DNA of 64,000 nt from Gilvimarinus xylanilyticus (GTDB taxonomy: Bacteria > Pseudomonadota > Gammaproteobacteria > Pseudomonadales > Cellvibrionaceae): contig NZ_JAMFTH010000001.1 in assembly GCF_024195295.1 (NCBI RefSeq), forward strand, positions 1,426,001 to 1,490,000, in the 5' to 3' direction. Positions 1 through 64,000 of the stretch are shown one piece after another (the stretch's first letter is position 1; each line of letters opens with the position of its first letter). Made by a program: the position numbers and the translations under genes. Under the pieces are notes generated by a model, which saw only the letters and a list, made by a program, of their open reading frames with translations, was not told the DNA's origin and searched no databases.

Positions 1-1
1 T

Positions 2-775
2 AAAAAAGCCAGCGGCGGCCAAACTCCGATTCTCGCCACCATTTTAGTGGGCGAAGATCCTGCCTCGGCCACATACGTGCGGATGAAAGGCAACGCCTGC
101 GAGCGCATCGGCATGCAGTCGGTTAAGGTTGAAATGCCCACCGAGACCACCACCGAGCAACTGCTGGCAAAGATTGACGAGCTCAACACCAACCCCAATG
201 TGCACGGCATTTTGCTGCAGCACCCGGTACCCGAACAAATCGATGAGCGCGCCTGCTTCGACGCCATCGCCCTGGAAAAAGACGTAGACGGTGTCACCTG
301 CTTGGGCTTTGGCCGTATGAGCATGGGCGAGCAGGCCTATGGCTGCGCCACTCCCAAAGGCATTATGCGTTTGCTGGAAGCCTATAATATTGAGCTTTCC
401 GGTAAGCACGCCGTCGTAGTGGGCCGTAGCCCCATTTTGGGTAAACCCATGGCGATGATGATGCTAGGCGCCAACGCCACCGTCACAATCTGCCACTCGC
501 GCACCCAAAATTTGCAAGCGCACATTAAACAGGCCGACATTGTGATCGGTGCCGTGGGCCGCCCCGAATTTATCAAGGCCGAGTGGATTAAGGACGGCGC
601 CGTGGTGGTGGATGCGGGTTACCACCCAGGTGGCGTGGGCGATATTGAACTGGCGCCTCTGGTCGATCGCGTGGCTGCCTACACTCCGGTACCCGGCGGC
701 GTCGGCCCCATGACCATTAACACGCTTATTTATCAAACCGTGGATTCCGGTGAAAAAGCCATTGGCGGCGCCTAA
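2..775 (+). CDS. folD: Bifunctional methylenetetrahydrofolate dehydrogenase/cyclohydrolase (FolD), 5' truncated by window
   Basis: Cytosolic enzyme of one-carbon metabolism that interconverts 5,10-methylene-, methenyl- and 10-formyl-tetrahydrofolate with NADP. The reading frame is open from base 2, so the true start lies before the window; the GTG at 47 is internal (the Val of the ILVG strand). The family's Tyr-X3-Lys catalytic pair is visible in TYVRMK, the nucleotide-binding part in [12 protein letters not shown], and the PGGVGPMT signature near the C-terminus. About 258 residues are present against a usual 285, so roughly 25-30 N-terminal residues are missing. The next gene starts 30 bp downstream on the same strand. 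Confidence 0.96.
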
Positions 776-805
776 GCCCCACCGTTAACACACAAGAGTG
801 AGATT

Positions 806-1123
806 ATGGAACGTCACGTATTATGGCTATTACTCGCCCTGGCGCTAGGCGCTCAGGCCGAGAATAACTACCAATATGTATGCCAGCTGGATGGCGAACA
901 GCGCCTGATTGAGGTGGCTTATTTGCTGCCTGATCAGGCCGTGCCCTGCGAAGTGCGCTACCGCAAAAACGACGAAGAGCTGCAGGTGTTGTGGCGAGCA
1001 GACAACCAGGAAGGTTATTGCGAATCCAAAGCCAACCAGCTGATGAAAGAACAGCGTGAATGGGGCTTTGAGTGCGCAGCGCAAAACAAACCCGCCGGAC
1101 CGGTATCCTCCACCGCGTATTAA
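806..1123 (+). CDS. Small secreted hypothetical protein (105 aa)
   Basis: I do not recognise this family. The first 18 residues (MERHVLWLLLALALGAQA) form a typical Sec signal peptide with an A-X-A cleavage site, leaving a mature periplasmic protein of about 87 residues. It has four cysteines spaced as two possible disulfide pairs and is rich in charged residues. It starts 30 bp after folD with an AG-rich ribosome site (acaagagtgag), and its stop overlaps the truC start (TAATG), so it is probably co-transcribed and translationally coupled with truC. Function unknown. Confidence 0.75.
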   Translation: MERHVLWLLLALALGAQAENNYQYVCQLDGEQRLIEVAYLLPDQAVPCEVRYRKNDEELQVLWRADNQEGYCESKANQLMKEQREWGFECAAQNKPAGPVSSTAY

Positions 1124-1902
1124 TGAGCACCGCCACCGACGACGCGCCAGCGCCCCTGAATATTATCTACCGCGATGAACAACTCGTCGCCATAGACAAG
1201 CCCAGCGGCTTGCTGGTGCACCGCAGCCCCATCGATAGACACGAAACCCGCTTTGCGATTCAATTGCTGCGTGACCAGATTGGCCAAAGGGTCTACCCCC
1301 TGCACCGTTTAGACAAGCCCACCTCGGGAGTTTTGCTGTTTGCTCTTTCACCTGAAATTGCCAAACAAATGCGCGAGCAATGGGAATCGGGCGGCGTGAG
1401 CAAAGATTATCTTGCCCTGGTGCGTGGCTATGGGCCGGAACAACGGCTGTTGGATCACCCGCTAAAATACCAGCCCGATCGTCTGGGGGATGCGGATAAA
1501 AAAACCGGCGCGGTGCAAGAAGCGCGCACCGAGTTTACCCGCTTAGCCTGTGTGGAAATTTCCGAAGCGGTAGATCGCTATCCGCAAAGCCGTTACAGTC
1601 TAATGCACTGCCGCCCCCTGACCGGGCGCAAACATCAGCTGCGTCGCCACCTGAAACACTTAAGCCACCCCATTATCGGCGACCCCAAGTACGGCAAAAG
1701 CGTGCACAACCACTTTTTTGCTCGCCGCTATGGCGCCAACAGACTGCTGCTGGCCGCTACCGAACTAAACCTGCACCATCCGGTAACGGGTGAGCCCCTA
1801 CAAATTTGCGCTCCACTGAGAGGCCGCTTTGCACACCTGATTCGCGAATTTAACTGGGGCTCTTCCCTCCCCCTCGCCTGGCGCCCCCATGCGACTGGAT
1901 AA
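1123..1902 (+). CDS. truC: tRNA pseudouridine(65) synthase TruC
   Basis: RluA-family pseudouridine synthase, cytosolic, making pseudouridine at position 65 of tRNA in the E. coli orthologue. Visible are the N-terminal YRDEQLVAIDKPSGLLVHRS strand, the catalytic Asp in HRLDKPTSGVLL, and the TGRKHQLRRHLKHL...HPIIGDPKYG block typical of TruC. There is no S4 domain. I chose ATG 1123, which overlaps the previous stop as TAATG; an upstream in-frame start at 1072 lies inside the preceding gene and adds unconserved residues. 259 aa matches the family. It overlaps the next gene by 14 bp. RluA/TruC assignment rests on remembered similarity to E. coli YqcB. Confidence 0.9.
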   Translation: MSTATDDAPAPLNIIYRDEQLVAIDKPSGLLVHRSPIDRHETRFAIQLLRDQIGQRVYPLHRLDKPTSGVLLFALSPEIAKQMREQWESGGVSKDYLALVRGYGPEQRLLDHPLKYQPDRLGDADKKTGAVQEARTEFTRLACVEISEAVDRYPQSRYSLMHCRPLTGRKHQLRRHLKHLSHPIIGDPKYGKSVHNHFFARRYGANRLLLAATELNLHHPVTGEPLQICAPLRGRFAHLIREFNWGSSLPLAWRPHATG

Positions 1903-2590
1903 GTTTATTGCCCATGCCACAGGCCTTAGCCGCTCGGAGGTAAAAAAGCAGCTTAAAGCCCAGGCCATTCGGGTAAACGAGCAGGTGGTGCCACAGGGCG
2001 CGATGATTCTGGGGAAAGACGACCGCGTCACGTTCAACCAACAACCGTTGAGCATCGCCCCGCCGCGCTACTTTATGCTGTACAAACCCGCGGGCGTGGT
2101 GTGCGCCAATAGCGATGCCGAACACCCCACGGTGATTGACTTGATTAAAGAATCACAATCGGACTCGCTGCAGATTGCCGGACGCTTGGACAAAGACACC
2201 ACCGGCTTGGTGTTGTTAACGGACGACGGCCAGTGGAACCACCAACTCACCGCTCCCGCCCGAGGTAAAAGTAAAACTTACCAGGTTCGCACTGCCGAAG
2301 CTTTAACACCGGCGTTAGTTGAAACCTTTGCCCAGGGTATTTTACTCAAAGGCGAAAAAAGCCCCTGCCGCCCGGCCAAGCTGCACATTCACACAAACCA
2401 TAGCGCCAGCCTTATCATCACCGAGGGTAAGTACCATCAGGTAAAGCGTATGTTTGCCGCCTGCGGCAACAAGGTAACGGCCCTGCACCGCAGCGCTATA
2501 GGTGCCCTTCACCTGGACCCGACACTCGCCCCTGGCGACTATCGCCCGCTCAGCGCTGAAGAATTAGACTTACTGGATCAAACCCCATGA
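1889..2590 (+). CDS. rsuA: 16S rRNA pseudouridine(516) synthase RsuA
   Basis: Forms pseudouridine 516 in 16S rRNA. The N-terminal S4 RNA-binding domain (about residues 1-60, MRLDKFIAHATGLSRSEVKK) is followed by the RsuA catalytic core with the Asp in GRLDKDTTGLVLLTDDGQW and the EGKYHQVKRMFAACGNKV block. 233 residues is the family length. The start lies 14 bp inside truC and its stop overlaps the rsmC start by 4 bp (ATGA), so truC-rsuA-rsmC looks like a tightly coupled RNA-modification operon. RluE/RluB are related alternatives, but the sequence follows RsuA more closely. Confidence 0.92.
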   Translation: MRLDKFIAHATGLSRSEVKKQLKAQAIRVNEQVVPQGAMILGKDDRVTFNQQPLSIAPPRYFMLYKPAGVVCANSDAEHPTVIDLIKESQSDSLQIAGRLDKDTTGLVLLTDDGQWNHQLTAPARGKSKTYQVRTAEALTPALVETFAQGILLKGEKSPCRPAKLHIHTNHSASLIITEGKYHQVKRMFAACGNKVTALHRSAIGALHLDPTLAPGDYRPLSAEELDLLDQTP

Positions 2591-3624
2591 ACGACCCCGC
2601 CCTGCAATGGCTATTACAACAACCGGACAGCGGCACCTGCGTGTGGCTGTGCGACGAGCATTTTTACGGCCACGAACACCACCTGCCCAGAGGGGAGCAT
2701 CACCTTTATATTTGCAACCGCTATGATATTACCCAGGCCATACAAGCGGCGGGCCGAATAGCACTGTTCAGCGATTTTGCCGACGCGGACTTACCCGACA
2801 GTATTGACACCCTTTATTACCGAATCTCTAAAGAAAAACCGGTGGTGCACCGGGCGCTCAACATTGCTCGGCAACGACTCAACACCGGCGCTCAACTACA
2901 TCTGGCGGGGTTAAAAAACGAGGGCGCGAAAACCTATTTAGACAAAGCTGCCAAGCTTTTAGGCGCCCCCAAAAGCACGCAGAAAAACGGCAGCGCTTAT
3001 TGCGCAAGCATTGCACTAAACGAACGCCACACGCCCTTAGACGACAGCGATTACAACCAACTACGTGCCCTCGCCAAGAGCCCCGACTTTATCACCAAGC
3101 CCGGTCAGTTTGGCTGGCAGAAGGTGGACGAAGGCAGTGCTTTTTTGCTGGCACAGTTAAAAGAACACCAAGCGCTGGCCCAGTGCGACTCATTATTGGA
3201 TTTAGGTTGCGGCTATGGGTACCTGGGTGTGAGTGCAGCAAGCGAACTGATGAACGATCCTCCCGCGCAATTGGTGCTAACCGATAATAACGCCGCGGCT
3301 ATTCTCAGCGCGCGCGAAAACCTATCCGGTTTTCAGCTACAAGGAGAGGTCATTGCTGGCGATTGCGGCGATACAGTAAACGGGCGTTTTGATCGGGTGC
3401 TTTGCAACCCGCCTTTTCACCAGGGGTTTTCCCTAAGCCAAGATTTAACCGAGCGTTTTGTCAAAAGCGCCGCCCTCCATTTACATCGAAAAGGTTGCGC
3501 CTGGTTTGTGGTAAACAGTTTTATTCCCGCCGAACAAAAAGCCAAACCCTATTTTAAGAAAATCGAGTGCATCGCCAACAACAAGCAATTTAAAGTTTTG
3601 GCGCTTAGCGAGCCGAGCGTATAA
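2587..3624 (+). CDS. rsmC: 16S rRNA (guanine(1207)-N2)-methyltransferase RsmC
   Basis: SAM-dependent methyltransferase that makes m2G1207 in 16S rRNA of the 30S subunit. The protein has the two-domain RsmC layout: a degenerate N-terminal half (residues 1-165) and a C-terminal Rossmann methyltransferase with SAM motif LDLGCGYGYLGV and catalytic NPPF motif in CNPPFHQGF. 345 aa is normal. It starts in a 4-bp ATGA overlap with rsuA and ends with a 20-bp convergent overlap with the minus-strand gene that follows. Confidence 0.93.
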   Translation: MNDPALQWLLQQPDSGTCVWLCDEHFYGHEHHLPRGEHHLYICNRYDITQAIQAAGRIALFSDFADADLPDSIDTLYYRISKEKPVVHRALNIARQRLNTGAQLHLAGLKNEGAKTYLDKAAKLLGAPKSTQKNGSAYCASIALNERHTPLDDSDYNQLRALAKSPDFITKPGQFGWQKVDEGSAFLLAQLKEHQALAQCDSLLDLGCGYGYLGVSAASELMNDPPAQLVLTDNNAAAILSARENLSGFQLQGEVIAGDCGDTVNGRFDRVLCNPPFHQGFSLSQDLTERFVKSAALHLHRKGCAWFVVNSFIPAEQKAKPYFKKIECIANNKQFKVLALSEPSV

Positions 3625-4327
3625 CCACTTGATCGCTCAGTTGGCAGCCGTGCTCCGCCAAACGCGAGGCAATGGTGGGGTAAACAGAGCCTAAGCGCCG
3701 ACGATAAAAGGCGCCAAAACCGTTTTCATAGCGCCGATGCGCCAGACTAAAGGCTGCGGGAAATAGAGCGCGGTTTTTAATCGCAAAACTGTCCATCAGT
3801 TCTTTACCACTGGCGAAATTCACCACCCAGAGTCCATTGGGGCTGAGCAAGCGAGTCAAGGCATTACACCAGTGTTCGTCCACCGCTTGCACCCGCGTAG
3901 GTTCAGAGCCCGACCCCACAAATAAATCATCCACTATCACATCAAACCGAGGACCGCGGTAAAAACGCACAAACTCCAGCGCATCGGCCGCGTAGAGTGA
4001 CATCTGTGGGCCACGCACCCCAAAGTAATCGCGCGCCAGGGTCAGGTGCGCCGCGCTGATATCCACGCCGATAACTAGCGCCTCGGGGTAGAGTTGATTC
4101 AGCTTGCGCATTACCGCACCGCCGCCTACCCCCAAGACCAAAACACGTTTAACCTCCGGCTGGGCCAGCGTGGGCAACCAGAGCAGATCCCACAAGTTAT
4201 CCTCAAGCAAGCGCTGGGGATGATACTGACTGTGAAAAACGCCGTCGGTATACAACCGCAAACTGCGTCCGGCGCGGCGCACTTGGCACACCTGCCCCCA
4301 CTCATCGGTTAATTGCGCGACAATCAT
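3605..4327 (-). CDS. Spermidine synthase-like methyltransferase-fold protein
   Basis: A 240-residue protein with the spermidine synthase/PMT fold: SAM-type glycine loop VLVLGVGGGAVMRKL, acidic ribose-binding VIGVDI, and the family-like DVIVDDLFVGSG segment where true spermidine synthases carry the catalytic Asp. It lacks a recognisable N-terminal spermidine synthase domain of full length and a polyamine-binding signature, so its substrate is unknown; many such proteins are annotated only as spermidine synthase-like. It overlaps the 5' neighbour (DnaJ-related) by 4 bp, suggesting an operon with it, and overlaps rsmC convergently by 20 bp. Confidence 0.8.
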   Translation of the reverse strand: MIVAQLTDEWGQVCQVRRAGRSLRLYTDGVFHSQYHPQRLLEDNLWDLLWLPTLAQPEVKRVLVLGVGGGAVMRKLNQLYPEALVIGVDISAAHLTLARDYFGVRGPQMSLYAADALEFVRFYRGPRFDVIVDDLFVGSGSEPTRVQAVDEHWCNALTRLLSPNGLWVVNFASGKELMDSFAIKNRALFPAAFSLAHRRYENGFGAFYRRRLGSVYPTIASRLAEHGCQLSDQVVIRSAR

Positions 4328-4929
4328 TCGCCACTCCGATAGCAGCGTTGCAGCACCGACATCGCCCCGTTAATCTCCTGCAGGGTTTGGGTATCACCGC
4401 CGCGATCCGGGTGCGCCTGCATCGCCAGGCGCCGATAGCGCTGTTTAATCTCGCGGTAATCGGCCGAGTCGTCCAAACCCAGCGCATCCAATGCCCGGGC
4501 CTTGTCATCCGAGGCAACCCCAAGCCTTTGAAATTGGCGCCAGAAATCATCCAGCAGCGCTTGCACCGATGCATCCGTTGCATCGGCGTGATGCTGCCAA
4601 TCCAGATAAAAAGTCCGTAGCTTGGCCTCGCGCGGGGTATCCACGGCGGACTCTCGCGCCGTACTGATGGCGTAAACCCGCACGTCCACCAACCCAATCG
4701 CCAACCCCAAATTGCGGGCAAACAACTCGTCTTTAAGACGATAGAGCGCGTTAAACAAAACAAAATGGGCGTGAAATAGCTTCCGCGGGCTGGTGCTGAA
4801 ATCGGCGGGCAACAACTCCCGCGCCACCATAATTTTAATCAGGCTGTGCTCGGTATAACCGTCCCCCGCCTCGCACAAAAGTTCGCGCAGTGGCCCAAGC
4901 AGCGGATTAGCGGTGTCGTCAAGCTTCAT
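4324..4929 (-). CDS. DnaJ-related protein with C-terminal J domain
   Basis: About 201 residues. The N-terminal part (NPLLGPLRELLCEAGDGYTEHSLI) matches the DNAJ-related N-terminal domain seen in gammaproteobacteria; the last 55 residues are a J domain with the HPD tripeptide (AMQAHPDRGGD) needed to stimulate Hsp70 ATPase. It is therefore a probable DnaK co-chaperone of unknown client. I start at ATG 4929 (MKLDDTANP); an in-frame ATG at 4977 would add 16 hydrophobic residues not expected for the family. Co-directional with and overlapping the spermidine-synthase-like gene. Confidence 0.82.
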   Translation of the reverse strand: MKLDDTANPLLGPLRELLCEAGDGYTEHSLIKIMVARELLPADFSTSPRKLFHAHFVLFNALYRLKDELFARNLGLAIGLVDVRVYAISTARESAVDTPREAKLRTFYLDWQHHADATDASVQALLDDFWRQFQRLGVASDDKARALDALGLDDSADYREIKQRYRRLAMQAHPDRGGDTQTLQEINGAMSVLQRCYRSGE

Positions 4930-5117
4930 AAACAACCTGATTAGGAGAAAAAAACACAGCCAGTGGCGCATCGCCACTAGTGCCTGCAGTATAGCGGTAA
5001 GGCGCCTATCGACTCCAACGTAAGCCTCGCTATCCCCTTGAATTGTATAGACTTAATACAAAATGGGGGCTTTTTAAGCGAAGCCGTTATTTTCTTGGAT
5101 TTTTTTACCCTCAGGGG

Positions 5118-5144
5118 TTGACCAACTTGGGATCGCTCTATAAT
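5118..5144 (+). promoter_or_regulatory. Probable promoter of tRNA-Asn
   Basis: A -35-like TTGACC (5118-5123) and a perfect TATAAT (5139-5144) with a short 15-bp spacer precede the tRNA by 32 bp. The GC-containing discriminator after the -10 box is common for stable RNA promoters. The spacing is shorter than ideal, so the -35 assignment is tentative. Confidence 0.6.
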
Positions 5145-5176
5145 ATGCGCACCACTTCCACAGCGGAAGTCACTGA

Positions 5177-5252
5177 TCCGCCTTAGCTCAGTTGGTAGAG
5201 CAAATGACTGTTAATCATTGGGTCGCTGGTTCGAGCCCAGCAGGCGGAGCCA
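5177..5252 (+). tRNA. tRNA-Asn (GTT)
   Basis: 76-nt cloverleaf with acceptor stem TCCGCCT/AGGCGGA, D-arm TAGCTCAGTTGGTAGAGC, anticodon loop CTGTTAA with GTT at 5210-5212, T-arm containing GGTTCGAGCC, and an encoded CCA end. A promoter lies upstream and a rho-independent terminator at 5261-5290 follows directly. Two degenerate copies of its 3' half lie just downstream. Confidence 0.97.
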
Positions 5253-5260
5253 AACATTGA

Positions 5261-5290
5261 GAGGGCTGCCCATTTGGGTGGCCCTTTTTT
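5261..5290 (+). terminator. Rho-independent terminator of tRNA-Asn
   Basis: GC-rich stem (AGGGCTGCCCA paired through G-U wobbles with TGGGTGGCCCT) with a two-base loop, followed by a six-T run ending at 5290. It starts 9 bp after the CCA end. Confidence 0.88.
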
Positions 5291-5294
5291 ATGC

Positions 5295-5372
5295 CCAATG
5301 ATTACCTCTTTATTTGTTAATCATTGGCTGAATCAACGATTCAGCCTAGTTCGGCCCCAGCAGGCGGAGCCA
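5295..5372 (+). pseudogene. Degenerate tRNA-Asn 3'-half copy 1
   Basis: From the anticodon (GTT at 5316-5318) the sequence GTTAATCATTGG repeats the tRNA-Asn anticodon arm, and 5348-5372 repeats the T-loop, acceptor 3' strand and CCA. The 5' half of a tRNA is absent. In its place are two perfect hairpins: CCAATGATTA (5295-5304) with TAATCATTGG (5318-5327), and GGCTGAATC (5326-5334) with GATTCAGCC (5338-5346). It cannot fold as a normal tRNA. It is followed by its own terminator. Origin is unclear: decayed tandem duplication, remnant of tRNA-targeted integration, or a structured RNA. Confidence 0.7.
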
Positions 5373-5383
5373 AATTTAAGATG

Positions 5384-5416
5384 AAGGGGTTGCCCAGAGA
5401 TGGGTAGTCCCTTTTT
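5384..5416 (+). terminator. Terminator after tRNA-Asn 3'-half copy 1
   Basis: Stem GGGGTTGCCCA with TGGGTAGTCCC (several G-U pairs), loop GAGA, then a five-T run. It matches the position and style of the terminator behind the intact tRNA-Asn, but the stem sequence has diverged with pairing kept. Confidence 0.7.
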
Positions 5417-5423
5417 CGTTACG

Positions 5424-5505
5424 CGACCGAATGATTAGCTCTTGAACTGTTAATCATTGGTCGAATCGGCGATTCGACCTAGTTCGAGCTCAGCGGGCAG
5501 AGCCA
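5424..5505 (+). pseudogene. Degenerate tRNA-Asn 3'-half copy 2
   Basis: Second truncated copy: GTT at 5449-5451, GTTAATCATTGG as in the tRNA, and 5481-5505 as a diverged T-loop/acceptor/CCA segment. Two hairpins again replace the 5' half: 5424-5437 pairs with 5451-5463 (one bulged G), and GGTCGAATC (5459-5467) pairs perfectly with GATTCGACC (5471-5479). Compared with copy 1, two base pairs of the second stem have changed on both strands. The acceptor strand GGGCAGAGCCA no longer matches the tRNA-Asn acceptor. Confidence 0.68.
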
Positions 5506-5512
5506 AACATCG

Positions 5513-5544
5513 AAAAGGCCGTATCCCCGGATGCGGCCTTTTTT
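5513..5544 (+). terminator. Terminator after tRNA-Asn 3'-half copy 2
   Basis: Strong hairpin AAAAGGCCGTATCC with GGATGCGGCCTTTT, two-base loop, and a six-T tail. It lies 48 bp before ppnP, so ppnP probably has its own promoter or depends on read-through. Confidence 0.88.
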
Positions 5545-5591
5545 ATGTCTGTTTATCAAGCACAACCACTATCCAGCATAAGGACTCAATC

Positions 5592-5876
5592 ATGTTTGAA
5601 GTCAATAACTACTTTGAAGGCAAGGTTGCCTCCATTGCCTTTCAGGGCGAAAAGCTGCCCGCTACCGTGGGCGTCATGGCCCCCGGCGATTACGAATTTG
5701 GCACCAGCCAGAAAGAGTATATGGCGGTTATCAGCGGTGCTCTCACCGTAAAACTACCGGGCTCGGATGAATGGGTCACCTACGGCCCCGGCGAAAAGTT
5801 CGAGATTGAGGCCAACCAGAAGTTCGGCGTAAAAGTCGAGGTAGACACCGCTTACTGGTGCCTGTACGAAGACTAA
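5592..5876 (+). CDS. ppnP: Pyrimidine/purine nucleoside phosphorylase PpnP (DUF1255)
   Basis: 94-residue single-domain cupin; the E. coli homologue (YaiE) phosphorolyses a broad set of nucleosides to base and ribose-1-phosphate. The sequence [18 protein letters not shown] and the C-terminal [11 protein letters not shown] are characteristic. ATG 5592 gives the usual length; a longer in-frame start runs back through the terminator and tRNA remnant and is not credible. It ends with a 4-bp convergent overlap with the following minus-strand gene. Confidence 0.93.
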
Positions 5877-7348
5877 TCACACACCGCAAACGCCCTGCTC
5901 TGCCCACTTAGCACCGACTCGAGTTGCGCCAGGGCGCAGGGCTTTTCTCCCATTACCCCGTGACCTATTCCCGAGTATTGAGTTAGCTGGCTCTGGGGCC
6001 AACGCTGGGCTAAACCCTCGGCCCACCGGGCGGGCGTAATAGGGTCAAACTCCCCGGCGACAATCACGACCTTGGGACGCCCCACATCATTTTCCCATCG
6101 CGGCCAGTGCGGGGGTTCAGCCAAGGGCCAGTCGTGACATATCTGATCCTGCCAAGCACTTTCCAAGTAGGGTTTTAATAGGGGACGCTGGACCAGCAAT
6201 TGGCGATAATCCCGCTCCAATCCTATTGGGTTATCGCGGCAATCCACCGCTAAAAACGCCAGCGAGTTAACCGCTTTAGAAACCACTTGATTGGCGTAGC
6301 GCTCGATTAATGGGGCGATAGCCTCGCGGTCGCGCTTGCGAGCGCCAGCCATGGCCCGAATGGCCAAAGACCAGCGATCGCGCCGGTAGCTTGCAGCAAA
6401 AAGCGCGGCGATAAACCGGTGGTCGCTGACAAGCACCCGCTGAGGCAAGCCATCCAAAGCAATGTCGACCTTCACCGGCAAGCGCGCCAGATACTCCAGG
6501 GCGCTTTGCAGACGCGAGATAAACTGATCGCGATTTAGAGGCACGTCGGGATAAGCCTGCTGCCAGGCACTCACACACTCAGGCTGAGAACCGCAGGCGC
6601 TGGCAAAGCGATCAATGGCTTGCCCTAAAACCACGGGCCAGCTGGCTACTCCACCGGCGTCGGGCGGATAGACCGAATCCAGCACCAGGGTTTGCAGACC
6701 CGGCGTCGCGGCCGCCGCGATGGCCAAACGACTGCCGTAAGACACCCCAAAAAGGTGGAACTGACTGAGCCCCAGCTGCTCGATTAAGGCCTGTAAATCC
6801 GCAAAGTTGTGGCGTGTTCCAAAGGCCTGTGGATCGAATAAAGGCTTAGCCGCTATACAATCCAATAATGCCTTTTTCGCAATACGCGACTCCTGGGCCG
6901 GGGGGATGCTCTGCGCCAAAAACTTTTTCCCCAAGCGCTCAACACCGCGACACCGCAGCGAGGATTGTGGATCGGTGCCGCGGCGCTGCATCACAATTAA
7001 GTCGCGCTTTAACTGCGCATAGTCCCGCCAGCTCTCCCAATAGCGAAGGCCGGATTCGCTAAAGTCGGCATCCAGCCCCGGACCACCCTGCAAATAGAAC
7101 AGGGGGGCCGCTTTTTTATCCTCTCCTTTATAAGCCAACCGCCGAACAGCCAGCTCAAAGCCATCGGGTGTTAGCAATTGACCACATTCCCAATCAGCCA
7201 AGGCGGGGTTACAGGGAGCAGCCCGATACTGATAACCGGTGGTCTCAGCACTCGTCTGCTCCGGCGATGTTTGCGCGCCAAACCACACGGCTATCGCCAG
7301 TGCTACAGCGCCTAACAAAGCAATTACAGCGGCTACGCCTTTGGCCAT
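5873..7348 (-). CDS. Alpha/beta hydrolase of the tricorn/prolyl aminopeptidase type (TAP-like C-terminus)
   Basis: 491 residues with an N-terminal hydrophobic segment (about residues 4-24) acting as signal or anchor, so probably periplasmic or membrane-attached. The nucleophile elbow GVSYGS, an acidic residue in [10 protein letters not shown] and a His in GIGHGVM form the catalytic triad pattern; the C-terminal part resembles the TAP-like domain. Likely a serine peptidase or esterase; the exact substrate cannot be told. Its start lies 16 bp inside the preceding pseudouridine synthase gene, suggesting translational coupling. Confidence 0.85.
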
Positions 7349-8007
7349 GGCAATGCCTCAATCGGCCCCAAATCATTCAGCACGGCACCAAGCTCTGGGC
7401 GCACGAACTCCTCCCCGGTAGCGGGCAACAACTGGAAGCTATGCCAGCTATCGTTTAGCGGCAAACGCAACCGCCAGGCGTGTAAATAAGTGCGATCGGC
7501 GGGGGCGCCCGCGTAGAGGGCATCGCCTAAAATCGGAGCGCCCACGCTTTTAAGGGCCACCCGTATTTGATGGGTTTTACCGGTAACAGGCTTGACCACG
7601 AATAAACGCACGCCGGGTCGCAGAGCTCGGGAGATAAACGCCGTGCGCGCCGGGTTCTCACGGCTACGCAACAAGCGCCAGGCGCCTCGCCGGCCGGGCT
7701 GCATGTCCCCGACCACCGCGCCCTGTTTTTTAGTGGGCTTTTTGGCACTGAGAGCCAGGTAGTTTTTCTCTACCCTACCCTCGGCGAAGGCCTGACACAG
7801 CTGCCGATTGGCGGCGGCAGTTTTCGCCATGACCACCAAGCCTGAGGTGACTTTATCCAGCCGATGCACCGGGTATAGCTCAGCGGCGCCCAATTGCTGA
7901 CGCACCTGATTAAATAAGCCTGGGGCGCCGTTATGATCGTGAAAATCCAGCCCCGCCGGTTTTTCCACGACGACAAAATCACCGCACTGATAATGGATAG
8001 GAATCAT
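7333..8007 (-). CDS. RluA-like pseudouridine synthase (TIGR01621-like)
   Basis: 224-residue pseudouridine synthase core without S4 domain: YQCGDFVVVEKPAGLDFH at the N-terminus, catalytic Asp in HRLDKVTSGLVVMAK, and the TGKTHQIRVALKSVGAPILGDALYAG block. The RNA target is not known for this small subgroup. It is the first gene of a two-gene leftward unit with the alpha/beta hydrolase. The 460 bp upstream of its start hold the candidate small RNA on the opposite strand. Confidence 0.86.
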   Translation of the reverse strand: MIPIHYQCGDFVVVEKPAGLDFHDHNGAPGLFNQVRQQLGAAELYPVHRLDKVTSGLVVMAKTAAANRQLCQAFAEGRVEKNYLALSAKKPTKKQGAVVGDMQPGRRGAWRLLRSRENPARTAFISRALRPGVRLFVVKPVTGKTHQIRVALKSVGAPILGDALYAGAPADRTYLHAWRLRLPLNDSWHSFQLLPATGEEFVRPELGAVLNDLGPIEALPWPKA

Positions 8008-8102
8008 GCATTATTACTTTTGCTGGTATCAAAAAAACGGCTAATCGCAACATAAACTAACCAGCCTCTGGCCTTAAAAACCGAAGCTGCTAGACTGATC
8101 AC

Positions 8103-8418
8103 AGGTGTCCGCTCGCGGCAGCGAACGCTGAAATACAATCCGAGGGAGCAGGATACAGCACTCAGGGACTGAGCGCGGATTTCAGTGAGACCACAACCGG
8201 AACTCAAGCACGGGAAAGCCGCCAACGTTGTAAGCGCACAGGGACAGAGCCGGCAACGCGAAGGTAACCTGAGAGCGTCCACTCGATGCTCCACCGCACA
8301 TACTCACCACGCCCTGGTTCCGCGTGTCACGGTGACAACCCGCCTAAGCGCTGCGCGCGGCGGACGCCTTCTCACCCTCATTCTCACCGCGGAGCTTGCT
8401 CCGCCGGTGTACTTTTTT
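8103..8418 (+). ncRNA. Candidate small RNA, GGA-rich (possible Csr/Rsm-type sponge RNA)
   Basis: No convincing protein is encoded between 8008 and 8467, yet a strong terminator at 8385-8418 points along the plus strand with no plus-strand gene before it, which implies a non-coding transcript. Seven GGA motifs fall within about 115 bases (8140-8245); one sits in the loop of the hairpin CTCAG-GGA-CTGAG (8161-8173), and AATCCG (8137-8142) pairs with CGGATT (8176-8181) around it. GGA in hairpin loops is the CsrA/RsmA binding pattern. A weak -10-like TAGACT lies at 8091-8096; the 5' end is a guess. No GacA box (TGTAAG-N6-CTTACA) was seen upstream. Confidence 0.5.
8385..8418 (+). terminator. Strong orphan rho-independent terminator
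   Basis: CACCGCGGAGC (8385-8395) pairs with GCTCCGCCGGTG (8398-8409) with one bulged C and a TT loop, followed by a T-rich tail with six consecutive T. The reverse strand has no T tract, so it works only rightward. No coding gene ends upstream on this strand. Confidence 0.85.
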
Positions 8419-8467
8419 GCCTCCCTGAAACTCGCTTACAATACGCCAATTTAAGCCCCGACCCGAT

Positions 8468-9064
8468 ATGCGCGATTACCAAGAGCAACACAAACGGCGC
8501 CTCAGCTATATGCCCTGGCTGTACTACCGCCTGAAGCCCAAACACCTGGCTTGGGCTAAGCCCTGGCAAGACGCCCTGCAGCAAGAGCTGTGTGAGCTGG
8601 AAACCATCACCCTGGGCGAAAATGTGTTTATCGCACCGGGGGCGCAATTATTCGCCGAGCCGGGCCGCGATATTGTCATTGGCGACAATACTTTTATTGC
8701 GGCCGATACCGTTATTCACGGGCCGGTCACTCTGGGCGCGGGCGTATCCATTAACCATCACTGCACCCTGGACGGCGGACGCGCAGGGATTACTATTGGT
8801 GACAACTCTCGCCTGGCGCCCTACTGTCATTTATTTGCCTTTAACCACGGCACAGACCCCGAGCGATTGATTCGCGAACAGCCGGTTAGTTCTCAGGGCA
8901 TTACACTGAAACAGGACGTCTGGCTGGGTAGTCACACCGGCGTGACCGATGGTGTGACCCTAGGTGTGGGCGCCGTGGTGGGTATGAACAGTGTGGTCAC
9001 CCGCGATCTAGCCGCAGGCGCTAAAGTGGCTGGCAATCCGGCACGGATAATTGGCGAGCGCTGA
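8468..9064 (+). CDS. Acyltransferase with left-handed beta-helix hexapeptide repeats
   Basis: 198 residues, mostly imperfect hexapeptide repeats ([LIV]-G-x4) from about residue 45 (ITLGENVFIAPGAQL) to the C-terminus (VTLGVGAVVGMNSVVT...VAGNPARIIGE), the layout of the trimeric LbH acetyl/acyltransferase family such as maltose, virginiamycin or sugar O-acetyltransferases. The NHG segment near residue 133 may hold the catalytic His. Acceptor unknown. It has a -10-like TACAAT at 8437-8442 just after the orphan terminator, so it is probably transcribed alone. Confidence 0.82.
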   Translation: MRDYQEQHKRRLSYMPWLYYRLKPKHLAWAKPWQDALQQELCELETITLGENVFIAPGAQLFAEPGRDIVIGDNTFIAADTVIHGPVTLGAGVSINHHCTLDGGRAGITIGDNSRLAPYCHLFAFNHGTDPERLIREQPVSSQGITLKQDVWLGSHTGVTDGVTLGVGAVVGMNSVVTRDLAAGAKVAGNPARIIGER

Positions 9065-9093
9065 ACCCCTCGTCGCCGAGGGATTCCACCGAT

Positions 9094-9957
9094 TTACATA
9101 TTCACCCAACTGGACAACGCTTTAAGCGCGAAGTGGTGGTCGCGATAGCGCATAATAACGCCATCAGCCACAATCGCGTCCACGGCGAGTCCGCCGCCCA
9201 AACTGTCCCCTTCGCGCAGGGTTTTACCGTTTAATACGATGCTGCTGTCGCCCCCCAGGCGGTAGTTGTGCTGGCCGTACATAAGCGTGGGAATGTCATT
9301 CTGAGCCGCCAGCGGCAGAGCGCGAATGCCTCCCACATTGGGAAAGCCCGCCAGGGTATTGGCCGGTGCCGACGGCGGCTCTGATGGTTGCGGTTCGCTT
9401 TGCGCGGGGGGCGCTGGCTGCTGGGTAGCCGCACTCACAGTGGGCGCCTGGGGTTGAGGCTGAGACTCCTCGGCAGGCTTGTGCCGATATAGCTCCGCCA
9501 CCGCCGGGTCCAGGCTTGCCTGGGACGCACTTGTCGCTTGCTCGGTTGCACCCACCTCGGCGCCCGGAGGCTGGTGCGCCTCACCTAGCCTATTGGGCTC
9601 TACATCGGGCTCTACGGGTGCCGTACTTGCCACGGCCTGACTGGATGATGCAGCCGACACCGAGGCTGCCGGCTCTTTAACGGGGACCAGAGGCTGAGGC
9701 TCGGGTGTGGGTGGCTCGGGTTCCGGAGTAGTGGATGAGACGGGTGCCTGAGTCACTTGTTCGGGCTCGTCCCCCCACAGCAACCAAAGCAGTCCGCCCC
9801 CCAACAACAGCACCACCAGCACTAGAAGTACCAGCACAATCGGCAGCCAGCGCCTCGAGGCGTCGGATTCGGCGGTGTAGGAGTCGAGCCCCGCCGGGGA
9901 GTGCTGGGCCGAGCGCTCGCGGTCGGCCTTGCGCAGAGCATCCAGTAACAATGACAT
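9094..9957 (-). CDS. gspB: Type II secretion accessory protein GspB
   Basis: 287-residue inner-membrane protein. N-terminal cytoplasmic MSLLLDALRKADRERS motif, one transmembrane helix (about residues 38-61), a long Pro/Glu/Ala-rich linker (about 65-205), and the periplasmic GspB domain at the C-terminus (NDIPTLMYGQHNYRLGG...LNGKTLREGDSLG). In Vibrio and Aeromonas GspA/GspB (ExeA/ExeB) help insert the GspD secretin through peptidoglycan. The start overlaps the gspA stop by one base, so the pair is coupled. No other gsp genes are in the window. Confidence 0.92.
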   Translation of the reverse strand: MSLLLDALRKADRERSAQHSPAGLDSYTAESDASRRWLPIVLVLLVLVVLLLGGGLLWLLWGDEPEQVTQAPVSSTTPEPEPPTPEPQPLVPVKEPAASVSAASSSQAVASTAPVEPDVEPNRLGEAHQPPGAEVGATEQATSASQASLDPAVAELYRHKPAEESQPQPQAPTVSAATQQPAPPAQSEPQPSEPPSAPANTLAGFPNVGGIRALPLAAQNDIPTLMYGQHNYRLGGDSSIVLNGKTLREGDSLGGGLAVDAIVADGVIMRYRDHHFALKALSSWVNM

Positions 9958-11546
9958 CAGTCGGTATCCTTTTCGCTTAACACCGGGTCAATGCCCAGCA
10001 CCTGATTTAACCGCATAATGGTTTGCTGCCCGGCAATGCCGTCGGCTTTTAGGTTTTGCGAACGCTGAAACAACTTTACTCGCTGGGCCAAGGGCTGGTT
10101 GTAACGATCGCTCGCCAGAGGTTCAGCCTGCTGATCCAGCTGGGCAAACTGCTGGGCCAACCAGGCAACCGCGGGGCCGGTATCGTTGACGGTAAGCGCA
10201 TCCGCATAACCTTGAGGTCGCTGCCAGGCGTACTGGACTTGTCCGGTCCACATGGGCCCCAGGGCGGTTTGCGCCACCACTAGGGTCTTACCGTTCGCGG
10301 ATAATAAGTGTGCCCCCTGCTCGCTCAGCCCTACCAACACAGCGTAGGCGGTAAAACGTTCGGGGGTGGTTAGCGTAAGCACCACCGGACGGTTAAAATT
10401 GCTTAGATCCTGCCAGGTCATCAGCCGGGTGGTTTCGCACTCCAGACCCGTGTTTTTGCTCTGCCAACAATTCACATTGCCGCTGGCTCCAAAGCGCGCC
10501 AGCATCAGCGTTTGCGCTTCATTGAGACGGCGAATAATAAAATCTGTCTGGGCGTCATTTATCGCGGCGCGGCTGGACTCGCTAGTCGACTCTGTGGGAG
10601 CTATGGGAGCCGGGACCGGCTCGCTGGGTGTATTCTTCGCACTTAACATCCACACCAGTATTGCGGCAGCCAGTAGTATCACCAGAATTGTCGCGAGTGT
10701 AGGCCAAAGCCAGGGGCGCCTGTTTTTTTGTTCCAAATTACCCGCCACTTCCTTTTGCGCCATGCGCAGAATATTGCCATCCACCCGGGTTTTGTTGTGG
10801 CCGTATAAACCCACCAGTGCCCGCTCGCACAAAATATTAATACGCCGGGGGATACCGCCGCTTAATTTGTGAATTTTGCGAATCACCTGGGGCGAGAAGG
10901 GGTTGCGGTCGGCGCTCAAGCCCGCCACCTGCAAACGGTGGCCAATGTAGGCCTGAGTCTCACTGTAGGTAAGCGGGTTGAGGTGAAAACGCGCGGTTAT
11001 CCGCTGGGCCAATTGGCGCAAACGCGGCTGGGCGAGCAGCGTGTTTAGCTCGGGCTGGCCCACTAAAATAATCTGCAGCAGTTTCTGGGTGTCGGTTTCT
11101 AGGTTGGTAAGCAGGCGAATCTGTTCCAGCGATTCCGGGGGCAGCAACTGCGCCTCGTCGATCAACAGCACCGTGCTGTGGCCGCGACGGTGATTCTCAA
11201 GCAAATAATGGTGCAGTGCGTCGGTCAGCGCTTTAACCGAGGGGTTATCTTTGGGATAGTCGGCGCCCAGCTCGTCGCAGATCATCGCCAGCATTTCCGG
11301 CACCGCCGCCATAGGGTTAAACACCATGGCGATGTCGGTTTTCTCGGGCAGCTGCTCGAGCAGCGAGCGGATAATGGTGGTTTTACCCGTGCCCACTTCA
11401 CCGGTTAACAGTACAAAGCCACCGCCGCGCACGCCGTAGAGCAGGTGCGCCAGGGCGTCTTTGTGCTGCTTGCTCATGTACAGGTAGCGCGGGTTAACGG
11501 CGATGGAAAACGCAGGTTCCGTCAAACCGAAATATTGGTGGTACAT
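9957..11546 (-). CDS. gspA: Type II secretion ATPase GspA/ExeA with peptidoglycan-binding domain
   Basis: 529 residues. AAA-type ATPase domain with the N-terminal MYHQYFGLTEPAFSI signature, Walker A GEVGTGKTT (about residues 49-57) and Walker B VLLIDEAQLL; one transmembrane helix near residues 277-300; and a C-terminal PG_binding_1 domain (VKLFQRSQNLKADGIAGQQTIMRLN). The protein couples cytoplasmic ATP hydrolysis to peptidoglycan binding, working with GspB in secretin assembly. It is first in a gspA-gspB unit. Confidence 0.93.
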   Translation of the reverse strand: MYHQYFGLTEPAFSIAVNPRYLYMSKQHKDALAHLLYGVRGGGFVLLTGEVGTGKTTIIRSLLEQLPEKTDIAMVFNPMAAVPEMLAMICDELGADYPKDNPSVKALTDALHHYLLENHRRGHSTVLLIDEAQLLPPESLEQIRLLTNLETDTQKLLQIILVGQPELNTLLAQPRLRQLAQRITARFHLNPLTYSETQAYIGHRLQVAGLSADRNPFSPQVIRKIHKLSGGIPRRINILCERALVGLYGHNKTRVDGNILRMAQKEVAGNLEQKNRRPWLWPTLATILVILLAAAILVWMLSAKNTPSEPVPAPIAPTESTSESSRAAINDAQTDFIIRRLNEAQTLMLARFGASGNVNCWQSKNTGLECETTRLMTWQDLSNFNRPVVLTLTTPERFTAYAVLVGLSEQGAHLLSANGKTLVVAQTALGPMWTGQVQYAWQRPQGYADALTVNDTGPAVAWLAQQFAQLDQQAEPLASDRYNQPLAQRVKLFQRSQNLKADGIAGQQTIMRLNQVLGIDPVLSEKDTD

Positions 11547-11624
11547 GCTCTGGTCTTATCCTTTTTTGTCGCTCGTGGTGAAACACGCTTTAGCACGATC
11601 ATACACGCAAGACAGGCTCAGGCA

Positions 11625-12977
11625 CTAGCGACGTTCAAACAGCGCCATGGTCTCGATATGCGAAGTCTGGGGGAACATTTCCATCACCCCCAGCCGGGTC
11701 AGGGCAAAGCCCCCGTCGACCAACTGTTTAGCATCTCGCGCCAAAGTCGCGGGGTTACAGGACACATACAGCACTCGCTTTAAGTCAGTATCGGCGAGCT
11801 GCTCACACACTTGCGGCGCGCCGGCGCGCGGCGGGTCCAACAAAAAGGCATCCACCGATCCGGTTTGCGCCAGCACCTGCTTAAGTGAGACTTGAGTCAG
11901 ATCGCGGGCGATAAACTCGGCATTTTCCAACCGGTTGGCTGCGGCATTCTCGCGCCCGCGCACGACCATCGACTCCACCGCCTCTAGCCCGATGGCGCGC
12001 GCACCGCCCGCCGCCAACGGCAGCGTAAAATTGCCAATACCACAAAAACAATCCACTACCACCTGGCCGGGCTCCAGCGCGAGCCAGTCAAGCGCCTGGG
12101 CAATCATTTGGCGATTAATGACCGGATTCACCTGAGTAAAATCCGACGGGTGATACGCGAGACTTAGCTGACTTTCGGGTAACGCAAAACGGAGCCTGGG
12201 ATCGACGCGCGAGCCCTGTGTATCACGCAATAGATGCGGGTCTTTATCACCCTGCAACCAAATACGCGTTTGGTGGGATTGCGCCCATTCAGCCAAGTCA
12301 TTTAGGGCCCGTTCGGGCAGCGGGCGAAGGTGGCGCAGCACGCAAGCGGCGCCCTGATCGTCGCAGGCCAAATCAATATGGGTGACCGCCTGCAGTTGAT
12401 GTTCTTGCAGCCAACGGCCCAGCGGTGCAATCAGGGGTTCTAACGCCGGCTGCAGAATAGGACACTGGTGCAGGTCCACCAATTGTTTATCCCGAAATTG
12501 GCGAAAGCCTAAGGTCACCTCGCCCAATCGATCAAACTTAACCGCCAGCCGGGCGCGAGCGCGATAACCATAGGCAGAAGCAGCCAAGGGCTCGGCCAGC
12601 TGGGCAGGCGCCTCGACCTGGGCGCGGCGCAACTGATCTACCACGGCCTGTTGTTTAACCGCCAGCTGATGCTCGCGACTCATAAACTGCAACTGGCAGC
12701 CGCCGCACACCCCAAAGTGTTTGCACCGGGGCGACACACGCTCGGGGGCGGACTCAATCACCTCTAGGGTGCGCGCCTCGGCAAAACGAGACTGCTCGGC
12801 GGTTAAGCGCACCCGCACCGTTTCGCCCGCCAAGGCACCGGCGATAAACACGGTTTTACCGTCCATTTTGCCGATGGCGCGGCCGTCGTGGCTGGTGCCC
12901 TGGGGGGTAATCTCTAGTTCGCGCGGGGTAAAAGACGGGGCCCGGCGCGGCCGGCGTTTAGGATTGTGGCGCTTCAT
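11625..12977 (-). CDS. rlmD: 23S rRNA (uracil(1939)-C5)-methyltransferase RlmD
   Basis: About 450 residues. TRAM RNA-binding domain near residues 15-75, four-cysteine [4Fe-4S] site (CKHFGVCGGCQLQ plus a later Cys in LHQCPIL), and the RumA methyltransferase core with VVDCFCGIGNFTLPLA, LDPPRAGA and the catalytic Cys in YVSCNPATLARD. Makes m5U1939 in 23S rRNA using SAM. I start at ATG 12977 (MKRHNPKRRPRR), which has a GGGG-type ribosome site; an in-frame start at 13007 adds ten residues. The start overlaps the 3' end of cysM by 20 bp. Confidence 0.94.
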   Translation of the reverse strand: MKRHNPKRRPRRAPSFTPRELEITPQGTSHDGRAIGKMDGKTVFIAGALAGETVRVRLTAEQSRFAEARTLEVIESAPERVSPRCKHFGVCGGCQLQFMSREHQLAVKQQAVVDQLRRAQVEAPAQLAEPLAASAYGYRARARLAVKFDRLGEVTLGFRQFRDKQLVDLHQCPILQPALEPLIAPLGRWLQEHQLQAVTHIDLACDDQGAACVLRHLRPLPERALNDLAEWAQSHQTRIWLQGDKDPHLLRDTQGSRVDPRLRFALPESQLSLAYHPSDFTQVNPVINRQMIAQALDWLALEPGQVVVDCFCGIGNFTLPLAAGGARAIGLEAVESMVVRGRENAAANRLENAEFIARDLTQVSLKQVLAQTGSVDAFLLDPPRAGAPQVCEQLADTDLKRVLYVSCNPATLARDAKQLVDGGFALTRLGVMEMFPQTSHIETMALFERR

Positions 12978-13863
12978 TAAAAAGCCCCGAGGATAAATAG
13001 CGATCACCGCGATCGCAGATAATCGCTACGATAACCGCATTTTCCACCTGCTCCGCCAAATCCAGTGACGCCGCCACCGCACCGCCAGAGGATACACCGC
13101 AAAAAATCCCCTCGCGGCGTGCCAGCAGGCGCATGGTTTGCTCGGCCCGCGCCTGAGACATGCTGACGATTCGGTCGACCCTGCTTTTATCGTAAATCTC
13201 GGGCAGGTAGGCCTCGGGCCAGCGGCGAATACCGGGTATACTGGCGCCGTCTTCAGGCTGTAGGCCGATAATCTCCACGGCCGGGTTCTGCTCTTTAAGA
13301 TAGCGCGAAACGCCCATAATGGTTCCCGTAGTCCCCATTGAACTGACAAAATGAGTCACCTTGCCGTGGCTCTGCTGCCAGATTTCGGGGCCGGTTCCGC
13401 TATAATGCGCCTCGGGGTTATCCAGGTTACCAAACTGATCCAGCACCCGACCCTCGCCATCCGCCTGCATTTTAAGAGCGAGATCGCGCGCGCCCTCCAT
13501 ACCCTGCTCTTTGCTCACCAAAATAAGCCGGGCGCCGTAGGCGGCCATAGAGGCTTTGCGCTCTTCAGTGCTGTTATTGGGCATAATCAAAGTGAGGGGG
13601 TAGCCCTTAATCGCGGCCACCATCGCCAGGGCGATACCGGTGTTGCCACTGGTGGCCTCAATTAACCGATCGCCGGGCTTAATATCGCCGCGCGCCTCGG
13701 CGCGGTTAATCATCGACAAGGCGGGCCGGTCTTTCACCGAACCGGCCGGATTGTTGCCCTCAAGCTTCAACAACAAGGTATTACTGCTTTTGGGGTCAAG
13801 CAGGCGCTGTGCCCGGACCAGGGGCGTGTTGCCCACCCAGGTATCGATTGTTGGAAACTCCAT
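12958..13863 (-). CDS. cysM: Cysteine synthase B (O-acetylserine sulfhydrylase CysM)
   Basis: PLP enzyme of cysteine synthesis. The PLP lysine lies in NNPAGSVKDRPAL (about residue 43), the substrate-binding loop is EATSGNTGIA, and the phosphate loop is GTTGTIMG. The IRRWPEAYLP segment and the 301-residue length fit CysM rather than CysK. It is divergent from the GacS-type kinase and overlaps rlmD; the same cysM, gacS, rlmD neighbourhood is known from Pseudomonas. Confidence 0.95.
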   Translation of the reverse strand: MEFPTIDTWVGNTPLVRAQRLLDPKSSNTLLLKLEGNNPAGSVKDRPALSMINRAEARGDIKPGDRLIEATSGNTGIALAMVAAIKGYPLTLIMPNNSTEERKASMAAYGARLILVSKEQGMEGARDLALKMQADGEGRVLDQFGNLDNPEAHYSGTGPEIWQQSHGKVTHFVSSMGTTGTIMGVSRYLKEQNPAVEIIGLQPEDGASIPGIRRWPEAYLPEIYDKSRVDRIVSMSQARAEQTMRLLARREGIFCGVSSGGAVAASLDLAEQVENAVIVAIICDRGDRYLSSGLFNEAPQS

Positions 13864-13983
13864 GAGGACCTCTGACAGCTTGCAGCCGCGCGCAAAAGCC
13901 GACTATTCTAAGGAGCTGCCGTTAAACTATCAATTGGCGATAAATTCTTAGGCCCTTAGTGGCTCAGACCTGTACGAGAGAGA

Positions 13984-16740
13984 ATGAAGAAGAACAGTGT
14001 AAAAACAGAGCTCTGGCGTCTAATTCTATTGCCCGCCATCAGCATCACCTTGCTGTTATCGGCCACCCTGACCTTTTTATATCTCGGCAGCCTGGATCGA
14101 TTTGTGGATCAACGCGGCCGGGCTCTGGCGGAGAAAACCGCCCACCTGGCTTATATTGCCATTCGCCATCACAACCCCGAATTGCTGCAACAACTGCTAC
14201 TGTCCACCCTCGAAGAGCCGATGATTCGCGCCATTCATGTGGAAGATGAGCAAAATCAACTAAGCCAACATTTTGGTCCGCGCTTTTTACCCGTGCAAAA
14301 AGAGGCGCCGCCCCACGCCGGGCAAGCCAAGGCCGCCTATACCAACTACTCAGCGCGCTTCTCCTACCCCATCGTCAAAGGCGATGGCACCGACCCCCAG
14401 GGCATTTTGGAGCTCGAACTGGTTCTGTCTTCCTATTGGGTCACCATTTATCAAACCTTGCTGATTGTGGTGATAGCCACCATTGCCTGTCTGATTTTGG
14501 CGGGACTTTTTGCGCTTAAACTGCACGGCAACATTGTGCGGCCTATTAGCCTTTTGAGCGACGCTATCAGAAGTCTTTGCGAGGGGCATTTGCATACCCG
14601 GGTGAAGGGCGAGTTTGCCTACGAGTTCGAGCAGCTCGCACAACATGTCAACGCCCTAGCCGCGACCGAAGAGCAGGCGCAAAATGACATTCAGGTGCAT
14701 ATTGAACAGTCGATGGAGGACTTGCGCGAAACCCTGGAAACCATTGAGATTCAAAACATCGAACTGGACATGGCGCGCAAAGAAGCTCTGACCGCCAGTC
14801 AGATTAAGTCTGAGTTTCTCGCCAACACCAGCCACGAAATTCGCACGCCCCTCAATGGCATTATTGGGTTTAGTAATCTCGCGCTTAAATCACCCCTGAA
14901 TGACACCCAGCGCGGCTATGTACAAACCATTCACGACTCGGCGCAAAATCTGCTTACAGTCATTAACGATATTCTGGATTTTTCCAAAATCGAATCGGGA
15001 AAAATTGAGCTGGACTATGTGCCCCTGCCCCTGCGCCAAGTTGTCGAGGCGGCCGTCGATAATGTCAGCCCCCAGGCGCGGGAGAAAAACCTGCAGATTC
15101 TCATGATCGTGGATAAAAATATTCCCCCGCAATTAATGGGCGACCCGCTGCGCTTGACGCAAATTTTAACCAACCTACTGAACAACGCGATTAAATTCAG
15201 CGAACGCGGCACAATCACGGTGGAGTTTAAACTGGAGCGTTTTAGCGAAAACCGAGTCACCGTAAAAGGCTGCGTCAGCGACGAAGGTATAGGCTTAAGC
15301 GATGCACAACAATCCCAGTTGTTTGCCGCGTTTTCGCAGGCGGACACGTCGACCTCGCGCGAGCATGGGGGAACCGGCCTCGGACTTGCCATCTGCAAAG
15401 GCCTGGTGAATCGAATGAACGGCCAGGTGGGGGTCGACAGCCAGCAGGACCGCGGCGCAACCTTTTGGTTTACCGCCGATCTGGGTGTCGACCCACATTA
15501 CGCCGCCAGCGACGAGCTCTACTTTAAACGCAAGCGATTTTTAATCTGCGCCACTATTGATAACGGCTACCGCCAGCTGGCCAACCTGGCTGAAGGCTGG
15601 GGCGCCGACTGCCATCGCATCAACTCCATTCACGACGCGTTTACCGCCCTGCGTAGCAAACAACACTCGGGGGAGTCCTATGAATTAATTTTACTGGATG
15701 TGGCGCCCGACGAGCGCCAACTGCCTCCGGCACTGTTAGATAATCTGGCCGGGCAGTTCGCCAGCGAATTTTCCTGCAAATTGATTGTCTGCTGCACCGC
15801 CACCCACAAAGCGCTGTTCAGCGAACATGTCACCGATACCTCGCTGGAAATTCTGGCAAAACCCTTGGCGCAAGAGCCACTACTGCAGGCCATATGCCGA
15901 ACCCTGGACATCGACCTGCACCACCCCACCACCTTTCCACAAACCAGCCAAGAAAAGCCTTGCCGGGTTTTGCTGGTTGACGATAACGAGGCCAACTTAC
16001 AACTGACCACCGAATTCTTAACAGACTTGGGCGCCGAAGTAACCCCCGCAAAATCCGGGGAACAAGCTCTCGAAAAATTCACCGAACAAACGTTTGATAT
16101 TGTCTTAATGGACATTCAAATGCCGGGCATGGATGGCTTGCAGACCACGGCAAAACTTCGCGCTATGGAAAACACCGAGCACCGAACCCCGGTGGTGGCG
16201 CTTACCGCTCACTCAATGACCGAGCAGAAAACAGAGCTATTGTTGGCGGGGATGGACGACTGTATCCGCAAGCCCGTGTCTGAAGAACAGCTGGCGCACA
16301 CACTCTCGCGCTGGACTCGGCTCCATCAGCCCCAGGCGATTAATGAGCCCCGATTTCCCACTACGCCACCCACACCACAAAACCACAGCAGCGGACCGGT
16401 AAACCTGTCGCAGTGTTTGAGCCTGGCGAATCAAAAAGTTGAATTGGCCGAGGATATGCTGCGCATGCTGATCGACTCGCTGTCCGATGAGAAAAAGAAA
16501 ATTAACGACGCCTTTAAGGCGCAGAACTGGGCGCAACTGCAAGAACAAATTCACAAGCTCTACGGCAGCAGCTGTTACACCGGCGTGCCCCATTTGCGCA
16601 GCTTGGCAGGTTTGATTGATAAAACCCTACAGGCCCGGGAAACCGACGCCCTGGGCCATATGCTTACCAGCTTAAATACAGCCATTGATCAATTGATTGA
16701 CTGGGGAAAGCAAAATGATATTAGGGCCTGTTTACGCTAA
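13984..16740 (+). CDS. gacS: Hybrid sensor histidine kinase GacS/BarA
   Basis: 918-residue inner-membrane tripartite kinase. TM1 about residues 12-34, periplasmic sensor to about 155, TM2 about 156-180, HAMP to about 230, HisKA with phospho-His 284 (NTSHEIRTPLNGIIGF), HATPase with N-box NNAIKFSERG and GTGLGLAI, a receiver with Asp 710 (VLMDIQMPGMDG) and a C-terminal HPt with His 857 (QIHKLYGSSCYTGVP). In relatives it phosphorylates GacA/UvrY, which activates Csr/Rsm small RNAs. The last codons and the stop lie inside the 269-bp inverted-repeat element at 16722-16990, so the native C-terminus may have been altered slightly. Confidence 0.94.
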   Translation: MKKNSVKTELWRLILLPAISITLLLSATLTFLYLGSLDRFVDQRGRALAEKTAHLAYIAIRHHNPELLQQLLLSTLEEPMIRAIHVEDEQNQLSQHFGPRFLPVQKEAPPHAGQAKAAYTNYSARFSYPIVKGDGTDPQGILELELVLSSYWVTIYQTLLIVVIATIACLILAGLFALKLHGNIVRPISLLSDAIRSLCEGHLHTRVKGEFAYEFEQLAQHVNALAATEEQAQNDIQVHIEQSMEDLRETLETIEIQNIELDMARKEALTASQIKSEFLANTSHEIRTPLNGIIGFSNLALKSPLNDTQRGYVQTIHDSAQNLLTVINDILDFSKIESGKIELDYVPLPLRQVVEAAVDNVSPQAREKNLQILMIVDKNIPPQLMGDPLRLTQILTNLLNNAIKFSERGTITVEFKLERFSENRVTVKGCVSDEGIGLSDAQQSQLFAAFSQADTSTSREHGGTGLGLAICKGLVNRMNGQVGVDSQQDRGATFWFTADLGVDPHYAASDELYFKRKRFLICATIDNGYRQLANLAEGWGADCHRINSIHDAFTALRSKQHSGESYELILLDVAPDERQLPPALLDNLAGQFASEFSCKLIVCCTATHKALFSEHVTDTSLEILAKPLAQEPLLQAICRTLDIDLHHPTTFPQTSQEKPCRVLLVDDNEANLQLTTEFLTDLGAEVTPAKSGEQALEKFTEQTFDIVLMDIQMPGMDGLQTTAKLRAMENTEHRTPVVALTAHSMTEQKTELLLAGMDDCIRKPVSEEQLAHTLSRWTRLHQPQAINEPRFPTTPPTPQNHSSGPVNLSQCLSLANQKVELAEDMLRMLIDSLSDEKKKINDAFKAQNWAQLQEQIHKLYGSSCYTGVPHLRSLAGLIDKTLQARETDALGHMLTSLNTAIDQLIDWGKQNDIRACLR

Positions 16741-16990
16741 TTAAATGCAGCCTGTTGTGACTAAAAGTTCGTCAATCAAGGCGCGAGGAGAGTGGTTTGG
16801 TCACTCCAAATGAACGACGAGCAACGCAGGGTGGCGGATTTTTAGCCGCAACCCGAAGGGCTGGAGCCAGTTTTGTCCCCAGCGTTGTTGCCGATCGCTT
16901 ATTTGGAGTAACCAAACTTCGCTCACGGCGCCTAGCTGGAAACAAAACTGGCTTCCAGCAGGCGCACTTAATTAGCGTAAACAGGCCCTA
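16722..16990. mobile_element. 269-bp non-autonomous inverted-repeat element (MITE-like)
   Basis: Perfect 23-bp terminal inverted repeats at 16722-16744 and 16968-16990, both bounded by TA (TAGGGCC...GGCCCTA). Internal inverted pairs: 16795-16811 with 16901-16917 (16 of 17), 16822-16831 with 16878-16887, and 16860-16875 with 16942-16959; the last crosses the first, so alternative folds are possible. No transposase and no credible protein is inside. The left end covers the last codons and stop of gacS; the right end stops 9 bp from the recO stop. It fills the convergent gacS/recO gap and may also act as a transcription barrier. TA ends would suit an IS630/Tc1-type target, which is inference. 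Confidence 0.75.
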
Positions 16991-16999
16991 GCGGGCTAT

Positions 17000-17710
17000 T
17001 CAACGATTTACCTGCCTGAACAGCTCGCGTGAGCGCAGGGGTTTTGCCCCTAGTAAGTGCTCCAGCAATTGGCGATTCACACGTTTGGCGGTTCGCTTGG
17101 CCACCACCGAATCTTCCCCATGATAACTAACCGCGAGAATATCCGCGCCCTTCAGAACCGCCAGCCCCGCCGGAGGGTTTACGCACTTGATAAACCCAGC
17201 CTCGGGGTCGAGCCGGTACCAGGCCTCGGGTTCGATAGCCTCACCACTGGCGGCGCAGTGGCTCCAGTTAATCCCCACCCCCAACTCCTGCAATAAACGA
17301 TATTCAAACCCGCGCAATACGGGCTCAATCTCCGCGCTCTGGGCCAGTGACTGGACGGCATCCTGATAGGCGGTAAACACTTGGGGGTGGGCATCGCCCT
17401 CGGGCAATAAGCGCAGCAATAGCTCATTAAGGTAAAGGCCGGAATACAGCGCCGGGCCTTGCAGAAAATGGCGCAAGCCACTGGCCTCAAAGTGAGTCAT
17501 CAGCAGCAAACTGCCCTTGCCCTGCATTGACACCAGTAGCGGTATAAAAGGGTTAATCAGGGAGCGATGGGCATTTTTCTTTTGCCGCTGACCACGCACC
17601 ACAGCCCCAATCATGCCATGCTGACGGGTCAGGCAGTGAGCGATAATGCTGGTATCGCGATAGGGGCGGGTATGAATAATATAGGCCTGTTCCAGCTCGA
17701 CCCGCTGCAT
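17000..17710 (-). CDS. recO: DNA repair protein RecO
   Basis: 236-residue RecFOR mediator that loads RecA at gaps. The N-terminal OB-fold shows QAYIIHTRPYRDTSIIAHCLT and GMIGAVVRGQR; the helical C-terminal domain follows (RLLQELGVGINWSHC, GFIKCVNPPAG). Last gene of the leftward lepA-lepB-DUF4845-rnc-era-recO block, 12 bp after era. pdxJ, which follows recO in many gammaproteobacteria, is not here; the convergent element and gacS are instead. Confidence 0.93.
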   Translation of the reverse strand: MQRVELEQAYIIHTRPYRDTSIIAHCLTRQHGMIGAVVRGQRQKKNAHRSLINPFIPLLVSMQGKGSLLLMTHFEASGLRHFLQGPALYSGLYLNELLLRLLPEGDAHPQVFTAYQDAVQSLAQSAEIEPVLRGFEYRLLQELGVGINWSHCAASGEAIEPEAWYRLDPEAGFIKCVNPPAGLAVLKGADILAVSYHGEDSVVAKRTAKRVNRQLLEHLLGAKPLRSRELFRQVNR

Positions 17711-17722
17711 AACGAAAAACCG

Positions 17723-18622
17723 TTACAGGTCGTCGTAGCCCAGACTGCGCAGGGCGCGCTCGTCATCGGACCAACCAGATTTTACTTTGACCCAGAGGCG
17801 CAGCATGATCTTTTGCTCCAGCAGCTTTTCCATATCCTGGCGCGCCTGCTGACCGATCTGCTTTATGCGGTCGCCTTTGTTACCAATCAAGATACGCTTT
17901 TGGCCATCGCGCTCCACCAGTATCACCGCGCCTATATGCAGGGTTTTACCGTCGTGCTTATACTCTTCAATTTCTACCGCCATCTGGTGAGGCAACTCAT
18001 CGCCCAGTTGGCGGGTAATTTTTTCACGCACAATCTCGGCCACCATAAAACGTGCCGAGCGATCGGTAATTTGGTCCTCGGCAAAAAAGTGGGGACCTGT
18101 GGGCATGTAGCTTAAAATCACTTCTTTAAGGCGATCTAAATTAGTGCCGCGCAGCGCCGACATAGGCACAATCTGGTCCGCCTTAAGCCGCTCGGACAGC
18201 ACCTGAAGATGTGGCAAAAGCGTGTTTTTATCCTCAATTTTATCGACCTTGTTAACCGCCAGAATAATGGGCGAGCGCGAGGACTCCAGCCGTTGCGCGA
18301 CCATTTCATCTTCTTCGGTAAAGGCCAGACGATCCACCACAAAAATGACTAAGTCCACATCTTTCATGGCCGAGCCCGCGGCGCGATTCATATAGCGGTT
18401 AATCGCGCGGGGCTCGTTTTTGTGTTGCCCCGGGGTATCCACAAACACCACTTGATCATTCCCTTCGGTGAGAATGCCGGTAACGTTATTGCGGGTGGTT
18501 TGCGGTTTGCGCGAAGTGATGCTCACCTTCTGGCCCAGTAAATGGTTCAGCAAGGTAGATTTTCCCACATTGGGGCGACCGACAATGGCTACATAACCAC
18601 AGCGGGTATTGGAATCGGTCAT
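17723..18622 (-). CDS. era: GTPase Era
   Basis: 299-residue essential GTPase of 30S assembly that binds the 16S rRNA 3' end. G1 [13 protein letters not shown]3 DTPGQH, G4 NKVD, and a C-terminal KH domain ([25 protein letters not shown]). ATG 18622 ([15 protein letters not shown]) gives the standard length and sits 11 bp after the rnc stop; an in-frame start at 18742 would run into rnc and add 40 unconserved residues. Confidence 0.96.
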
Positions 18623-18633
18623 AGGGTCTCCGG

Positions 18634-19314
18634 TTAAACCACGCCCAGACGTTTTAACGCCTGGGATGCACTTTGTTTCTCGGCCGCCCGGCGACTGCTG
18701 GCGCTGGCACGCTCGGGCTGAGGTAAAAGGGATACATGGCACTCAATGGTGAATGTCTGAGCGTGGGCTTCCCCATTGACCTCAACCACTTGATAATCCG
18801 GCAGCGGCTCGCGCTTGGACTGTAAGTATTCCTGCAAACGGGTTTTGGCGTCTTTGGCGGGGGTATCCAGGCTAAGGGCCGTCAATCGGCTGGCGTACCA
18901 CTGCAAGACTCGCTGGCGACAGACCTCAAGACCAGCCTCGCGATAGATAGCGCCAATAATCGCTTCAACCGCGTCAGCAAGGATGGAGTCGCGGCGCTTA
19001 CCGCCGCTTTTCATCTCACCTTCGCCCAACTGTAAACAATCACCCAGCTCAAATTCCCGTGCCAGCTCCGCCAGCGTCTCGCCTTTTACCAACTGCGCAC
19101 GCAAACGGCTCAGCTGCCCTTCGCGAGCTTGCGGAAATTTGCCAAATAAGGCCTCGGCGATTAAAAAATTGACGATGGAATCGCCCAAAAACTCTAATCG
19201 CTCGTTGTTTTGCGCCCCTACACTGCGGTGGCTAAGGGCCAGGGTGAGCGCTTGTGTATCGGCAAATTGATAGCCCAGGCGCTGCTGCAACCGGGTTAAT
19301 AAAATCTCACTCAC
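18634..19314 (-). CDS. rnc: Ribonuclease III
   Basis: 226-residue double-strand RNA endonuclease for rRNA and mRNA processing. The catalytic signature [20 protein letters not shown] lies near residues 38-58, a second acidic site near [11 protein letters not shown], and a dsRBD fills the C-terminus ([20 protein letters not shown]...[15 protein letters not shown]). The start overlaps the DUF4845 gene stop by 4 bp. Confidence 0.96.
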
Positions 19315-19727
19315 TTTTTGTCACTATTTTCCGGGGCGTCGCAACATTCTTCGGGGCGCGAGCTGTCCAATACATTATGAAAGCGAAGCATCACATCAAT
19401 ATTGGCCATTAGCGGCACTCGGGTCTCGTATTGATTGACCACGATAATCCCCTTGCTGCCCTGAACAAACTCAAGCTCGCGCGCTTGTGGGCTGCGAACG
19501 CCGTTAATACTGTAATAGCTTTCCAGGCGGCGGGTAATTTCGCTTTTGCTCATGCGTTTTAAGGACTCGCCCTCATCGGCCAGGGCTTTAAAACCGTTAA
19601 CAATGTAGTAATTTTCAACATATACCGGCACCAACTTGGCCGCACACATACCAAAAAATGCGACCAGCACGATCACCAGTAGCCAACCGATTGATGACAA
19701 CCCTCGTTGTGATGAACCTGTACGCAT
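19311..19727 (-). CDS. DUF4845 membrane protein of the lepB-rnc interval
   Basis: 138 residues with a single N-terminal transmembrane helix (residues 11-33, SIGWLLVIVLVAFFGMCAAKLVP) and a periplasmic domain. A protein of this family sits between lepB and rnc in Pseudomonas and relatives; its function is not established. The pilin-like start (QRGLSSIGWLL) is common to the family, though no prepilin cleavage motif is evident. Confidence 0.85.
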   Translation of the reverse strand: MRTGSSQRGLSSIGWLLVIVLVAFFGMCAAKLVPVYVENYYIVNGFKALADEGESLKRMSKSEITRRLESYYSINGVRSPQARELEFVQGSKGIIVVNQYETRVPLMANIDVMLRFHNVLDSSRPEECCDAPENSDKK

Positions 19728-19775
19728 ACTCGCTATCCTCTGCTTAAGTTTCTTTTAGTATAACCTAGGTTATCA

Positions 19776-20636
19776 CTAATCAATCGCACCCACTCGATCA
19801 AAGCTGGGCAAGCTGAACAGCGAGTCCCAGTGCATCCAAACGGCTACGGCTTTACCCACGATTTGGTCTTCGGGGACAAAGGGATCGTCCCAGCCGCGAC
19901 TATCAAAGCTGTTGTCACGGTTATCGCCCACCATAAAGTAATGCCCTTCCGGCACCTGCCAGCTGCCGCGTTGGCTGTAGCGGCCGGGACGCAAATACTT
20001 GCGGGCGGTAAAGGTGTGCTCACCCAAGGTTTCTTTAACCAAGCGAAATTGCGGGCGCTGGGGTGGCAGCACGGCTTCGAGCTTTTCATCCACCGGCTCG
20101 CCATTGATAAGCAGCTGATGGTCGTTGTACTCAATGTGATCTCCGGGCAGACCAATCACCCGCTTAATGTAGTAGGTATCGGGCAGATGCGGCGGAAAAA
20201 ACACCATCACATCGCCGCGCTCGGGGTCGTTAACGGGAATAATTTTTTTGTTGATTACCGGCAGGCGCAAGCCATAGGTGTACTTGTTCACCAAAATAAA
20301 GTCGCCCACATCCAGAGTGGGCTCCATCGAGCCCGAGGGAATCTGGAAGGGTTCGGCGACAAACGAGCGCAGCACAAACACCACCAGTAGCACCGGAAAG
20401 AACGACTTACTGTATTCAACAATCACCGGCTCGCGACTCGCCTCGCCCACCGCGCGATGGTAAAGCTTGTAGTTTTCGCTATCGGTATCGCCTAGATTTT
20501 GCTCGTCAAACTGCGCTTTGGCGGCGGCTATTTTACGTTTGCGCGGACCGGCCAGCACCAGCGCATCGAACAGCCACACTAACCCCGTCAAAAACACCCC
20601 AATGGTAAGAATTAGGGGCAGGTTAATATTTTCCAT
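19776..20636 (-). CDS. lepB: Signal peptidase I (LepB)
   Basis: 286-residue inner-membrane peptidase that removes Sec and Tat signal peptides. Two N-terminal transmembrane helices (about residues 6-27 and 78-95), catalytic Ser in PSGSMEPTL, catalytic Lys in TYYIKRVIGLPGD, and the GDNRDNSFDSRGWG-type box (GDNRDNSFDSRGWD). It follows lepA by 60 bp. Confidence 0.96.
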   Translation of the reverse strand: MENINLPLILTIGVFLTGLVWLFDALVLAGPRKRKIAAAKAQFDEQNLGDTDSENYKLYHRAVGEASREPVIVEYSKSFFPVLLVVFVLRSFVAEPFQIPSGSMEPTLDVGDFILVNKYTYGLRLPVINKKIIPVNDPERGDVMVFFPPHLPDTYYIKRVIGLPGDHIEYNDHQLLINGEPVDEKLEAVLPPQRPQFRLVKETLGEHTFTARKYLRPGRYSQRGSWQVPEGHYFMVGDNRDNSFDSRGWDDPFVPEDQIVGKAVAVWMHWDSLFSLPSFDRVGAID

Positions 20637-20696
20637 GTATTCGCCTTGTTGTTAACTCTGAGCCTTGTATCGGTGCGGAAGAGTGTATCTGCGCGC

Positions 20697-22514
20697 TTAA
20701 TTATCAACCTGCAGCACCGCCAGGAAAGCAGACTGGGGAATTTCTACATTACCCACCTGCTTCATTCGTTTTTTACCTTCTTTTTGCTTCTGCAACAGCT
20801 TCTTCTTACGCGAGGCGTCGCCACCATAGCATTTAGCGGTTACGTTTTTGCGCAGGGCCTTCACCGTAGAGCGCGCCACCACATTGCCGCCAATAGCCGC
20901 CTGAATGGCGACATCGAACATCTGCCGGGGAATCAGCTCTTTCATTTTATCGGTGAGGTTGCGACCAATACTCTGGGCGTGATCGCGGTGGACGATCAGA
21001 GCCAAGGCATCGACCCGGTCGCCGTTAATCAGCACATCCAGACGCACCAAGTTGGCGGCCTCAAAACGCGAGAAACTGTAATCGAGCGAAGCAAAGCCAC
21101 GGCTGACGGATTTTAAGCGATCAAAGAAATCCATTACCACTTCGTTCATGGGCATGTCGTAACGCACCGACACCTGATTGCCCATATAGTGCATATCGCG
21201 CTGCATGCCGCGCTTTTCGGCGCACAGGGTAATCACCGCACCCAAATGTTCCTGAGGCACTAAGATGCTGGCCTCGACAATCGGCTCGCGCATCTCTTCA
21301 ATGGAACCCAAGTCAGGCAGCGAAGAGGGATTATCCACGTAAATAGTCTCGCCCTTGGTGGTCACAATTTCGTAGACCACGGTGGGAGCGGTGGTGATTA
21401 AGTCCAGGTCGTATTCGCGCTCGAGTCGCTCCTGGATAATCTCCATATGGAGCATACCCAAAAAGCCGCAACGAAAACCAAAGCCCAGGGCGTCGGAGCT
21501 TTCGGGCTCGAAAAACAGCGAGGCATCGTTCAGGGTTAGCTTTTGCAGGGCTTCGCGGAAGTTTTCAAAATCGTCCGAGCTTACCGGGAACATACCCGCG
21601 TACACCTGGGGCTTCACTTTTTGGAAACCGGGCAAGGCCTCGGTATCCGGGTGGGTGCTGGAGATAATGGTATCGCCCACCGGAGCGCCCTGAATATCTT
21701 TAATACCGGCGACAATAAAACCTACCTCACCGGCTTTTAACTCTTTGAGTTTGGTCAGCTTGGGATTAAAGACACCCACACTGTCCACCACATGGGCTTT
21801 GCCGATCGACTTGGTAAAGATTTTATCTTTGACCCGCAAGGTGCCCTGGGTGACCCGCACCAACGACACCACGCCCATATAGTTGTCGAACCAGGAATCG
21901 ATAATCAGCGCCTGCAGGGGCGCATCGCGATCGCCCACCGGCGGCGGCACCAAGCGCACCAGCTCTTCCAGAACGTCTTCAATACCCAGGCCCGACTTGG
22001 CGCTGCAGCGCACCGCTTCGGTGGCATCAATGCCAATCACATCTTCAATTTCCTGCGCCACCCGGTCCGGCTCGGCCTGGGGCAAGTCCATTTTGTTGAG
22101 TACCGGGATGACTTCCAGCCCCTGCTCAATCGCGGTATAGCAGTTGGCCACCGATTGCGCCTCAACGCCTTGGGCGGCATCCACCACCAGCAGCGCGCCT
22201 TCACAGGCAGACAGCGAGCGGGATACTTCGTAGGAGAAGTCCACGTGCCCCGGGGTATCAATAAAGTTGAGCTGATAAGTCTCGCCGTCGCGGGCTTTAT
22301 AATCGAGGGTGACGCTTTGGGCTTTAATGGTAATACCGCGCTCGCGCTCCAGGTCCATGGAATCGAGCACTTGAGCGGCCATTTCCCGGTCGGTCAAGCC
22401 GCCACACAACTGAATAAATCGATCCGCAATCGTGGATTTGCCGTGGTCGATATGGGCAATAATGGAGAAGTTGCGGATGTGGCTGATTTCTTTAGGGTTC
22501 GTACTATCTGACAT
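20697..22514 (-). CDS. lepA: Elongation factor 4 (LepA)
   Basis: 605-residue translational GTPase implicated in ribosome function and 30S biogenesis. G1 [14 protein letters not shown]2 RGITIKAQ, G3 DTPGHVDF, G4 NKMD, then the EF-G-like domains and the LepA C-terminal domain ([25 protein letters not shown]). First gene of the leftward block; divergent from dapE. Confidence 0.97.
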
Positions 22515-22661
22515 TCGGTCTCAACTCATGCGCGGGCGCTGGGCGCCGGCGGCGAAAATTGTCGATCCCGCCCGCAGCGGTGAACTGTGCGGTACGCGGG
22601 GCGTGCGCAAAAGCGGCAAGTTTAGCTTATTTGCCTGCCCCATGCTATGACATGCCCAGGG

Positions 22662-22693
22662 GTTTAGCGCTAAACGCCGGTATTTGCTAAAAT
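22662..22693 (+). promoter_or_regulatory. Palindrome and -10 element upstream of dapE
   Basis: A perfect 14-bp palindrome GTTTAGCGCTAAAC (22662-22675) lies where a -35 box would be, and an extended -10 (TGC-TAAAAT, 22686-22693) follows. The dapE ATG is 42 bp after the -10 box. The palindrome could be an operator, but no regulator is identified. Confidence 0.4.
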
Positions 22694-22734
22694 CGCGCCC
22701 CCAACTCAAACCACCTATTTTAAGCGGACCGCCC

Positions 22735-23865
22735 ATGACCTCTCCTACCCTAACGCTCGCCTGCGACTTGATTGCCCGCCACTCTGTCACGCCCGAAGAC
22801 GCCGGGTGTCAGGCGTTGATGATGGAGCGCCTGCAAGCCATAGGTTTTACCTTACACAAACTTCCCTTTGGCGAGGTAGACAACTTTTGGGCGGTGCGCG
22901 GTGATTCGGGACCTTTACTGGCCTTCGCCGGGCACACCGATGTCGTCCCCACCGGCCCCGAGGCGCAATGGCAATACCCCCCGTTCGAACCCTGCATTGT
23001 GGACGGCATGCTGTGCGGGCGCGGCGCGGCCGATATGAAAGGCTCGCTGGCCTCAATGGTGGTGGCCTGCGAAGAGTTCGTCGCCCAACACCCCAATCAC
23101 ACCGGCCGTATTGGCTTTTTGATTACCAGCGATGAAGAGGGACCGGCCGATAACGGTACGGTTAAAGTGGTTGAGTGGCTGCAGCAACAGGGCGAACAGA
23201 TCGACTGGTGTATCGTGGGCGAACCCTCCAGCACCCATAAGTTGGGCGATGTCATTAAAAACGGGCGGCGCGGCTCGCTGGGCGCCGAGCTGACGGTAAA
23301 AGGAGTTCAGGGGCATGTGGCCTACCCGCATCTGGCCGAGAACCCTATTCACACTCTGGCACCGGCATTAACCGAGTTGGCCGCCACCGAGTGGGACCAG
23401 GGCAATGATTTTTTCCCGGCCACCAGCTTTCAGGTATCCAATCTCAATGCGGGCACCGGTGCCACCAATGTAATTCCTGGCGAAGCCCATGTGGTGTTTA
23501 ACTTTCGCTTCTCAACCGAGGTGACCGAGGCCGAGCTGCGCGAACGCACCGAAGCCATACTGAACCGCCACGGACTCAACTACGAGCTGACCTGGAAACT
23601 GAGTGGCCAGCCCTTTCTGACCGCCGAGGGTTCGCTGGTAGATGCCGTCGTCAAAGCCGTGGAAGATACCACCGGTTACCGCCCCGAGCTCTCCACCAGC
23701 GGCGGCACCTCAGATGGTCGCTTTATCGCGCCTACGGGCGCTCAGGTGGTAGAGTTGGGGCCGATAAACGCCACCATTCACAAGCTCAATGAGCGCATTG
23801 GCGCGCAAGAGTTGGAGCAGCTAACTCAAGCCTATCGCCGCACTCTGGAAAACTTGCTGACTTAA
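22735..23865 (+). CDS. dapE: Succinyl-diaminopimelate desuccinylase (DapE)
   Basis: 376-residue M20 metallohydrolase of the lysine/diaminopimelate pathway. Metal-site motifs: [36 protein letters not shown], and the final His in [14 protein letters not shown] 22735 ([20 protein letters not shown]) gives the standard length; an upstream start at 22684 falls within the promoter region. It is monocistronic here; dapA is 15 kb away. Confidence 0.96.
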
Positions 23866-23898
23866 CTTGCTGAATTAAAAAAACGGCTTTTGCCATTG

Positions 23899-24765
23899 CT
23901 AGCGCCGCTGTGGGGCGGGTAATGGCGAGTCGAGATAGATCACTTGCCAATCCGCGCGACTGATCTGCTCTTTGGCCCAGCGCAGGCGATCAAACTCGTC
24001 GATTAGAGCGTCCAGCGATCCATCGCGCTGGGCTCGCTCCAAGCCTAGGGTAAGGCGCTTGGCCAGCTTGGGATTATCCGGCGAAACGTAAAAATAGACA
24101 TCGTTGGGATAGCTCAATACCAAGTTGGGCACCATAGCAAGATCCAGCTCGGGGTATTGTTCGATCTCACCGCGCACCTGATAGATCCCGCGAGGGAAAT
24201 AATCAAAACGGTCCGCCGCCAACATCCGAAACAGCGGGTGATAGCCTGTTGCTGTCACATAGGGTAATTGATTGTGTGCCAGGACCTTGACGTCGGGCCA
24301 CTGTGCTCCCACCCCCGCCACCCGCTGGCGCAAGTCGCTCAACGCCAAAGGATCGGTGTACAGCGGCAAATCACGCTCGCGCACAAGCAACATGCGATAC
24401 TGAGTCAGCTCGCCGAGCAAAGACACCGGCACCCGCAACAATCCATTGTCAGCACGCTCGACGCTATTGCGCCACATGACGTCCACTACTCCGCGCTGCA
24501 CCGAGACGCGCAAACGGTTATCCACCAGTAGCTGTTCGGGCAGGCGCAACTCAAACTCACCATACTCCGGAACGGTTAACTGCAGAGCTCTGTGCAACAG
24601 CCGCTTAAAGTAAAGAGACTCTTGATTACCATCTTCAGCCCCGTAACTGGGGGCGACAATCACCTCAACATCCCCCCCGACCTGTTGGGCAAGGGTAAAG
24701 ACCGATGCCAGGCTTAGGCTAAGCCCCAAAAACAGTATCGCCCAACACTTGTTCACTATTCGCAC
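23899..24765 (-). CDS. Periplasmic solute-binding-like protein
   Basis: About 288 residues with a clear signal peptide (VNKCWAILFLGLSLSLASVFTLAQ). The mature part looks like a type-2 periplasmic binding fold (LRVSVQRGVVDVMWRNSVERADNGLLRVPVSL, then DLRQRVAGVGAQWPDVKVLAHN), the arrangement of SBP_bac_3-like proteins in marine Gammaproteobacteria that usually have no ABC partner. No permease is adjacent, so a sensory or scavenging role is as likely as transport. GTG 24765 has a GAAGG site at good spacing; GTG 24771 is an alternative. Confidence 0.7.
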   Translation of the reverse strand: MRIVNKCWAILFLGLSLSLASVFTLAQQVGGDVEVIVAPSYGAEDGNQESLYFKRLLHRALQLTVPEYGEFELRLPEQLLVDNRLRVSVQRGVVDVMWRNSVERADNGLLRVPVSLLGELTQYRMLLVRERDLPLYTDPLALSDLRQRVAGVGAQWPDVKVLAHNQLPYVTATGYHPLFRMLAADRFDYFPRGIYQVRGEIEQYPELDLAMVPNLVLSYPNDVYFYVSPDNPKLAKRLTLGLERAQRDGSLDALIDEFDRLRWAKEQISRADWQVIYLDSPLPAPQRR

Positions 24766-24794
24766 TGCCACCTTCTATCGCCGATCGCGGGTTT

Positions 24795-24922
24795 AGGGCA
24801 TCCTGATCTACATTATTATCACTCTTGAAATCCTGGCACACGTGCTGGCACTCCAAGGGCTCGCGGCGAAGCATCCATGCACCGCGCTATTAACTCGTCA
24901 ATGTTTATTGCCGGGCTAACAG
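24795..24922. repeat. Dispersed hairpin repeat, degenerate copy C
   Basis: The segment 24855-24922 (GGGCTCGCGG ... CGCTATTAAC ... TTGCCGGGCTAACAG) aligns in order with the corresponding part of the copy at 26222-26391 and, reversed, with 35603-35757. The outer part (24795-24855) aligns only weakly. It lies in the divergent gap between the binding-like protein and the MFS transporter, and the transporter's best promoter begins 8 bp after it. Confidence 0.5.
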
Positions 24923-24929
24923 CTTGATA

Positions 24930-24959
24930 TTTAACGCAGCCAAGTTGCCCCCGTATAAT
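24930..24959 (+). promoter_or_regulatory. Probable promoter of the MFS transporter gene
   Basis: TTTAAC (24930-24935) and a perfect TATAAT (24954-24959) with an 18-bp spacer, about 58 bp before the ATG at 25018. Confidence 0.5.
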
Positions 24960-25017
24960 ACGCCAAATTTTCTTCTATAGGGCACCTGGCTGTACTTTGA
25001 AAAATTACTATCAATTT

Positions 25018-26220
25018 ATGCGCGCTCACTGGGCTCTGCTCAGCTTTGGTTTTGTCAGCATTTTTTGGGGCAACTTTGGCCAATCCTTTTTCGTCAGCTG
25101 GTACGGCAGTCATATTCAACAATCATTGGGCTTAAGTGCCGCCAGCTACGGCAGCTTGTATTCGGCGGGCACCCTGGGCAGCGCACTCACCATTATCGCT
25201 GTGGGCGGGCTAGTGGATCGCAGGCCCCTGCCGCGCTTTACCGCGCTGGTGGGCATGGGGTTAATGCTTGCCTGCCTGCTTATGATGAGCGCCACCGCGC
25301 CCCTGGCATTGTTGCTGGGGTTTTATTTGCTGCGGCTGTGTGGCCAGGGCCTGCTGCCGCACACGGCGCAAACGACTATGGCCCGCTATTTTGACGACCA
25401 CAGAGGCAAGGCCCTGAGTCTGTCCGCCAGCGGTGTACCGGTGGGTGAGATTGTCCTGCCGCTGATTGCCGTGGCCTTAATTGCCGCTATTGGATGGCGC
25501 GGCAGCTGGTTGGTATTGGCCGCCAGTATTCCGGTTATTTACCTGCCGCTCAGCCTCTATCTGCTGCGCCGTGCGCCGCAAAACACCCACCTGCCCCCTG
25601 ACGTGGACGCGCCTGCGCAAACGAATAGCCAGGGGCGCCGGGCCATGTTCCAAGACTATCGATTCTGGCTCGCCCTACCCGCCGTTTTGGCCGCGCCCTT
25701 TATTGTCACGGGTATTTTTATTCAGCAGGGTTTTATTCTGGAGCAAAAGAACTGGTCTGCGGTTTGGCTGGCCAGCTGCTTTGTGGTCTACGGCATCAGT
25801 CATTGGCTAAGCTCGCTGGCCGCCGGTCTGCTGGTGGATTTATTTAGCGCCCGCAAGCTGCTGCCGTTTATGCTGGCACCTCTGGCGTTGGCGTTGCTGG
25901 TTCTGGCGTATCTGCAAGGGCACTGGATTGCGCCGTTGTTTATGGCTCTGTTGGGCGCCGCCATCGGTATGGCCAGCCCGATTACCGGTGCCCTGTGGGC
26001 CGAGGTATACGGCACCGGCAAGCTGGGTTCGATTCGCTCGCTGATGACCGCGTTTATGGTCTTCTCGACTGCCGCCTCGCCGGTATTGTTTGGCGCCATG
26101 ATCGATGCGGGAACAAGCGCGGCGCAGTTATTCGGGGTTTGCGCGCTCGCGGTGGTGTTGGCCGCCTTGCTGGTGGTGTTTTCCTACCCGCGCGGCAAAA
26201 ATAACCCGGCGCTGGTATGA
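25018..26220 (+). CDS. MFS transporter
   Basis: About 400 residues with around 12 predicted transmembrane helices and a central cytoplasmic loop (about residues 190-212, HLPPDVDAPAQTNSQGR). The loop between TM2 and TM3 carries a GGLVDRRPLPR motif (MFS motif A type). The C-terminal half shows GALWAEVYGTGKLGSIRSLM, typical of the monocarboxylate/oxalate-like MFS branch. Substrate unknown. I prefer ATG 25018; an in-frame TTG at 24997 would add seven residues, and neither has a clear ribosome site. Its stop is one base before repeat copy A. Confidence 0.85.
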   Translation: MRAHWALLSFGFVSIFWGNFGQSFFVSWYGSHIQQSLGLSAASYGSLYSAGTLGSALTIIAVGGLVDRRPLPRFTALVGMGLMLACLLMMSATAPLALLLGFYLLRLCGQGLLPHTAQTTMARYFDDHRGKALSLSASGVPVGEIVLPLIAVALIAAIGWRGSWLVLAASIPVIYLPLSLYLLRRAPQNTHLPPDVDAPAQTNSQGRRAMFQDYRFWLALPAVLAAPFIVTGIFIQQGFILEQKNWSAVWLASCFVVYGISHWLSSLAAGLLVDLFSARKLLPFMLAPLALALLVLAYLQGHWIAPLFMALLGAAIGMASPITGALWAEVYGTGKLGSIRSLMTAFMVFSTAASPVLFGAMIDAGTSAAQLFGVCALAVVLAALLVVFSYPRGKNNPALV

Positions 26221-26221
26221 T

Positions 26222-26391
26222 CTATTAACCTGGCAATTAAGATGCACGTCCTGAGCATCTTAATTGTCGCCCTGTAAAATCGGCGGAATTTGCGAAACCC
26301 CTTGATTTTATAGGGCTCGCGCCCGCCTTCGGCGGCGTCGGCGCATCCTGCGCCGCTATTAACCCCGCAATCGCAATTGCCGGGGTAATAG
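26222..26391. repeat. Dispersed hairpin repeat, copy A (170 bp, MITE-like)
   Basis: Imperfect 17-bp terminal inverted repeats (26222-26238 and 26375-26391, 15 of 17 matching; ends CTATTA/TAATAG). Inside are a perfect 12-bp stem (26234-26245 with 26255-26266), a 13-bp stem with one mismatch (26269-26281 with 26304-26316), a GCCGCC hairpin and a GGCGCA-GGA-TGCGCC hairpin. The reverse complement aligns over its whole length with 35603-35757. It begins one base after the MFS stop and ends 31 bp before the next start, so it may act as an intergenic terminator or mRNA stabiliser. Confidence 0.72.
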
Positions 26392-26422
26392 GAACCAAGA
26401 TAAACACTTATAAGGATTGTCT

Positions 26423-27130
26423 GTGCGTCTGTCATCTGTGCTCTGGCCGCTCGCTTTTCTCTGCCACTGGCTGGTTGCAGGTTTTGTCGCCTGGCACCTG
26501 CTCGCCCAGGTAGATTTTGCCTATCCCCAGGCTTACCAAGCGCTGGATATCGGGGCTCATATCGAAACCTATGGACCGCAAAACCGCTACAAAGATGATT
26601 TTGCCGATACCGATAAAGAGCAGCGGCTCGGGTTATTTCATCAGATTAACGAGGCTATCCACCAAGATCCCGATTCGTTGGCTGAGATTACCTACACCAC
26701 AAACACAGGCAAGCTAGTCGCGCTATTGCGCCCGCCCGAGGTCGTCCACTTGCAGGATGTCGCGCACCTGATCGACGGGGTGTATGCAGCGGGCTGGAGC
26801 GCCCTGTTGGTGCTTATTGCCACCACCTTGGCGCTGCGCCTGCAGCAAGCCCCCCTGCCGCACCCGCGACATGTGATTCTGACTTTTACCGGTGCCATCG
26901 CCCTGGGGGCTCTGGTGGTGTTTGCCGCCGGCCCCAAAAAAGTGTTTTACCTCCTACACACCTGGGTCTTTCCGCCGGAGCACCCCTGGTTTTTCTATTA
27001 TCAGGACTCACTGATGACCACCCTAATGAAAGCCCCCGACCTGTTTGGTTTTATCGCCGTGCTTCTGCTGCTGCTTTGGACCGCCATATGGGGCATAAGC
27101 CTTTGGGCCGCCATCAGACTGTGGCGGTAA
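26423..27130 (+). CDS. DUF1461-like integral membrane protein
   Basis: About 235 residues with four or five hydrophobic helices: residues 5-25, then after a long periplasmic loop three or four in the C-terminal half. The HLIDGVYAAGWSAL segment and FYLLHTWVFPPEHPWFFYYQDSLMTTLMKAPDLF resemble the DUF1461/TIGR01906 family; function unknown. GTG 26423 sits six bases after an AAGGA ribosome site, which is better than TTG 26417. It follows repeat copy A. Confidence 0.68.
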   Translation: MRLSSVLWPLAFLCHWLVAGFVAWHLLAQVDFAYPQAYQALDIGAHIETYGPQNRYKDDFADTDKEQRLGLFHQINEAIHQDPDSLAEITYTTNTGKLVALLRPPEVVHLQDVAHLIDGVYAAGWSALLVLIATTLALRLQQAPLPHPRHVILTFTGAIALGALVVFAAGPKKVFYLLHTWVFPPEHPWFFYYQDSLMTTLMKAPDLFGFIAVLLLLLWTAIWGISLWAAIRLWR

Positions 27131-27179
27131 CCGCAGCGACAAAATCTATTGACCACAGAGCTTACCGAAGAGAGCATTT

Positions 27180-27917
27180 ATGATTATTCAGACCGAAACC
27201 GTCGACATCCCCACGCCTACCGGAACCATGCGCACCTATGTCTACCGCCCGGTAGCCGAGGGTCGCTATCCGGCGGTTATCTTTTACTCGGAAATCTTCC
27301 AGCAAACCGCCCCCATCGCGCGTTCGGCGGCGATTATGGCCGGTCACGGCTTTGTGGTGTTAGTGCCCGAGGTCTTTCACGAGTTGAACCCCATAGGCAC
27401 TGTGCTGGCCTACGACGATGCGGGCAAGGACAAGGGTAACCAGGATAAATTTAGCAAGCCTTTGGCCGACCACGACAGCGATACCCAGGCCATGTTGAGC
27501 TTTTTGGATGAGCGCGATTATTTTAATGGCCACGCGGGCAGCATGGGGGTTTGCATTGGCGGGCATTTGGCGTTTCGCGCGGCATTGAACCCACGTATTC
27601 AAGCGGCCTCGTGCCTATACGCCACCGACTTGCACTCCAACACCTTGCCCGCTGACGACGCCGATCAGACCCTGGCGCGCTGTGGCGACGTAAAAGGCGA
27701 GCTAATGATGATCTGGGGCCGCCAGGACCCCCATGTGCCGGATGCAAATCGCGCGGACATTAACCGGGCGCTGCGCGAGGCGGGCTGCAATTTCACCTGG
27801 CACGAATTTAACGGCCAGCACGCCTTTATGCGCGACGAGGGCGAGCGCTATGATGCCGAGCTGGCGCTGAACGCTTACCGCTTATCAGTGGATTTATTCC
27901 GCCGCACCTTGAACTGA
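27180..27917 (+). CDS. Dienelactone hydrolase family protein
   Basis: 245-residue cytosolic alpha/beta hydrolase. Nucleophile Cys in GVCIGGH (about residue 123), Asp in WGRQDPHVPD and His in NGQHAFMRDEG form the Cys-Asp-His triad of dienelactone hydrolases. Known members open dienelactones in chloroaromatic breakdown, but many homologues have no such context, and none is present here, so the substrate is open. An AGAG site lies just before the ATG. Confidence 0.88.
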   Translation: MIIQTETVDIPTPTGTMRTYVYRPVAEGRYPAVIFYSEIFQQTAPIARSAAIMAGHGFVVLVPEVFHELNPIGTVLAYDDAGKDKGNQDKFSKPLADHDSDTQAMLSFLDERDYFNGHAGSMGVCIGGHLAFRAALNPRIQAASCLYATDLHSNTLPADDADQTLARCGDVKGELMMIWGRQDPHVPDANRADINRALREAGCNFTWHEFNGQHAFMRDEGERYDAELALNAYRLSVDLFRRTLN

Positions 27918-27921
27918 TTGA

Positions 27922-28413
27922 TTACGTGGCAGTGGGCTCAGCCGCTTGCTGAGCCTCTTCGCGGAGCTTATCGCGCACATTCATCAGCACCTTGCCGTAG
28001 CGATTGTCGCCGCGTTTATCCCGCCCGCAGCCCCAGTAATAGTCAAACTGGCTGTCTTCTACCAGGTTTTCATCACCCGTTGCCAACAGCTGCTGCCCTA
28101 GCTCGGGGTAGGTGCGCATTTTGGTGTACACCGCGCGGGTCATCACCACAGGCTTAACCTGCTTCCAGTCGCCGCGCTTTTTACGCAGCCAGCCTTTGGC
28201 CGCCTTGCGCGCGAGCGCAACTGTGTCCGCTTGCCGCACCCGCTCCCGGTCGGCCTCGTTCATAAAGCGCATCGCCAAATAGTAGTGCTCGACTGTCGAC
28301 CAGCGTTTGCCCTCTAACTCAAAGGGGTGATCCGAGACTCGGCTCAGACCATCGTCGGGGTTCTCCATGGAAAAATAGGTCGCGTTTTCCGCCGCCGCGC
28401 TGAATAGACTCAC
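27922..28413 (-). CDS. NADAR family protein (YbiA/RibX-like)
   Basis: NADAR domains hydrolyse N-glycosidic bonds in riboflavin-pathway intermediates or ADP-ribose derivatives. Visible are SDHPFELEGKRWSTVEHYYLAMRF, RKAAKGWLRKKRGDW, MTRAVYTKMRTYPELGQQLLATGDENLVEDSQFDYYWGCG and NRYGKVLMNVRDKL, which cover the domain. I place the start at GTG 28413 because the further residues up to ATG 28488 look non-coding; the choice is uncertain. It converges with the dienelactone hydrolase gene with 4 bp between them. Confidence 0.85.
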   Translation of the reverse strand: MSLFSAAAENATYFSMENPDDGLSRVSDHPFELEGKRWSTVEHYYLAMRFMNEADRERVRQADTVALARKAAKGWLRKKRGDWKQVKPVVMTRAVYTKMRTYPELGQQLLATGDENLVEDSQFDYYWGCGRDKRGDNRYGKVLMNVRDKLREEAQQAAEPTAT

Positions 28414-28655
28414 TTTTATCTCACTTAAATGACCGGGTGTGGCTGCACGGCAGCATAGGGCTACCCGCAGCGCTTTTACACAAAGCACTGCATCCTCTGA
28501 CGATGCACGGCAACGTCGATTCTCGACGATTAGCGCCGGTCCACGCTGTTAAAAAGCCGCCTCAGAGGTGAAACCTGTGGGAAAATTCATTGTATCATCG
28601 CGGCCTACACAATCCTCAAGGACACTTTTATACCCGTCTATTTAAGCGACACGGC

Positions 28656-28684
28656 TTGACGCTATGGGGTTTCGAACTTAATCT
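28656..28684 (+). promoter_or_regulatory. Probable promoter of the Anbu peptidase gene
   Basis: TTGACG (28656-28661), 17-bp spacer, TAATCT (28679-28684). The Anbu ATG lies 34 bp after the -10 element. Confidence 0.5.
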
Positions 28685-28718
28685 AGCCCCCCTTGATTCA
28701 GGCGAAAACCTCTACCCT

Positions 28719-29474
28719 ATGACCTATTGTGTTGCCATTACCATGGATGCCGGACTGGTATTCTGCTCCGATTCACGCACCAATGCCGGTGTGGACCAAG
28801 TCAGCACCTACGGCAAGATGTACCATTACAGCGTGAGCGGCGAGCGCGAGTTCGTGATTCTGTCGGCGGGTAATCTGGCCACCACCCAGGCGGTGATCTC
28901 CCAGGTAAAGCGCGATATCCGGGACAACGCCGCCACCAGTCTTAAAACGGTACCGGATATCAGTGAAGCGGCCAGCTACCTGGGGGAGATTAATCGCCAA
29001 GAGCAGGACAAACACGCCTCGGGAGGCGGCCCCAACGGCGGTATGAGCTTTGAGGCCAGCTTTATCATCGGCGGCCAGATTGCGGGCGACAAACCCCGCT
29101 TGGCGATGGTGTACCCGCAGGGCAACCACATTACCACCTCGAAGGATACTCCGTACCTACAAATCGGCGAAAGCAAATACGGCAAGCCCATTCTGGATCG
29201 AATCCTGACCCGCGAAACCAGTTTAGAAAACGCCTCGCGCTGTGCGCTGGTGTCCATGGATTCCACCATGCGCAGTAATTTGACCGTGGGACCGCCGATT
29301 GAGCTGGCTGTATACAGTGCCGACAGTTTCTCTTTGCAGCGATTTCGGTTTGACGACGATGACGAGTATTTGCGCGAGCTGAAAAAAGCGTGGGATCAAT
29401 ATTTAACCGACGCTTTCGACCGGCTGCCGTCGCTTAACTGGGGCGACTCGTTACAATCCGATGAACCAGGCTGA
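28719..29474 (+). CDS. Anbu, ancestral-beta-subunit proteasome-type peptidase
   Basis: 251-residue Ntn hydrolase. The start MTYCVAITMDAGLVFCSDSRTNAG places Thr directly after Met, so removal of Met exposes the N-terminal nucleophile without a propeptide; Asp 17 and a Lys near 32 (STYGKMYHY) of the mature chain match the proteasome catalytic pattern. An in-frame start at 28590 would bury this Thr and is rejected. Anbu forms open-ring oligomers in the species studied, with weak or undefined proteolytic activity. Its 3' end overlaps the convergent metallopeptidase gene by 41 bp; the partner genes lie on the opposite strand. Confidence 0.93.
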   Translation: MTYCVAITMDAGLVFCSDSRTNAGVDQVSTYGKMYHYSVSGEREFVILSAGNLATTQAVISQVKRDIRDNAATSLKTVPDISEAASYLGEINRQEQDKHASGGGPNGGMSFEASFIIGGQIAGDKPRLAMVYPQGNHITTSKDTPYLQIGESKYGKPILDRILTRETSLENASRCALVSMDSTMRSNLTVGPPIELAVYSADSFSLQRFRFDDDDEYLRELKKAWDQYLTDAFDRLPSLNWGDSLQSDEPG

Positions 29475-30453
29475 GCTTCTCGCTCACCCCTGGGGTAATC
29501 ACAAACGGATAGGCATCCCCCAGCCCCATACTGCGATTCAGAGCGTTTAACGACACCGAAAGCTCCAGCCAATGCTGCAACAGCGAATCCACGCTGGAGA
29601 AATCAATCCCCCGCTTCAACACCCCAAATGATTCGGCCGTTTCCAGGGTATCCACAATATGCAGATAATGGGCCCAGGTTTCGGCCCAATCCTCCAGCGG
29701 ATGGGACTGTGCGTAATGACTGATAAAGTGATCCGTCCACTGGGTATTATCTGTCGCGTTATAGTGATTTTTAAGCGCTGCCTGATAATCCCGACTCGGA
29801 TCGCCAAACAAACGCTTAAACTCATTCAACCAAGGCGAATCCGCGACTAAAAGTTCGTAATAGTAGTGGCCAATTTCGTGGCGAAAGTGGCCCAGAATGG
29901 TTCGGTAGTATTCACCCAGTTGTTGCCTGACTTTCTCGCGATAAGCATCGTCGGCCTCGGCCAAATTAATGGTGATAAGCCCTTTGCTGTGACCTGTGGA
30001 TATAAACGATTCGGCCACCGCGGGATTGCTGCGAGCATCTTCTAAAAAAGCAAACTCCAGGCGTACACCGCGATCATTGGCCGGGGTCAACTTCAGCCCC
30101 AAAGACAAGAGCGAGTAAATCAGATGGCGTTTGGCGGCCTCGAGCTTACCCCACTGGTGTACGTTATCGCCATGGGCCAAGTTGGGAACGGTTTTATTGA
30201 GCCGACAGCTGAGGCAATAGGGGTCGGTATCGTCAACGGGTACCACCCAATTACAGGCGTTGTAATCGTAATAATTTTTACAGTAGTGGTAAGCTTTGCC
30301 GTTGCTCGCCCAGAGGACTGGCGAGTCCCCTTGCATGTCAAAACTCTGCATACTCATGGTTAACGGGGCAAACCCCAGCGCTCGCGAGCACTGCAGACAT
30401 TGGGTATTGCGAAAAAATACCCGGGCCCCGCACTGACAGTAAAAATCCTTCAC
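29434..30453 (-). CDS. Putative zinc metallopeptidase of the Anbu locus
   Basis: 339 residues. N-terminal zinc-ribbon-like cysteines (CQCGARVFFRNTQCLQC, later CKNYYDYNACNW and YCLSCRLN) are followed by a metallopeptidase part with HEIGH (FRHEIGHYYYELL) and a downstream DWAETWAHYLHIVDTL segment that may supply the third ligand. This matches the putative zinc-binding metallopeptidase family (PF15887-type) that often neighbours Anbu and ATP-grasp genes. GTG 30453 overlaps the alpha-E stop as GTGA, the usual coupling; a TTG at 30483 is the alternative. Biochemical role not known. Confidence 0.85.
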   Translation of the reverse strand: MKDFYCQCGARVFFRNTQCLQCSRALGFAPLTMSMQSFDMQGDSPVLWASNGKAYHYCKNYYDYNACNWVVPVDDTDPYCLSCRLNKTVPNLAHGDNVHQWGKLEAAKRHLIYSLLSLGLKLTPANDRGVRLEFAFLEDARSNPAVAESFISTGHSKGLITINLAEADDAYREKVRQQLGEYYRTILGHFRHEIGHYYYELLVADSPWLNEFKRLFGDPSRDYQAALKNHYNATDNTQWTDHFISHYAQSHPLEDWAETWAHYLHIVDTLETAESFGVLKRGIDFSSVDSLLQHWLELSVSLNALNRSMGLGDAYPFVITPGVSEKLSLVHRIVTSRPS

Positions 30454-31403
30454 AAAGCAACCTGTACCTGCGGTAAAAACCAAGTCGTGGCGATGGATTG
30501 GTGAATTTGCCCAATCTCGGTTTGCACCGTATCAATGTACTCGTGCAAGCCATTCGCCATCAGCGCCTCAAAGTCGGCGGTTTTTAACTGGCGCCGCAGC
30601 GCAGCTACCGAATGCAGCGCCTCATCACTGTTGGGCAAATGCGCAAAGCACTCGTTTAGCTGGATCAGGCAGTGTTCAACCGCGCGCGGAAACATTGGGT
30701 CCTGAAGTAAAAACATCACCACATCGTCGGCATTGACCCGGTCGAGCACATGCTGACGGTACATTTGATAACCACTTAACGAGCGCAACACACTCATCCA
30801 TAAAATATTGCTGTAGGGCTCGCTGGCACTGTCCTCGGCAAATGCCTTAGGAAGAATGCGGCTGGCCCCCACATCGACAATACGGGAGGTCATATCCGCC
30901 CGCTCGAGGTTGCGCCCCAGGCTAATAAACCGATAGGCATCGTTCTGACTCATGCAACCGGCCAACAAACCGGTAAACTGTTGTACTCGCTGAATGACCG
31001 ACTCTAGCAACAGGTGGCGTTCGCGCCGCGCGACGGCGCTGCTGGCATTGTCTTTTAAATACCAATAGGTATCGTTGATCAACTCGTAGACTTCCGAGGG
31101 CATTATCTCGCGAGTGATGCGAGCGTTTTCCCGGGCATTGGCCATACTGCTGAGCAGCGAGCTGGGGTTGTTGGTATCCCCCAGCATAAAACGCATCACA
31201 CTGCGCTCATCGGCGGCCTCGGTATCGCGCGAAAAGTACTCATCCAGCCCCATGATTTCCACTAAGGTGCCCCACCCCACGCTCGTGCCTCGCGGTAAAT
31301 CCAACAACAGCTTGGTGTTGACGTTGATCAGTCGGGCGGCGTTTTCGCAGCGCTCCATATAGCGCCCCATCCAGTAAATTCGTTCGGCTACACGTGACAG
31401 CAT
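30450..31403 (-). CDS. Alpha-E domain protein (DUF403)
   Basis: 317-residue all-helical cytosolic protein: MLSRVAERIYWMGRYMERCENAARLI at the N-terminus is the hallmark of the alpha-E family, and FISLGRNLERADMTSRIVDVG is a second conserved block. Alpha-E proteins are found with circularly permuted ATP-grasp enzymes in predicted peptide-forming systems. The start overlaps the ATP-grasp stop by one base and the stop overlaps the metallopeptidase start, so the three form one operon. Confidence 0.93.
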   Translation of the reverse strand: MLSRVAERIYWMGRYMERCENAARLINVNTKLLLDLPRGTSVGWGTLVEIMGLDEYFSRDTEAADERSVMRFMLGDTNNPSSLLSSMANARENARITREIMPSEVYELINDTYWYLKDNASSAVARRERHLLLESVIQRVQQFTGLLAGCMSQNDAYRFISLGRNLERADMTSRIVDVGASRILPKAFAEDSASEPYSNILWMSVLRSLSGYQMYRQHVLDRVNADDVVMFLLQDPMFPRAVEHCLIQLNECFAHLPNSDEALHSVAALRRQLKTADFEALMANGLHEYIDTVQTEIGQIHQSIATTWFLPQVQVAL

Positions 31404-32851
31404 TACTTGCCCTCCTCGACCACAACCCAGGTATCCTGGCTACCGCCACCCTGAGAAGAGTTAACCACATACGAACCCTTGCGCATGGCCACCCGGGTTA
31501 ACCCACCAGCGGTGACCGAGCTGTTGCGCCCCTGCAGTATAAAAGGGCGCAAATCGATATGTCGCGGTTCGGCGTTTTTACTGCCGATAATGGGCGTGGT
31601 GGATAGCGAGATCAGCGGCTGGGCCATATAGTTGCGCGGATTAGCTTTGATGCGAGCGGCAAACTCTTCACGCTCTTTCTTACTCGCCTGGGGCCCGATC
31701 AGCATACCGTAGCCACCGGACTCATTGGCGGGTTTGACCACTAACTTATCCAGATTTTTTAAAACATAGTCGCGTTGCGATTTATCCACGCATAAATAAC
31801 TGGGTACGTTGGGCAGAATGGGATCTTCCCCCAAGTAGTATTTAATCATCTGCGGCACATAGGTATAGATAACCTTATCGTCCGCCACCCCGGCGCCCGG
31901 CGCATTGGCAATAGCCACATTGCCCTTGAGCCAGGCGCGCATTAATCCCGGCACCCCTAGCACCGAATCGGGGTTAAACATTTGCGGATCAAGGAACAGG
32001 TCATCGATGCGACGATAAATGACGTCCACGCGCGCCAGGCCATCAATGGTGCGCATAAATACATGGTCGTCTTCCACCACCAGGTCGCTGCCCTCCACCA
32101 GCTCTACCCCCATCTGCTGCGCAAGATAGGAATGCTCGAAATAAGCGGAGTTATAAATGCCGGGGGTTAGTACCACGACCTCGGGGAATTCCAGCGGACG
32201 CGGCGAGATGGCCGCCAGGGTATCGAACAACTGATTGGGGTACTCGGTGACCGGTAAAATATTGTGATTCTCGAACAGCTCGGGAAAGATGCGTTTGGTG
32301 ACTTTGCGGTTTTCCAGCATATAGGATACCCCCGAGGGCACCCGCAAATTATCCTCTAACACGTAAAAGCGGCCGTCGTTATCGCGGATAAGATCGCTGC
32401 CACAGATATGCGCCCAGACCCCCAAAGCAGGCTTCATGCCCACACACTCAGGGCGAAAGTTAACCGAGTCGGCCAATAGCTCGGCGGGCAGCACTTTGTC
32501 CTTGATGATTCGCTGCTCGTTGTAAATATCGTCGATAAAACAGTTGAGCGCTTGCAAACGCTGAATCAAACCCTTTTCGGTATGCAGCCACTCTTTGTGC
32601 GCGATAACCCGGGGAATAATATCGAAAGGCCAGGCGCGGTCGATGTTGCCGGCCTCGGAGTAGACGGTAAAGGAAATGCCCATGGTTTTAATGGCCAACT
32701 CGGCCGAGTGCTTGCCTGCGGCTATTTCCTCGTGGGTCAGTCCCGCCAGATGCTTGGCCAGTTGTCTCGCCACTTTGCGCGGATTGCCCGGCGAGCTGAT
32801 TAGTTCGTCGTAAAACTCACCGCTGTCGTACTCTCGCCAATTGATTTCCAT
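31403..32851 (-). CDS. Circularly permuted ATP-grasp type 2 protein (DUF404/DUF407)
   Basis: 482 residues. MEINWREYDSGEFYDELISSPGNPR starts the family; the ATP-grasp motifs are in FYVLEDNLRVPSGVSYMLENR, LVVKPANESGGYGM and HIDLRPFILQG. Predicted to form amide bonds using ATP, on an unknown substrate, in concert with the alpha-E protein. First gene of the three-gene leftward operon opposite Anbu. The related transglutaminase-like gene often found in such loci is missing here. Confidence 0.93.
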   Translation of the reverse strand: MEINWREYDSGEFYDELISSPGNPRKVARQLAKHLAGLTHEEIAAGKHSAELAIKTMGISFTVYSEAGNIDRAWPFDIIPRVIAHKEWLHTEKGLIQRLQALNCFIDDIYNEQRIIKDKVLPAELLADSVNFRPECVGMKPALGVWAHICGSDLIRDNDGRFYVLEDNLRVPSGVSYMLENRKVTKRIFPELFENHNILPVTEYPNQLFDTLAAISPRPLEFPEVVVLTPGIYNSAYFEHSYLAQQMGVELVEGSDLVVEDDHVFMRTIDGLARVDVIYRRIDDLFLDPQMFNPDSVLGVPGLMRAWLKGNVAIANAPGAGVADDKVIYTYVPQMIKYYLGEDPILPNVPSYLCVDKSQRDYVLKNLDKLVVKPANESGGYGMLIGPQASKKEREEFAARIKANPRNYMAQPLISLSTTPIIGSKNAEPRHIDLRPFILQGRNSSVTAGGLTRVAMRKGSYVVNSSQGGGSQDTWVVVEEGK

Positions 32852-32921
32852 AGCTGCTCCGGGTGGATTCGAATGATATTCCGTTCATCCAGCATAAGTC
32901 AGACCAGCTTTGAGAGCAAAA

Positions 32922-33590
32922 CTATTCGGGTGGGTCCAAGTTCACCGCGGTGCTGGTATTGACCCTAAACCAGCCGGCAATACTGTAGCGCTCGCGAGCA
33001 GCCGGCAGTACTTCATGGGGAAACTCTTCGCTCAGAAACACCACCAAGCGCCCGGCATGAGGCACAACCCGCTCTAACACCTGTTTGTCCGCCCTATCGT
33101 AGAGCACCAGCTCACCCCCGTCTTCTGGCTGCCAGTTTTGGTTGAGATAAAAGACCGTGGACAAGACTCGGTTAGAACGTCCGTGAAACGCGTCCACATG
33201 TTTTTTGTAAAAACTGCCAACGGGATAATAGGAAAGATGGCTCTCGTAATCGAACAAGCCCATAAACAGGCGGCGATTCAGACCGTGACGAATATCGGCC
33301 ATGGCGTCGAGAAAAAAGCTCGCCGCCCCGGTGCGCCCTTCAAGCCAGCAGATACGATCACCGCGCACATTGCGTGCAATGGTAAAATCCTCTTGCCGAC
33401 CAATGCCGGCATTTTTAAATTCGGCCCCCGGGTGATCAAACTCCGCGCGCAGCTCTTGCACCGCCACGGGGTTAAATGTCTGATCCATGACCGCATAACC
33501 GTGCTGGGTAAGCTTGTCAGCTAACTCATCCAAGAAGGGCTCGTCAACGCGGGTGGAATATTGGCACAATGGGGTGGTATGAGTGGTCAC
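32922..33590 (-). CDS. 2-oxoglutarate/Fe(II)-dependent oxygenase (prolyl 4-hydroxylase type)
   Basis: About 222 residues, double-stranded beta-helix fold. Metal ligands HVDAF (HxD) and the distal His in EEFPHEVLPA, with the 2OG-binding Arg in RYSIAGWFRV. The form resembles bacterial P4H/Ofd-like proteins such as PiuC relatives but is shorter. GTG 33590 has a GAGGAG site seven bases before it; the upstream in-frame extension to 33920 overlaps the next gene and is low-complexity. It follows the Anbu operon in the same direction with a 70-bp gap. Confidence 0.85.
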   Translation of the reverse strand: MTTHTTPLCQYSTRVDEPFLDELADKLTQHGYAVMDQTFNPVAVQELRAEFDHPGAEFKNAGIGRQEDFTIARNVRGDRICWLEGRTGAASFFLDAMADIRHGLNRRLFMGLFDYESHLSYYPVGSFYKKHVDAFHGRSNRVLSTVFYLNQNWQPEDGGELVLYDRADKQVLERVVPHAGRLVVFLSEEFPHEVLPAARERYSIAGWFRVNTSTAVNLDPPE

Positions 33591-33662
33591 AGCGGCTCCT
33601 CGTCGATGTCGCAAGCTTATACCCCCGGCCCGGGTCTCACGCAAGTGGTAACCAAATAAAAA

Positions 33663-33923
33663 GTGCGCATTAAAGACAAACTCATCAACTACTGCTCGGC
33701 CCCACTGGCCCAATGTTTTAAACAGTTTCGCCTGGGGGCGGTGGTGTTTTTCGCAGGGCTGGTGGTGGTCTATATTGCCTCGCAAGCAGTTCCGCCCTCG
33801 CTGACACAAGAGCTGATTACGCTGGCCGGACTCTTGCTGATTGGAGTGGGGTTTATCATTGCCATTGCCGCGCAAATGCGCATGCTGGGCGCCCGCCTGC
33901 TGGCCTTTTGGCGCAAGCAATAA
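33663..33923 (+). CDS. Small two-helix membrane protein (86 aa)
   Basis: Not recognised. GTG start; residues 24-43 (GAVVFFAGLVVVYIASQAVP) and 50-70 (LITLAGLLLIGVGFIIAIAAQM) form two transmembrane helices, with positively charged ends on the presumed cytoplasmic side. It sits alone between two leftward genes. A similar two-helix protein may exist in relatives, which I cannot check. Confidence 0.6.
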   Translation: MRIKDKLINYCSAPLAQCFKQFRLGAVVFFAGLVVVYIASQAVPPSLTQELITLAGLLLIGVGFIIAIAAQMRMLGARLLAFWRKQ

Positions 33924-33929
33924 CCCCGA

Positions 33930-34733
33930 TTAGCCCACTCCCAAGTGCTCCGGCAGCTTTTTTAACGCGTAGATATCAAACCGCCCCGACTTGCCCTCTA
34001 AGCGGTAACTGGGGACCCGGTTATCCAAATCCGGCGCCTTGCGTGGACGCTTTACCACCACCCGAAAACGGGCCACCTCAAGCGCGCGCTCCAGCAGCTG
34101 ATCGGCGTCCGGATCGGAGCCCACCAGAGAGTGAAAAGCTTTCATTTCTTTTTTAACTTGGGCCGATTTCTGCCGCTCGGGAAACATCGGGTCCAGATAG
34201 ACCACGTCGACACTGTCCGGTGTTTGCAGGTAGTCGGCGGCATCGGTACGGGCCAAACTCATGCGCTGCATAATCGCCTGTAACTCGGCATCGGCGCTTA
34301 GCTCGGCGCGCGCCAAGCCATCGGCCAGCAAAGCCTGCACCACCGGATTGCGCTCAAGCATATCCACTCGGCAGCCCAAAGTGGCCAATACAAAAGCATC
34401 GCGCCCTAACCCCGCCGTAGCGTCTAACACATGGGGGTAAACCCGCGCCTGCAGCCCCACGGCCTTGGCAATGGCCTGCCCTTTACCTCCGCCAAACTTG
34501 CGCCTGTGATCCACCGCACCAGAGGCAAAATCAACCCGAATAGGACCAGGCGCTTTGCGGCCTGTTTGCTGAAGCGCCAGCCCCTGAGCATCAAACAGCA
34601 GAGCGAACTCCGGCCCATCTACGAGCATGCTCACGTCTATATTCAGTAGCAACTCGGTGTTGAGAGCGCCGGCTAGACGGGTAGCAACTGGGCGGGCATC
34701 GGCGTGATTACAGATTACTACGGGGGCTCTCAT
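33930..34733 (-). CDS. rsmJ: 16S rRNA (guanine(1516)-N2)-methyltransferase RsmJ
   Basis: 267-residue SAM methyltransferase. SAM loop [19 protein letters not shown], acidic [18 protein letters not shown] and [19 protein letters not shown] are characteristic of RsmJ (YhiQ). The [25 protein letters not shown] block precedes the SAM site as in E. coli. Acts on the 30S subunit. Downstream end lies 6 bp from the small membrane protein gene, which converges on it. Confidence 0.94.
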
Positions 34734-34776
34734 AGGCGGGCGTCAGTTAGGAAACATCGCTTTAGCGTTTACACAC

Positions 34777-34810
34777 AACAATGCCCCGCCCGTACCGACG
34801 AGGCATTGTT
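34777..34810 (-). terminator. Hairpin between the OmpA-like lipoprotein gene and rsmJ
   Basis: AACAATGCC (34777-34785) and GGCATTGTT (34802-34810) form a perfect 9-bp stem 33 bp after the lipoprotein stop codon on the minus strand. There is no long T run on that strand, so it may be a weak terminator or an mRNA 3'-end stabiliser. Confidence 0.4.
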
Positions 34811-34842
34811 ATCATTATATCAATGCGCAAACGCAAAGTGGT

Positions 34843-35490
34843 TTATCGGGGCACTAACTCAATTTCCACCCGACGGTTCTGTGCTCGCCCGGCCGAATTG
34901 GAATTGCTGGCTATAGGGTAGCGCGGACCATAGCCCACCGCATTGATGCGGTTGTAGTCCACCTGGCGCTGCCCCAAATAGTCGCGCACACTTTGCGCAC
35001 GTCTTTCACTTAACATCTGGTTATAGCTATCAGACCCGGTGGAATCGGTATGGCCGGCGATATTCACGTTGGTTTTGTCGTATTCCCCCAACACCAATGC
35101 GACGGAATCCAATACATCGTGAAACTGCGGACGAATCGTGTACTCATCGGTTTCAAAAGTAATGTTACCGGGCATGATCAGTGAGATGGTATCGCCACTG
35201 CGCTGCACCTGCACACCACTGCCCTGCAGTTTTTGTCGCAGCTCGGCCTCCTGGCGATCCATATAGTGGCCCACACCACCGCCAATCGCACCACCGGCAA
35301 CCGCACCGGTTAACGCGCCTTTGCCGCGATCTTTTTTGCTGGATGACGCTACCCCCACAGCGGCCCCGGCTACCGCACCAATAACGGCACCTGTGGTTGA
35401 GTTAGAGGTTTTCTTTTCCCCGGTGTAGGGATCGGTAGTGGTGCAAGCACCCACGCTCACTAAAGTCATAACCGCAATAAGACGCTTCAT
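34843..35490 (-). CDS. OmpA-family lipoprotein (YiaD-like)
   Basis: 215 residues. Lipobox VSVGAC at about residues 11-16 predicts an outer-membrane lipoprotein. Then a glycine-zipper segment (TGAVIGAVAGAAVGVASSS...GALTGAVAGGAIGGGVGHYMD, about residues 34-80), and a C-terminal OmpA peptidoglycan-binding domain with NIAGHTDSTGSDSYNQMLSERRAQSVRDYL and NRRVEIELVP. Same layout as YiaD. ATG 35490 has a CAGGAG site; an earlier start at 35580 is not supported. Confidence 0.92.
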   Translation of the reverse strand: MKRLIAVMTLVSVGACTTTDPYTGEKKTSNSTTGAVIGAVAGAAVGVASSSKKDRGKGALTGAVAGGAIGGGVGHYMDRQEAELRQKLQGSGVQVQRSGDTISLIMPGNITFETDEYTIRPQFHDVLDSVALVLGEYDKTNVNIAGHTDSTGSDSYNQMLSERRAQSVRDYLGQRQVDYNRINAVGYGPRYPIASNSNSAGRAQNRRVEIELVPR

Positions 35491-35602
35491 GATAACTCCT
35501 GATATTCGGCAATGAATAATACCGGCTAATGCTATACCATTCTGCTGAAAGGTACACTGCCAGTATTCACACTTACACAACTTGGCTTAACCGCAGCTGA
35601 AT

Positions 35603-35757
35603 CTATTAGCCCGGCCATTATGATTGTCGGGTGAATCACGGCGCAGGATGCGCCGCCGAAGGCGAGCGCGAGCCCGGTAAACTCAAGGGATTCCACAAAT
35701 TTTACCGGGCGACATTTAACGATGCTCAGAACGAGCCTCTTAATTGCCAGGTTACTA
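35603..35757. repeat. Dispersed hairpin repeat, copy B
   Basis: Aligns over its length with the reverse complement of 26222-26391. Starts CTATTAGCCCGGCCATT and ends AATTGCCAGGTTACTA, so the terminal inverted repeats are kept approximately. The main internal stem is GCCCGGTAAA (35672-35681) with TTTACCGGGC (35701-35710), perfect but different in sequence from the copy A stem, so both strands have changed together. It ends 9 bp before the first possible start of the LRR lipoprotein gene. Confidence 0.7.
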
Positions 35758-35772
35758 ACATGAGACATGTTT

Positions 35773-36279
35773 ATGCATCGCATTATAGGTATGGCGCTTT
35801 TACTGAATCTTTGCGCGTGTAGCCAATACGATTTTTCGGTAAATGATAATGTGGTGTACACCCCCAAGCCCATCCTAAAAGAAAGCTCGGTCTCCGATCC
35901 GGCGCTCAAGGCATGTCTACAACAGACCTTTAAAGATAAAAAACACACTAACATTTCGCAGGTAACCAGCCTGCGCTGCACTCACGCGGGTATTGCCAGC
36001 ATAGCCGGTCTTGGGCGCTACTTTGCCCTCACCGAGCTGGATTTATCTGACAACGCGATAGCTGACGTTACGCCCCTGACAAGGCTGGGTAAATTAACCT
36101 TATTACACCTAGAGAATAACCAAATTCGCGATGCAGCACCGCTGTTAAGCCTGATCAAGCTGAGCGATTTGCGTATTGAGGGAAATAATGACGCGGGATG
36201 TAAAGACCTATACCAAGTGCGGACCAGTGTAAGAGATAACGCAGGCTCGGCCCTGTTACCCGATCATTGCGACCAGTAA
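35773..36279 (+). CDS. Leucine-rich-repeat lipoprotein
   Basis: About 168 residues. Signal peptide with lipobox (MALLLNLCACS, Cys about residue 16) predicts a lipoprotein. Residues about 60-150 hold three to four 22-residue LRR units of internalin type (IASIAGLGRYFALTELDLSDNAIADVTPLTRLGKLTLLHLENNQI). Two cysteine pairs flank the repeats. Function unknown; possibly protein binding at the cell surface. ATG 35767 is two codons earlier and equally possible. Repeat copy B directly precedes it. Confidence 0.75.
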   Translation: MHRIIGMALLLNLCACSQYDFSVNDNVVYTPKPILKESSVSDPALKACLQQTFKDKKHTNISQVTSLRCTHAGIASIAGLGRYFALTELDLSDNAIADVTPLTRLGKLTLLHLENNQIRDAAPLLSLIKLSDLRIEGNNDAGCKDLYQVRTSVRDNAGSALLPDHCDQ

Positions 36280-36295
36280 TAGCACCGAATACCGT

Positions 36296-36559
36296 TTAAG
36301 TAGCAAAGGTCAAGCCGATGGTATTGCGAAACTGACGTACCACCTTCATAGCCACAGGTTCAGAATTAATCGGCCCAACCACCTTGCGAAACAAAACCTG
36401 CACCACCGTACCCACCGGAGGTAAAACTTGGTTTTCCAACATCACCTGGGCACCGCCCTCGGAGATATCGGTGGTAAACCCCACTATTGTGCCAATGCCC
36501 GGGTGAGTCATCTCTACCCGTATGCTGCGGCTAGTGCGTTCATGCTGTCGGCGTTCCAC
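36296..36559 (-). CDS. PilZ domain protein, probable c-di-GMP receptor
   Basis: 87 residues, only a PilZ domain. The c-di-GMP motifs are RRQHERTSR (RxxxR type) at residues 3-11 and DISEGG (D/NxSxxG) at about residues 31-36. Such stand-alone proteins act as small c-di-GMP effectors. No motility or pilus gene is next to it. Confidence 0.86.
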   Translation of the reverse strand: MERRQHERTSRSIRVEMTHPGIGTIVGFTTDISEGGAQVMLENQVLPPVGTVVQVLFRKVVGPINSEPVAMKVVRQFRNTIGLTFAT

Positions 36560-36619
36560 GATGACATCCTCAAAAAATCAATAATTCCTGTGCTCTTTCA
36601 CTCTCACTATAGCAAACGG

Positions 36620-37405
36620 TTATAGCGCTGCCTCGGCGTGTACCGGTGAGGTAAGTTGTAACCAGTCAAAGCCCTCGTCCTGACACGCATACAGAGTATT
36701 GGCAACCGTACCCACAAAAGGCTCCAACGCCTGTTTAACCAGCTCAAGAGAGTTGTTTTTCTGACTGATATGAGCCACCACCAAATGCTGCAATACTTGC
36801 ATCGGGTATCGCTGCAAAAAACCCGCCGCCTGCTGGTTACTCAGGTGCCCCCAAAGACCACCCACACGCTGTTTCAAAGACGGCGGGTAAGGCCCACCGG
36901 CCAGCATCATCGGATCGTGGTTTGCCTCCAGAATCAACGCCTGGCAATTACCGTAACGCCTTTCCACATGGGGCGAGATATTACCCAGATCGGTCAGTAA
37001 ACCCAGGCTAAGGCCCTCGTAGGTAAAAATAAATTGCGCCGGCTCGCGGGCATCATGAGGCACAGCCACTGGCTCTATCTGCAACTGCGCTAAAGCAAAT
37101 GACTGGTAGTTTTCAATCAGGTTTAGCTCGGGCAAAGCGCCGTAATCACGGCTGTGATAGGTTCCGGGGGTCATATACACGGGCAGATTGTATCGCCGCG
37201 CCAGCGCCGCTACCCCTTTCACATGGTCGCCGTGCTCATGGGTTACCAGCACAGCGCTTAGATCAGACGCCGAATATTGAAGGCGCGCCAACCGCGCTTC
37301 GGTTTCGCGCACACTGAAACCACAGTCCACCAGAATGGCCCCGCCGGACCACTCAATCAGCGTACTGTTGCCCTTACTGCCGCTGCCCAGAGAAGCAAAC
37401 CGCAT
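36620..37405 (-). CDS. MBL-fold metallohydrolase (WalJ/YycJ-like)
   Basis: 261 residues. The N-terminal RFASLGSGSKGNSTLIE and the metal motif THEHGDHVKG mark the YycJ/WalJ branch of the metallo-beta-lactamase fold, thought to include nucleases acting on DNA in Bacillus. Further ligands are in LEANHD and LVVAHISQKNN. The dapA-bamC-MBL order is shared with Pseudomonas, where purC follows; here purC is 6 kb away. Confidence 0.88.
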   Translation of the reverse strand: MRFASLGSGSKGNSTLIEWSGGAILVDCGFSVRETEARLARLQYSASDLSAVLVTHEHGDHVKGVAALARRYNLPVYMTPGTYHSRDYGALPELNLIENYQSFALAQLQIEPVAVPHDAREPAQFIFTYEGLSLGLLTDLGNISPHVERRYGNCQALILEANHDPMMLAGGPYPPSLKQRVGGLWGHLSNQQAAGFLQRYPMQVLQHLVVAHISQKNNSLELVKQALEPFVGTVANTLYACQDEGFDWLQLTSPVHAEAAL

Positions 37406-37420
37406 GGATTTGCCGCTCCG

Positions 37421-38584
37421 TTAAATCAGGTTTTTACGCAGTATGGTTAACAGCTTGCGCGCTTCGCGCGGATCAATGCGCTTGCCATAGGGGTCGCGCA
37501 AATGCACCGTATAATCGCCGGGCTCACCTTTTATAAACAATAGGTAACCGGGGGCGCCGGCGTTCTGCGCTTCACCCTCGCGGTTTGACAATGGCGCACG
37601 AGCGAAGGCCTCGCCTGTCGGCACATTCTCAAGCAACTGCGCCAGGGTATACGGGCTGGTATGAACAATCTCTCGGTCGCTCTCAAACCAACCGCTAAAC
37701 CATCCATCACTTTCGGGCTCGACTGGCTCGTAGTGTAGGTAGTAAACACCCTGATCCGGCGCGCTGTCGTATATGGCAAAGCCGTCTTGCTTCATCGAGT
37801 GGAACAAGGTCGCCTTAGCGCGCTCTTCGTTTAGGCGAATTTTCATAACCGGCTCGTTCGCCTCAATCACCAAGGCAGACTTGGCATCGCCGCCAATGGC
37901 CTGCGCCAGCAATGAGGTACCGCCCAGAGTTTCATCCCGAGCGAGCTCGGCGGCCAGCTCATCCAACAACCAGGCTTCACGCTCGGCCGAGGTCGATTGC
38001 TCGGGCCAGGGGGTGGGCTCGGTGGGCGCACTGCCGGGTAGAGATTGATGCCGTACGTGAATTTCACTGGTTTCCGGCTGTACCCCCTGATCGATCTGCA
38101 CGCGGTATCTATCCACTGTGTTCAGATCGCTTTTAAACTGCAACCAGTGGCTTTCGATAATACCGCGGCTAATATCGGCATTGGCGACATCCACATTGTT
38201 TTCGTTCAAAAAGCTGCGCACCCGCGGCCAGACTTCACCCGGGGAAACATTCATCAGTATCCAGCGCTCTTCGCCCAAACGCTGGATTTTGATGTTTTCC
38301 TGCATCAGATTAGTGGCCAGCGGTTGAGGTCTGGGCACTTCGTTATGATCGGCGCTCACCGCCTCATCAAACTCGCTCTGCTGGATAGGCGGGATGGGGT
38401 AAATCTCCCCCAGCCGTTCGCGGCTCATACCTTCGGGCACTTTAATGGGCTCGATTTTATCGGCTTTTTGGTAGTCCCCGTCGCGATTGCGAAAGTAGGC
38501 TTGATCACCCCAAAACACGCCGCAACCAACCAGTTGCGTCACTAAAGTCAAAGCGAGCCCTCTGAGGGCAATGGTTTTTATCAT
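37421..38584 (-). CDS. bamC: Outer-membrane assembly lipoprotein BamC
   Basis: 387 residues. Lipobox TQLVGC (Cys about residue 21) and the unstructured N-terminal stretch with RNRDGDYQKADKIEPIKVPEG, then two helix-grip domains (about 100-220 and 240-375). Accessory subunit of the BAM complex. It is longer than the E. coli protein (344 aa) but similar to Pseudomonas-type members. Lies 19 bp downstream of dapA, which is the usual arrangement. Confidence 0.9.
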   Translation of the reverse strand: MIKTIALRGLALTLVTQLVGCGVFWGDQAYFRNRDGDYQKADKIEPIKVPEGMSRERLGEIYPIPPIQQSEFDEAVSADHNEVPRPQPLATNLMQENIKIQRLGEERWILMNVSPGEVWPRVRSFLNENNVDVANADISRGIIESHWLQFKSDLNTVDRYRVQIDQGVQPETSEIHVRHQSLPGSAPTEPTPWPEQSTSAEREAWLLDELAAELARDETLGGTSLLAQAIGGDAKSALVIEANEPVMKIRLNEERAKATLFHSMKQDGFAIYDSAPDQGVYYLHYEPVEPESDGWFSGWFESDREIVHTSPYTLAQLLENVPTGEAFARAPLSNREGEAQNAGAPGYLLFIKGEPGDYTVHLRDPYGKRIDPREARKLLTILRKNLI

Positions 38585-38603
38585 ATGAATATCTTCAGCT
38601 TAC

Positions 38604-39479
38604 TCAAATCAATCCGGCATCGCGCAGTGCGGTGCGCACCTGCTCGTGATACACCTCAGACAGTGGCGTCATGGGCAAGCGAATGCCCTCTGCCACTATT
38701 CCCATTTGCGTTAGGGCCCATTTTACCGGGATGGGATTCGCCTCCAGGAACATCACCCGGTGCAATGACATTAACGAGTCATTCACCTGGCGCGCCTGCT
38801 CGGCCTTACCGGCAATGGCCAGCTCGCACATTTGTGCCAGCTTCCCGGGTATGACATTCGCAGTGACAGAAATATCCCCGTGACCGCCCAATAACATTAA
38901 TTCCACGGCGGTTTCGTCGTCGCCCGAGATGACTTTAAAGCCATCGGGCGCGGCATCGATAATCGCTTTGGCCCGCCCCATATCGCCGGTAGCTTCTTTA
39001 ATACCAATAATATTGGGCAGCTCAGCGAGGCGTAGCACCGTTTCGGGCAGCATATCGACGGCTGTTCGACCGGGCACGTTATAAAGCAGTTGCGGCATAT
39101 CAACCGCTTCGGCAATAGCTTTGTGATGTAAATACAACCCCTCTTGGGTGGGCTTGTTATAGTAAGGGGTTACCGACAGGCAGGCGTCTGCCCCAGCGCT
39201 TTTGGCGCCCTCGGTCAGCTCGATGGCCTCGGACGTTGAGTTGGCGCCGGTTCCAGCAATGACCGGAATCTTGCCGTTCACTTGGTCAACGACATGGCGG
39301 ATAACCGCCAAATGCTCATCGACATCTAAGGTGGCCGACTCACCGGTAGTGCCCACCGCGACTATGCCGTGGGTACCCTGCTCCAAGTGCCAATCGACCA
39401 GCGCCGATAAACCTTGCCAATCCAACGAATTGTCGGCATTCATGGGGGTTACCAGGGCAACCATACTGCCTTGAATCAT
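38604..39479 (-). CDS. dapA: 4-hydroxy-tetrahydrodipicolinate synthase (DapA)
   Basis: 291-residue TIM-barrel lyase of lysine/DAP synthesis, condensing pyruvate with aspartate semialdehyde. VGTTGESATL, catalytic Tyr in TPYYNKPTQEG and the Schiff-base Lys in IIGIKEATGD (about residue 161) are visible. ATG 39479 (MIQGSMVALVTPM) gives the usual length. It is upstream of and probably co-transcribed with bamC. Confidence 0.96.
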   Translation of the reverse strand: MIQGSMVALVTPMNADNSLDWQGLSALVDWHLEQGTHGIVAVGTTGESATLDVDEHLAVIRHVVDQVNGKIPVIAGTGANSTSEAIELTEGAKSAGADACLSVTPYYNKPTQEGLYLHHKAIAEAVDMPQLLYNVPGRTAVDMLPETVLRLAELPNIIGIKEATGDMGRAKAIIDAAPDGFKVISGDDETAVELMLLGGHGDISVTANVIPGKLAQMCELAIAGKAEQARQVNDSLMSLHRVMFLEANPIPVKWALTQMGIVAEGIRLPMTPLSEVYHEQVRTALRDAGLI

Positions 39480-39617
39480 AGCGTCTCCAATTACGGATAA
39501 TCCGGGCTGCCTGAGCAGCCCCAAGGGCGCAGCTAACCGCCCGTGGTGTTGATAAAGTCTGGCGACATGTTACGCACCGCGCCTCAGCGACACAAGCGGC
39601 GCGCAAAGCGCTGCTTG

Positions 39618-40685
39618 TTAGCCTTTTTTAAAAGCCAGCATACGGTCCAAAGGCTTCATCGCCTGCTTGGCAAGCTCGGCATCGACAAATATCTCATTGT
39701 CGTCACGCTCGAAAACATTCGCCAGATTCTCCAGCTCATTCAGTGCCATCCAGGGGCAGTTGGCACAACTACGGCACGAGGCGCCGCTGCCGGCCGTGGG
39801 CGCGACATGAAAAGTCTTCTCGGGGCAGAGCTGTTGCATCTTAAAAAAGATGCCCTGATCCGTGGCCACAATAAATTCCTGATTGGGCAGGGTTTGCGCG
39901 GCGTTAATCAACTGCGAGGTCGAGCCCACTACATCGGCCAGCTCTACCACTGACTGGGGCGATTCCGGGTGCACAAGCACCGCCGCCTCGGGGTACAGTG
40001 TTTTTAAATCCTCAATCCCCTGGGCCTTAAATTCCTCATGCACAATGCAAGCACCATCCCACAAGAGCACATCGGCACCGGTTTGCTTTTGCACATAAGC
40101 GCCCAGGTGTTTATCCGGCGCCCAGAGAATTTTTTCGCCTTTTTTATCCAGATAGTCCACCACATCCAAGGCGATGCTCGAGGTAACCACCCAGTCGGCG
40201 CGCGCTTTCACCGCCGCCGAGGTATTCGCATACACCACCACGGTGCGGTCGGGGTACTGATCGCAAAAATCACTGAACTCGTCCGCCGGACAACCAATGT
40301 CGAGCGAGCAGGTCGCCTCGAGGGTGGGCATTAACACCCGCTTGTGGGGGGTGAGAATTTTGGCGGTCTCGCCCATAAACTTAACCCCCGCCACAATCAG
40401 GGTAGAGGCCGGGTGATCGCGCCCAAAGCGCGCCATCTCCAAGGAGTCCGACACGCACCCGCCCGTCTCTTCGGCAAGCGACTGGATGATCGGGTCGGTG
40501 TAATAGTGAGCCACCAGCACGGCATCGCGCTCGATCAGCATTTGCTTAATCTGAGCCTTTAAAGCCTGCTCTTGCTCTGGGGTAAGATCGCTGTGCCGCC
40601 CGATGCCCGCCAAGTGATCTTTTACCACCTGACGGTCGGATGCCAGAGCATCTGTCGCTGCATTATCGACAACTTCAATGGACAT
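39618..40685 (-). CDS. nadA: Quinolinate synthase A (NadA)
   Basis: 355-residue [4Fe-4S] enzyme that condenses iminoaspartate and DHAP to quinolinate in NAD synthesis. Cluster cysteines are in the [17 protein letters not shown] region, [13 protein letters not shown] and the C-terminal [15 protein letters not shown]. The MSIEVV start gives the family length. Monocistronic, with tRNA-Lys genes upstream on the same strand. Confidence 0.95.
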
Positions 40686-40806
40686 ACTTGAATACCACGG
40701 TTGGCGCCCCTACTGGTGCAACGGCGCTTTTTAAAGGGCGCATTCTAGCATAAGGCTAGGGAACGGCGGGAGCGGTTGAAGTGTTTGCGGGGAAATTACC
40801 AAGGTA

Positions 40807-40840
40807 ATAAAAAAGCGCCAAGTGCTTTGCAATTGGCGCT
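40807..40840 (-). terminator. Rho-independent terminator of the tRNA-Lys pair
   Basis: On the minus strand AGCGCCAA pairs with TTGGCGCT around an 11-base loop, followed by a T run. It lies about 50 bp after the CCA end of the second tRNA-Lys transcribed. Confidence 0.85.
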
Positions 40841-40888
40841 TTCATCGCTTGCTGACCGGCAGTGCTCAGTAAACTGCCTGTCAAAATA

Positions 40889-40964
40889 TGGTGGGTCGTA
40901 CTGGATTCGAACCAGTGACCAATTGGTTAAAAGCCAACTGCTCTACCAACTGAGCTAACGACCC
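40889..40964 (-). tRNA. tRNA-Lys (TTT), copy 1
   Basis: 76-nt cloverleaf read leftward: GGGTCGT acceptor stem, D-arm TAGCTCAGTTGGTAGAGC, anticodon loop CTTTTAA with TTT, T-loop GGTTCGAATCC, encoded CCA. Identical to the copy at 41035-41110. Confidence 0.97.
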
Positions 40965-41034
40965 GTAAAACTGATTGTGTGCCAATTCCTGTGGCGGATG
41001 ACCGGCGGCGCTCAGTAAACTGCCCGTCTTAATA

Positions 41035-41110
41035 TGGTGGGTCGTACTGGATTCGAACCAGTGACCAATTGGTTAAAAGCCAACTGCTCTACCAACTGAG
41101 CTAACGACCC
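41035..41110 (-). tRNA. tRNA-Lys (TTT), copy 2
   Basis: Identical 76-nt sequence to the copy at 40889-40964. The 70-bp spacer is also related to the sequence after copy 1 (both contain GCTCAGTAAACTGCC), so the whole 146-bp unit was duplicated in tandem. First of the two in transcription order. Confidence 0.97.
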
Positions 41111-41161
41111 ATAATCTGATTGTATTTCGCTGCGCTAAAGCGCCTCAAATCAGAGGCGCAC

Positions 41162-41189
41162 ATAATAATGATTTGCCCGAAAAACACAA
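41162..41189 (-). promoter_or_regulatory. Probable promoter of the tRNA-Lys pair
   Basis: On the minus strand TTGTGT (41184-41189) and TATTAT (41162-41167) are 16 bp apart, followed by the GC-rich discriminator GTGCGCC. A perfect 7-bp hairpin (41140-41146 with 41153-41159) lies at the expected start of the transcript. Confidence 0.6.
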
Positions 41190-41260
41190 GGGATTTTTTG
41201 CAATTTAGCCCTAATATTTTTTATCTGTTCAATAACTTACCAACTTGGGCAAGGCGCGCA

Positions 41261-41938
41261 CTACAGCCGGTAGCGAGTGGGGTCTGCCACCCCTGCCTGC
41301 TCGAAACCCACGCGGCGAAGGCGGCAGCTGTCGCAGCGCCCACAGGCGCGGCCATCATCATCGGCCTGGTAGCAGGACACCGTTAATCCATAGTCCACAC
41401 CCAATTCGGTGCCACGGCGGATAATCTCGGCTTTACTCAGATCAATCAAGGGTGTGCGGATGGCTAGGGTGTGCCCTTCGGTACCTGCGCGAGTCGCTAA
41501 ATTGGCCATTTTCTCGTAGGCGGCAATATAGTCTGGCCGGCAATCCGGGTAACCGGAGTAATCCACAGCGTTCACACCGATAAAAATATCGTCGGCGCCC
41601 AGCACCTCGGCCCAGCCCAAGGCAATGGACAGAAACACCGTATTGCGCGCCGGAACATAAGTTACGGGAACCCCCTGAGTCTCCTCTTCGGGCACATCAA
41701 TGCTGTCGTCGGTCAACGCCGAACCACCAATCGCGCGCAGGTCCAGATTGATCACCTTGTGGTCGGCACTGCCCAGCGCCTGGGCGGCGCGCTCAGCCGC
41801 CAATAGTTCGGCGCGCATGCGCTGGCCGTAATCAAAACTGATGGTATAGCACTCATACCCCTCACTGCGGGCAATGGCCAGGGCTGTGGTTGAGTCCAAG
41901 CCACCCGACACCAATACCACCGCTCTTTTTTGGCCCAT
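41261..41938 (-). CDS. queC: 7-cyano-7-deazaguanine synthase (QueC)
   Basis: 225-residue ATP-dependent enzyme converting CDG to preQ0 in queuosine synthesis. PP-loop [12 protein letters not shown] at the N-terminus and a C-terminal zinc site with Cys in [21 protein letters not shown]. Lies 17 bp downstream of queE on the same strand, so queE-queC form an operon. Confidence 0.96.
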
Positions 41939-41955
41939 GCAGATCTCCTTTTACT

Positions 41956-42606
41956 TTAATGCCCCGGCGTGTCATCCCACAGCAACTTGTGCAGCTGGAG
42001 CTGAAAACGCACCGGTAAATTGTCTTCTACCACCCAATCGGCCAACTGGCGGGGCGATACCTGGCCGAAACTGGGCGAGATCAATACATCCCCCACACGC
42101 TCGGCTAGTTTATATTCGTCTAACTTGAGCTTTGCCCACTGGTAGTCTTCCCGCGAGCAGATCACAAACTTAATCTGATCGCGGCCGTCCAGCAGCTTCA
42201 GGTTGGACCAGAGGTTGCGCTGCACCTCTCCCGAACCCGGGGTTTTAAGATCCATCACCTTCACCACTCGCTCATCCACCCCCTCGAGAGTCATGGCGCC
42301 GCTGGTTTCTAGCGATACCTGGTAACCGCGCTCACACAGTGCCGTTAACAGGGCTGGCGTATGCTTTTGCGCCATAGGCTCACCGCCGGTCACACAGACA
42401 TAACGCGGTGAATAAGAGGCAACCTTATCCAGCACCTCATCGAACGACATCCGCGTGCCCCCGTAAAACGCATACTCACTGTCGCAGTAACCACAGCGCA
42501 GTGGGCACCCGGTCAGGCGCACAAACACCGTAGGCAAACCCACGGTATTGGACTCACCCTGTAAGGAATAGAAAATTTCCGTGATTTTGACACTTAGTTC
42601 AGTCAT
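41956..42606 (-). CDS. queE: 7-carboxy-7-deazaguanine synthase (QueE)
   Basis: 216-residue radical SAM enzyme that forms the deazaguanine ring. Cluster motif CPLRCGYCDSEYAF (CX3CX2C), the N-terminal EIFYSLQGESNTVG and VCVTGGEPMAQ typical of QueE. Upstream of queC in the same unit. Two inverted repeats lie just upstream of its start. Confidence 0.95.
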   Translation of the reverse strand: MTELSVKITEIFYSLQGESNTVGLPTVFVRLTGCPLRCGYCDSEYAFYGGTRMSFDEVLDKVASYSPRYVCVTGGEPMAQKHTPALLTALCERGYQVSLETSGAMTLEGVDERVVKVMDLKTPGSGEVQRNLWSNLKLLDGRDQIKFVICSREDYQWAKLKLDEYKLAERVGDVLISPSFGQVSPRQLADWVVEDNLPVRFQLQLHKLLWDDTPGH

Positions 42607-42617
42607 ATATACGCCGG

Positions 42618-42670
42618 CACCTGGCTCCTACGGGTTCACGCCCCAAGGAGCAGGTGCTATTCTAAATAGC
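42618..42670 (-). promoter_or_regulatory. Hairpins in the leader region of queE
   Basis: CACCTGGCTCCT (42618-42629) and AGGAGCAGGTG (42646-42656) pair with one bulge around a 16-base loop, and the adjoining GCTATTCTAAATAGC (42656-42670) is a perfect interrupted palindrome. Both lie 12 to 64 bp upstream of queE, in the gap shared with the divergent gene. No preQ1 aptamer could be recognised, so the role (attenuator, operator or divergent terminator) is open. Confidence 0.4.
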
Positions 42671-42698
42671 TTTGTCACCGCCGCTTCGGACTGCAGTA

Positions 42699-43022
42699 AT
42701 GAAACCGGTCAAATCCAAAAAAGCGCAACGCCAGGAATTGGAAGCTCAAATTCGCGAGTACCAGTCTCGCGGTGGCACCGTTAATCAGGTGCCGCGCGGG
42801 CTTTCGGGGCGGGCCGATGCCAACACCCCTCTGCCACACGTATTCGAGAAGAAGGCCGAGGCCGAAAGTCGTACCGAAGTCTCCCAGGTTATCGCGGCGA
42901 TAGAGCAACGACGACGCCCCCAACCGCCTAAAATCCAACGCCCTAACAAGCCCAAACTGCCGCGTAAAAAACTCATTTACGACGAGTTTGGCGAGCCTTT
43001 GCGCTGGGAATGGGAAAGCTAA
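42699..43022 (+). CDS. Small charged hypothetical protein (107 aa)
   Basis: Not recognised. Very basic and hydrophilic, with an N-terminal helix KAQRQELEAQIREYQSRGGTVNQVPRGLSGRAD and a Pro/Arg/Lys-rich C-terminal half ending RWEWES. The SRGG-x-V motif after a helix recalls small RNA-polymerase-associated or DNA-binding proteins, but this is only a resemblance. ATG 42699 is preferred over GTG-type starts upstream. Divergent from queE and convergent with purC. Confidence 0.65.
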   Translation: MKPVKSKKAQRQELEAQIREYQSRGGTVNQVPRGLSGRADANTPLPHVFEKKAEAESRTEVSQVIAAIEQRRRPQPPKIQRPNKPKLPRKKLIYDEFGEPLRWEWES

Positions 43023-43037
43023 AACCGCCCTACCCGC

Positions 43038-44144
43038 TTACCGATCAATTAAATTAAAGTCAGCTTGCAAAATATCAATAATGTCCTGCTTGGGATTGTC
43101 CGATAGCTCGATACGCTGGCCCGTGATTTTCTCCGCAATGGCGAGATAGGTTTCGGAAACCTCCATCAACACCGACTCGGGCAAGGCGTTATCCCGCGCC
43201 AGCGCCTGACGCTCGTCCATGCGATCTTTGTTGAGCAAAATGTCCGGATCATCAAAATAGCTCAACAGTAATTGACGGAAGGCCTCTTTGGATTTCTCCA
43301 CCACCTTACCATCGCGATAACTCGGGCCATCCCATATACGTGAAGAGTCGGGCGTACCCACCTCGTCCATATAAATCAACTTGTCGTTACCGGCAGCATC
43401 AGTCACATAACCAAACTCAAACTTGGTATCCACGAACACCTGATCCAGCGCCGCCAATGAATCGCTGATGACCGCGAAGCCCTCTTTTAACAACTTCTCG
43501 TATTGCTCGATATCCGCTTTGCACCGAAAGTTAAAGGCTTGGTAATTGGCTTCAATATCGCCCCGAGTAATATTCACATCGTCCACTTCAGGAACGCCGG
43601 GAATACCGGTCAAAATACCTTTGGTGGATGGGGTGATCAGCAACTCGGGCAGCTTTTGGTCTTTCTCCAGACCATCGGGCAATTCAATTCCGCAAAAATC
43701 CCGCTCGCCTTTGCTGTAGGCGCGCCACATGGAGCCGGTAATATACTGCCGGCAGATCGCCTCAATTTTGACCGGACGGGCTTTTTGTACAATCCAAACC
43801 AATGGGTGGGGAATATCCAGAATATGACTATCAGCGAGGCCGCTATCGCGAAACAAGCGAAACCAGTGATTAGAAATGGCATTGAGCGCCGCGCCCTTGC
43901 CCGGAACACCGTCCATTCCCCCTTCGCCGTGCCAAATACAATCAAAGGCCGAGATTCGGTCACTGATCACCATAATGGCCAGAGCTGCGTCAGGGGCGAC
44001 GTCATAACCCTTGTCAACAATCAGCCGCTTGCTGTCGGCCTCGGTCAACCAATAAACAGAACGCACCTTGCCACTGTGCACGGGCAAATTAGTGCGAATG
44101 GGCAGATCATCGTTTACCGCTAACACCCGGTCGGAAAGCCCCAT
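43038..44144 (-). CDS. purC: SAICAR synthetase (PurC), long form
   Basis: Phosphoribosylaminoimidazole-succinocarboxamide synthase of purine synthesis. [38 protein letters not shown] and VDTKFEFGY are clear. 368 residues is the longer variant of the family (E. coli PurC has 237), as found in several marine gammaproteobacteria. Single gene. Confidence 0.93.
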
Positions 44145-44213
44145 AGAATCACCCTATCACTTTAGGCCGAAAAACCCGCGATATTAACACATTTACCCTC
44201 TACGCCAAGACTA

Positions 44214-44921
44214 CTACCAAGGCAAAGGCTCGCCGCTCCAGTGAAAAAAACCGCCATTATCGTCCGGCCCCAAACTCTGCATAACACTCACTAAGCGGCC
44301 GGCCGAGGTCTCAGGGGTGTATAAACGGTGGCTGGGAATACGGGCCGCAAAAGGCTCCGAAAGCGCCGAGCGAGTGGTCCCCGGATGCAGCGCGACCAGA
44401 CAAGCATCCCGATGCCGACGCGCCAACTCAATCGAGGCCGTTTTGACCAGCATATTTAACGCCGCTTTACTGGCGCGGTAGCCATACCAGCCACCCAGGG
44501 CGTTATCACCAATACTGCCCACTTGAGCGCTTAAAAACGCTACCTTGGGCCGCTTGGCAGAAGCGATAAAGGCACTCAGGTGCTTCAAAATCAAGGCAGG
44601 GATAATGGTGTTGACCGCAAAATAGTGAGACAACTGCTCAGCGCTCAAGTCCTCCAGACGTTTTTCGGGAGTGAAAAACTCATCGTGCAACACCCCGACA
44701 CAACACCAGATCTCGGCGGGCGCCACCTCCAGCTCGCGCAGCCGCTGAACAACTTGCTCCAGCCCCTCATCACTGTAATCACAACAGACGTAATGCGCAT
44801 AGCAAGCGGGCGCCTCGGGAGCTCGCCCCACCCCCAGCAGGCACCTGCCCGCTTGCGCCCGGTACGCGGCAATCGCCTGAGCAAGCGCGCTGCTGGCCCC
44901 AAAAATCAGTACATTAGACAT
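44214..44921 (-). CDS. SDR family oxidoreductase (CsgA/C-factor-like)
   Basis: 235 residues. Rossmann start VLIFGASSALAQAI (dinucleotide site lacks one canonical Gly), catalytic Ser in FLSAQVGSIGDN, and YxxxK in WYGYRASKAALNML. Resembles the C-factor-like branch of short-chain dehydrogenases, which has no settled substrate. Read in the same direction as corA upstream, 36 bp away. Confidence 0.83.
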   Translation of the reverse strand: MSNVLIFGASSALAQAIAAYRAQAGRCLLGVGRAPEAPACYAHYVCCDYSDEGLEQVVQRLRELEVAPAEIWCCVGVLHDEFFTPEKRLEDLSAEQLSHYFAVNTIIPALILKHLSAFIASAKRPKVAFLSAQVGSIGDNALGGWYGYRASKAALNMLVKTASIELARRHRDACLVALHPGTTRSALSEPFAARIPSHRLYTPETSAGRLVSVMQSLGPDDNGGFFHWSGEPLPW

Positions 44922-44957
44922 AAAACCTCCGGCTTAATCAGGCCGGCGGTGGCCAGC

Positions 44958-45911
44958 CTACAACCAGTCTTTACGCTTGAAATACCAAAGTGGTGCAATG
45001 GCCGAGGCCATCATAATGGCGATACCCGTCAAATAACCCCACTTCCACTCCAGCCCGGGGATAAAATCAAAGTTCATCCCGTAAAAACTGGCCACGACGG
45101 TGGGGGGCAGAAAAATTACCGCGGCAATGGAGAAGGTTTTGATAATCTGGTTTTGCTCGATATTGATAAAGCCCTGAGTCGAATCCATCAAGAAGTTAAT
45201 TTTGTCGAACAAAAACGCGGTATGTGACATCAGGGTATCCACGTCGCGCTTAATCTCGCGGGCAGTTTCCTGCAGCTCAAAATGCTCGCGCAGGTGACGC
45301 TGCAAAAAAGAGATAGAACGCTGGGTATCCATCAGGCAAAGGCGGATTTTGCCGTTGCTGTCCTCAAGCTTCGCCAAACGGTCGATAGCATCTTCCAGGT
45401 CGGCATCGTCATCTTCCAGCACGGTATGACTGACATCTTCGAGCTTGCGGTGAATATCTTCCAGCACGTCTGCCAAGTTCTCGACCTTTTGCTCGAACAT
45501 GGTAATCAGCAAATCCTGCGGCGAGTGCGCCTGCACCTGCCCTCTCCGGGCGCGCATCCGCAGAAGACGAAAATCGGCCAGCTCGCCGTCGCGCAGGGTA
45601 ATCAGGCGCTTGTCCTGCAAAATAAAGGCGACCGTGGTCGTACTGTGGCGCCCTTCGGTGGGCGCTAAAAACAGCGAGTGGACGTGAATACCCGCTGAAT
45701 CCAGAAAGTACCGGGCCGAGAACTCAATTTCTTCCACATCGTCTGACTCGGGCAGCTCGGCGCGCACGAAGGTATTGAGCTGTTCACGCTCTTCATCCGT
45801 GGGCTCGTGAGCATCAATCCAGACCGCTTGATTCATCGCCTCGCGGATCACTTCCGGATCCGGGCCCTGCTCTCGCAGCTTCGCGCCCTGAATTTCAAAC
45901 ATTCTTAGCAT
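44958..45911 (-). CDS. corA: Magnesium/cobalt transporter CorA
   Basis: 317 residues. Long cytoplasmic N-terminal domain with a helical stalk, then two C-terminal transmembrane helices (about residues 252-272 and 290-310) with the GMN selectivity motif in FYGMNFDFIPG. Homopentameric channel in known members. First of a possible two-gene unit with the SDR gene. Confidence 0.93.
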   Translation of the reverse strand: MLRMFEIQGAKLREQGPDPEVIREAMNQAVWIDAHEPTDEEREQLNTFVRAELPESDDVEEIEFSARYFLDSAGIHVHSLFLAPTEGRHSTTTVAFILQDKRLITLRDGELADFRLLRMRARRGQVQAHSPQDLLITMFEQKVENLADVLEDIHRKLEDVSHTVLEDDDADLEDAIDRLAKLEDSNGKIRLCLMDTQRSISFLQRHLREHFELQETAREIKRDVDTLMSHTAFLFDKINFLMDSTQGFINIEQNQIIKTFSIAAVIFLPPTVVASFYGMNFDFIPGLEWKWGYLTGIAIMMASAIAPLWYFKRKDWL

Positions 45912-45982
45912 GCTTCACACTCCCTAAGCCTGTTAACACCAAACCAGCTATCTCGTTACAAAAGTGTACCCTGTTATACGTT

Positions 45983-46927
45983 TTATTTCTTACGTTTGGA
46001 TGGATAAGGGGAAGGTTCTCCCTCTGGGCGAGTCTTAAAGCGCCGGTGAACCCATAAGTATTGCGTGGGGTGGCGACGCACTACCGCTTCAACAACGGCG
46101 TTGGCAGCGGCAGCATCGGCAACGTCGTCGCCCGAGGGGAAATTCTCTAACGGCTCTTTAATCTCAACGTGATAAACACCCTGCTCGTCCCGGTAATGCT
46201 CGAAGGGTACGACCGCAGCGCGGCCCATCTGCGCCATCCGGGCGGTGGCCGTTACCGTGGCCGCCTCAATTCCCATAAAAGGCGCAAATACGGTATTCTG
46301 CACACCGTAATCTTGATCTGGCGCATACCAGATGCGATGGCCTTTGCGCAGATTTTTAACCAGTTGGCGCACATCCTCGCGGGGAATCGTGGTGCCGGAG
46401 TAGCGCTCGCGCGCGCTGGCCATGGCTGCTGCCAAAAGCGGATTGCGATCCACCCGGTAAATCATATCGCACTCAATATTAAGCCCCATAATGCGACCGG
46501 CCATATCCAAAGTCGTGTAGTGCCCCCCTAACAGCAGCACGCCGCGCCCCTCGTTCTGTAAGCGGTGCAGTATCTCCATGCCTTTTAACGTGTAACGCCC
46601 TTCGATGGCGCGATCCGGTCCCCACAAAGCAATCGCGGTTTCAATAAAGCTGAGTCCCACATCGCGCAGAATGTCGCGCACCCGCGCATCGCGCTCGACC
46701 TCGTCCAACTCAGGAAAACAAAGTGCCACATTAGTGCGAGCAATCTCGCGGCGCGAATCGGCAAAGCGATAAAACAATCGCCCCAGCAAAACACCCAAGC
46801 GATGAGACAACGCCCAAGGCAAATGCGCCACCAGCCAACACACTCCCAGAATCATCCAGGTGGGCCAAAAGCGGGGGTGGCCATAGCCTTTTAAGCTGGT
46901 GCGCGCGTCTTTTTTTGCCTGTGTCAT
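45983..46927 (-). CDS. Lipid A acyltransferase (LpxL/LpxM family)
   Basis: 314 residues, inner membrane. N-terminal hydrophobic helix (WMILGVCWLVAHLPW), catalytic HX4D motif in LGGHYTTLDMAGRI, and the AKYP-like DQDYGVQ...FAPFMGIEAATVTATARMAQ block. Transfers an acyl chain from ACP to Kdo2-lipid A. LpxL rather than LpxM is likely, but motifs alone do not decide. ATG 46927 has an AGGA site close by; the longer in-frame start at 47035 is unsupported. Confidence 0.88.
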   Translation of the reverse strand: MTQAKKDARTSLKGYGHPRFWPTWMILGVCWLVAHLPWALSHRLGVLLGRLFYRFADSRREIARTNVALCFPELDEVERDARVRDILRDVGLSFIETAIALWGPDRAIEGRYTLKGMEILHRLQNEGRGVLLLGGHYTTLDMAGRIMGLNIECDMIYRVDRNPLLAAAMASARERYSGTTIPREDVRQLVKNLRKGHRIWYAPDQDYGVQNTVFAPFMGIEAATVTATARMAQMGRAAVVPFEHYRDEQGVYHVEIKEPLENFPSGDDVADAAAANAVVEAVVRRHPTQYLWVHRRFKTRPEGEPSPYPSKRKK

Positions 46928-47049
46928 AGGTCCTACCGTTAAACCATCAAACCGGATTTTGCCCGGCATACTCATCAGTGGCGAGATTATAACAGGCGCG
47001 TGAATCTGGTAGAGTAAAAGCCACAAGATAATCACAACCGAGGCTCACC

Positions 47050-47394
47050 TTGACCCAAGAACCCGACAGCCGACTCACCCAGCTGAGCGAACGACTGGAT
47101 AAAAATCACGCCCAAATTACCCGTCAACTGGACGAGCTTTATCAGCTAAGAGAGCAAGCAGTGGGTGAGCAATGGCGTAAATACGAAGAGCAAATCCGCC
47201 ACCTAAAAGAACAGGAAATTCGGCTACTAAAATCGAAAAACGCTGCCTGGATGGCTCACTGGCTGCGAACCGATGGCGAAGTAGAGATTACCGAACGGCC
47301 ACACCGCAAACTGGGGCTGGCGATCATAGGCATTAGCGTGATCGCACTAATCGCACTGGGCGTCTATGCGTGGAAAATTAACAGCGGGGGATGA
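47050..47394 (+). CDS. Coiled-coil tail-anchored hypothetical protein (114 aa)
   Basis: Not recognised. A long helical region (residues 8-62, RLTQLSERLDKNHAQITRQLDELYQLREQ...EEQIRHLKEQEIRLLKSK) predicted as coiled coil, then a short linker and a C-terminal transmembrane helix (about residues 88-108). It starts at TTG 47050 with a GAGG site six bases upstream. Divergent from the lipid A acyltransferase gene. A membrane-tethered structural or regulatory role is possible, but no function is known to me. Confidence 0.65.
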   Translation: MTQEPDSRLTQLSERLDKNHAQITRQLDELYQLREQAVGEQWRKYEEQIRHLKEQEIRLLKSKNAAWMAHWLRTDGEVEITERPHRKLGLAIIGISVIALIALGVYAWKINSGG

Positions 47395-47395
47395 C

Positions 47396-47437
47396 AAGAA
47401 AAAGAAATGGGCAGCGCCCGGGACCGGGAGCTGCCCC
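47396..47437 (-). terminator. Rho-independent terminator of grxD
   Basis: On the minus strand GGGCAGC pairs with GCTGCCC (with further GC pairs inside), followed by a TTTCTTTTTC tail. It lies 15 bp after the grxD stop. Confidence 0.75.
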
Positions 47438-47451
47438 AACAGGAGCATGAA

Positions 47452-47781
47452 TCAATCAGAAGAATCGGCGGGAACAGCGGCCTCAATTAAGGTCTTGAGT
47501 TCGCCCTTCTCGTACATCTCGGTCACGATATCGCAACCTCCTACCAGCTCACCGTTTACCCATAACTGTGGGTAAGTCGGCCAATTGGCATACTGCTTTA
47601 AACCTTCGCGAATGTCCGGGTTCGACAAGACATCCACGTATGCAAATCTTTGTCCGCAAGACATCACCGCTTGTGATGTGCGCTGTGAAAACCCGCACTG
47701 AGGGGCATTTGGAGAGCCCTTCATATACAAAATAACCGGATTTTCAGATAACTGCTGCTTGATGGTTTCCATCACGTCCAT
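47452..47781 (-). CDS. grxD: Monothiol glutaredoxin GrxD
   Basis: 109 residues. CGFS active site in GSPNAPQCGFSQRTSQ and the GSH-binding TYPQLWVNGELVGGCDIV block. Class II glutaredoxins carry [2Fe-2S] clusters, often with BolA. ATG 47781 gives the family length; the in-frame extension to 47991 adds 70 unrelated residues and overlaps the promoter region. ATG 47772 (three codons later) is also possible. Confidence 0.93.
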   Translation of the reverse strand: MDVMETIKQQLSENPVILYMKGSPNAPQCGFSQRTSQAVMSCGQRFAYVDVLSNPDIREGLKQYANWPTYPQLWVNGELVGGCDIVTEMYEKGELKTLIEAAVPADSSD

Positions 47782-48113
47782 AGACAATGCTAACCTCTGT
47801 GGCTTTGGACAACCCTGGGTAACTACCCAAAAGGTTGGGTGAATCGACGAATATTGACCCGAATAACCCAGTGGCTTACTCAGGTATTCTATTCTACCGC
47901 ATAGCGCCACCCGCTCCAAATACGCATCGCCAACGTCCCTGCTACCGCAACAACCATTACAACGTGCAAACGCTGCAATGTCTTTTGCCATGATACCCTA
48001 TTCCCACGACAATTGGGACTGCTAATCCCACGTAATTTGCCACTTTCTGGCAAAAATTGCGCTTTTTTACCCGCTTAAATGCGATCTTTTGGTGCGAGCC
48101 CCAAATGACAGCG
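47782..48113. other. 332-bp intergenic region between grxD and the TonB receptor gene
   Basis: No supportable gene. On the minus strand a TAGAAT -10-like sequence and several short inverted repeats (for example the GGGTAACTACCC hairpin near 47817-47828) lie upstream of grxD. A stem AATTTGCCA/TGGCAAAAATT near 48037-48060 follows the receptor gene end and may be its terminator. Nothing else recognised. Confidence 0.5.
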
Positions 48114-50147
48114 TTACCACGCGTATTCGAGGCTAGCGCCGACATTGAACTGGCGTCCCGGTGCGGGCTCAAGGGTGCGGCCGCGACTTTGGTTCACAAT
48201 CACTGCCCCTACATACTTTTTGTCGAACAGGTTATCGACTTTGGCCCAGAGCGATAACAGACTTCCCGCCCAATCGTGCTGCGACTCTACCGCCAGATCC
48301 CACACCAGCGAGGCGGGAGCCCATTCGATGTTTTCATCGCCGGTAGCGACTTCACTGCGATACTGCGCCGCGAGATCGACGCTAAGTGCCGCTCCCAGTG
48401 GGGCCCAGTCGAGCTGTGAGTAAAAGTTCTCATCCGCCACCCCGGGCAGCGAGTTACCTTTGTAGGGGCCTGCCGCGTATTCCGCTTCAAGCCAGGTGCC
48501 GCCCCAGCGCCAACTCAAATCAGAGCCGAGAACCCAGTCGAGGCTCCACTCCAACCCGCGACGCTCGGTCCTGGCGCCATTGCGATAGGTGGTGCGCCCG
48601 CCGTCGGAGGTATCAACGACCAATTCCTTATCGCTGTCCACCCCAAACACCGCCACACTTGCCTGCAGAACCCCAGTCTCACGCCGCCAGCCAACTTCAA
48701 GCTGCCGATTACGCGCCGGTTCCAACTCGCCGTTTAACCCTGTGCCTTCGTTGCGGTAGGCCATTTCGGTCAGGGTGGGGGTTTCAAAGCCCTCGCCCAC
48801 ACTGGCAAATAAGCGCGACTCGGCAATGCCATAGCTGGCGCCCAAACCAAATGAGGGCTCGCGATAGCGCAGCTCACCGGAATCGTCGGGGTTGCTGCCC
48901 TGAATAAAATAATCGGTCACCGCAAAACGGATATCATTGTGGCGCACCCCCGCCTGCAGCCGCCAGGGGCCTTCGGGGGACCAATTTAGGGAGGTATAAA
49001 GATCGCGATTGGTCACTTCACCCAACTCATTGCGCTTTAACTCGCCCTGAGTGCCCATATCGTTCACAAAGCCTTTGCGGCGGTCGCGCATTTGCCCGAA
49101 CTCGGCGCCCACAGCCCATTCCCAATCGCCCCAGCGTTTGCCCAACCGAGCATTGCTGCCCCAGAAGTCGCGCTGCAAATCAATCACAGCGCCATTGGCA
49201 TTTTCGCCGTCGCCAGGAAAACTGAGGAATTGTTTAATATCCCGCTCGCCCGTCCATCCGGCCCACTGCCACTGCCCCCAGTCGGTATCCTGGCGCAGAG
49301 ACAAAGAAGCCTGGCGGTGCTCGATGGACTTGCGCGGATCAAACAGCCGTGCCACCGGATGAACTTGCGTGGCATCCTCCTGCCACTGTTCGTAGGTGAG
49401 CCCCTGCGGGTCTAACGTCTCCGGGTCGCGACTGATATCCACACGCGCCACTGCCTCTATTCCGCCCGTGCTCTGATAAAACCACTGGCCGGTAAACTGA
49501 TTGCGCTCGGCACTGGAATGATCGCGAAAGCCATCGGTGGAAAATTGACTGGCCTGAACCCGCGCTGCGGCCTGCTCCCCGACCCATTCGCCACGCAGAC
49601 GGTAGCGCCGCTGCCGAGCATCGCCCGCCGCCGTCAGCACCGAAATAGAATTTTCTCGGGGCTTTGCCGTATTGAACAAAATGGTGCCTCCGGCGGCATT
49701 GCCATACAAAGTGGCCAGGGGCCCACGCATCACCTCGACCCGATCGAAAGTGTCCAGGGCAAAGCTGGATGTCTGACTCTGACCGTCGGGCATAGTGAGA
49801 GGGATAGCATCCACCCGCATATTAATTCCACGCACCCCAAAGGCCGAACGGGCGCCAAAGCCGCGCAAACTGATGCGAGTATCCTGCGCAAAATTAGAAC
49901 GACTATCGGCCTGCACCCCGGGCAAACCGGCCAGCAGCTCCGCGCTGTCAAAGCGAAACCCGGGCAGCTGCCGCTCGGTGCCGACACTGTCCACCGTAGC
50001 GGCGCTACTTAGCCAGGACTCTTCGACCCGATTGGCGGTAACGATTACCGTCTCTTCTATTGACTCAGAGGACTCGGAAATCGCTTCGGCGGAGGCCATT
50101 GTCAGTGCTACCGCGCCGAGCGCCAAGGCCGGCAAATGGCTTAACAT
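48114..50147 (-). CDS. TonB-dependent outer-membrane receptor
   Basis: 677 residues. Signal peptide (about residues 1-22), TonB-box-like ETVIVTAN, plug domain with LLAGLPGVQADSRSNFAQDTRISLRGFGARSAFGVRGI and VEVMRGPLATLYGNAAGGTI, then a 22-strand barrel ending in an aromatic residue (YAW). It resembles siderophore/vitamin receptors of the FepA/PupA/FecA-like branch without a signalling extension. No ABC transporter or regulator is next to it, so the substrate is not predicted. Fur regulation is plausible but not shown. Confidence 0.92.
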   Translation of the reverse strand: MLSHLPALALGAVALTMASAEAISESSESIEETVIVTANRVEESWLSSAATVDSVGTERQLPGFRFDSAELLAGLPGVQADSRSNFAQDTRISLRGFGARSAFGVRGINMRVDAIPLTMPDGQSQTSSFALDTFDRVEVMRGPLATLYGNAAGGTILFNTAKPRENSISVLTAAGDARQRRYRLRGEWVGEQAAARVQASQFSTDGFRDHSSAERNQFTGQWFYQSTGGIEAVARVDISRDPETLDPQGLTYEQWQEDATQVHPVARLFDPRKSIEHRQASLSLRQDTDWGQWQWAGWTGERDIKQFLSFPGDGENANGAVIDLQRDFWGSNARLGKRWGDWEWAVGAEFGQMRDRRKGFVNDMGTQGELKRNELGEVTNRDLYTSLNWSPEGPWRLQAGVRHNDIRFAVTDYFIQGSNPDDSGELRYREPSFGLGASYGIAESRLFASVGEGFETPTLTEMAYRNEGTGLNGELEPARNRQLEVGWRRETGVLQASVAVFGVDSDKELVVDTSDGGRTTYRNGARTERRGLEWSLDWVLGSDLSWRWGGTWLEAEYAAGPYKGNSLPGVADENFYSQLDWAPLGAALSVDLAAQYRSEVATGDENIEWAPASLVWDLAVESQHDWAGSLLSLWAKVDNLFDKKYVGAVIVNQSRGRTLEPAPGRQFNVGASLEYAW

Positions 50148-50166
50148 AAAAACACCTTAAAACTGA

Positions 50167-52623
50167 TTACTGCGACAAACGCCGCTTGGTTAGCCCCGTG
50201 GCCACGTGGGTAAGGGGGTCCTCGGGCCAGGGGTGTTTAACATAGCGACCGCGCATCTCGCGTCTCACCTGGGGGTAAACCTCGGCCCAAAAATAGGCAA
50301 GGTCACGGGTCACGGCGAGGGGCTGGCCCGCCGGCGACAGCAACTCGATGGTTAGAGGCACCGAAGACAATGGCAGGCCAAACTCTCGGGCGCCAAAAAA
50401 CTCCTGCAACTTAGCGCGAATCACAGGCTCAGGCGACTCAAGCCGGGCAAGAAACTCTTGTGCACTTAACCCCGCGGTATAATCCACCCGCAAACCCCGA
50501 CCGCTGGGCAGCGTCAACTGAGCGGGCAACAACCGATCCAATTCGGCGCAGACTTCGTACCCGAGATAAAAGCCCAGTGCGTCAGAAAACGGCAACGCGT
50601 CAATATCCGTATCGCCATCGACAAAGCCGCCCAGCCACTGGGCCAGCCTATCGCTTAACGCGGACAATTCGAGCGCAGGCACGGCGACCCCACCGGCGCG
50701 GCCTGCCAAACGCGCACGGGCCAGCAGCTGTAGCGCATCGGTAGACCAGGTTAGATTCGCCAGCCCCCGCTCGCGCACATAACGCAGGACTGCCTCCGGC
50801 GCCTCGCTGGCCGCCAAGGTGCGGCGCTGCTCGTCCACCACCTGACCGCCCATGCGATAGCGCGTTACCTCGACCCAGCGACGTCGATTGCCACTGCCCA
50901 CAGGCTCTGTCGCCGTTTCTACCTCGGCCAACTCGTGCAACCGGCGCTCTGATAAAGCCACCTCAAGCCCCACTCCCTCCAGCGCGGGACCTCTAGCCGC
51001 CAGGTGCAATACCAACGCCCACTGCGAGCGGCAGGCCATGGCGACTGACACCCCGGTATTTAATCGGTATTGGCCTTCGCCGGTGGCGCGCCCAATGCGA
51101 TCGGCAAACACCTGGGCCAGGCGTTCTGTCAGCGCTGGCGAGAGCTCGCTCGGTTGGCTGCCGGGTTTTACCGAACAGTTCAGCACTTTTTGCCAGCGCG
51201 ACAACAACTGACGCCAGCGCCTGTCGCGCGTGGCGAGATCGCAGCCGGTATTGATCCAGCCTGCCAAATCACCCGAGGGCTCAAGATCAAAGTGTAGGGC
51301 TAACGCCAGAGTCAAAAGCCAGGAGTCGTCATTCAAATAATCGCGACTGTGCAACAACAAGGCGGCAATTCTGGGGTGAGTTCCCAGAGCGCTGACCTGT
51401 CGCCCCAAGGAGGTAATGCCACCTTGCTGATCCAGCAGCTGCCAGCGCTGCAACTGCGCCTTAGCGTGCGCCAAGGCCAACGCCCCAGGCGCCTCCAGCC
51501 AGGGCAGCTGGTCGGCGGGGGTTCCCCAGTGAGCCAGGCGCAACGCCAGAGGCAGGTAATCAGTGCGGCGAATTTCCGGCAGAGTTTGCGGCGCCAGAGG
51601 TTCAGATTCCGCCCATAAGCGCACACAGTTACCCGCCTGCACCCGCCCCGCGCGGCCGCGACGCTGCTCGGCACTGGCGGCCGAGATTCGCCGGGTTTTT
51701 AAGCGGGTGACGCCGGTGCGCTGCTCGTAGTCGGGTTCGCGCGCCAAGCCAGCGTCTAAAACCAAGGTAACATCGGCAATGGTAAGTGAGGTTTCGGCAA
51801 TATTCGTGGCCAGTATCACGCGGGGTCCGGTCGCCGGGTCCACGGCCGCCAGCTGTTCGGCGCGCTCGACCCGGCTGTGTAAAGCCAGCACGGTGGTTTG
51901 CGGCCAGGCCTGCTGCAACGCTTGGCGGCAGCGCTCAATCTCTCGCCAGCCGGGCAAAAACACCAACACCGTCTGGGTATGCCAATCGGCCATCCCCTCC
52001 AGCGCCCGCACTAAGTGATCTCTCAAAGGCTCGGGGCGGCCGTTAACCATTTTGCCCGCGCAATAGACCAGCGCCACGTCGTAACAGCGGCCGGGGCTAT
52101 AAAGTGAGGCCTCGACCTGCTGGCGCAGCGCCGAGTCCGGGGTCGCCGACATCAGCACCAGCTTTAAATCATCGCGTAAAATCGCGCTCTCTTGCGCAAG
52201 CGCCCAGGCGGTATCCTGGTTAACCGAACGCTCGTGAATCTCATCGAGCATCACCACGGCCACTGACGACAATTCCGGATCGGCCAGCAAACGCTGTAAA
52301 AACACCCCTGGGGTCATGACCAGTAAGCGAGTGCTATCCGAGACCGCTCGATCAAAAGGAACCTGATACCCCACCTGCTCGCCCACAGCGCCCCCGGTTA
52401 GTTCGGCCAGGCGCCGCGCCAGAGCAATCGCGGGCAACACCCGTGGCTGAATCAGCCAAATTTGCCGGCCTCGCGGTGCCCATTGCATTGCCCATAAAGG
52501 GGCGAGCGTGGATTTACCCGCGCCTGGCTCCGCCTCGAGCAGCAGCGTCGAGACGCTCTCAAGAGACTGAATAAACTCATCGCGCAGCGGGGTTAAAGGT
52601 AACTGGGGTAACTGATCGGCCAT
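50167..52623 (-). CDS. hrpB: ATP-dependent helicase HrpB (DEAH family)
   Basis: 818 residues. Walker A EAEPGAGKSTLAPL, DEIH box (VVMLDEIHERSVNQD), SAT motif (LMSATPD), helicase C-domain QRRGRAGRVQ, HA2, and the C-terminal HrpB domain (ATGLTKR). RNA/DNA helicase of uncertain cell role. ATG 52623 lies 5 bp after the hyuB stop, indicating co-transcription. The extension to 52659 overlaps hyuB and is rejected. Confidence 0.93.
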   Translation of the reverse strand: MADQLPQLPLTPLRDEFIQSLESVSTLLLEAEPGAGKSTLAPLWAMQWAPRGRQIWLIQPRVLPAIALARRLAELTGGAVGEQVGYQVPFDRAVSDSTRLLVMTPGVFLQRLLADPELSSVAVVMLDEIHERSVNQDTAWALAQESAILRDDLKLVLMSATPDSALRQQVEASLYSPGRCYDVALVYCAGKMVNGRPEPLRDHLVRALEGMADWHTQTVLVFLPGWREIERCRQALQQAWPQTTVLALHSRVERAEQLAAVDPATGPRVILATNIAETSLTIADVTLVLDAGLAREPDYEQRTGVTRLKTRRISAASAEQRRGRAGRVQAGNCVRLWAESEPLAPQTLPEIRRTDYLPLALRLAHWGTPADQLPWLEAPGALALAHAKAQLQRWQLLDQQGGITSLGRQVSALGTHPRIAALLLHSRDYLNDDSWLLTLALALHFDLEPSGDLAGWINTGCDLATRDRRWRQLLSRWQKVLNCSVKPGSQPSELSPALTERLAQVFADRIGRATGEGQYRLNTGVSVAMACRSQWALVLHLAARGPALEGVGLEVALSERRLHELAEVETATEPVGSGNRRRWVEVTRYRMGGQVVDEQRRTLAASEAPEAVLRYVRERGLANLTWSTDALQLLARARLAGRAGGVAVPALELSALSDRLAQWLGGFVDGDTDIDALPFSDALGFYLGYEVCAELDRLLPAQLTLPSGRGLRVDYTAGLSAQEFLARLESPEPVIRAKLQEFFGAREFGLPLSSVPLTIELLSPAGQPLAVTRDLAYFWAEVYPQVRREMRGRYVKHPWPEDPLTHVATGLTKRRLSQ

Positions 52624-52628
52624 AAATA

Positions 52629-54194
52629 TTAAACGGTATCGCCCGTGGAGACTCCCCAACCACCACCGCCCGCCGTCGCGAGGGTCAGGGTATCGCCGGC
52701 ATTTACTTTAAGTGGCACCTTGGCCGGCAGAAGTTGCCCGTTGTGGCGATTTTCGCCGACCGCTCCGCAATCGCCTCCGCTGAGTCCCCAGGGGGCGCGT
52801 GTGCGCCTTTCGGTTAACAGCGTCACTGTGGCCGGGGCCAGAAATTGATACTCCCGCACCAGACCATCACCGCCAGGGTTCTGCCCCGCGCCGCCACTGC
52901 CACGGCGGCGCTGGTAGCGTGTAACCCGCAAGGGGTAGTGCTTTTCCAGACTTTCAATGGGTGTGTTCAAGGTGTTAGTCATATGGGTTTGCACCGCCGA
53001 CAAACCGCCGCCGGACTTACCCGCGCCCATGCCTCCGCCGTTGGTTTCGTAGTAATCCCAGCGTTCGCGTCCATGTTGGGCGGGGGCGCCCATGGCAATA
53101 TTGTTCATCGAGCCACTGCTGGCAGCGGGAATTACGTCGGGTAACGCCTGTGCCAAGGCCCCCAGTACCGTATCCACCATACGAGTAGATGTTTCCACAT
53201 TGCCCGCCGCCACCGCCGCCGGGCGCCGCGCATTAACCAAACTGCCCTCGGCCGCCCTTAACCGCACCGGGCGAAAGCTTCCGGCACAGGCCGGGGTTTG
53301 CGCGGGCATTAAGCATCGCAATACGTAGAACACCGCTGCCGCAGCCACCGACAACGGGCAGTTAATATTGCCGGACACCTGAGCGCTGGTGCCCTCAAAG
53401 TCGGCTTCCACCTGTCCGTCACTGACTGTCAGCGCGACGGCAATGGGAATATCGGTCTGACCCAGGCCGTCATCATCCATATAGTCCATATACCGATAGC
53501 GACCATCGGGTATTTGACGCAGGGCGCTGCGAGCCAGGCGCTCGGCGTAATCATTTAACTGGGCGAGCGCCTGGTTATAGGCCTGCACGCCCAACGCCTC
53601 TACCTGCTCGGCAAGACGCTTGGCCCCCAAACGGCTGGCGCTTATTTGCGCGGCAAAATCACCGCGCGCCTGAATACCCGCATTCGAGCTTTGATCCTCG
53701 CCACACAGAGCGCACATCACAGACTCCACGGGCTTGCCTTCGCGCACAATAAAAGTCGGCGCTATCACTACCCCCTCCTCCTCCAGCGTGCGAGAAATAG
53801 GCATGGAGCCGGGCGAGCTGGCGCCGATATTGGCGTGATGAGCACGATTGGCCGCAAAGCCGACCAGTTCTCCGGCACTCCATACGGGCGCGATTACGGT
53901 GACATCGGGCAAATGGGTGCCGCCTAAATAGGGGTCATTGACCACCAGCATATCGCCTTCGCACCATTCAACACCGGCGACAATCTGCCCCATGGCGTAG
54001 GCCATGCTGCCCAAATGGACGGGTATGTGCGCGGCCTGCGCCGCCAGCTGGCCAGCGGTATCAAAAAGGGCGCAGGAAAAATCCAGCCGGTCTTTGATGT
54101 TGGGCGAGAAGGCCGCGCCTTTTAATACCGCCCCCATCTCGTCGCAAATAGCCGTCATGCGACTGGCAAATACACTTAATTCAATCGCGTTCAT
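52629..54194 (-). CDS. Hydantoinase B/oxoprolinase family protein (HyuB), orphan
   Basis: 521 residues. N-terminal MNAIELSVFASRMTAICDEMGAVLKGAAFSPNIKDRLDFSCALFD and DMLVVNDPYLGGTHLPDVTVIAPV are typical of HyuB, the subunit that with HyuA makes an ATP-dependent (N-methyl)hydantoinase or 5-oxoprolinase. No HyuA subunit lies on either side: upstream is divergent argD, downstream is hrpB. Either HyuA is elsewhere, or this acts alone. It looks intact. The gene is directly followed by hrpB on the same strand. Confidence 0.9.
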   Translation of the reverse strand: MNAIELSVFASRMTAICDEMGAVLKGAAFSPNIKDRLDFSCALFDTAGQLAAQAAHIPVHLGSMAYAMGQIVAGVEWCEGDMLVVNDPYLGGTHLPDVTVIAPVWSAGELVGFAANRAHHANIGASSPGSMPISRTLEEEGVVIAPTFIVREGKPVESVMCALCGEDQSSNAGIQARGDFAAQISASRLGAKRLAEQVEALGVQAYNQALAQLNDYAERLARSALRQIPDGRYRYMDYMDDDGLGQTDIPIAVALTVSDGQVEADFEGTSAQVSGNINCPLSVAAAAVFYVLRCLMPAQTPACAGSFRPVRLRAAEGSLVNARRPAAVAAGNVETSTRMVDTVLGALAQALPDVIPAASSGSMNNIAMGAPAQHGRERWDYYETNGGGMGAGKSGGGLSAVQTHMTNTLNTPIESLEKHYPLRVTRYQRRRGSGGAGQNPGGDGLVREYQFLAPATVTLLTERRTRAPWGLSGGDCGAVGENRHNGQLLPAKVPLKVNAGDTLTLATAGGGGWGVSTGDTV

Positions 54195-54281
54195 TGCTCG
54201 GTCTCTCTGTGCGCCGCGTTTCTCAAACCAGGCATCTTATCACGCCCTCAAGTCTCACCGACGCCTTGCCACAGGGCCTAT

Positions 54282-54310
54282 TTGCCAAGTTGGGGGAATC
54301 CATATACTAT
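54282..54310 (+). promoter_or_regulatory. Probable promoter of argD-argF
   Basis: TTGCCA (54282-54287), 17-bp spacer, TACTAT (54305-54310), in the divergent gap with hyuB. It leaves a leader of about 130 bases before argD. No convincing ARG box was found. Confidence 0.45.
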
Positions 54311-54446
54311 CGCTTGTTTGGTTTTCCGCCCGCCCGCATTGCGTTTATTTTGCCGGCAACTGCGAGCGCCAAATTCCCTGAATAATTTAGCGGCCAGAGC
54401 CCTCACCACCCATGGGTTCGGGTCTTATTTTTGTTGGAGAAAGTCA

Positions 54447-55625
54447 ATGTCGACACTGATGAACACCTACGGCGCCAGAACCCTCACCCTGGTAAAGGGC
54501 GCGGGCAGCCGAGTGTGGGACGACGCCGGCAAAAGCTATATCGACGGCATTAGCGGAATCGCCGTGTGCGGCCTGGGCCATTCACACGCGGCGGTCACCC
54601 GTGCTATTAGCGAACAGGCCGACAAGCTGCTGCATGTGTCCAATCTGTATAACATTCCGCCGCAGCAAAGCCTCGCTGACAAGCTCTGCCGTGCGGCGCA
54701 AATGGACAAGGTGTTTTTCTCCAACTCCGGCGCCGAGGCCAACGAAGCGGCCATTAAACTGGCACGTAAATACGGCAACGACAAAGGCGTCGAAAACCCC
54801 ACTATTGTGGTGATGAACAGCGCCTTCCACGGCCGCACCATGGCCACCCTGACCGCCACCGGCAACGCCAAGGCGCAGCAGGGGTTTGAGCCATTGTTGC
54901 CAGGTTTTGTCCGCGCCCCGTTCAACGATATTGCGGCCATTGAGGTACTCGCAGCCGAGCATAAAAACATTGTCGCGGTTTTGGTTGAACCGGTTCAAGG
55001 TGAAGGCGGTGTGCGCGTGCCCCATGCCGATTACTTACCCAAGCTGCGCGAGCTGTGTGATCGCCATGAGTGGCTGATGATGCTGGACGAAATTCAAACC
55101 GGCAATGGCCGCACAGGCAAATATTTCGCCTACCAACACAGTCAGGCGCTACCCGATGTGGTCACCACCGCCAAAGGCCTGGGCAATGGCCTGCCGATTG
55201 GCGCGTGTCTGGCGCGCGGCAAAGCGGCCGAGGTATTTGGCCCGGGCAATCACGGCTCCACCTTTGGCGGTAACCCGCTGGCCTGTCACGGCGCCGAAGC
55301 GGTAGTGGATACCCTGACCGGAGGCGACCTTATAGAACGTGTCGCCCAACGTGGCGAGCAAATGCTGCAGAGTTTTAAAGACAAGCTGGCGGGCAATGAC
55401 AAGGTAGTGGATATTCGCGGCCAGGGCCTAATGCTGGGCATCGAGCTTGAGTCGCCCTGCCTGGAATTAGTCGCCAAGGCCCGCGAGCTGGGTCTGCTTA
55501 TTAATGTGACAGCCGGCAATACGGTTCGCCTGCTGCCCACCTTCATTATGACCGATGAAGAGACCGACGAGCTGGTCAACGGCGTTGTCCAGCTTATCGA
55601 ACAATTTGAACCAAACGACGAATAA
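54447..55625 (+). CDS. argD: Acetylornithine aminotransferase (ArgD)
   Basis: 392 residues, class III PLP aminotransferase for arginine (and possibly DAP) synthesis. PLP Lys in TTAKGLGNGLPIGA, phosphate loop NSGAEANEAAIKLAR and the DEIQTGNGRTG motif. ATG 54447 has a GGAGAAAG site. The upstream extension to 54282 runs through the promoter and is rejected. Followed by argF after 12 bp. Confidence 0.95.
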   Translation: MSTLMNTYGARTLTLVKGAGSRVWDDAGKSYIDGISGIAVCGLGHSHAAVTRAISEQADKLLHVSNLYNIPPQQSLADKLCRAAQMDKVFFSNSGAEANEAAIKLARKYGNDKGVENPTIVVMNSAFHGRTMATLTATGNAKAQQGFEPLLPGFVRAPFNDIAAIEVLAAEHKNIVAVLVEPVQGEGGVRVPHADYLPKLRELCDRHEWLMMLDEIQTGNGRTGKYFAYQHSQALPDVVTTAKGLGNGLPIGACLARGKAAEVFGPGNHGSTFGGNPLACHGAEAVVDTLTGGDLIERVAQRGEQMLQSFKDKLAGNDKVVDIRGQGLMLGIELESPCLELVAKARELGLLINVTAGNTVRLLPTFIMTDEETDELVNGVVQLIEQFEPNDE

Positions 55626-55637
55626 ATCAGTAAAGGC

Positions 55638-56579
55638 ATGACTATGGTTGCAGTTTCAGCACCACAGAACACAGGACACGTGCGGCACTTTTTAACCCTC
55701 AATGATCTGAGTAAAGATGAGCTAAACTCGATCATCGACCGCGCCATCGAAATGAAAAAAGAGCTGCACGAGGGCCGCTCCCAGCCTTTACTGGAACGCA
55801 AAGTCATGGGGATGATTTTTGAAAAATCCTCCACTCGCACGCGTGTATCCTTTGAAACCGGCATGGCGCAGCTGGGCGGCCACGCCCTGTTTTTGTCGCC
55901 CCGCGATACCCAGCTGGGACGCGGCGAGCCCATCGAAGACTCCGCCCGGGTGCTGTCGCGCATGGTGGATATTGTGATGATTCGCACCTTTGGCCACGAC
56001 AAAATTGAACGCTTTGCCGAGTACTCACAGGTGCCGGTGATTAACGCCTTAACCGACGACTACCACCCCTGCCAGCTGCTGGCCGACATCCAAACCTTTG
56101 TCGAGCTGCGCGGCTCAATGGAAGGTAAAATTGTCGCCTGGGTGGGCGATGGCAATAACATGTGCAACTCCTATATTAACGCCGCCGCCCTGTGCGGATT
56201 CGAGCTGCGCATCGCCTGCCCCAAAGGTTTTGAGCCCGCCGAGCACTTGCTACAAGCCAATCGCGACTGCGTTACCCTTTGCGCGACACCCCAAGAGGCG
56301 GTCGCCGGTGCCCACCTGGTGGTTACCGACACCTGGGCCTCCATGGGACAGGAAGAAGAGAAAAACGAGCGCGAACGCGCCTTTGCCGATTATCAAGTAA
56401 ACGCCGAGCTGATGAGCCACGCGGCCGCCGACGCCCTATTTATGCATTGCCTGCCCGCCTACCGCGGCAAAGAGGTCAGCGCCGAACTGCTGGACGCCCC
56501 GGATTCTGCGGTCTGGCAAGAGGCAGAAAACCGCTTACACGCGCAAAAAGCTCTGGTGGAATTCCTATTAACCCAATAG
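55638..56579 (+). CDS. argF: Ornithine carbamoyltransferase (ArgF)
   Basis: 313 residues, anabolic OTCase. Carbamoyl-phosphate loop [23 protein letters not shown], and the ornithine loop [16 protein letters not shown] hydrophilic N-terminal stretch of about 15 residues precedes the conserved [12 protein letters not shown] 55644 two codons later is also possible. Second gene of the argD-argF operon. Confidence 0.96.
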
Positions 56580-56586
56580 GTCCTGC

Positions 56587-56618
56587 TGCGCCTTTTACCC
56601 CCAAGGGGAAGAGGCGCA
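56587..56618 (+). terminator. Hairpin between argF and ygfZ
   Basis: TGCGCCT pairs with AGGCGCA, with inner CCCC/GGGG pairs and an AA loop, starting 8 bp after the argF stop. There is no T tract after it, so it is a possible weak terminator or stabiliser. Confidence 0.5.
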
Positions 56619-56669
56619 TAATCCCCCAAGGCTGTTCCCCTTTCATGTTCACAGCGGCTAGGAGTGAGT

Positions 56670-57686
56670 ATGAGTCACTGGCAAGAATTTTTAGGTGCCC
56701 AAGGCGCCGAGTATCAAACTGACGGCACAGTTACCTTTCCCCAGGCAACATCCCCCAACAACACTGACACCTGGATGACCCCGCTGGAGCACGAGCGCTT
56801 GATTTCGTTGCACGGCGCCAAGGCGCAAAGCTTTTTGCAGGGACAAGTCACCTGCGATGTGCGCGAGCTAAGCGAGCAGCGCTGGCGCTATGGCGCCCAG
56901 TGCAATTTAAAAGGTCGGGTGATGGCGAGCTTCACCCTCGCTGCCGCCGGCGGCGACGAACTTTTACTCAAGCTAAGTGCTGACCTGGCGCAAAGCACCC
57001 GCGACAACTTACACAAGTACGCGGTCTTCTCCCGGGTCGAATTAGCGGTAGACGATCAGCGAGTCGTTTTGGGGCTATCGGGCCCAGATGCCGACCGGCT
57101 TATCAGCCAACACCTGGGTTTTGCTGCGCCCGCTGCAGGCGAATTCACAGGCTCGGATAAGGCCGTGGTACTTGCTTTAGAGAACCAGCGCTTCGAGCTA
57201 TGGATAAACAGTCAGGCAGCACCCGAACTTTGGCAAGTGCTGAGTGCCGACTGCTTACCCGCCGATACGGCCTTGTGGCAACAACAAGATATTCGCGCTG
57301 GGGTTGCCAAGATCAATACCGCAACCGCCGAGCGCTATACGCCTCAGGATTTAAACTATCCGCTTATCGACGCGGTAAACTTTAAAAAAGGCTGTTACAC
57401 CGGGCAAGAAGTTGTGGCGCGGCTACACTACAAAGCAACCCTTAAAAAACGCCTGTACCTGATCGAAGGGGCGGGTGAAGTACCGGCAGCCACAGCGGCA
57501 GTGTCCAATAGCGACGGCAAAAACCGGGGCGAGATTGTTCAGGCCTTAAGCCAAGCCAATGGCTTTATCGCGCTGGCGGTACTGCCCATTGACGACGCGC
57601 AAAGCCTTTATCTGCAAGAACGAGATGAGCCGATCACCCGATTGGACTTGCCATACGCCACGGCTGAAGCCGACAATAGCCCCTGA
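56670..57686 (+). CDS. ygfZ: tRNA-modifying/Fe-S cluster protein YgfZ
   Basis: 338 residues, folate-binding aminomethyltransferase-like fold. The family motif KGCYTGQEVVARLHYK is present; the Cys in it is functionally important in E. coli YgfZ, which helps maintain Fe-S enzymes such as MiaB. ATG 56670 has a CTAGGAG site five bases before; a GTG two codons earlier is possible. Confidence 0.92.
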   Translation: MSHWQEFLGAQGAEYQTDGTVTFPQATSPNNTDTWMTPLEHERLISLHGAKAQSFLQGQVTCDVRELSEQRWRYGAQCNLKGRVMASFTLAAAGGDELLLKLSADLAQSTRDNLHKYAVFSRVELAVDDQRVVLGLSGPDADRLISQHLGFAAPAAGEFTGSDKAVVLALENQRFELWINSQAAPELWQVLSADCLPADTALWQQQDIRAGVAKINTATAERYTPQDLNYPLIDAVNFKKGCYTGQEVVARLHYKATLKKRLYLIEGAGEVPAATAAVSNSDGKNRGEIVQALSQANGFIALAVLPIDDAQSLYLQERDEPITRLDLPYATAEADNSP

Positions 57687-57709
57687 AAACAAATAATACG
57701 GACCGCCCA

Positions 57710-58546
57710 ATGAGTCAAATTATCGAAACCGTTCGCCAGGATATTATCGACGCCATCAAATCCGACCGCCTGCTCTTACCCACCCTACCCGAAGCGGCCC
57801 TGCGGGTGCGCGAGGTCGCCGATGACCCGGAAGCGGATATGGATCAGCTCACCGATGTCATTGGCACCGATGCGGCGCTCTCGGCGCGTATTATTCGGGT
57901 GGCTAACAGCCCGCTGATGCGCGCCAACAAAGCCATTGAGGACCTCAAGGCGGCCGTCATGCGCCTGGGTATTCAATACACCTGTAACATTGCCACCGGC
58001 CTTGCCATGCAACAGATGTTTCAGGCCACTTCAGATTTGGTGGACTCGCGTCTGCGCGAGACCTGGAACCGTTCCAGTGAAATTGCCGGCATTTGCCACG
58101 TTCTGTGCCGCCACTACACCAAGCTGCGCCCCGACCAAGCTACCCTGGCGGGACTAATTCACCGTATTGGCGTGCTGCCGATTCTGACCTACGCTGAAGA
58201 GCACCCCTCTTTGCTAAAAGACAGCCTGACCCTGGACCGCGTCATCTTTCAGCTACAAGGTGCGATTGGCGATTTAATTTTAAAAACCTGGGACTTTCCC
58301 GCCGAGATTGCCAAAGTGCCCTCCCAGCACATGAAATTCACCCGCGAAGCCGACAAGGCCGATTACGCCGACATCGTCACCGTGGCCATGCTGCAAAGCT
58401 ACCTGGGCACCGATACCGCTCTGGGACGGGTGGACTATCACAAAGTCACCGCCTTTAACCGCTTAGGCATGGACCCGGATATGCAAATGGCCGAAGGCGA
58501 AGATCTGTCAGCGGAAATGGAAGCGGCAATGGCGATGCTGCAATAA
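57710..58546 (+). CDS. HDOD domain signalling protein
   Basis: 278 residues made of a single HDOD domain (LLPTLPEAALRVREVADDPEADMDQLTDVIGTDAALSARIIRVANSP at the start; SEIAGICHVLCRHYTKLRPDQATLAGLIHRIGVLPIL in the core). The HD dyad of phosphohydrolases is absent at LIHRIG, as usual for HDOD proteins, which are signalling or regulatory proteins often linked to motility and c-di-GMP. No partner is adjacent. Follows ygfZ by 23 bp. Confidence 0.9.
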   Translation: MSQIIETVRQDIIDAIKSDRLLLPTLPEAALRVREVADDPEADMDQLTDVIGTDAALSARIIRVANSPLMRANKAIEDLKAAVMRLGIQYTCNIATGLAMQQMFQATSDLVDSRLRETWNRSSEIAGICHVLCRHYTKLRPDQATLAGLIHRIGVLPILTYAEEHPSLLKDSLTLDRVIFQLQGAIGDLILKTWDFPAEIAKVPSQHMKFTREADKADYADIVTVAMLQSYLGTDTALGRVDYHKVTAFNRLGMDPDMQMAEGEDLSAEMEAAMAMLQ

Positions 58547-58554
58547 TCAGGGCC

Positions 58555-58611
58555 TGACGCTTGAAGTCGGATGTCTGATGCGTCCGACTTCAGACTTCTG
58601 ACATCGGACGG
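58555..58611. repeat. GAC-x-TC-rich inverted repeat at a convergent gene junction (short copy)
   Basis: GAAGTCGGA (58563-58571) and TCCGACTTC (58583-58591) form a perfect 9-bp stem, and the rest of the segment repeats GACTTCAGAC and GACATCGGAC. The same motif style is found at 62649-62759, also between convergent genes (HDOD/ung here, bfr/lipoprotein there). Without a T tract, its role as terminator is unproven. Confidence 0.55.
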
Positions 58612-58614
58612 CTT

Positions 58615-59298
58615 TTACAAGCTCCAATCTATCGGCTCACACCCCCTCCCCTGCAAATACTCATTCACCTGACTAAAGTGGCCATTGCCAATAAAACCCC
58701 GGTGGGCCGATAGCGGTGAAGGATGGGGAGATTTCAGCACCAAGTGTTTTTGCGCGTCGATCAGGCGACCTTTTTTCTGGGCGTAGCTGCCCCACAACAA
58801 AAACACTAAGCCTTCGCGGTCGCGGTTCAAGGCATCAATAGCGGCGTCGGTAAACGCCTCCCAACCCTGGTTTTGGTGGGAACCTGCCTTGCCCTGCTCC
58901 ACGCTTAGGGTCGCGTTGAGCAGTAACACGCCCTGGTCGGCCCAGGCCTGCAAACAGCCGTGGGCGGGCCTGGGGATACCCAGGTCGCGCTCAATCTCCT
59001 TAAACATATTCTGCAGCGAGGGCGGCGGGCGCACCCCGACGGGCACCGAAAAACTTAGGCCGTGGGCCTGCCCGGGGCCGTGGTAGGGGTCCTGCCCCAG
59101 AATGACCACTTTTACCTTATCGAAAGGGGTGGAATTAAATGCGTTAAACATTAAAGGCGAAGGCGGATAAATAACTTTACCCGCCTGTTTTTCACGTTTT
59201 AAAAACGCCTTGAGTGCCTGCATATGAGGCTTGGCAAACTCGGCCTCAAGCTCAGCCAGCCAGCCGGGCTCGAGTTGTATGGATGGTGTCTCGCTCAC
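58615..59298 (-). CDS. ung: Uracil-DNA glycosylase (Ung)
   Basis: 227 residues, family 1 UDG for base excision repair. Catalytic [18 protein letters not shown] (Asp and Tyr of the active site) and the [13 protein letters not shown] loop. GTG 59298 (VSETPSIQ) has an AAAGGAG site; the in-frame start at 59334 overlaps the decarboxylase stop region. Lies 39 bp downstream of the decarboxylase on the same strand. Confidence 0.95.
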
Positions 59299-59337
59299 AG
59301 GGGGTACTCCTTTGCAAGCGAGACAATCTAGCATTGT

Positions 59338-60522
59338 TTACTCGCCAATGCAGTACTCGGCGAGGGGCGGAAAGCCATTAAACTCCACCGCGCTGTAACT
59401 GGTGGTGTAGGCACCGGTCGACAGCCAGTACAAGCGGTCCCCCGCACTGAGATCCAGCGGCAGCGGGTACTTAAAGTTTTCGTACATGATATCGGCACTG
59501 TCGCAGGTGGGGCCCGCCAACACCGCTCCCTCCAGCTCACCGCTTTTTTCGGTATACACCGGATACTTAATAGACTCGTCCAGAGTTTCAATCAAGCCGC
59601 CAAACTTGCCCACATCGGTAAACACCCAGCGGTGCAAGGCAGTGCGAGACTTACGCGAGATCAGAACCACTTCGCTCACCAACACACCGGCATTGGCAAT
59701 TAACGAGCGTCCCGGCTCGAGAATAATGCGCGGAAACCCCTCAGCAAAATCCTCTTGCAAAAACCGGGTAATTTCTTCGGCGTAAGTGGCCAAATCATTG
59801 GTGCGGCTAATGTAATTGGCGGGAAATCCTCCGCCCATATTAATCATTTTCAGAACAATGCCCTGCTCTTGCTGCAGGCGCTCAAAAATCACTTTAACCT
59901 TTGCCAAAGCGGCATCCCAGCTGCCGATTTCGCGCTGCTGCGAGCCCACGTGAAACGACACCCCATAGGGCTCCAAGCCCAACGCTTGCGCATGCGTCAG
60001 CAGCTCTACCGCCATTTCGGTTTCACAACCAAATTTACGCGACAGCGGCCAGTCAGCGGTTTGCGAACCATCGGTTAACACCCGCACATACACCTGCGCG
60101 CCCGGGGCTTCGCGCGCGATATTAACTAAATCGTCCTCCGAGTCGGTGGCAAACAGGCGCACACCGCGCTCGTGAAAGTAGCGAATATCGGCGGCTTTTT
60201 TGATGGTGTTGCCATAACTGATGCGCTCGGCATCAACGCCCAACCCCATCACCTTGTCCAACTCATAGCGCGAGGCAATATCGAAATTCGCTCCTCGGTC
60301 ACGCAGCAAACTAATAATAGCCGGCGCCGGGTTGGCTTTCACCGCGTAATAAATATCGGCGTAATCAAAACTGGCAACCAGATCGTCGTAAGCCCGGCCA
60401 ATGGTCGGCAAGTCAATCACCACAAACGGGGTTTCGCGCGTGTCGGCAAAGGCCTTAATACGCGCAAAAGTCTCAGCCTGGTAATAGTCGGTAACGTCCG
60501 TCACCCCATTAAATTGATTCAT
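59338..60522 (-). CDS. PLP-dependent ornithine/lysine decarboxylase (alanine racemase fold)
   Basis: 394 residues, fold-III decarboxylase. PLP Lys in IYYAVKANPAP, His in SFHVGSQ, GGGFP phosphate site, EPGRSLI and the catalytic Cys in GPTCDSADIMYE. This is the eukaryote-like ODC type, used in polyamine synthesis (putrescine or cadaverine). Residues alone do not settle ornithine against lysine preference. ATG 60522 has an ideal AGGAGG site; the extension to 60609 lacks support. Confidence 0.9.
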   Translation of the reverse strand: MNQFNGVTDVTDYYQAETFARIKAFADTRETPFVVIDLPTIGRAYDDLVASFDYADIYYAVKANPAPAIISLLRDRGANFDIASRYELDKVMGLGVDAERISYGNTIKKAADIRYFHERGVRLFATDSEDDLVNIAREAPGAQVYVRVLTDGSQTADWPLSRKFGCETEMAVELLTHAQALGLEPYGVSFHVGSQQREIGSWDAALAKVKVIFERLQQEQGIVLKMINMGGGFPANYISRTNDLATYAEEITRFLQEDFAEGFPRIILEPGRSLIANAGVLVSEVVLISRKSRTALHRWVFTDVGKFGGLIETLDESIKYPVYTEKSGELEGAVLAGPTCDSADIMYENFKYPLPLDLSAGDRLYWLSTGAYTTSYSAVEFNGFPPLAEYCIGE

Positions 60523-60746
60523 TACTTGCCTCCTGGGCTTTTTTGTTGCGGCAAAAAAGAAGGGGCGACCCGCCGCAACGAATCGCCCCAAAACCGTCGG
60601 GCCAGCCAATCGACACAGCCCTTAAAACGCGCGCATTAAAAGGCCAAACCCCGCCCTTGGCAATCAATTTATTAGGCTATTTTGCTCTATGAAAGGACTT
60701 AAAGGAGGCAAGATAATATTTTCAGTTATATGGGCTTTAGACAGAC

Positions 60747-60774
60747 ACAAAAAACCCGGCTTGCGCCGGGTTTT
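60747..60774 (-). terminator. Rho-independent terminator of the peroxiredoxin gene
   Basis: On the minus strand ACCCGGC pairs with GCCGGGT around a short loop, followed by a run of T. It lies 28 bp after the peroxiredoxin stop codon. The A run on the other side could let it act in both directions. Confidence 0.85.
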
Positions 60775-60801
60775 GCGGTGCTGACCGTTGAGAGTCTGGG
60801 C

Positions 60802-61404
60802 TTACAGCTTGCCAGAGTTCTCAGACAGGTAAGAGGCAACGCCAGTGGCCGATGCGTCCATACCTTTGTCACCTTCTTGCCAGCCGGCGGGGCAAACTTC
60901 GCCGTGCTCTTGGTGGAAGGCCAGAGCGTCAACCATACGCAGCATTTCGTCTACGTTACGGCCCAGTGGCAAGTCGTTAACCACCTGGTGACGCACAACA
61001 CCGTCTTCGTCGATCAGGAATGAGCCGCGGAAAGCGACGCCGCCTTCAGACTCAACGTCAAACGCCTGACAAATTTCGTGCTTGGTGTCGGCAACCATGG
61101 TGTATTTAACTTCACCGATACCGCCTTCATTTACGGGGGTGTTACGCCATGCACTGTGGGTGAACTGAGAGTCGATCGATACGGCAATCACCTCAACACC
61201 GCGCTTTTGGAAAGCTTCAAAACGGTTGTCGAAAGCGATCAGCTCAGACGGGCACACAAAAGTGAAGTCCAGCGGGTAGAAGAAAATAACCGCTTTTTTG
61301 CCTTTGATGGCATCGGCCAGCTTGTACTCGTCAACGATCTCGCCGTTACCCAATACAGCCGCTGCAGTAAAATCCGGTACTTGTTTTCCTACTAATACGC
61401 CCAT
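60802..61404 (-). CDS. Typical 2-Cys peroxiredoxin (AhpC/Prx1 type)
   Basis: 200 residues. Peroxidatic Cys in FYPLDFTFVCPSE (about residue 51) and resolving Cys in GEVCPAGW near the C-terminus, with a SDFTFV-type helix and a C-terminal tail SGKL. Reduces hydrogen peroxide and organic hydroperoxides using thioredoxin or AhpF; no ahpF is adjacent. The protein is closer to the Prx1 type than to classical E. coli AhpC. An AGGAG site precedes the ATG. Confidence 0.93.
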   Translation of the reverse strand: MGVLVGKQVPDFTAAAVLGNGEIVDEYKLADAIKGKKAVIFFYPLDFTFVCPSELIAFDNRFEAFQKRGVEVIAVSIDSQFTHSAWRNTPVNEGGIGEVKYTMVADTKHEICQAFDVESEGGVAFRGSFLIDEDGVVRHQVVNDLPLGRNVDEMLRMVDALAFHQEHGEVCPAGWQEGDKGMDASATGVASYLSENSGKL

Positions 61405-61548
61405 GTCTTAATCTCCTAAGTTTAACGGACTAAAATTTTACTCCCCGAAAAGGTGGGGCTGGATTAGGCAATTACAACCCCACCGCCCGAGAGTATGGCA
61501 AATTTGTTCAGGTGCGCCTAAACCGCCGCGAGGCCGCAGCGCACGGCA

Positions 61549-61573
61549 CTATTAGGCATTCAACGCCTAATAG
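61549..61573. promoter_or_regulatory. Inverted repeat in the peroxiredoxin/bfd intergenic region
   Basis: CTATTAGGC (61549-61557) and GCCTAATAG (61565-61573) form a perfect 9-bp stem with a 7-base loop. It lies in the 403-bp gap (61405-61807) between the peroxiredoxin start and bfd; nothing else but promoters was recognised there. The CTATTA/TAATAG ends recall the dispersed repeat family, so it may be a remnant of it or an operator. Confidence 0.4.
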
Positions 61574-61741
61574 AGTGTCACTATCTTACACCCTCTATTT
61601 AGAAGGTCACATTGATTTTCTATATCAGCTCCATTGCATTTTTTTGACGCTGCCTACCTCTGCGGCAATTTGTTCACCTTACGAGCAACCTGGCTTATAA
61701 CCAGACAGCGAAACCCAAACAACAATTATTCTCACAAATTA

Positions 61742-61770
61742 TTGACATAAATTCTCATTAGCAATATTAT
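61742..61770 (+). promoter_or_regulatory. Consensus-like promoter of bfd with overlapping Fur-like site
   Basis: Perfect TTGACA (61742-61747), 17-bp spacer, TATTAT (61765-61770). The spacer read on the minus strand, GCTAATGAGAATTTAT, resembles the Fur consensus (AATGAGAAT core), and a second TGAGAATAATT-like sequence lies just upstream. Repression by iron-loaded Fur is inferred. The bfd ATG is 37 bp after the -10 box. Confidence 0.7.
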
Positions 61771-61807
61771 CGCGATGTAACAATATTCACCCGAGGCTCT
61801 TCCATTC

Positions 61808-62017
61808 ATGTACGTATGTCTTTGCAAGGGAATTACCGATACGCAGATTCAAAGTGCCGTGCACGATGGTGCGCACAGCTTGGGTAAGCTTCGCAAAAGC
61901 CTGGGTGTTGCCACTCAATGCGGTAAGTGTTCTTCTCTGACGCGCGAAATTCTGGACGAAACCCTGCAAGAAGTCCCTGAAATTGGCGGTATGCCGCAGT
62001 TTTACGCGGTCGCCTGA
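61808..62017 (+). CDS. bfd: Bacterioferritin-associated ferredoxin (Bfd)
   Basis: 69 residues. [2Fe-2S] ligands CLC at residues 4-6 and CGKC near residues 38-41, the CxC-X31-CxxC pattern of the Bfd-like family. Donates electrons to Bfr to release stored iron. The bfr gene follows on the same strand after a 153-bp gap that holds its own regulatory site. Confidence 0.94.
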   Translation: MYVCLCKGITDTQIQSAVHDGAHSLGKLRKSLGVATQCGKCSSLTREILDETLQEVPEIGGMPQFYAVA

Positions 62018-62096
62018 CAACCTTATTCGGGCGCAAACCGCAATAAGAACACTTCTCTTAATCATTCAAAAATCCTTTTAGTATCAACCACTTAGC

Positions 62097-62110
62097 TTGA
62101 CACAGATCAA
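62097..62110 (+). promoter_or_regulatory. FNR/Anr-type site upstream of bfr
   Basis: TTGACACAGATCAA matches the FNR/Anr consensus TTGAT-N4-ATCAA in nine of ten positions. It lies about 61 bp upstream of the bfr start, suggesting oxygen-dependent control. Regulator presence elsewhere in the genome is assumed. Confidence 0.55.
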
Positions 62111-62170
62111 GTTCGGGCCCACACTTACGGGTGTTATTTACATATGCCCGGCAATGGCGAGGAGTTGATC

Positions 62171-62647
62171 ATGAAAGGTGATCCCAAAGTTATCTCATAT
62201 CTGAACACCGTACTGGGCAACGAGTTAGTTGCCATTAATCAGTACTTTCTACACGCTCGCATGTACAAAGACTGGGGCCTGAAAGAACTGGCCGACCACG
62301 AGTACCACGAATCCATCGACGAGATGAAGCATGCCGACATGCTGGTCGAGCGTATTTTGTTTTTGGAAGGTCTGCCCAACCTGCAGGATTTGGGTAAACT
62401 ATTAATTGGCGAAAACACCCAGGAGATGCTGGAATCCGACCTTAAGGTCGAACTTAAAGCCATCCCCGACCTGCGCGAAGGCATGGCTTACTGTGAGCAG
62501 GTTCAGGACTACGTCAGCCGCGACCTGCTAAAAGAGATTCTGGAGTCAGAAGAAGAACACGTTGACTGGCTGGAAACCCAATTATCACTGATCGAGAAAG
62601 TGGGTATTCAGAATTATCTGCAGTCGAAAATGGGTGGAGATGAATAA
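62171..62647 (+). CDS. bfr: Bacterioferritin (Bfr)
   Basis: 158 residues, 24-mer haem-containing iron store. [37 protein letters not shown] is classical; Met 52 ([10 protein letters not shown]) is the haem ligand and the ferroxidase residues Glu18, Glu51, His54, Glu94, Glu127 and His130 are in place. ATG 62171 has a GAGGAG-type site; the in-frame start at 62144 is nine codons earlier. Downstream is a large inverted repeat. Confidence 0.96.
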
Positions 62648-62648
62648 C

Positions 62649-62759
62649 GTCTGACGCCAGATGTCGGAAGTCAGATGCAAGAGCGTTCAAAGACAGGATA
62701 CCAAATCCAGCTTTTTGCGCTCTTGTCCGGCATCTGACATCAGACCTCCGACGTCAGAC
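62649..62759. repeat. 111-bp imperfect inverted repeat at a convergent junction (long copy)
   Basis: Nested stems: GTCTGACG (62649-62656) with CGTCAGAC (62752-62759), GTCAGATGC (62670-62678) with GCATCTGAC (62730-62738), and AAGAGCG (62679-62685) with CGCTCTT (62718-62724). The arms are rich in GACATCAGAC/CTCCGACGTC-like units as at 58555-58611. It fills the gap between bfr and the convergent lipoprotein gene. Confidence 0.65.
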
Positions 62760-62765
62760 ATTGGA

Positions 62766-63533
62766 TCAATTCAACAACCCATATACCCCCACCGGATAAG
62801 CGCGTTTTTCGTCATCGCCATCTAGGGCGCGGATTTTTACGGACTGGCCTAAATTGGGGGCAGATTCGGTGTACAGGGTGTTGCCCGTGCCTTGGTCGAA
62901 GCTTAAGGTTCCGGGCTGGTGGAAGATATAACCAATCACATCACCCTGCTCTACGCCCACACTCACGGGAAAGTTAATTCGCTGTTCGCCCGCCTGCTCG
63001 GCACTTAGCACCGCGCTTTTCCAGATGACCAGCAACTCGTCCTGCACCGGGCGCAACACCTGAACGGTAAAGGTGCCGGGCTTAAGGAAATAAGCGCTGA
63101 CGCCTGTGAGGGTGCCGGTGCCCGGCATGGGGTTCGCCAAATCAATCAGCAGCTTGGGGTCGTTGTCGATGCCACTGCGCTCTACCAGTTCGCCGCCCAC
63201 GTAATCGAGCAGGTTGCTCTGCATCATAAAATCTTTCAGCTCGTCGATTTCATTTTGCACATAGCGACGCACCTGACCACGCAACTGCGATGACTCCTGC
63301 ACCCGCACCGTTTTTTCGGTATCCAACACCGCCATCACCCGACTTAGCTCATCCACTTGGGCGCGAAGCTGTTGCTCTTGCGTCTCAAGGGTGGCAATTT
63401 GCGCCCGGGCACGGGCCAAATCGGCTTCGAGTTGAGCGTTTTGGTTTTCCAGTTGCTGTCGATCCGGAGGCGTCTGGCAGCCAGTTAACCATCCAAATGT
63501 CAGCACCAATGGCACCAGAGTGCGTAGTTTCAT
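62766..63533 (-). CDS. Coiled-coil lipoprotein, function unknown
   Basis: 255 residues. Signal peptide with lipobox LTGC (Cys about residue 19), coiled coil about residues 25-85 (QLENQNAQLEADLARARAQIATLETQEQQLRAQVDEL), then a mainly beta C-terminal domain (TGVSAYFLKPGTFTVQVLRPVQDELLVIWKSAV...VGVEQGDVIGYIFHQPGTLSF). No family recognised. It lies downstream of, and co-directional with, the partial gene at the window end (35 bp), so they may form one unit. Confidence 0.75.
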   Translation of the reverse strand: MKLRTLVPLVLTFGWLTGCQTPPDRQQLENQNAQLEADLARARAQIATLETQEQQLRAQVDELSRVMAVLDTEKTVRVQESSQLRGQVRRYVQNEIDELKDFMMQSNLLDYVGGELVERSGIDNDPKLLIDLANPMPGTGTLTGVSAYFLKPGTFTVQVLRPVQDELLVIWKSAVLSAEQAGEQRINFPVSVGVEQGDVIGYIFHQPGTLSFDQGTGNTLYTESAPNLGQSVKIRALDGDDEKRAYPVGVYGLLN

Positions 63534-63568
63534 GAAATTATCTCGCGATCTTTTGCGCCAGTATAACG

Positions 63569-64000
63569 CTATCGCGCGGGCTTAGGGCCCACAACTTTAA
63601 AGTCGACCGAGGCCAGCGGCGTATCATTCAACAAAAGGTCGACGTGATAGCCGCCTTCGCTAAAACCTGCCACCGGACGCTCAATGCGAAAGAACTGGCG
63701 ACCACTGCCCGCGCTAAGAATAACCGGCACTTGGGCAATCTGCACGCTCCGAGCCCCGTCCATCAGCACAGCCTGCAGCACGCGGGCATCGGTATCAATA
63801 TTGTCATAGAATAAACCCACGTAAATCGTTCGCTCCGGGGTTAATGCCTCGGCTTGGGGTGCACTCAAATCGTCTATCGGCGTCGCCGCCACTCGCAGAC
63901 GCGAAATACTCGGCAGGCTTGCCTCGCTGAGCTGGTCCAGCTCCAACCGACGCGTTAACAGCGCCTGACTTTGGGGGAAGCGATCGCGGGCGCTGGCCAA
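63569..64000 (-). CDS. C-terminal part of an unknown protein, truncated by window
   Basis: The frame is open to the last base of the window; 143 residues seen. It has no recognised motif; the segment RTIYVGLFYDNIDTDARVLQAVLMDGARSVQIAQVPVILSAGSGRQFFRIERPVAGFSEGGYHVDLLLND reads as a beta-rich domain, possibly a repeat-type extracellular or periplasmic module. The TTG at 64000 need not be the start. Same direction as the lipoprotein gene downstream. Confidence 0.7.
   Translation of the reverse strand: MASARDRFPQSQALLTRRLELDQLSEASLPSISRLRVAATPIDDLSAPQAEALTPERTIYVGLFYDNIDTDARVLQAVLMDGARSVQIAQVPVILSAGSGRQFFRIERPVAGFSEGGYHVDLLLNDTPLASVDFKVVGPKPAR

Follow-up and report, generated by a model that had tools for sequence, protein, structure and literature searches.

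The window, a stretch of 64,000 nt from the genome of Gilvimarinus xylanilyticus, contains an intact tRNA-Asn(GUU) gene with a terminator-like hairpin, followed by two tandem repeat units, each with two hairpins and a terminator of its own (Table 1). This arrangement had been proposed in an earlier note made from the sequence, and it was borne out here. The neighbouring genes are ppnP, a DnaJ-related gene and a gene for an alpha/beta hydrolase. The sigma-70-like promoter of the tRNA gene is the sole promoter-like site listed in a consensus scan of positions 4900-5900, where about 0.8 such sites are expected by chance, and on the complement strand near the units the same scan revealed no promoter-like site. 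Among the three hairpins behind the tRNA, the scan listed only the one at 5512-5543 as a terminator; the other two were found by reading the sequence. The units are 79 nt long each, show 80% identity across 81 nt and follow each other with a spacing of 133. When 77-nt pieces of the units were folded and compared with shuffled sequences, z-scores of -4.01 (0/200) and -3.15 (3/200) were obtained.

Two further observations were made around the locus. The DnaJ-related gene is located at 4324-4977 upstream of tRNA-Asn, and in another genome (G025, L025) a similar-looking protein, translated by eye, is found behind tRNA-Asn and a remnant of the first unit hairpin. At 40889-41110, on the minus strand, the window harbours two tandem intact tRNA-Lys genes.

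Table 1. Features of the tRNA-Asn locus (positions are those of the window).
Feature	Position	Strand	Sequence or basis
Sigma-70-like promoter of tRNA-Asn	5118..5146	+	TTGACC, 17-nt spacer, TAATAT
Intact tRNA-Asn(GUU)	5177..5252	+	ARAGORN; Rfam tRNA 69.8 bits
Terminator-like hairpin of the tRNA	5262..5290	+	sequence reading; tail comparison
Unit 1	5294..5372	+	direct repeat; R1 95.2 bits (row itself used in building R1)
Unit 1, hairpin 1	5295..5327	+	CCAATGATTA ... TAATCATTGG
Unit 1, hairpin 2	5326..5346	+	GGCTGAATC AAC GATTCAGCC
Unit 1, tRNA-derived 3' part, ends at CCA, T-stem broken	5347..5372	+	
Terminator-like hairpin of unit 1	5384..5416	+	tail similar to the tRNA tails of G003, G004, G005 and G007
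Unit 2	5427..5505	+	direct repeat; R1 91.4 bits (row itself used in building R1)
Unit 2, hairpin 1	5430..5458	+	AATGATTA ... TAATCATT
Unit 2, hairpin 2	5459..5479	+	GGTCGAATC GGC GATTCGACC
Unit 2, tRNA-derived 3' part, ends at CCA, diverged	5480..5505	+	
Terminator of unit 2	5512..5543	+	consensus scan; tail comparison

Composition of the units

Each unit consists of the 3' half of the neighbouring tRNA-Asn from the anticodon on, plus a tail, and contains two hairpins which are held at fixed places while their letters change. Hairpin 1 replaces the 5' half of the tRNA. Its 3' arm is the anticodon-loop and stem sequence: the tRNA-derived part begins at the anticodon with GTTAATCATTGG (nt 34-45 of the tRNA), and the 5' arm is complementary to it. 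Hairpin 2 is situated inside the 3' half, where it replaces nt 46-48 and takes in G44-G45 together with the first two bases of the T-stem. Behind it the tRNA sequence restarts at the T-stem, with CCTAGTTCG in the units versus GCTGGTTCG in the tRNA. This third part extends from the T-stem to CCA, its T-stem being broken by the change of GCTGG to CCTRG, and in the window each unit is then followed by its own terminator-like hairpin. The constant layout is GTTAATCA, hairpin 2 and CCTRGTTCG, and hairpin 2 interrupts the tRNA sequence in every one of the 27 units aligned, which were taken from 41 distinct ones. The earlier description of two hairpins in place of the 5' half thus holds for hairpin 1, but hairpin 2 lies within the 3' half. 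The positions assigned to hairpin 2 in both units were right, and so was the statement that two adjacent base pairs differ between them, with both partners altered and pairing kept.

The units share the sequence of the tRNA-Asn 3' half with canonical tRNA (RF00005), but they have neither the 5' acceptor strand nor the D-arm, and their T-stem is broken; with the acceptor 5' strand missing and the T-stem not intact, neither window unit qualifies as a tRNA. They were not called as tRNA genes by ARAGORN (window) or Rfam (window and six loci), and near the units only 5177-5252 was called. All non-tRNA rows of Rfam stayed below the gathering scores in the window and the six loci, and no RtT row appeared at E up to 10 in positions 4900-5700 of the window or at E up to 0.1 in the six loci. 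A small protein was also rejected, since the ORFs over the units are all shorter than 40 aa, the ppnP frame, extended upstream, being the one exception.

Occurrence in other genomes and turnover of the arrays

A DNA search of 97 relatives revealed a longer array in G004 and single units elsewhere. The array of G004 comprises five units, one of them decayed, and a leftover hairpin 1; decayed units are represented by the first unit of G004, G173 and G520. A covariance model built from 11 units (R1) was applied to the window's family, and matches above the cut of 55 bits were obtained in 8 of 144 genomes (G000, G004, G006, G018, G034, G044, G060 and G174). Within the window's genus, units are present in 3 of 8 genomes. 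On 390 genomes of the order, all listed R1 matches >45 bits outside the window's family belonged to one family (f43), which is probably the Alcanivoracaceae, and a second covariance model, of the unit core (R2), agreed with this when applied to the same genomes. In G319 the unit lies at 1891680-1891766. In this family 16 of 46 genomes carry units (E up to 1e-9). A pattern scan of named genomes yielded 21 stretches, among others from Gilvimarinus, Marinagarivorans, a Cellvibrionaceae isolate, Alcanivorax and Alloalcanivorax, and it also matched the marine clades HTCC2089, TMED92 and K189A. The family holding the HTCC2089 and K189A clades had matches in 5 of 200 drawn genomes; a draw centred on an HTCC2089 genome gave 4 of 200, all four contained in the former five. 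In these two clades neither a clear 5' arm of hairpin 1 nor an evident terminator is seen; hairpin 2 is retained, as are CCTRGTTCG and GTTAATCA, the latter with one letter altered in two units. Among 369 genomes sampled from the class, no unit was present besides the window's own, and the one other genome listed scored like plain tRNA-Asn. Intact tRNA-Asn reaches about 38 bits with R1 and 52.6 bits with R2, and such rows were not counted as units; in searches across more than 40 genomes, stricter filters apply and weak matches are lost. Overall, the units were located in three gammaproteobacterial families. Because their presence is so patchy, between families and also within the genus, the units are considered dispensable.

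To describe the position of the units, 41 strings were used, one of which is a chance match and was left out. For 35 of the remaining 40 units an intact tRNA-Asn is found within 1.1 kb upstream. The other five comprise two units in L151, which have a tRNA-Asn 3' fragment upstream, and three units (L011, L137 and L148) which are too near to the contig start for this to be seen. A tRNA-Asn fragment is located also upstream of the G174 unit, which was missed by the pattern used in this check. Two individual units deserve mention: that of G044 (L020 1324-1391) harbours a 68-nt insertion with inverted repeats inside its acceptor part, and the one near a contig start in L011 (1-205, G034:C138) has a different sequence upstream of its terminator, which may be an island end or an assembly break.

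The tails give information on how the arrays change. The tail behind unit 1 of the window is 0.78-0.89 identical to the tRNA tails of G003, G004, G005 and G007; the identity of the window's own tRNA tail to the same four is 0.64-0.69. Between genomes, tRNA-tail identity has a median of 0.64 and a 95th percentile of 0.80. The nearest relative of the tail behind unit 2 is the tRNA tail of G002 (0.78), a value within this background, and the tRNA tails of G001 and G006 match neither of the unit tails. Judged by these identities, terminators seem to have been exchanged in part between the tRNA and the units within the genus, and arrays probably grow and collapse by recombination via the shared tRNA 3' end. 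If the tails were reassorted in this way, the ancestor of the genus would have had an array, of which five of the eight genomes kept no unit. That units are gained, lost and reshuffled by recombination involving the tRNA 3' end together with the tail would be a supported, if not proven, step in the history of the arrays.

Integrating elements and related systems

In several genomes, tRNA-Asn 3' fragments which start at about nt 22-37 are located distant from the gene. The sites are G174 (L201, L202), G161:C14:51650, G148:C1:4864842, G026:C1:264669, G007:C1:857854 and L151, and the distance between gene and fragment is about 150 kb in G174, about 36 kb in G161 and G148, and about 5 kb in G026. 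Such fragments suggest that tRNA-Asn is an integration hotspot, and they would mark integrated elements; in the viral contig L151, an integrase gene (PF00589) directly adjoins the fragment. Further, the phage CBW1004C-Prop1 has a 60-base match which takes in tRNA-Asn sequence. Together with the start of the tRNA-derived part at the anticodon, a boundary which may betray an integrase-type origin, these data could mean that the units are integration scars, as considered in the earlier note, or landing or decoy sites of tyrosine-integrase elements using tRNA-Asn.

We regard this explanation as improbable. An attR scar should carry the tRNA sequence without a break between the crossover and the 3' end, but the aligned units are all interrupted by hairpin 2, and the distant fragments that were read are plain tRNA without hairpin 2. 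Since scars leave hairpin 2 unexplained, we do not adopt a bare scar reading. Neither an integrase gene nor an element body lies beside the copies in the window, where they are flanked by an ordinary ppnP gene, and in L151 the integrase is situated beyond the tRNA fragment. Moreover, both G174 and L151 have their units on the host side, outside the element, and in G174 no unit follows the tRNA copy on the side of the element. Therefore these elements do not carry units, and an island-carried unit was rejected. Phage- or plasmid-borne units were rejected as well, as no record holds 80% of the query; among the 24 matches listed in these searches, one set covers a short stretch of query bases 1-32 and the rest mostly the tRNA part, two of the searches giving the best ten of 898 and the best ten of 1598 matching records.

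The sublocation classes of Williams reportedly comprise tRNA 3' fragments left by integrating elements. The units share with them the boundary at the anticodon loop and the sequence up to the tRNA 3' end, but are interrupted by hairpin 2, arranged in tandem and located on the host side of the element in G174 and L151. Behind tyrT of E. coli, tandem repeats which hold the tRNA 3' end are said to give rtT RNA. In both systems a tRNA gene is directly followed by tandem units which each contain the tRNA 3' end; however, the tRNA and the sequence are different, and the units described here contain a half from the anticodon on and two covarying hairpins. T-box elements, integron attC sites and REP-type hairpins were considered and dropped as candidate identities for the units. 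In the literature searched, we recognised no description of tRNA-Asn tail units.

Pairing, strand asymmetry and interpretation

Covariation was analysed in three alignments. A1 contains 11 hand-chosen units, while A2 (tRNA strand) and A3 (complement strand) contain the cores of 27 of the 41 distinct units, the 14 omitted being near-duplicates, truncated or interrupted. In A1, the named structure is paired in 93.0% of the cells, 17 cells are two-sided, and the covariation score is 0.287 as compared to 0.107 after shuffling (0/500 shuffles as high). The score is 0.374 in A2 and 0.449 in A3 (shuffled 0.158), in both cases with 0/500 shuffles as high and with far lower values for slid versions; in A3, 46 two-sided cells fall into hairpin 2. 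Pairs with two-sided change do not stand out (54 and 40 of 500 shuffles as high in A2 and A3, respectively), and neither do further pair types (437 and 62 of 500). Thus, by the score and the two-sided cells (0/500), pairs covary beyond the shuffled and the slid controls, as expected for a structured noncoding RNA. Because the shuffles leave the relatedness among the units in place, weight is put on direct contrasts, namely the two units of the window, the array of G529 and the match of hairpin 1 to the host tRNA.

The same hairpin architecture in three families, together with the covariation, excludes simple decay. This agrees with the argument of the earlier note that decay does not explain kept pairing, the pairing being kept across the three families. 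Intact tRNA-Asn genes do occur in tandem in relatives, G030 among them, but an origin of the units by progressive decay of such plain tandem genes is hardly conceivable, and the relatives carrying units did not show such decaying genes devoid of hairpins.

The two strands are not equivalent in pairing. On the complement strand 96.8% of the hairpin 2 cells and 98.1% of those of the T-stem remnant are paired, versus 91.7% and 78.3% on the tRNA strand, where the third T-stem pair of A2 is unpaired in 22 of 25 cells; RNAalifold yielded -15.27 kcal/mol for the complement and -13.51 kcal/mol for the tRNA strand. Read on the tRNA strand, hairpin 2 has 229 Watson-Crick, 12 A-C, 1 G-T and 3 other pairs (29 of 31 strings scored, two being omitted as weak, a truncated unit and a chance match), whereas the neighbouring terminators (n=27, of which L020 and L054 were shortened by the delimiting rule) have 261 Watson-Crick, 5 A-C, 31 G-T and 2 other pairs. 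Counted by cells, which are not independent, the contrast in G-T to A-C has a p of 8e-7, or 1e-6 with L218. The excess of A-C over G-T in hairpin 2 was 12 to 0 initially and 12 to 1 after more units were added. Counted as steps in a minimum spanning tree of 28 hairpins, there were 14 double changes, 10 A-C and 2 G-T half steps (p 0.039), one of the two G-T steps being due to a doubtful register in L134. L218, which was read by eye, adds one A-C and one G-T, and with its G-T the ratio is 10 to 3 (p 0.092). The outer stem of hairpin 1 shows no strand preference (3 A-C and 3 G-T cells) and the inner stem little (4 to 1).

The rarity of G-U intermediates on the tRNA strand of hairpin 2, unlike in the terminators, is evidence against an ordinary tRNA-strand RNA, while the asymmetry in favour of the complement strand is no more than a hint. 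The structured tRNA-derived RNA of the earlier note stands with respect to the conserved structure, but a form on the tRNA strand is not favoured. One could imagine instead that the complement strand yields a trans-acting RNA, or a single-stranded DNA, which pairs with tRNA-Asn from the anticodon to CCA, hairpin 2 being bulged out at the variable loop. The pairing percentages and the RNAalifold energies point in this direction, and the letters of the units track variants of the host tRNA; however, recombination with the host tRNA predicts such tracking equally, the units of the window and of G004 have drifted from complementarity, and a promoter-like site on the complement strand was not found in the window. 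We consider such pairing in trans quite unlikely. It also appears rather unlikely that the units are a new class of structured element on the opposite strand, whose folded product, RNA or single-stranded DNA, would be complementary to tRNA-Asn over the same span, with the same bulge, and would meet the tRNA, its gene or its fragments directly.

The direct contrasts indicate how the hairpins change. In G529, one array contains two units with differing inner stems of hairpin 1 and differing hairpins 2, all of them paired. Where the host tRNA has a different anticodon stem (AATCAGC, AATCAGT), a matching change is found in hairpin 1. In L080 (G174) and L131, the 5' arm of hairpin 1 repeats the tRNA-Asn anticodon arm exactly, in inverted form, over 16 nt and 14 nt, respectively, despite a changed 3' arm. 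Among four-base loops, AACT and AGTT are both present, which are mutual inverses, while the three-base loops of hairpin 2 that were compared are all purine-purine-pyrimidine and never the inverse. According to PMC8794818, replication template switching makes and mends hairpins in RNA genes. Inverted copies and paired multi-base changes without G-U intermediates are common to the hairpins treated there and to ours, but in that work RNA genes are concerned, and here tandem repeats which are derived from a tRNA and have no known product.

In principle, template switching could maintain the hairpins without any selection. The units would then be a functionless satellite of the tRNA tail which is turned over by unequal recombination and in which one arm is copied onto the other, a mechanism described in PMC8794818. 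Consistent with this are the paired changes with few G-U steps, the joint change of two neighbouring pairs in the window, the inverted anticodon-arm copy in hairpin 1, the two inverse four-base loops, and the patchy presence with decayed copies. Against a satellite of this kind speak the similar place and flanks of the hairpins over three families and the single orientation of the three-base loops (unlike the four-base loops). It also does not predict that A-C exceeds G-T, although this excess is weak. We hold a fully neutral origin to be possible but doubtful, and favour over it, tentatively and with a probability of about 0.43, that the units form a host-borne, conserved tandem repeat family ("tRNA-Asn tail units"), dispensable and structured, in which template switching renews the hairpins and the unit is kept because it functions as a folded single strand.

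For this conserved family the following course of events may be proposed. The unit would have had a single origin in a tRNA 3' half that had been duplicated or exposed by an integrase. Hairpin 1 presumably started out as an inverted anticodon-arm copy, a change typical of template switching during replication. Thereafter the hairpins would be renewed by template switching and selected, since the unit would act as a folded single strand. As the acting strand, the complement of the tRNA strand, or else DNA, is more probable than a transcript of the tRNA strand.

If the units are selected, they represent an undescribed structured element which, in three bacterial families, is linked to a single tRNA gene. 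Otherwise they are a natural array in which sister units have different yet paired hairpins, so that selection versus template switching can be tested directly. Either way they call for caution, as paired changes alone are no proof of a functional RNA. For a relative, Alcanivorax dieselolei B-5, a public dRNA-seq set exists (CRA008652; PMC9788540).
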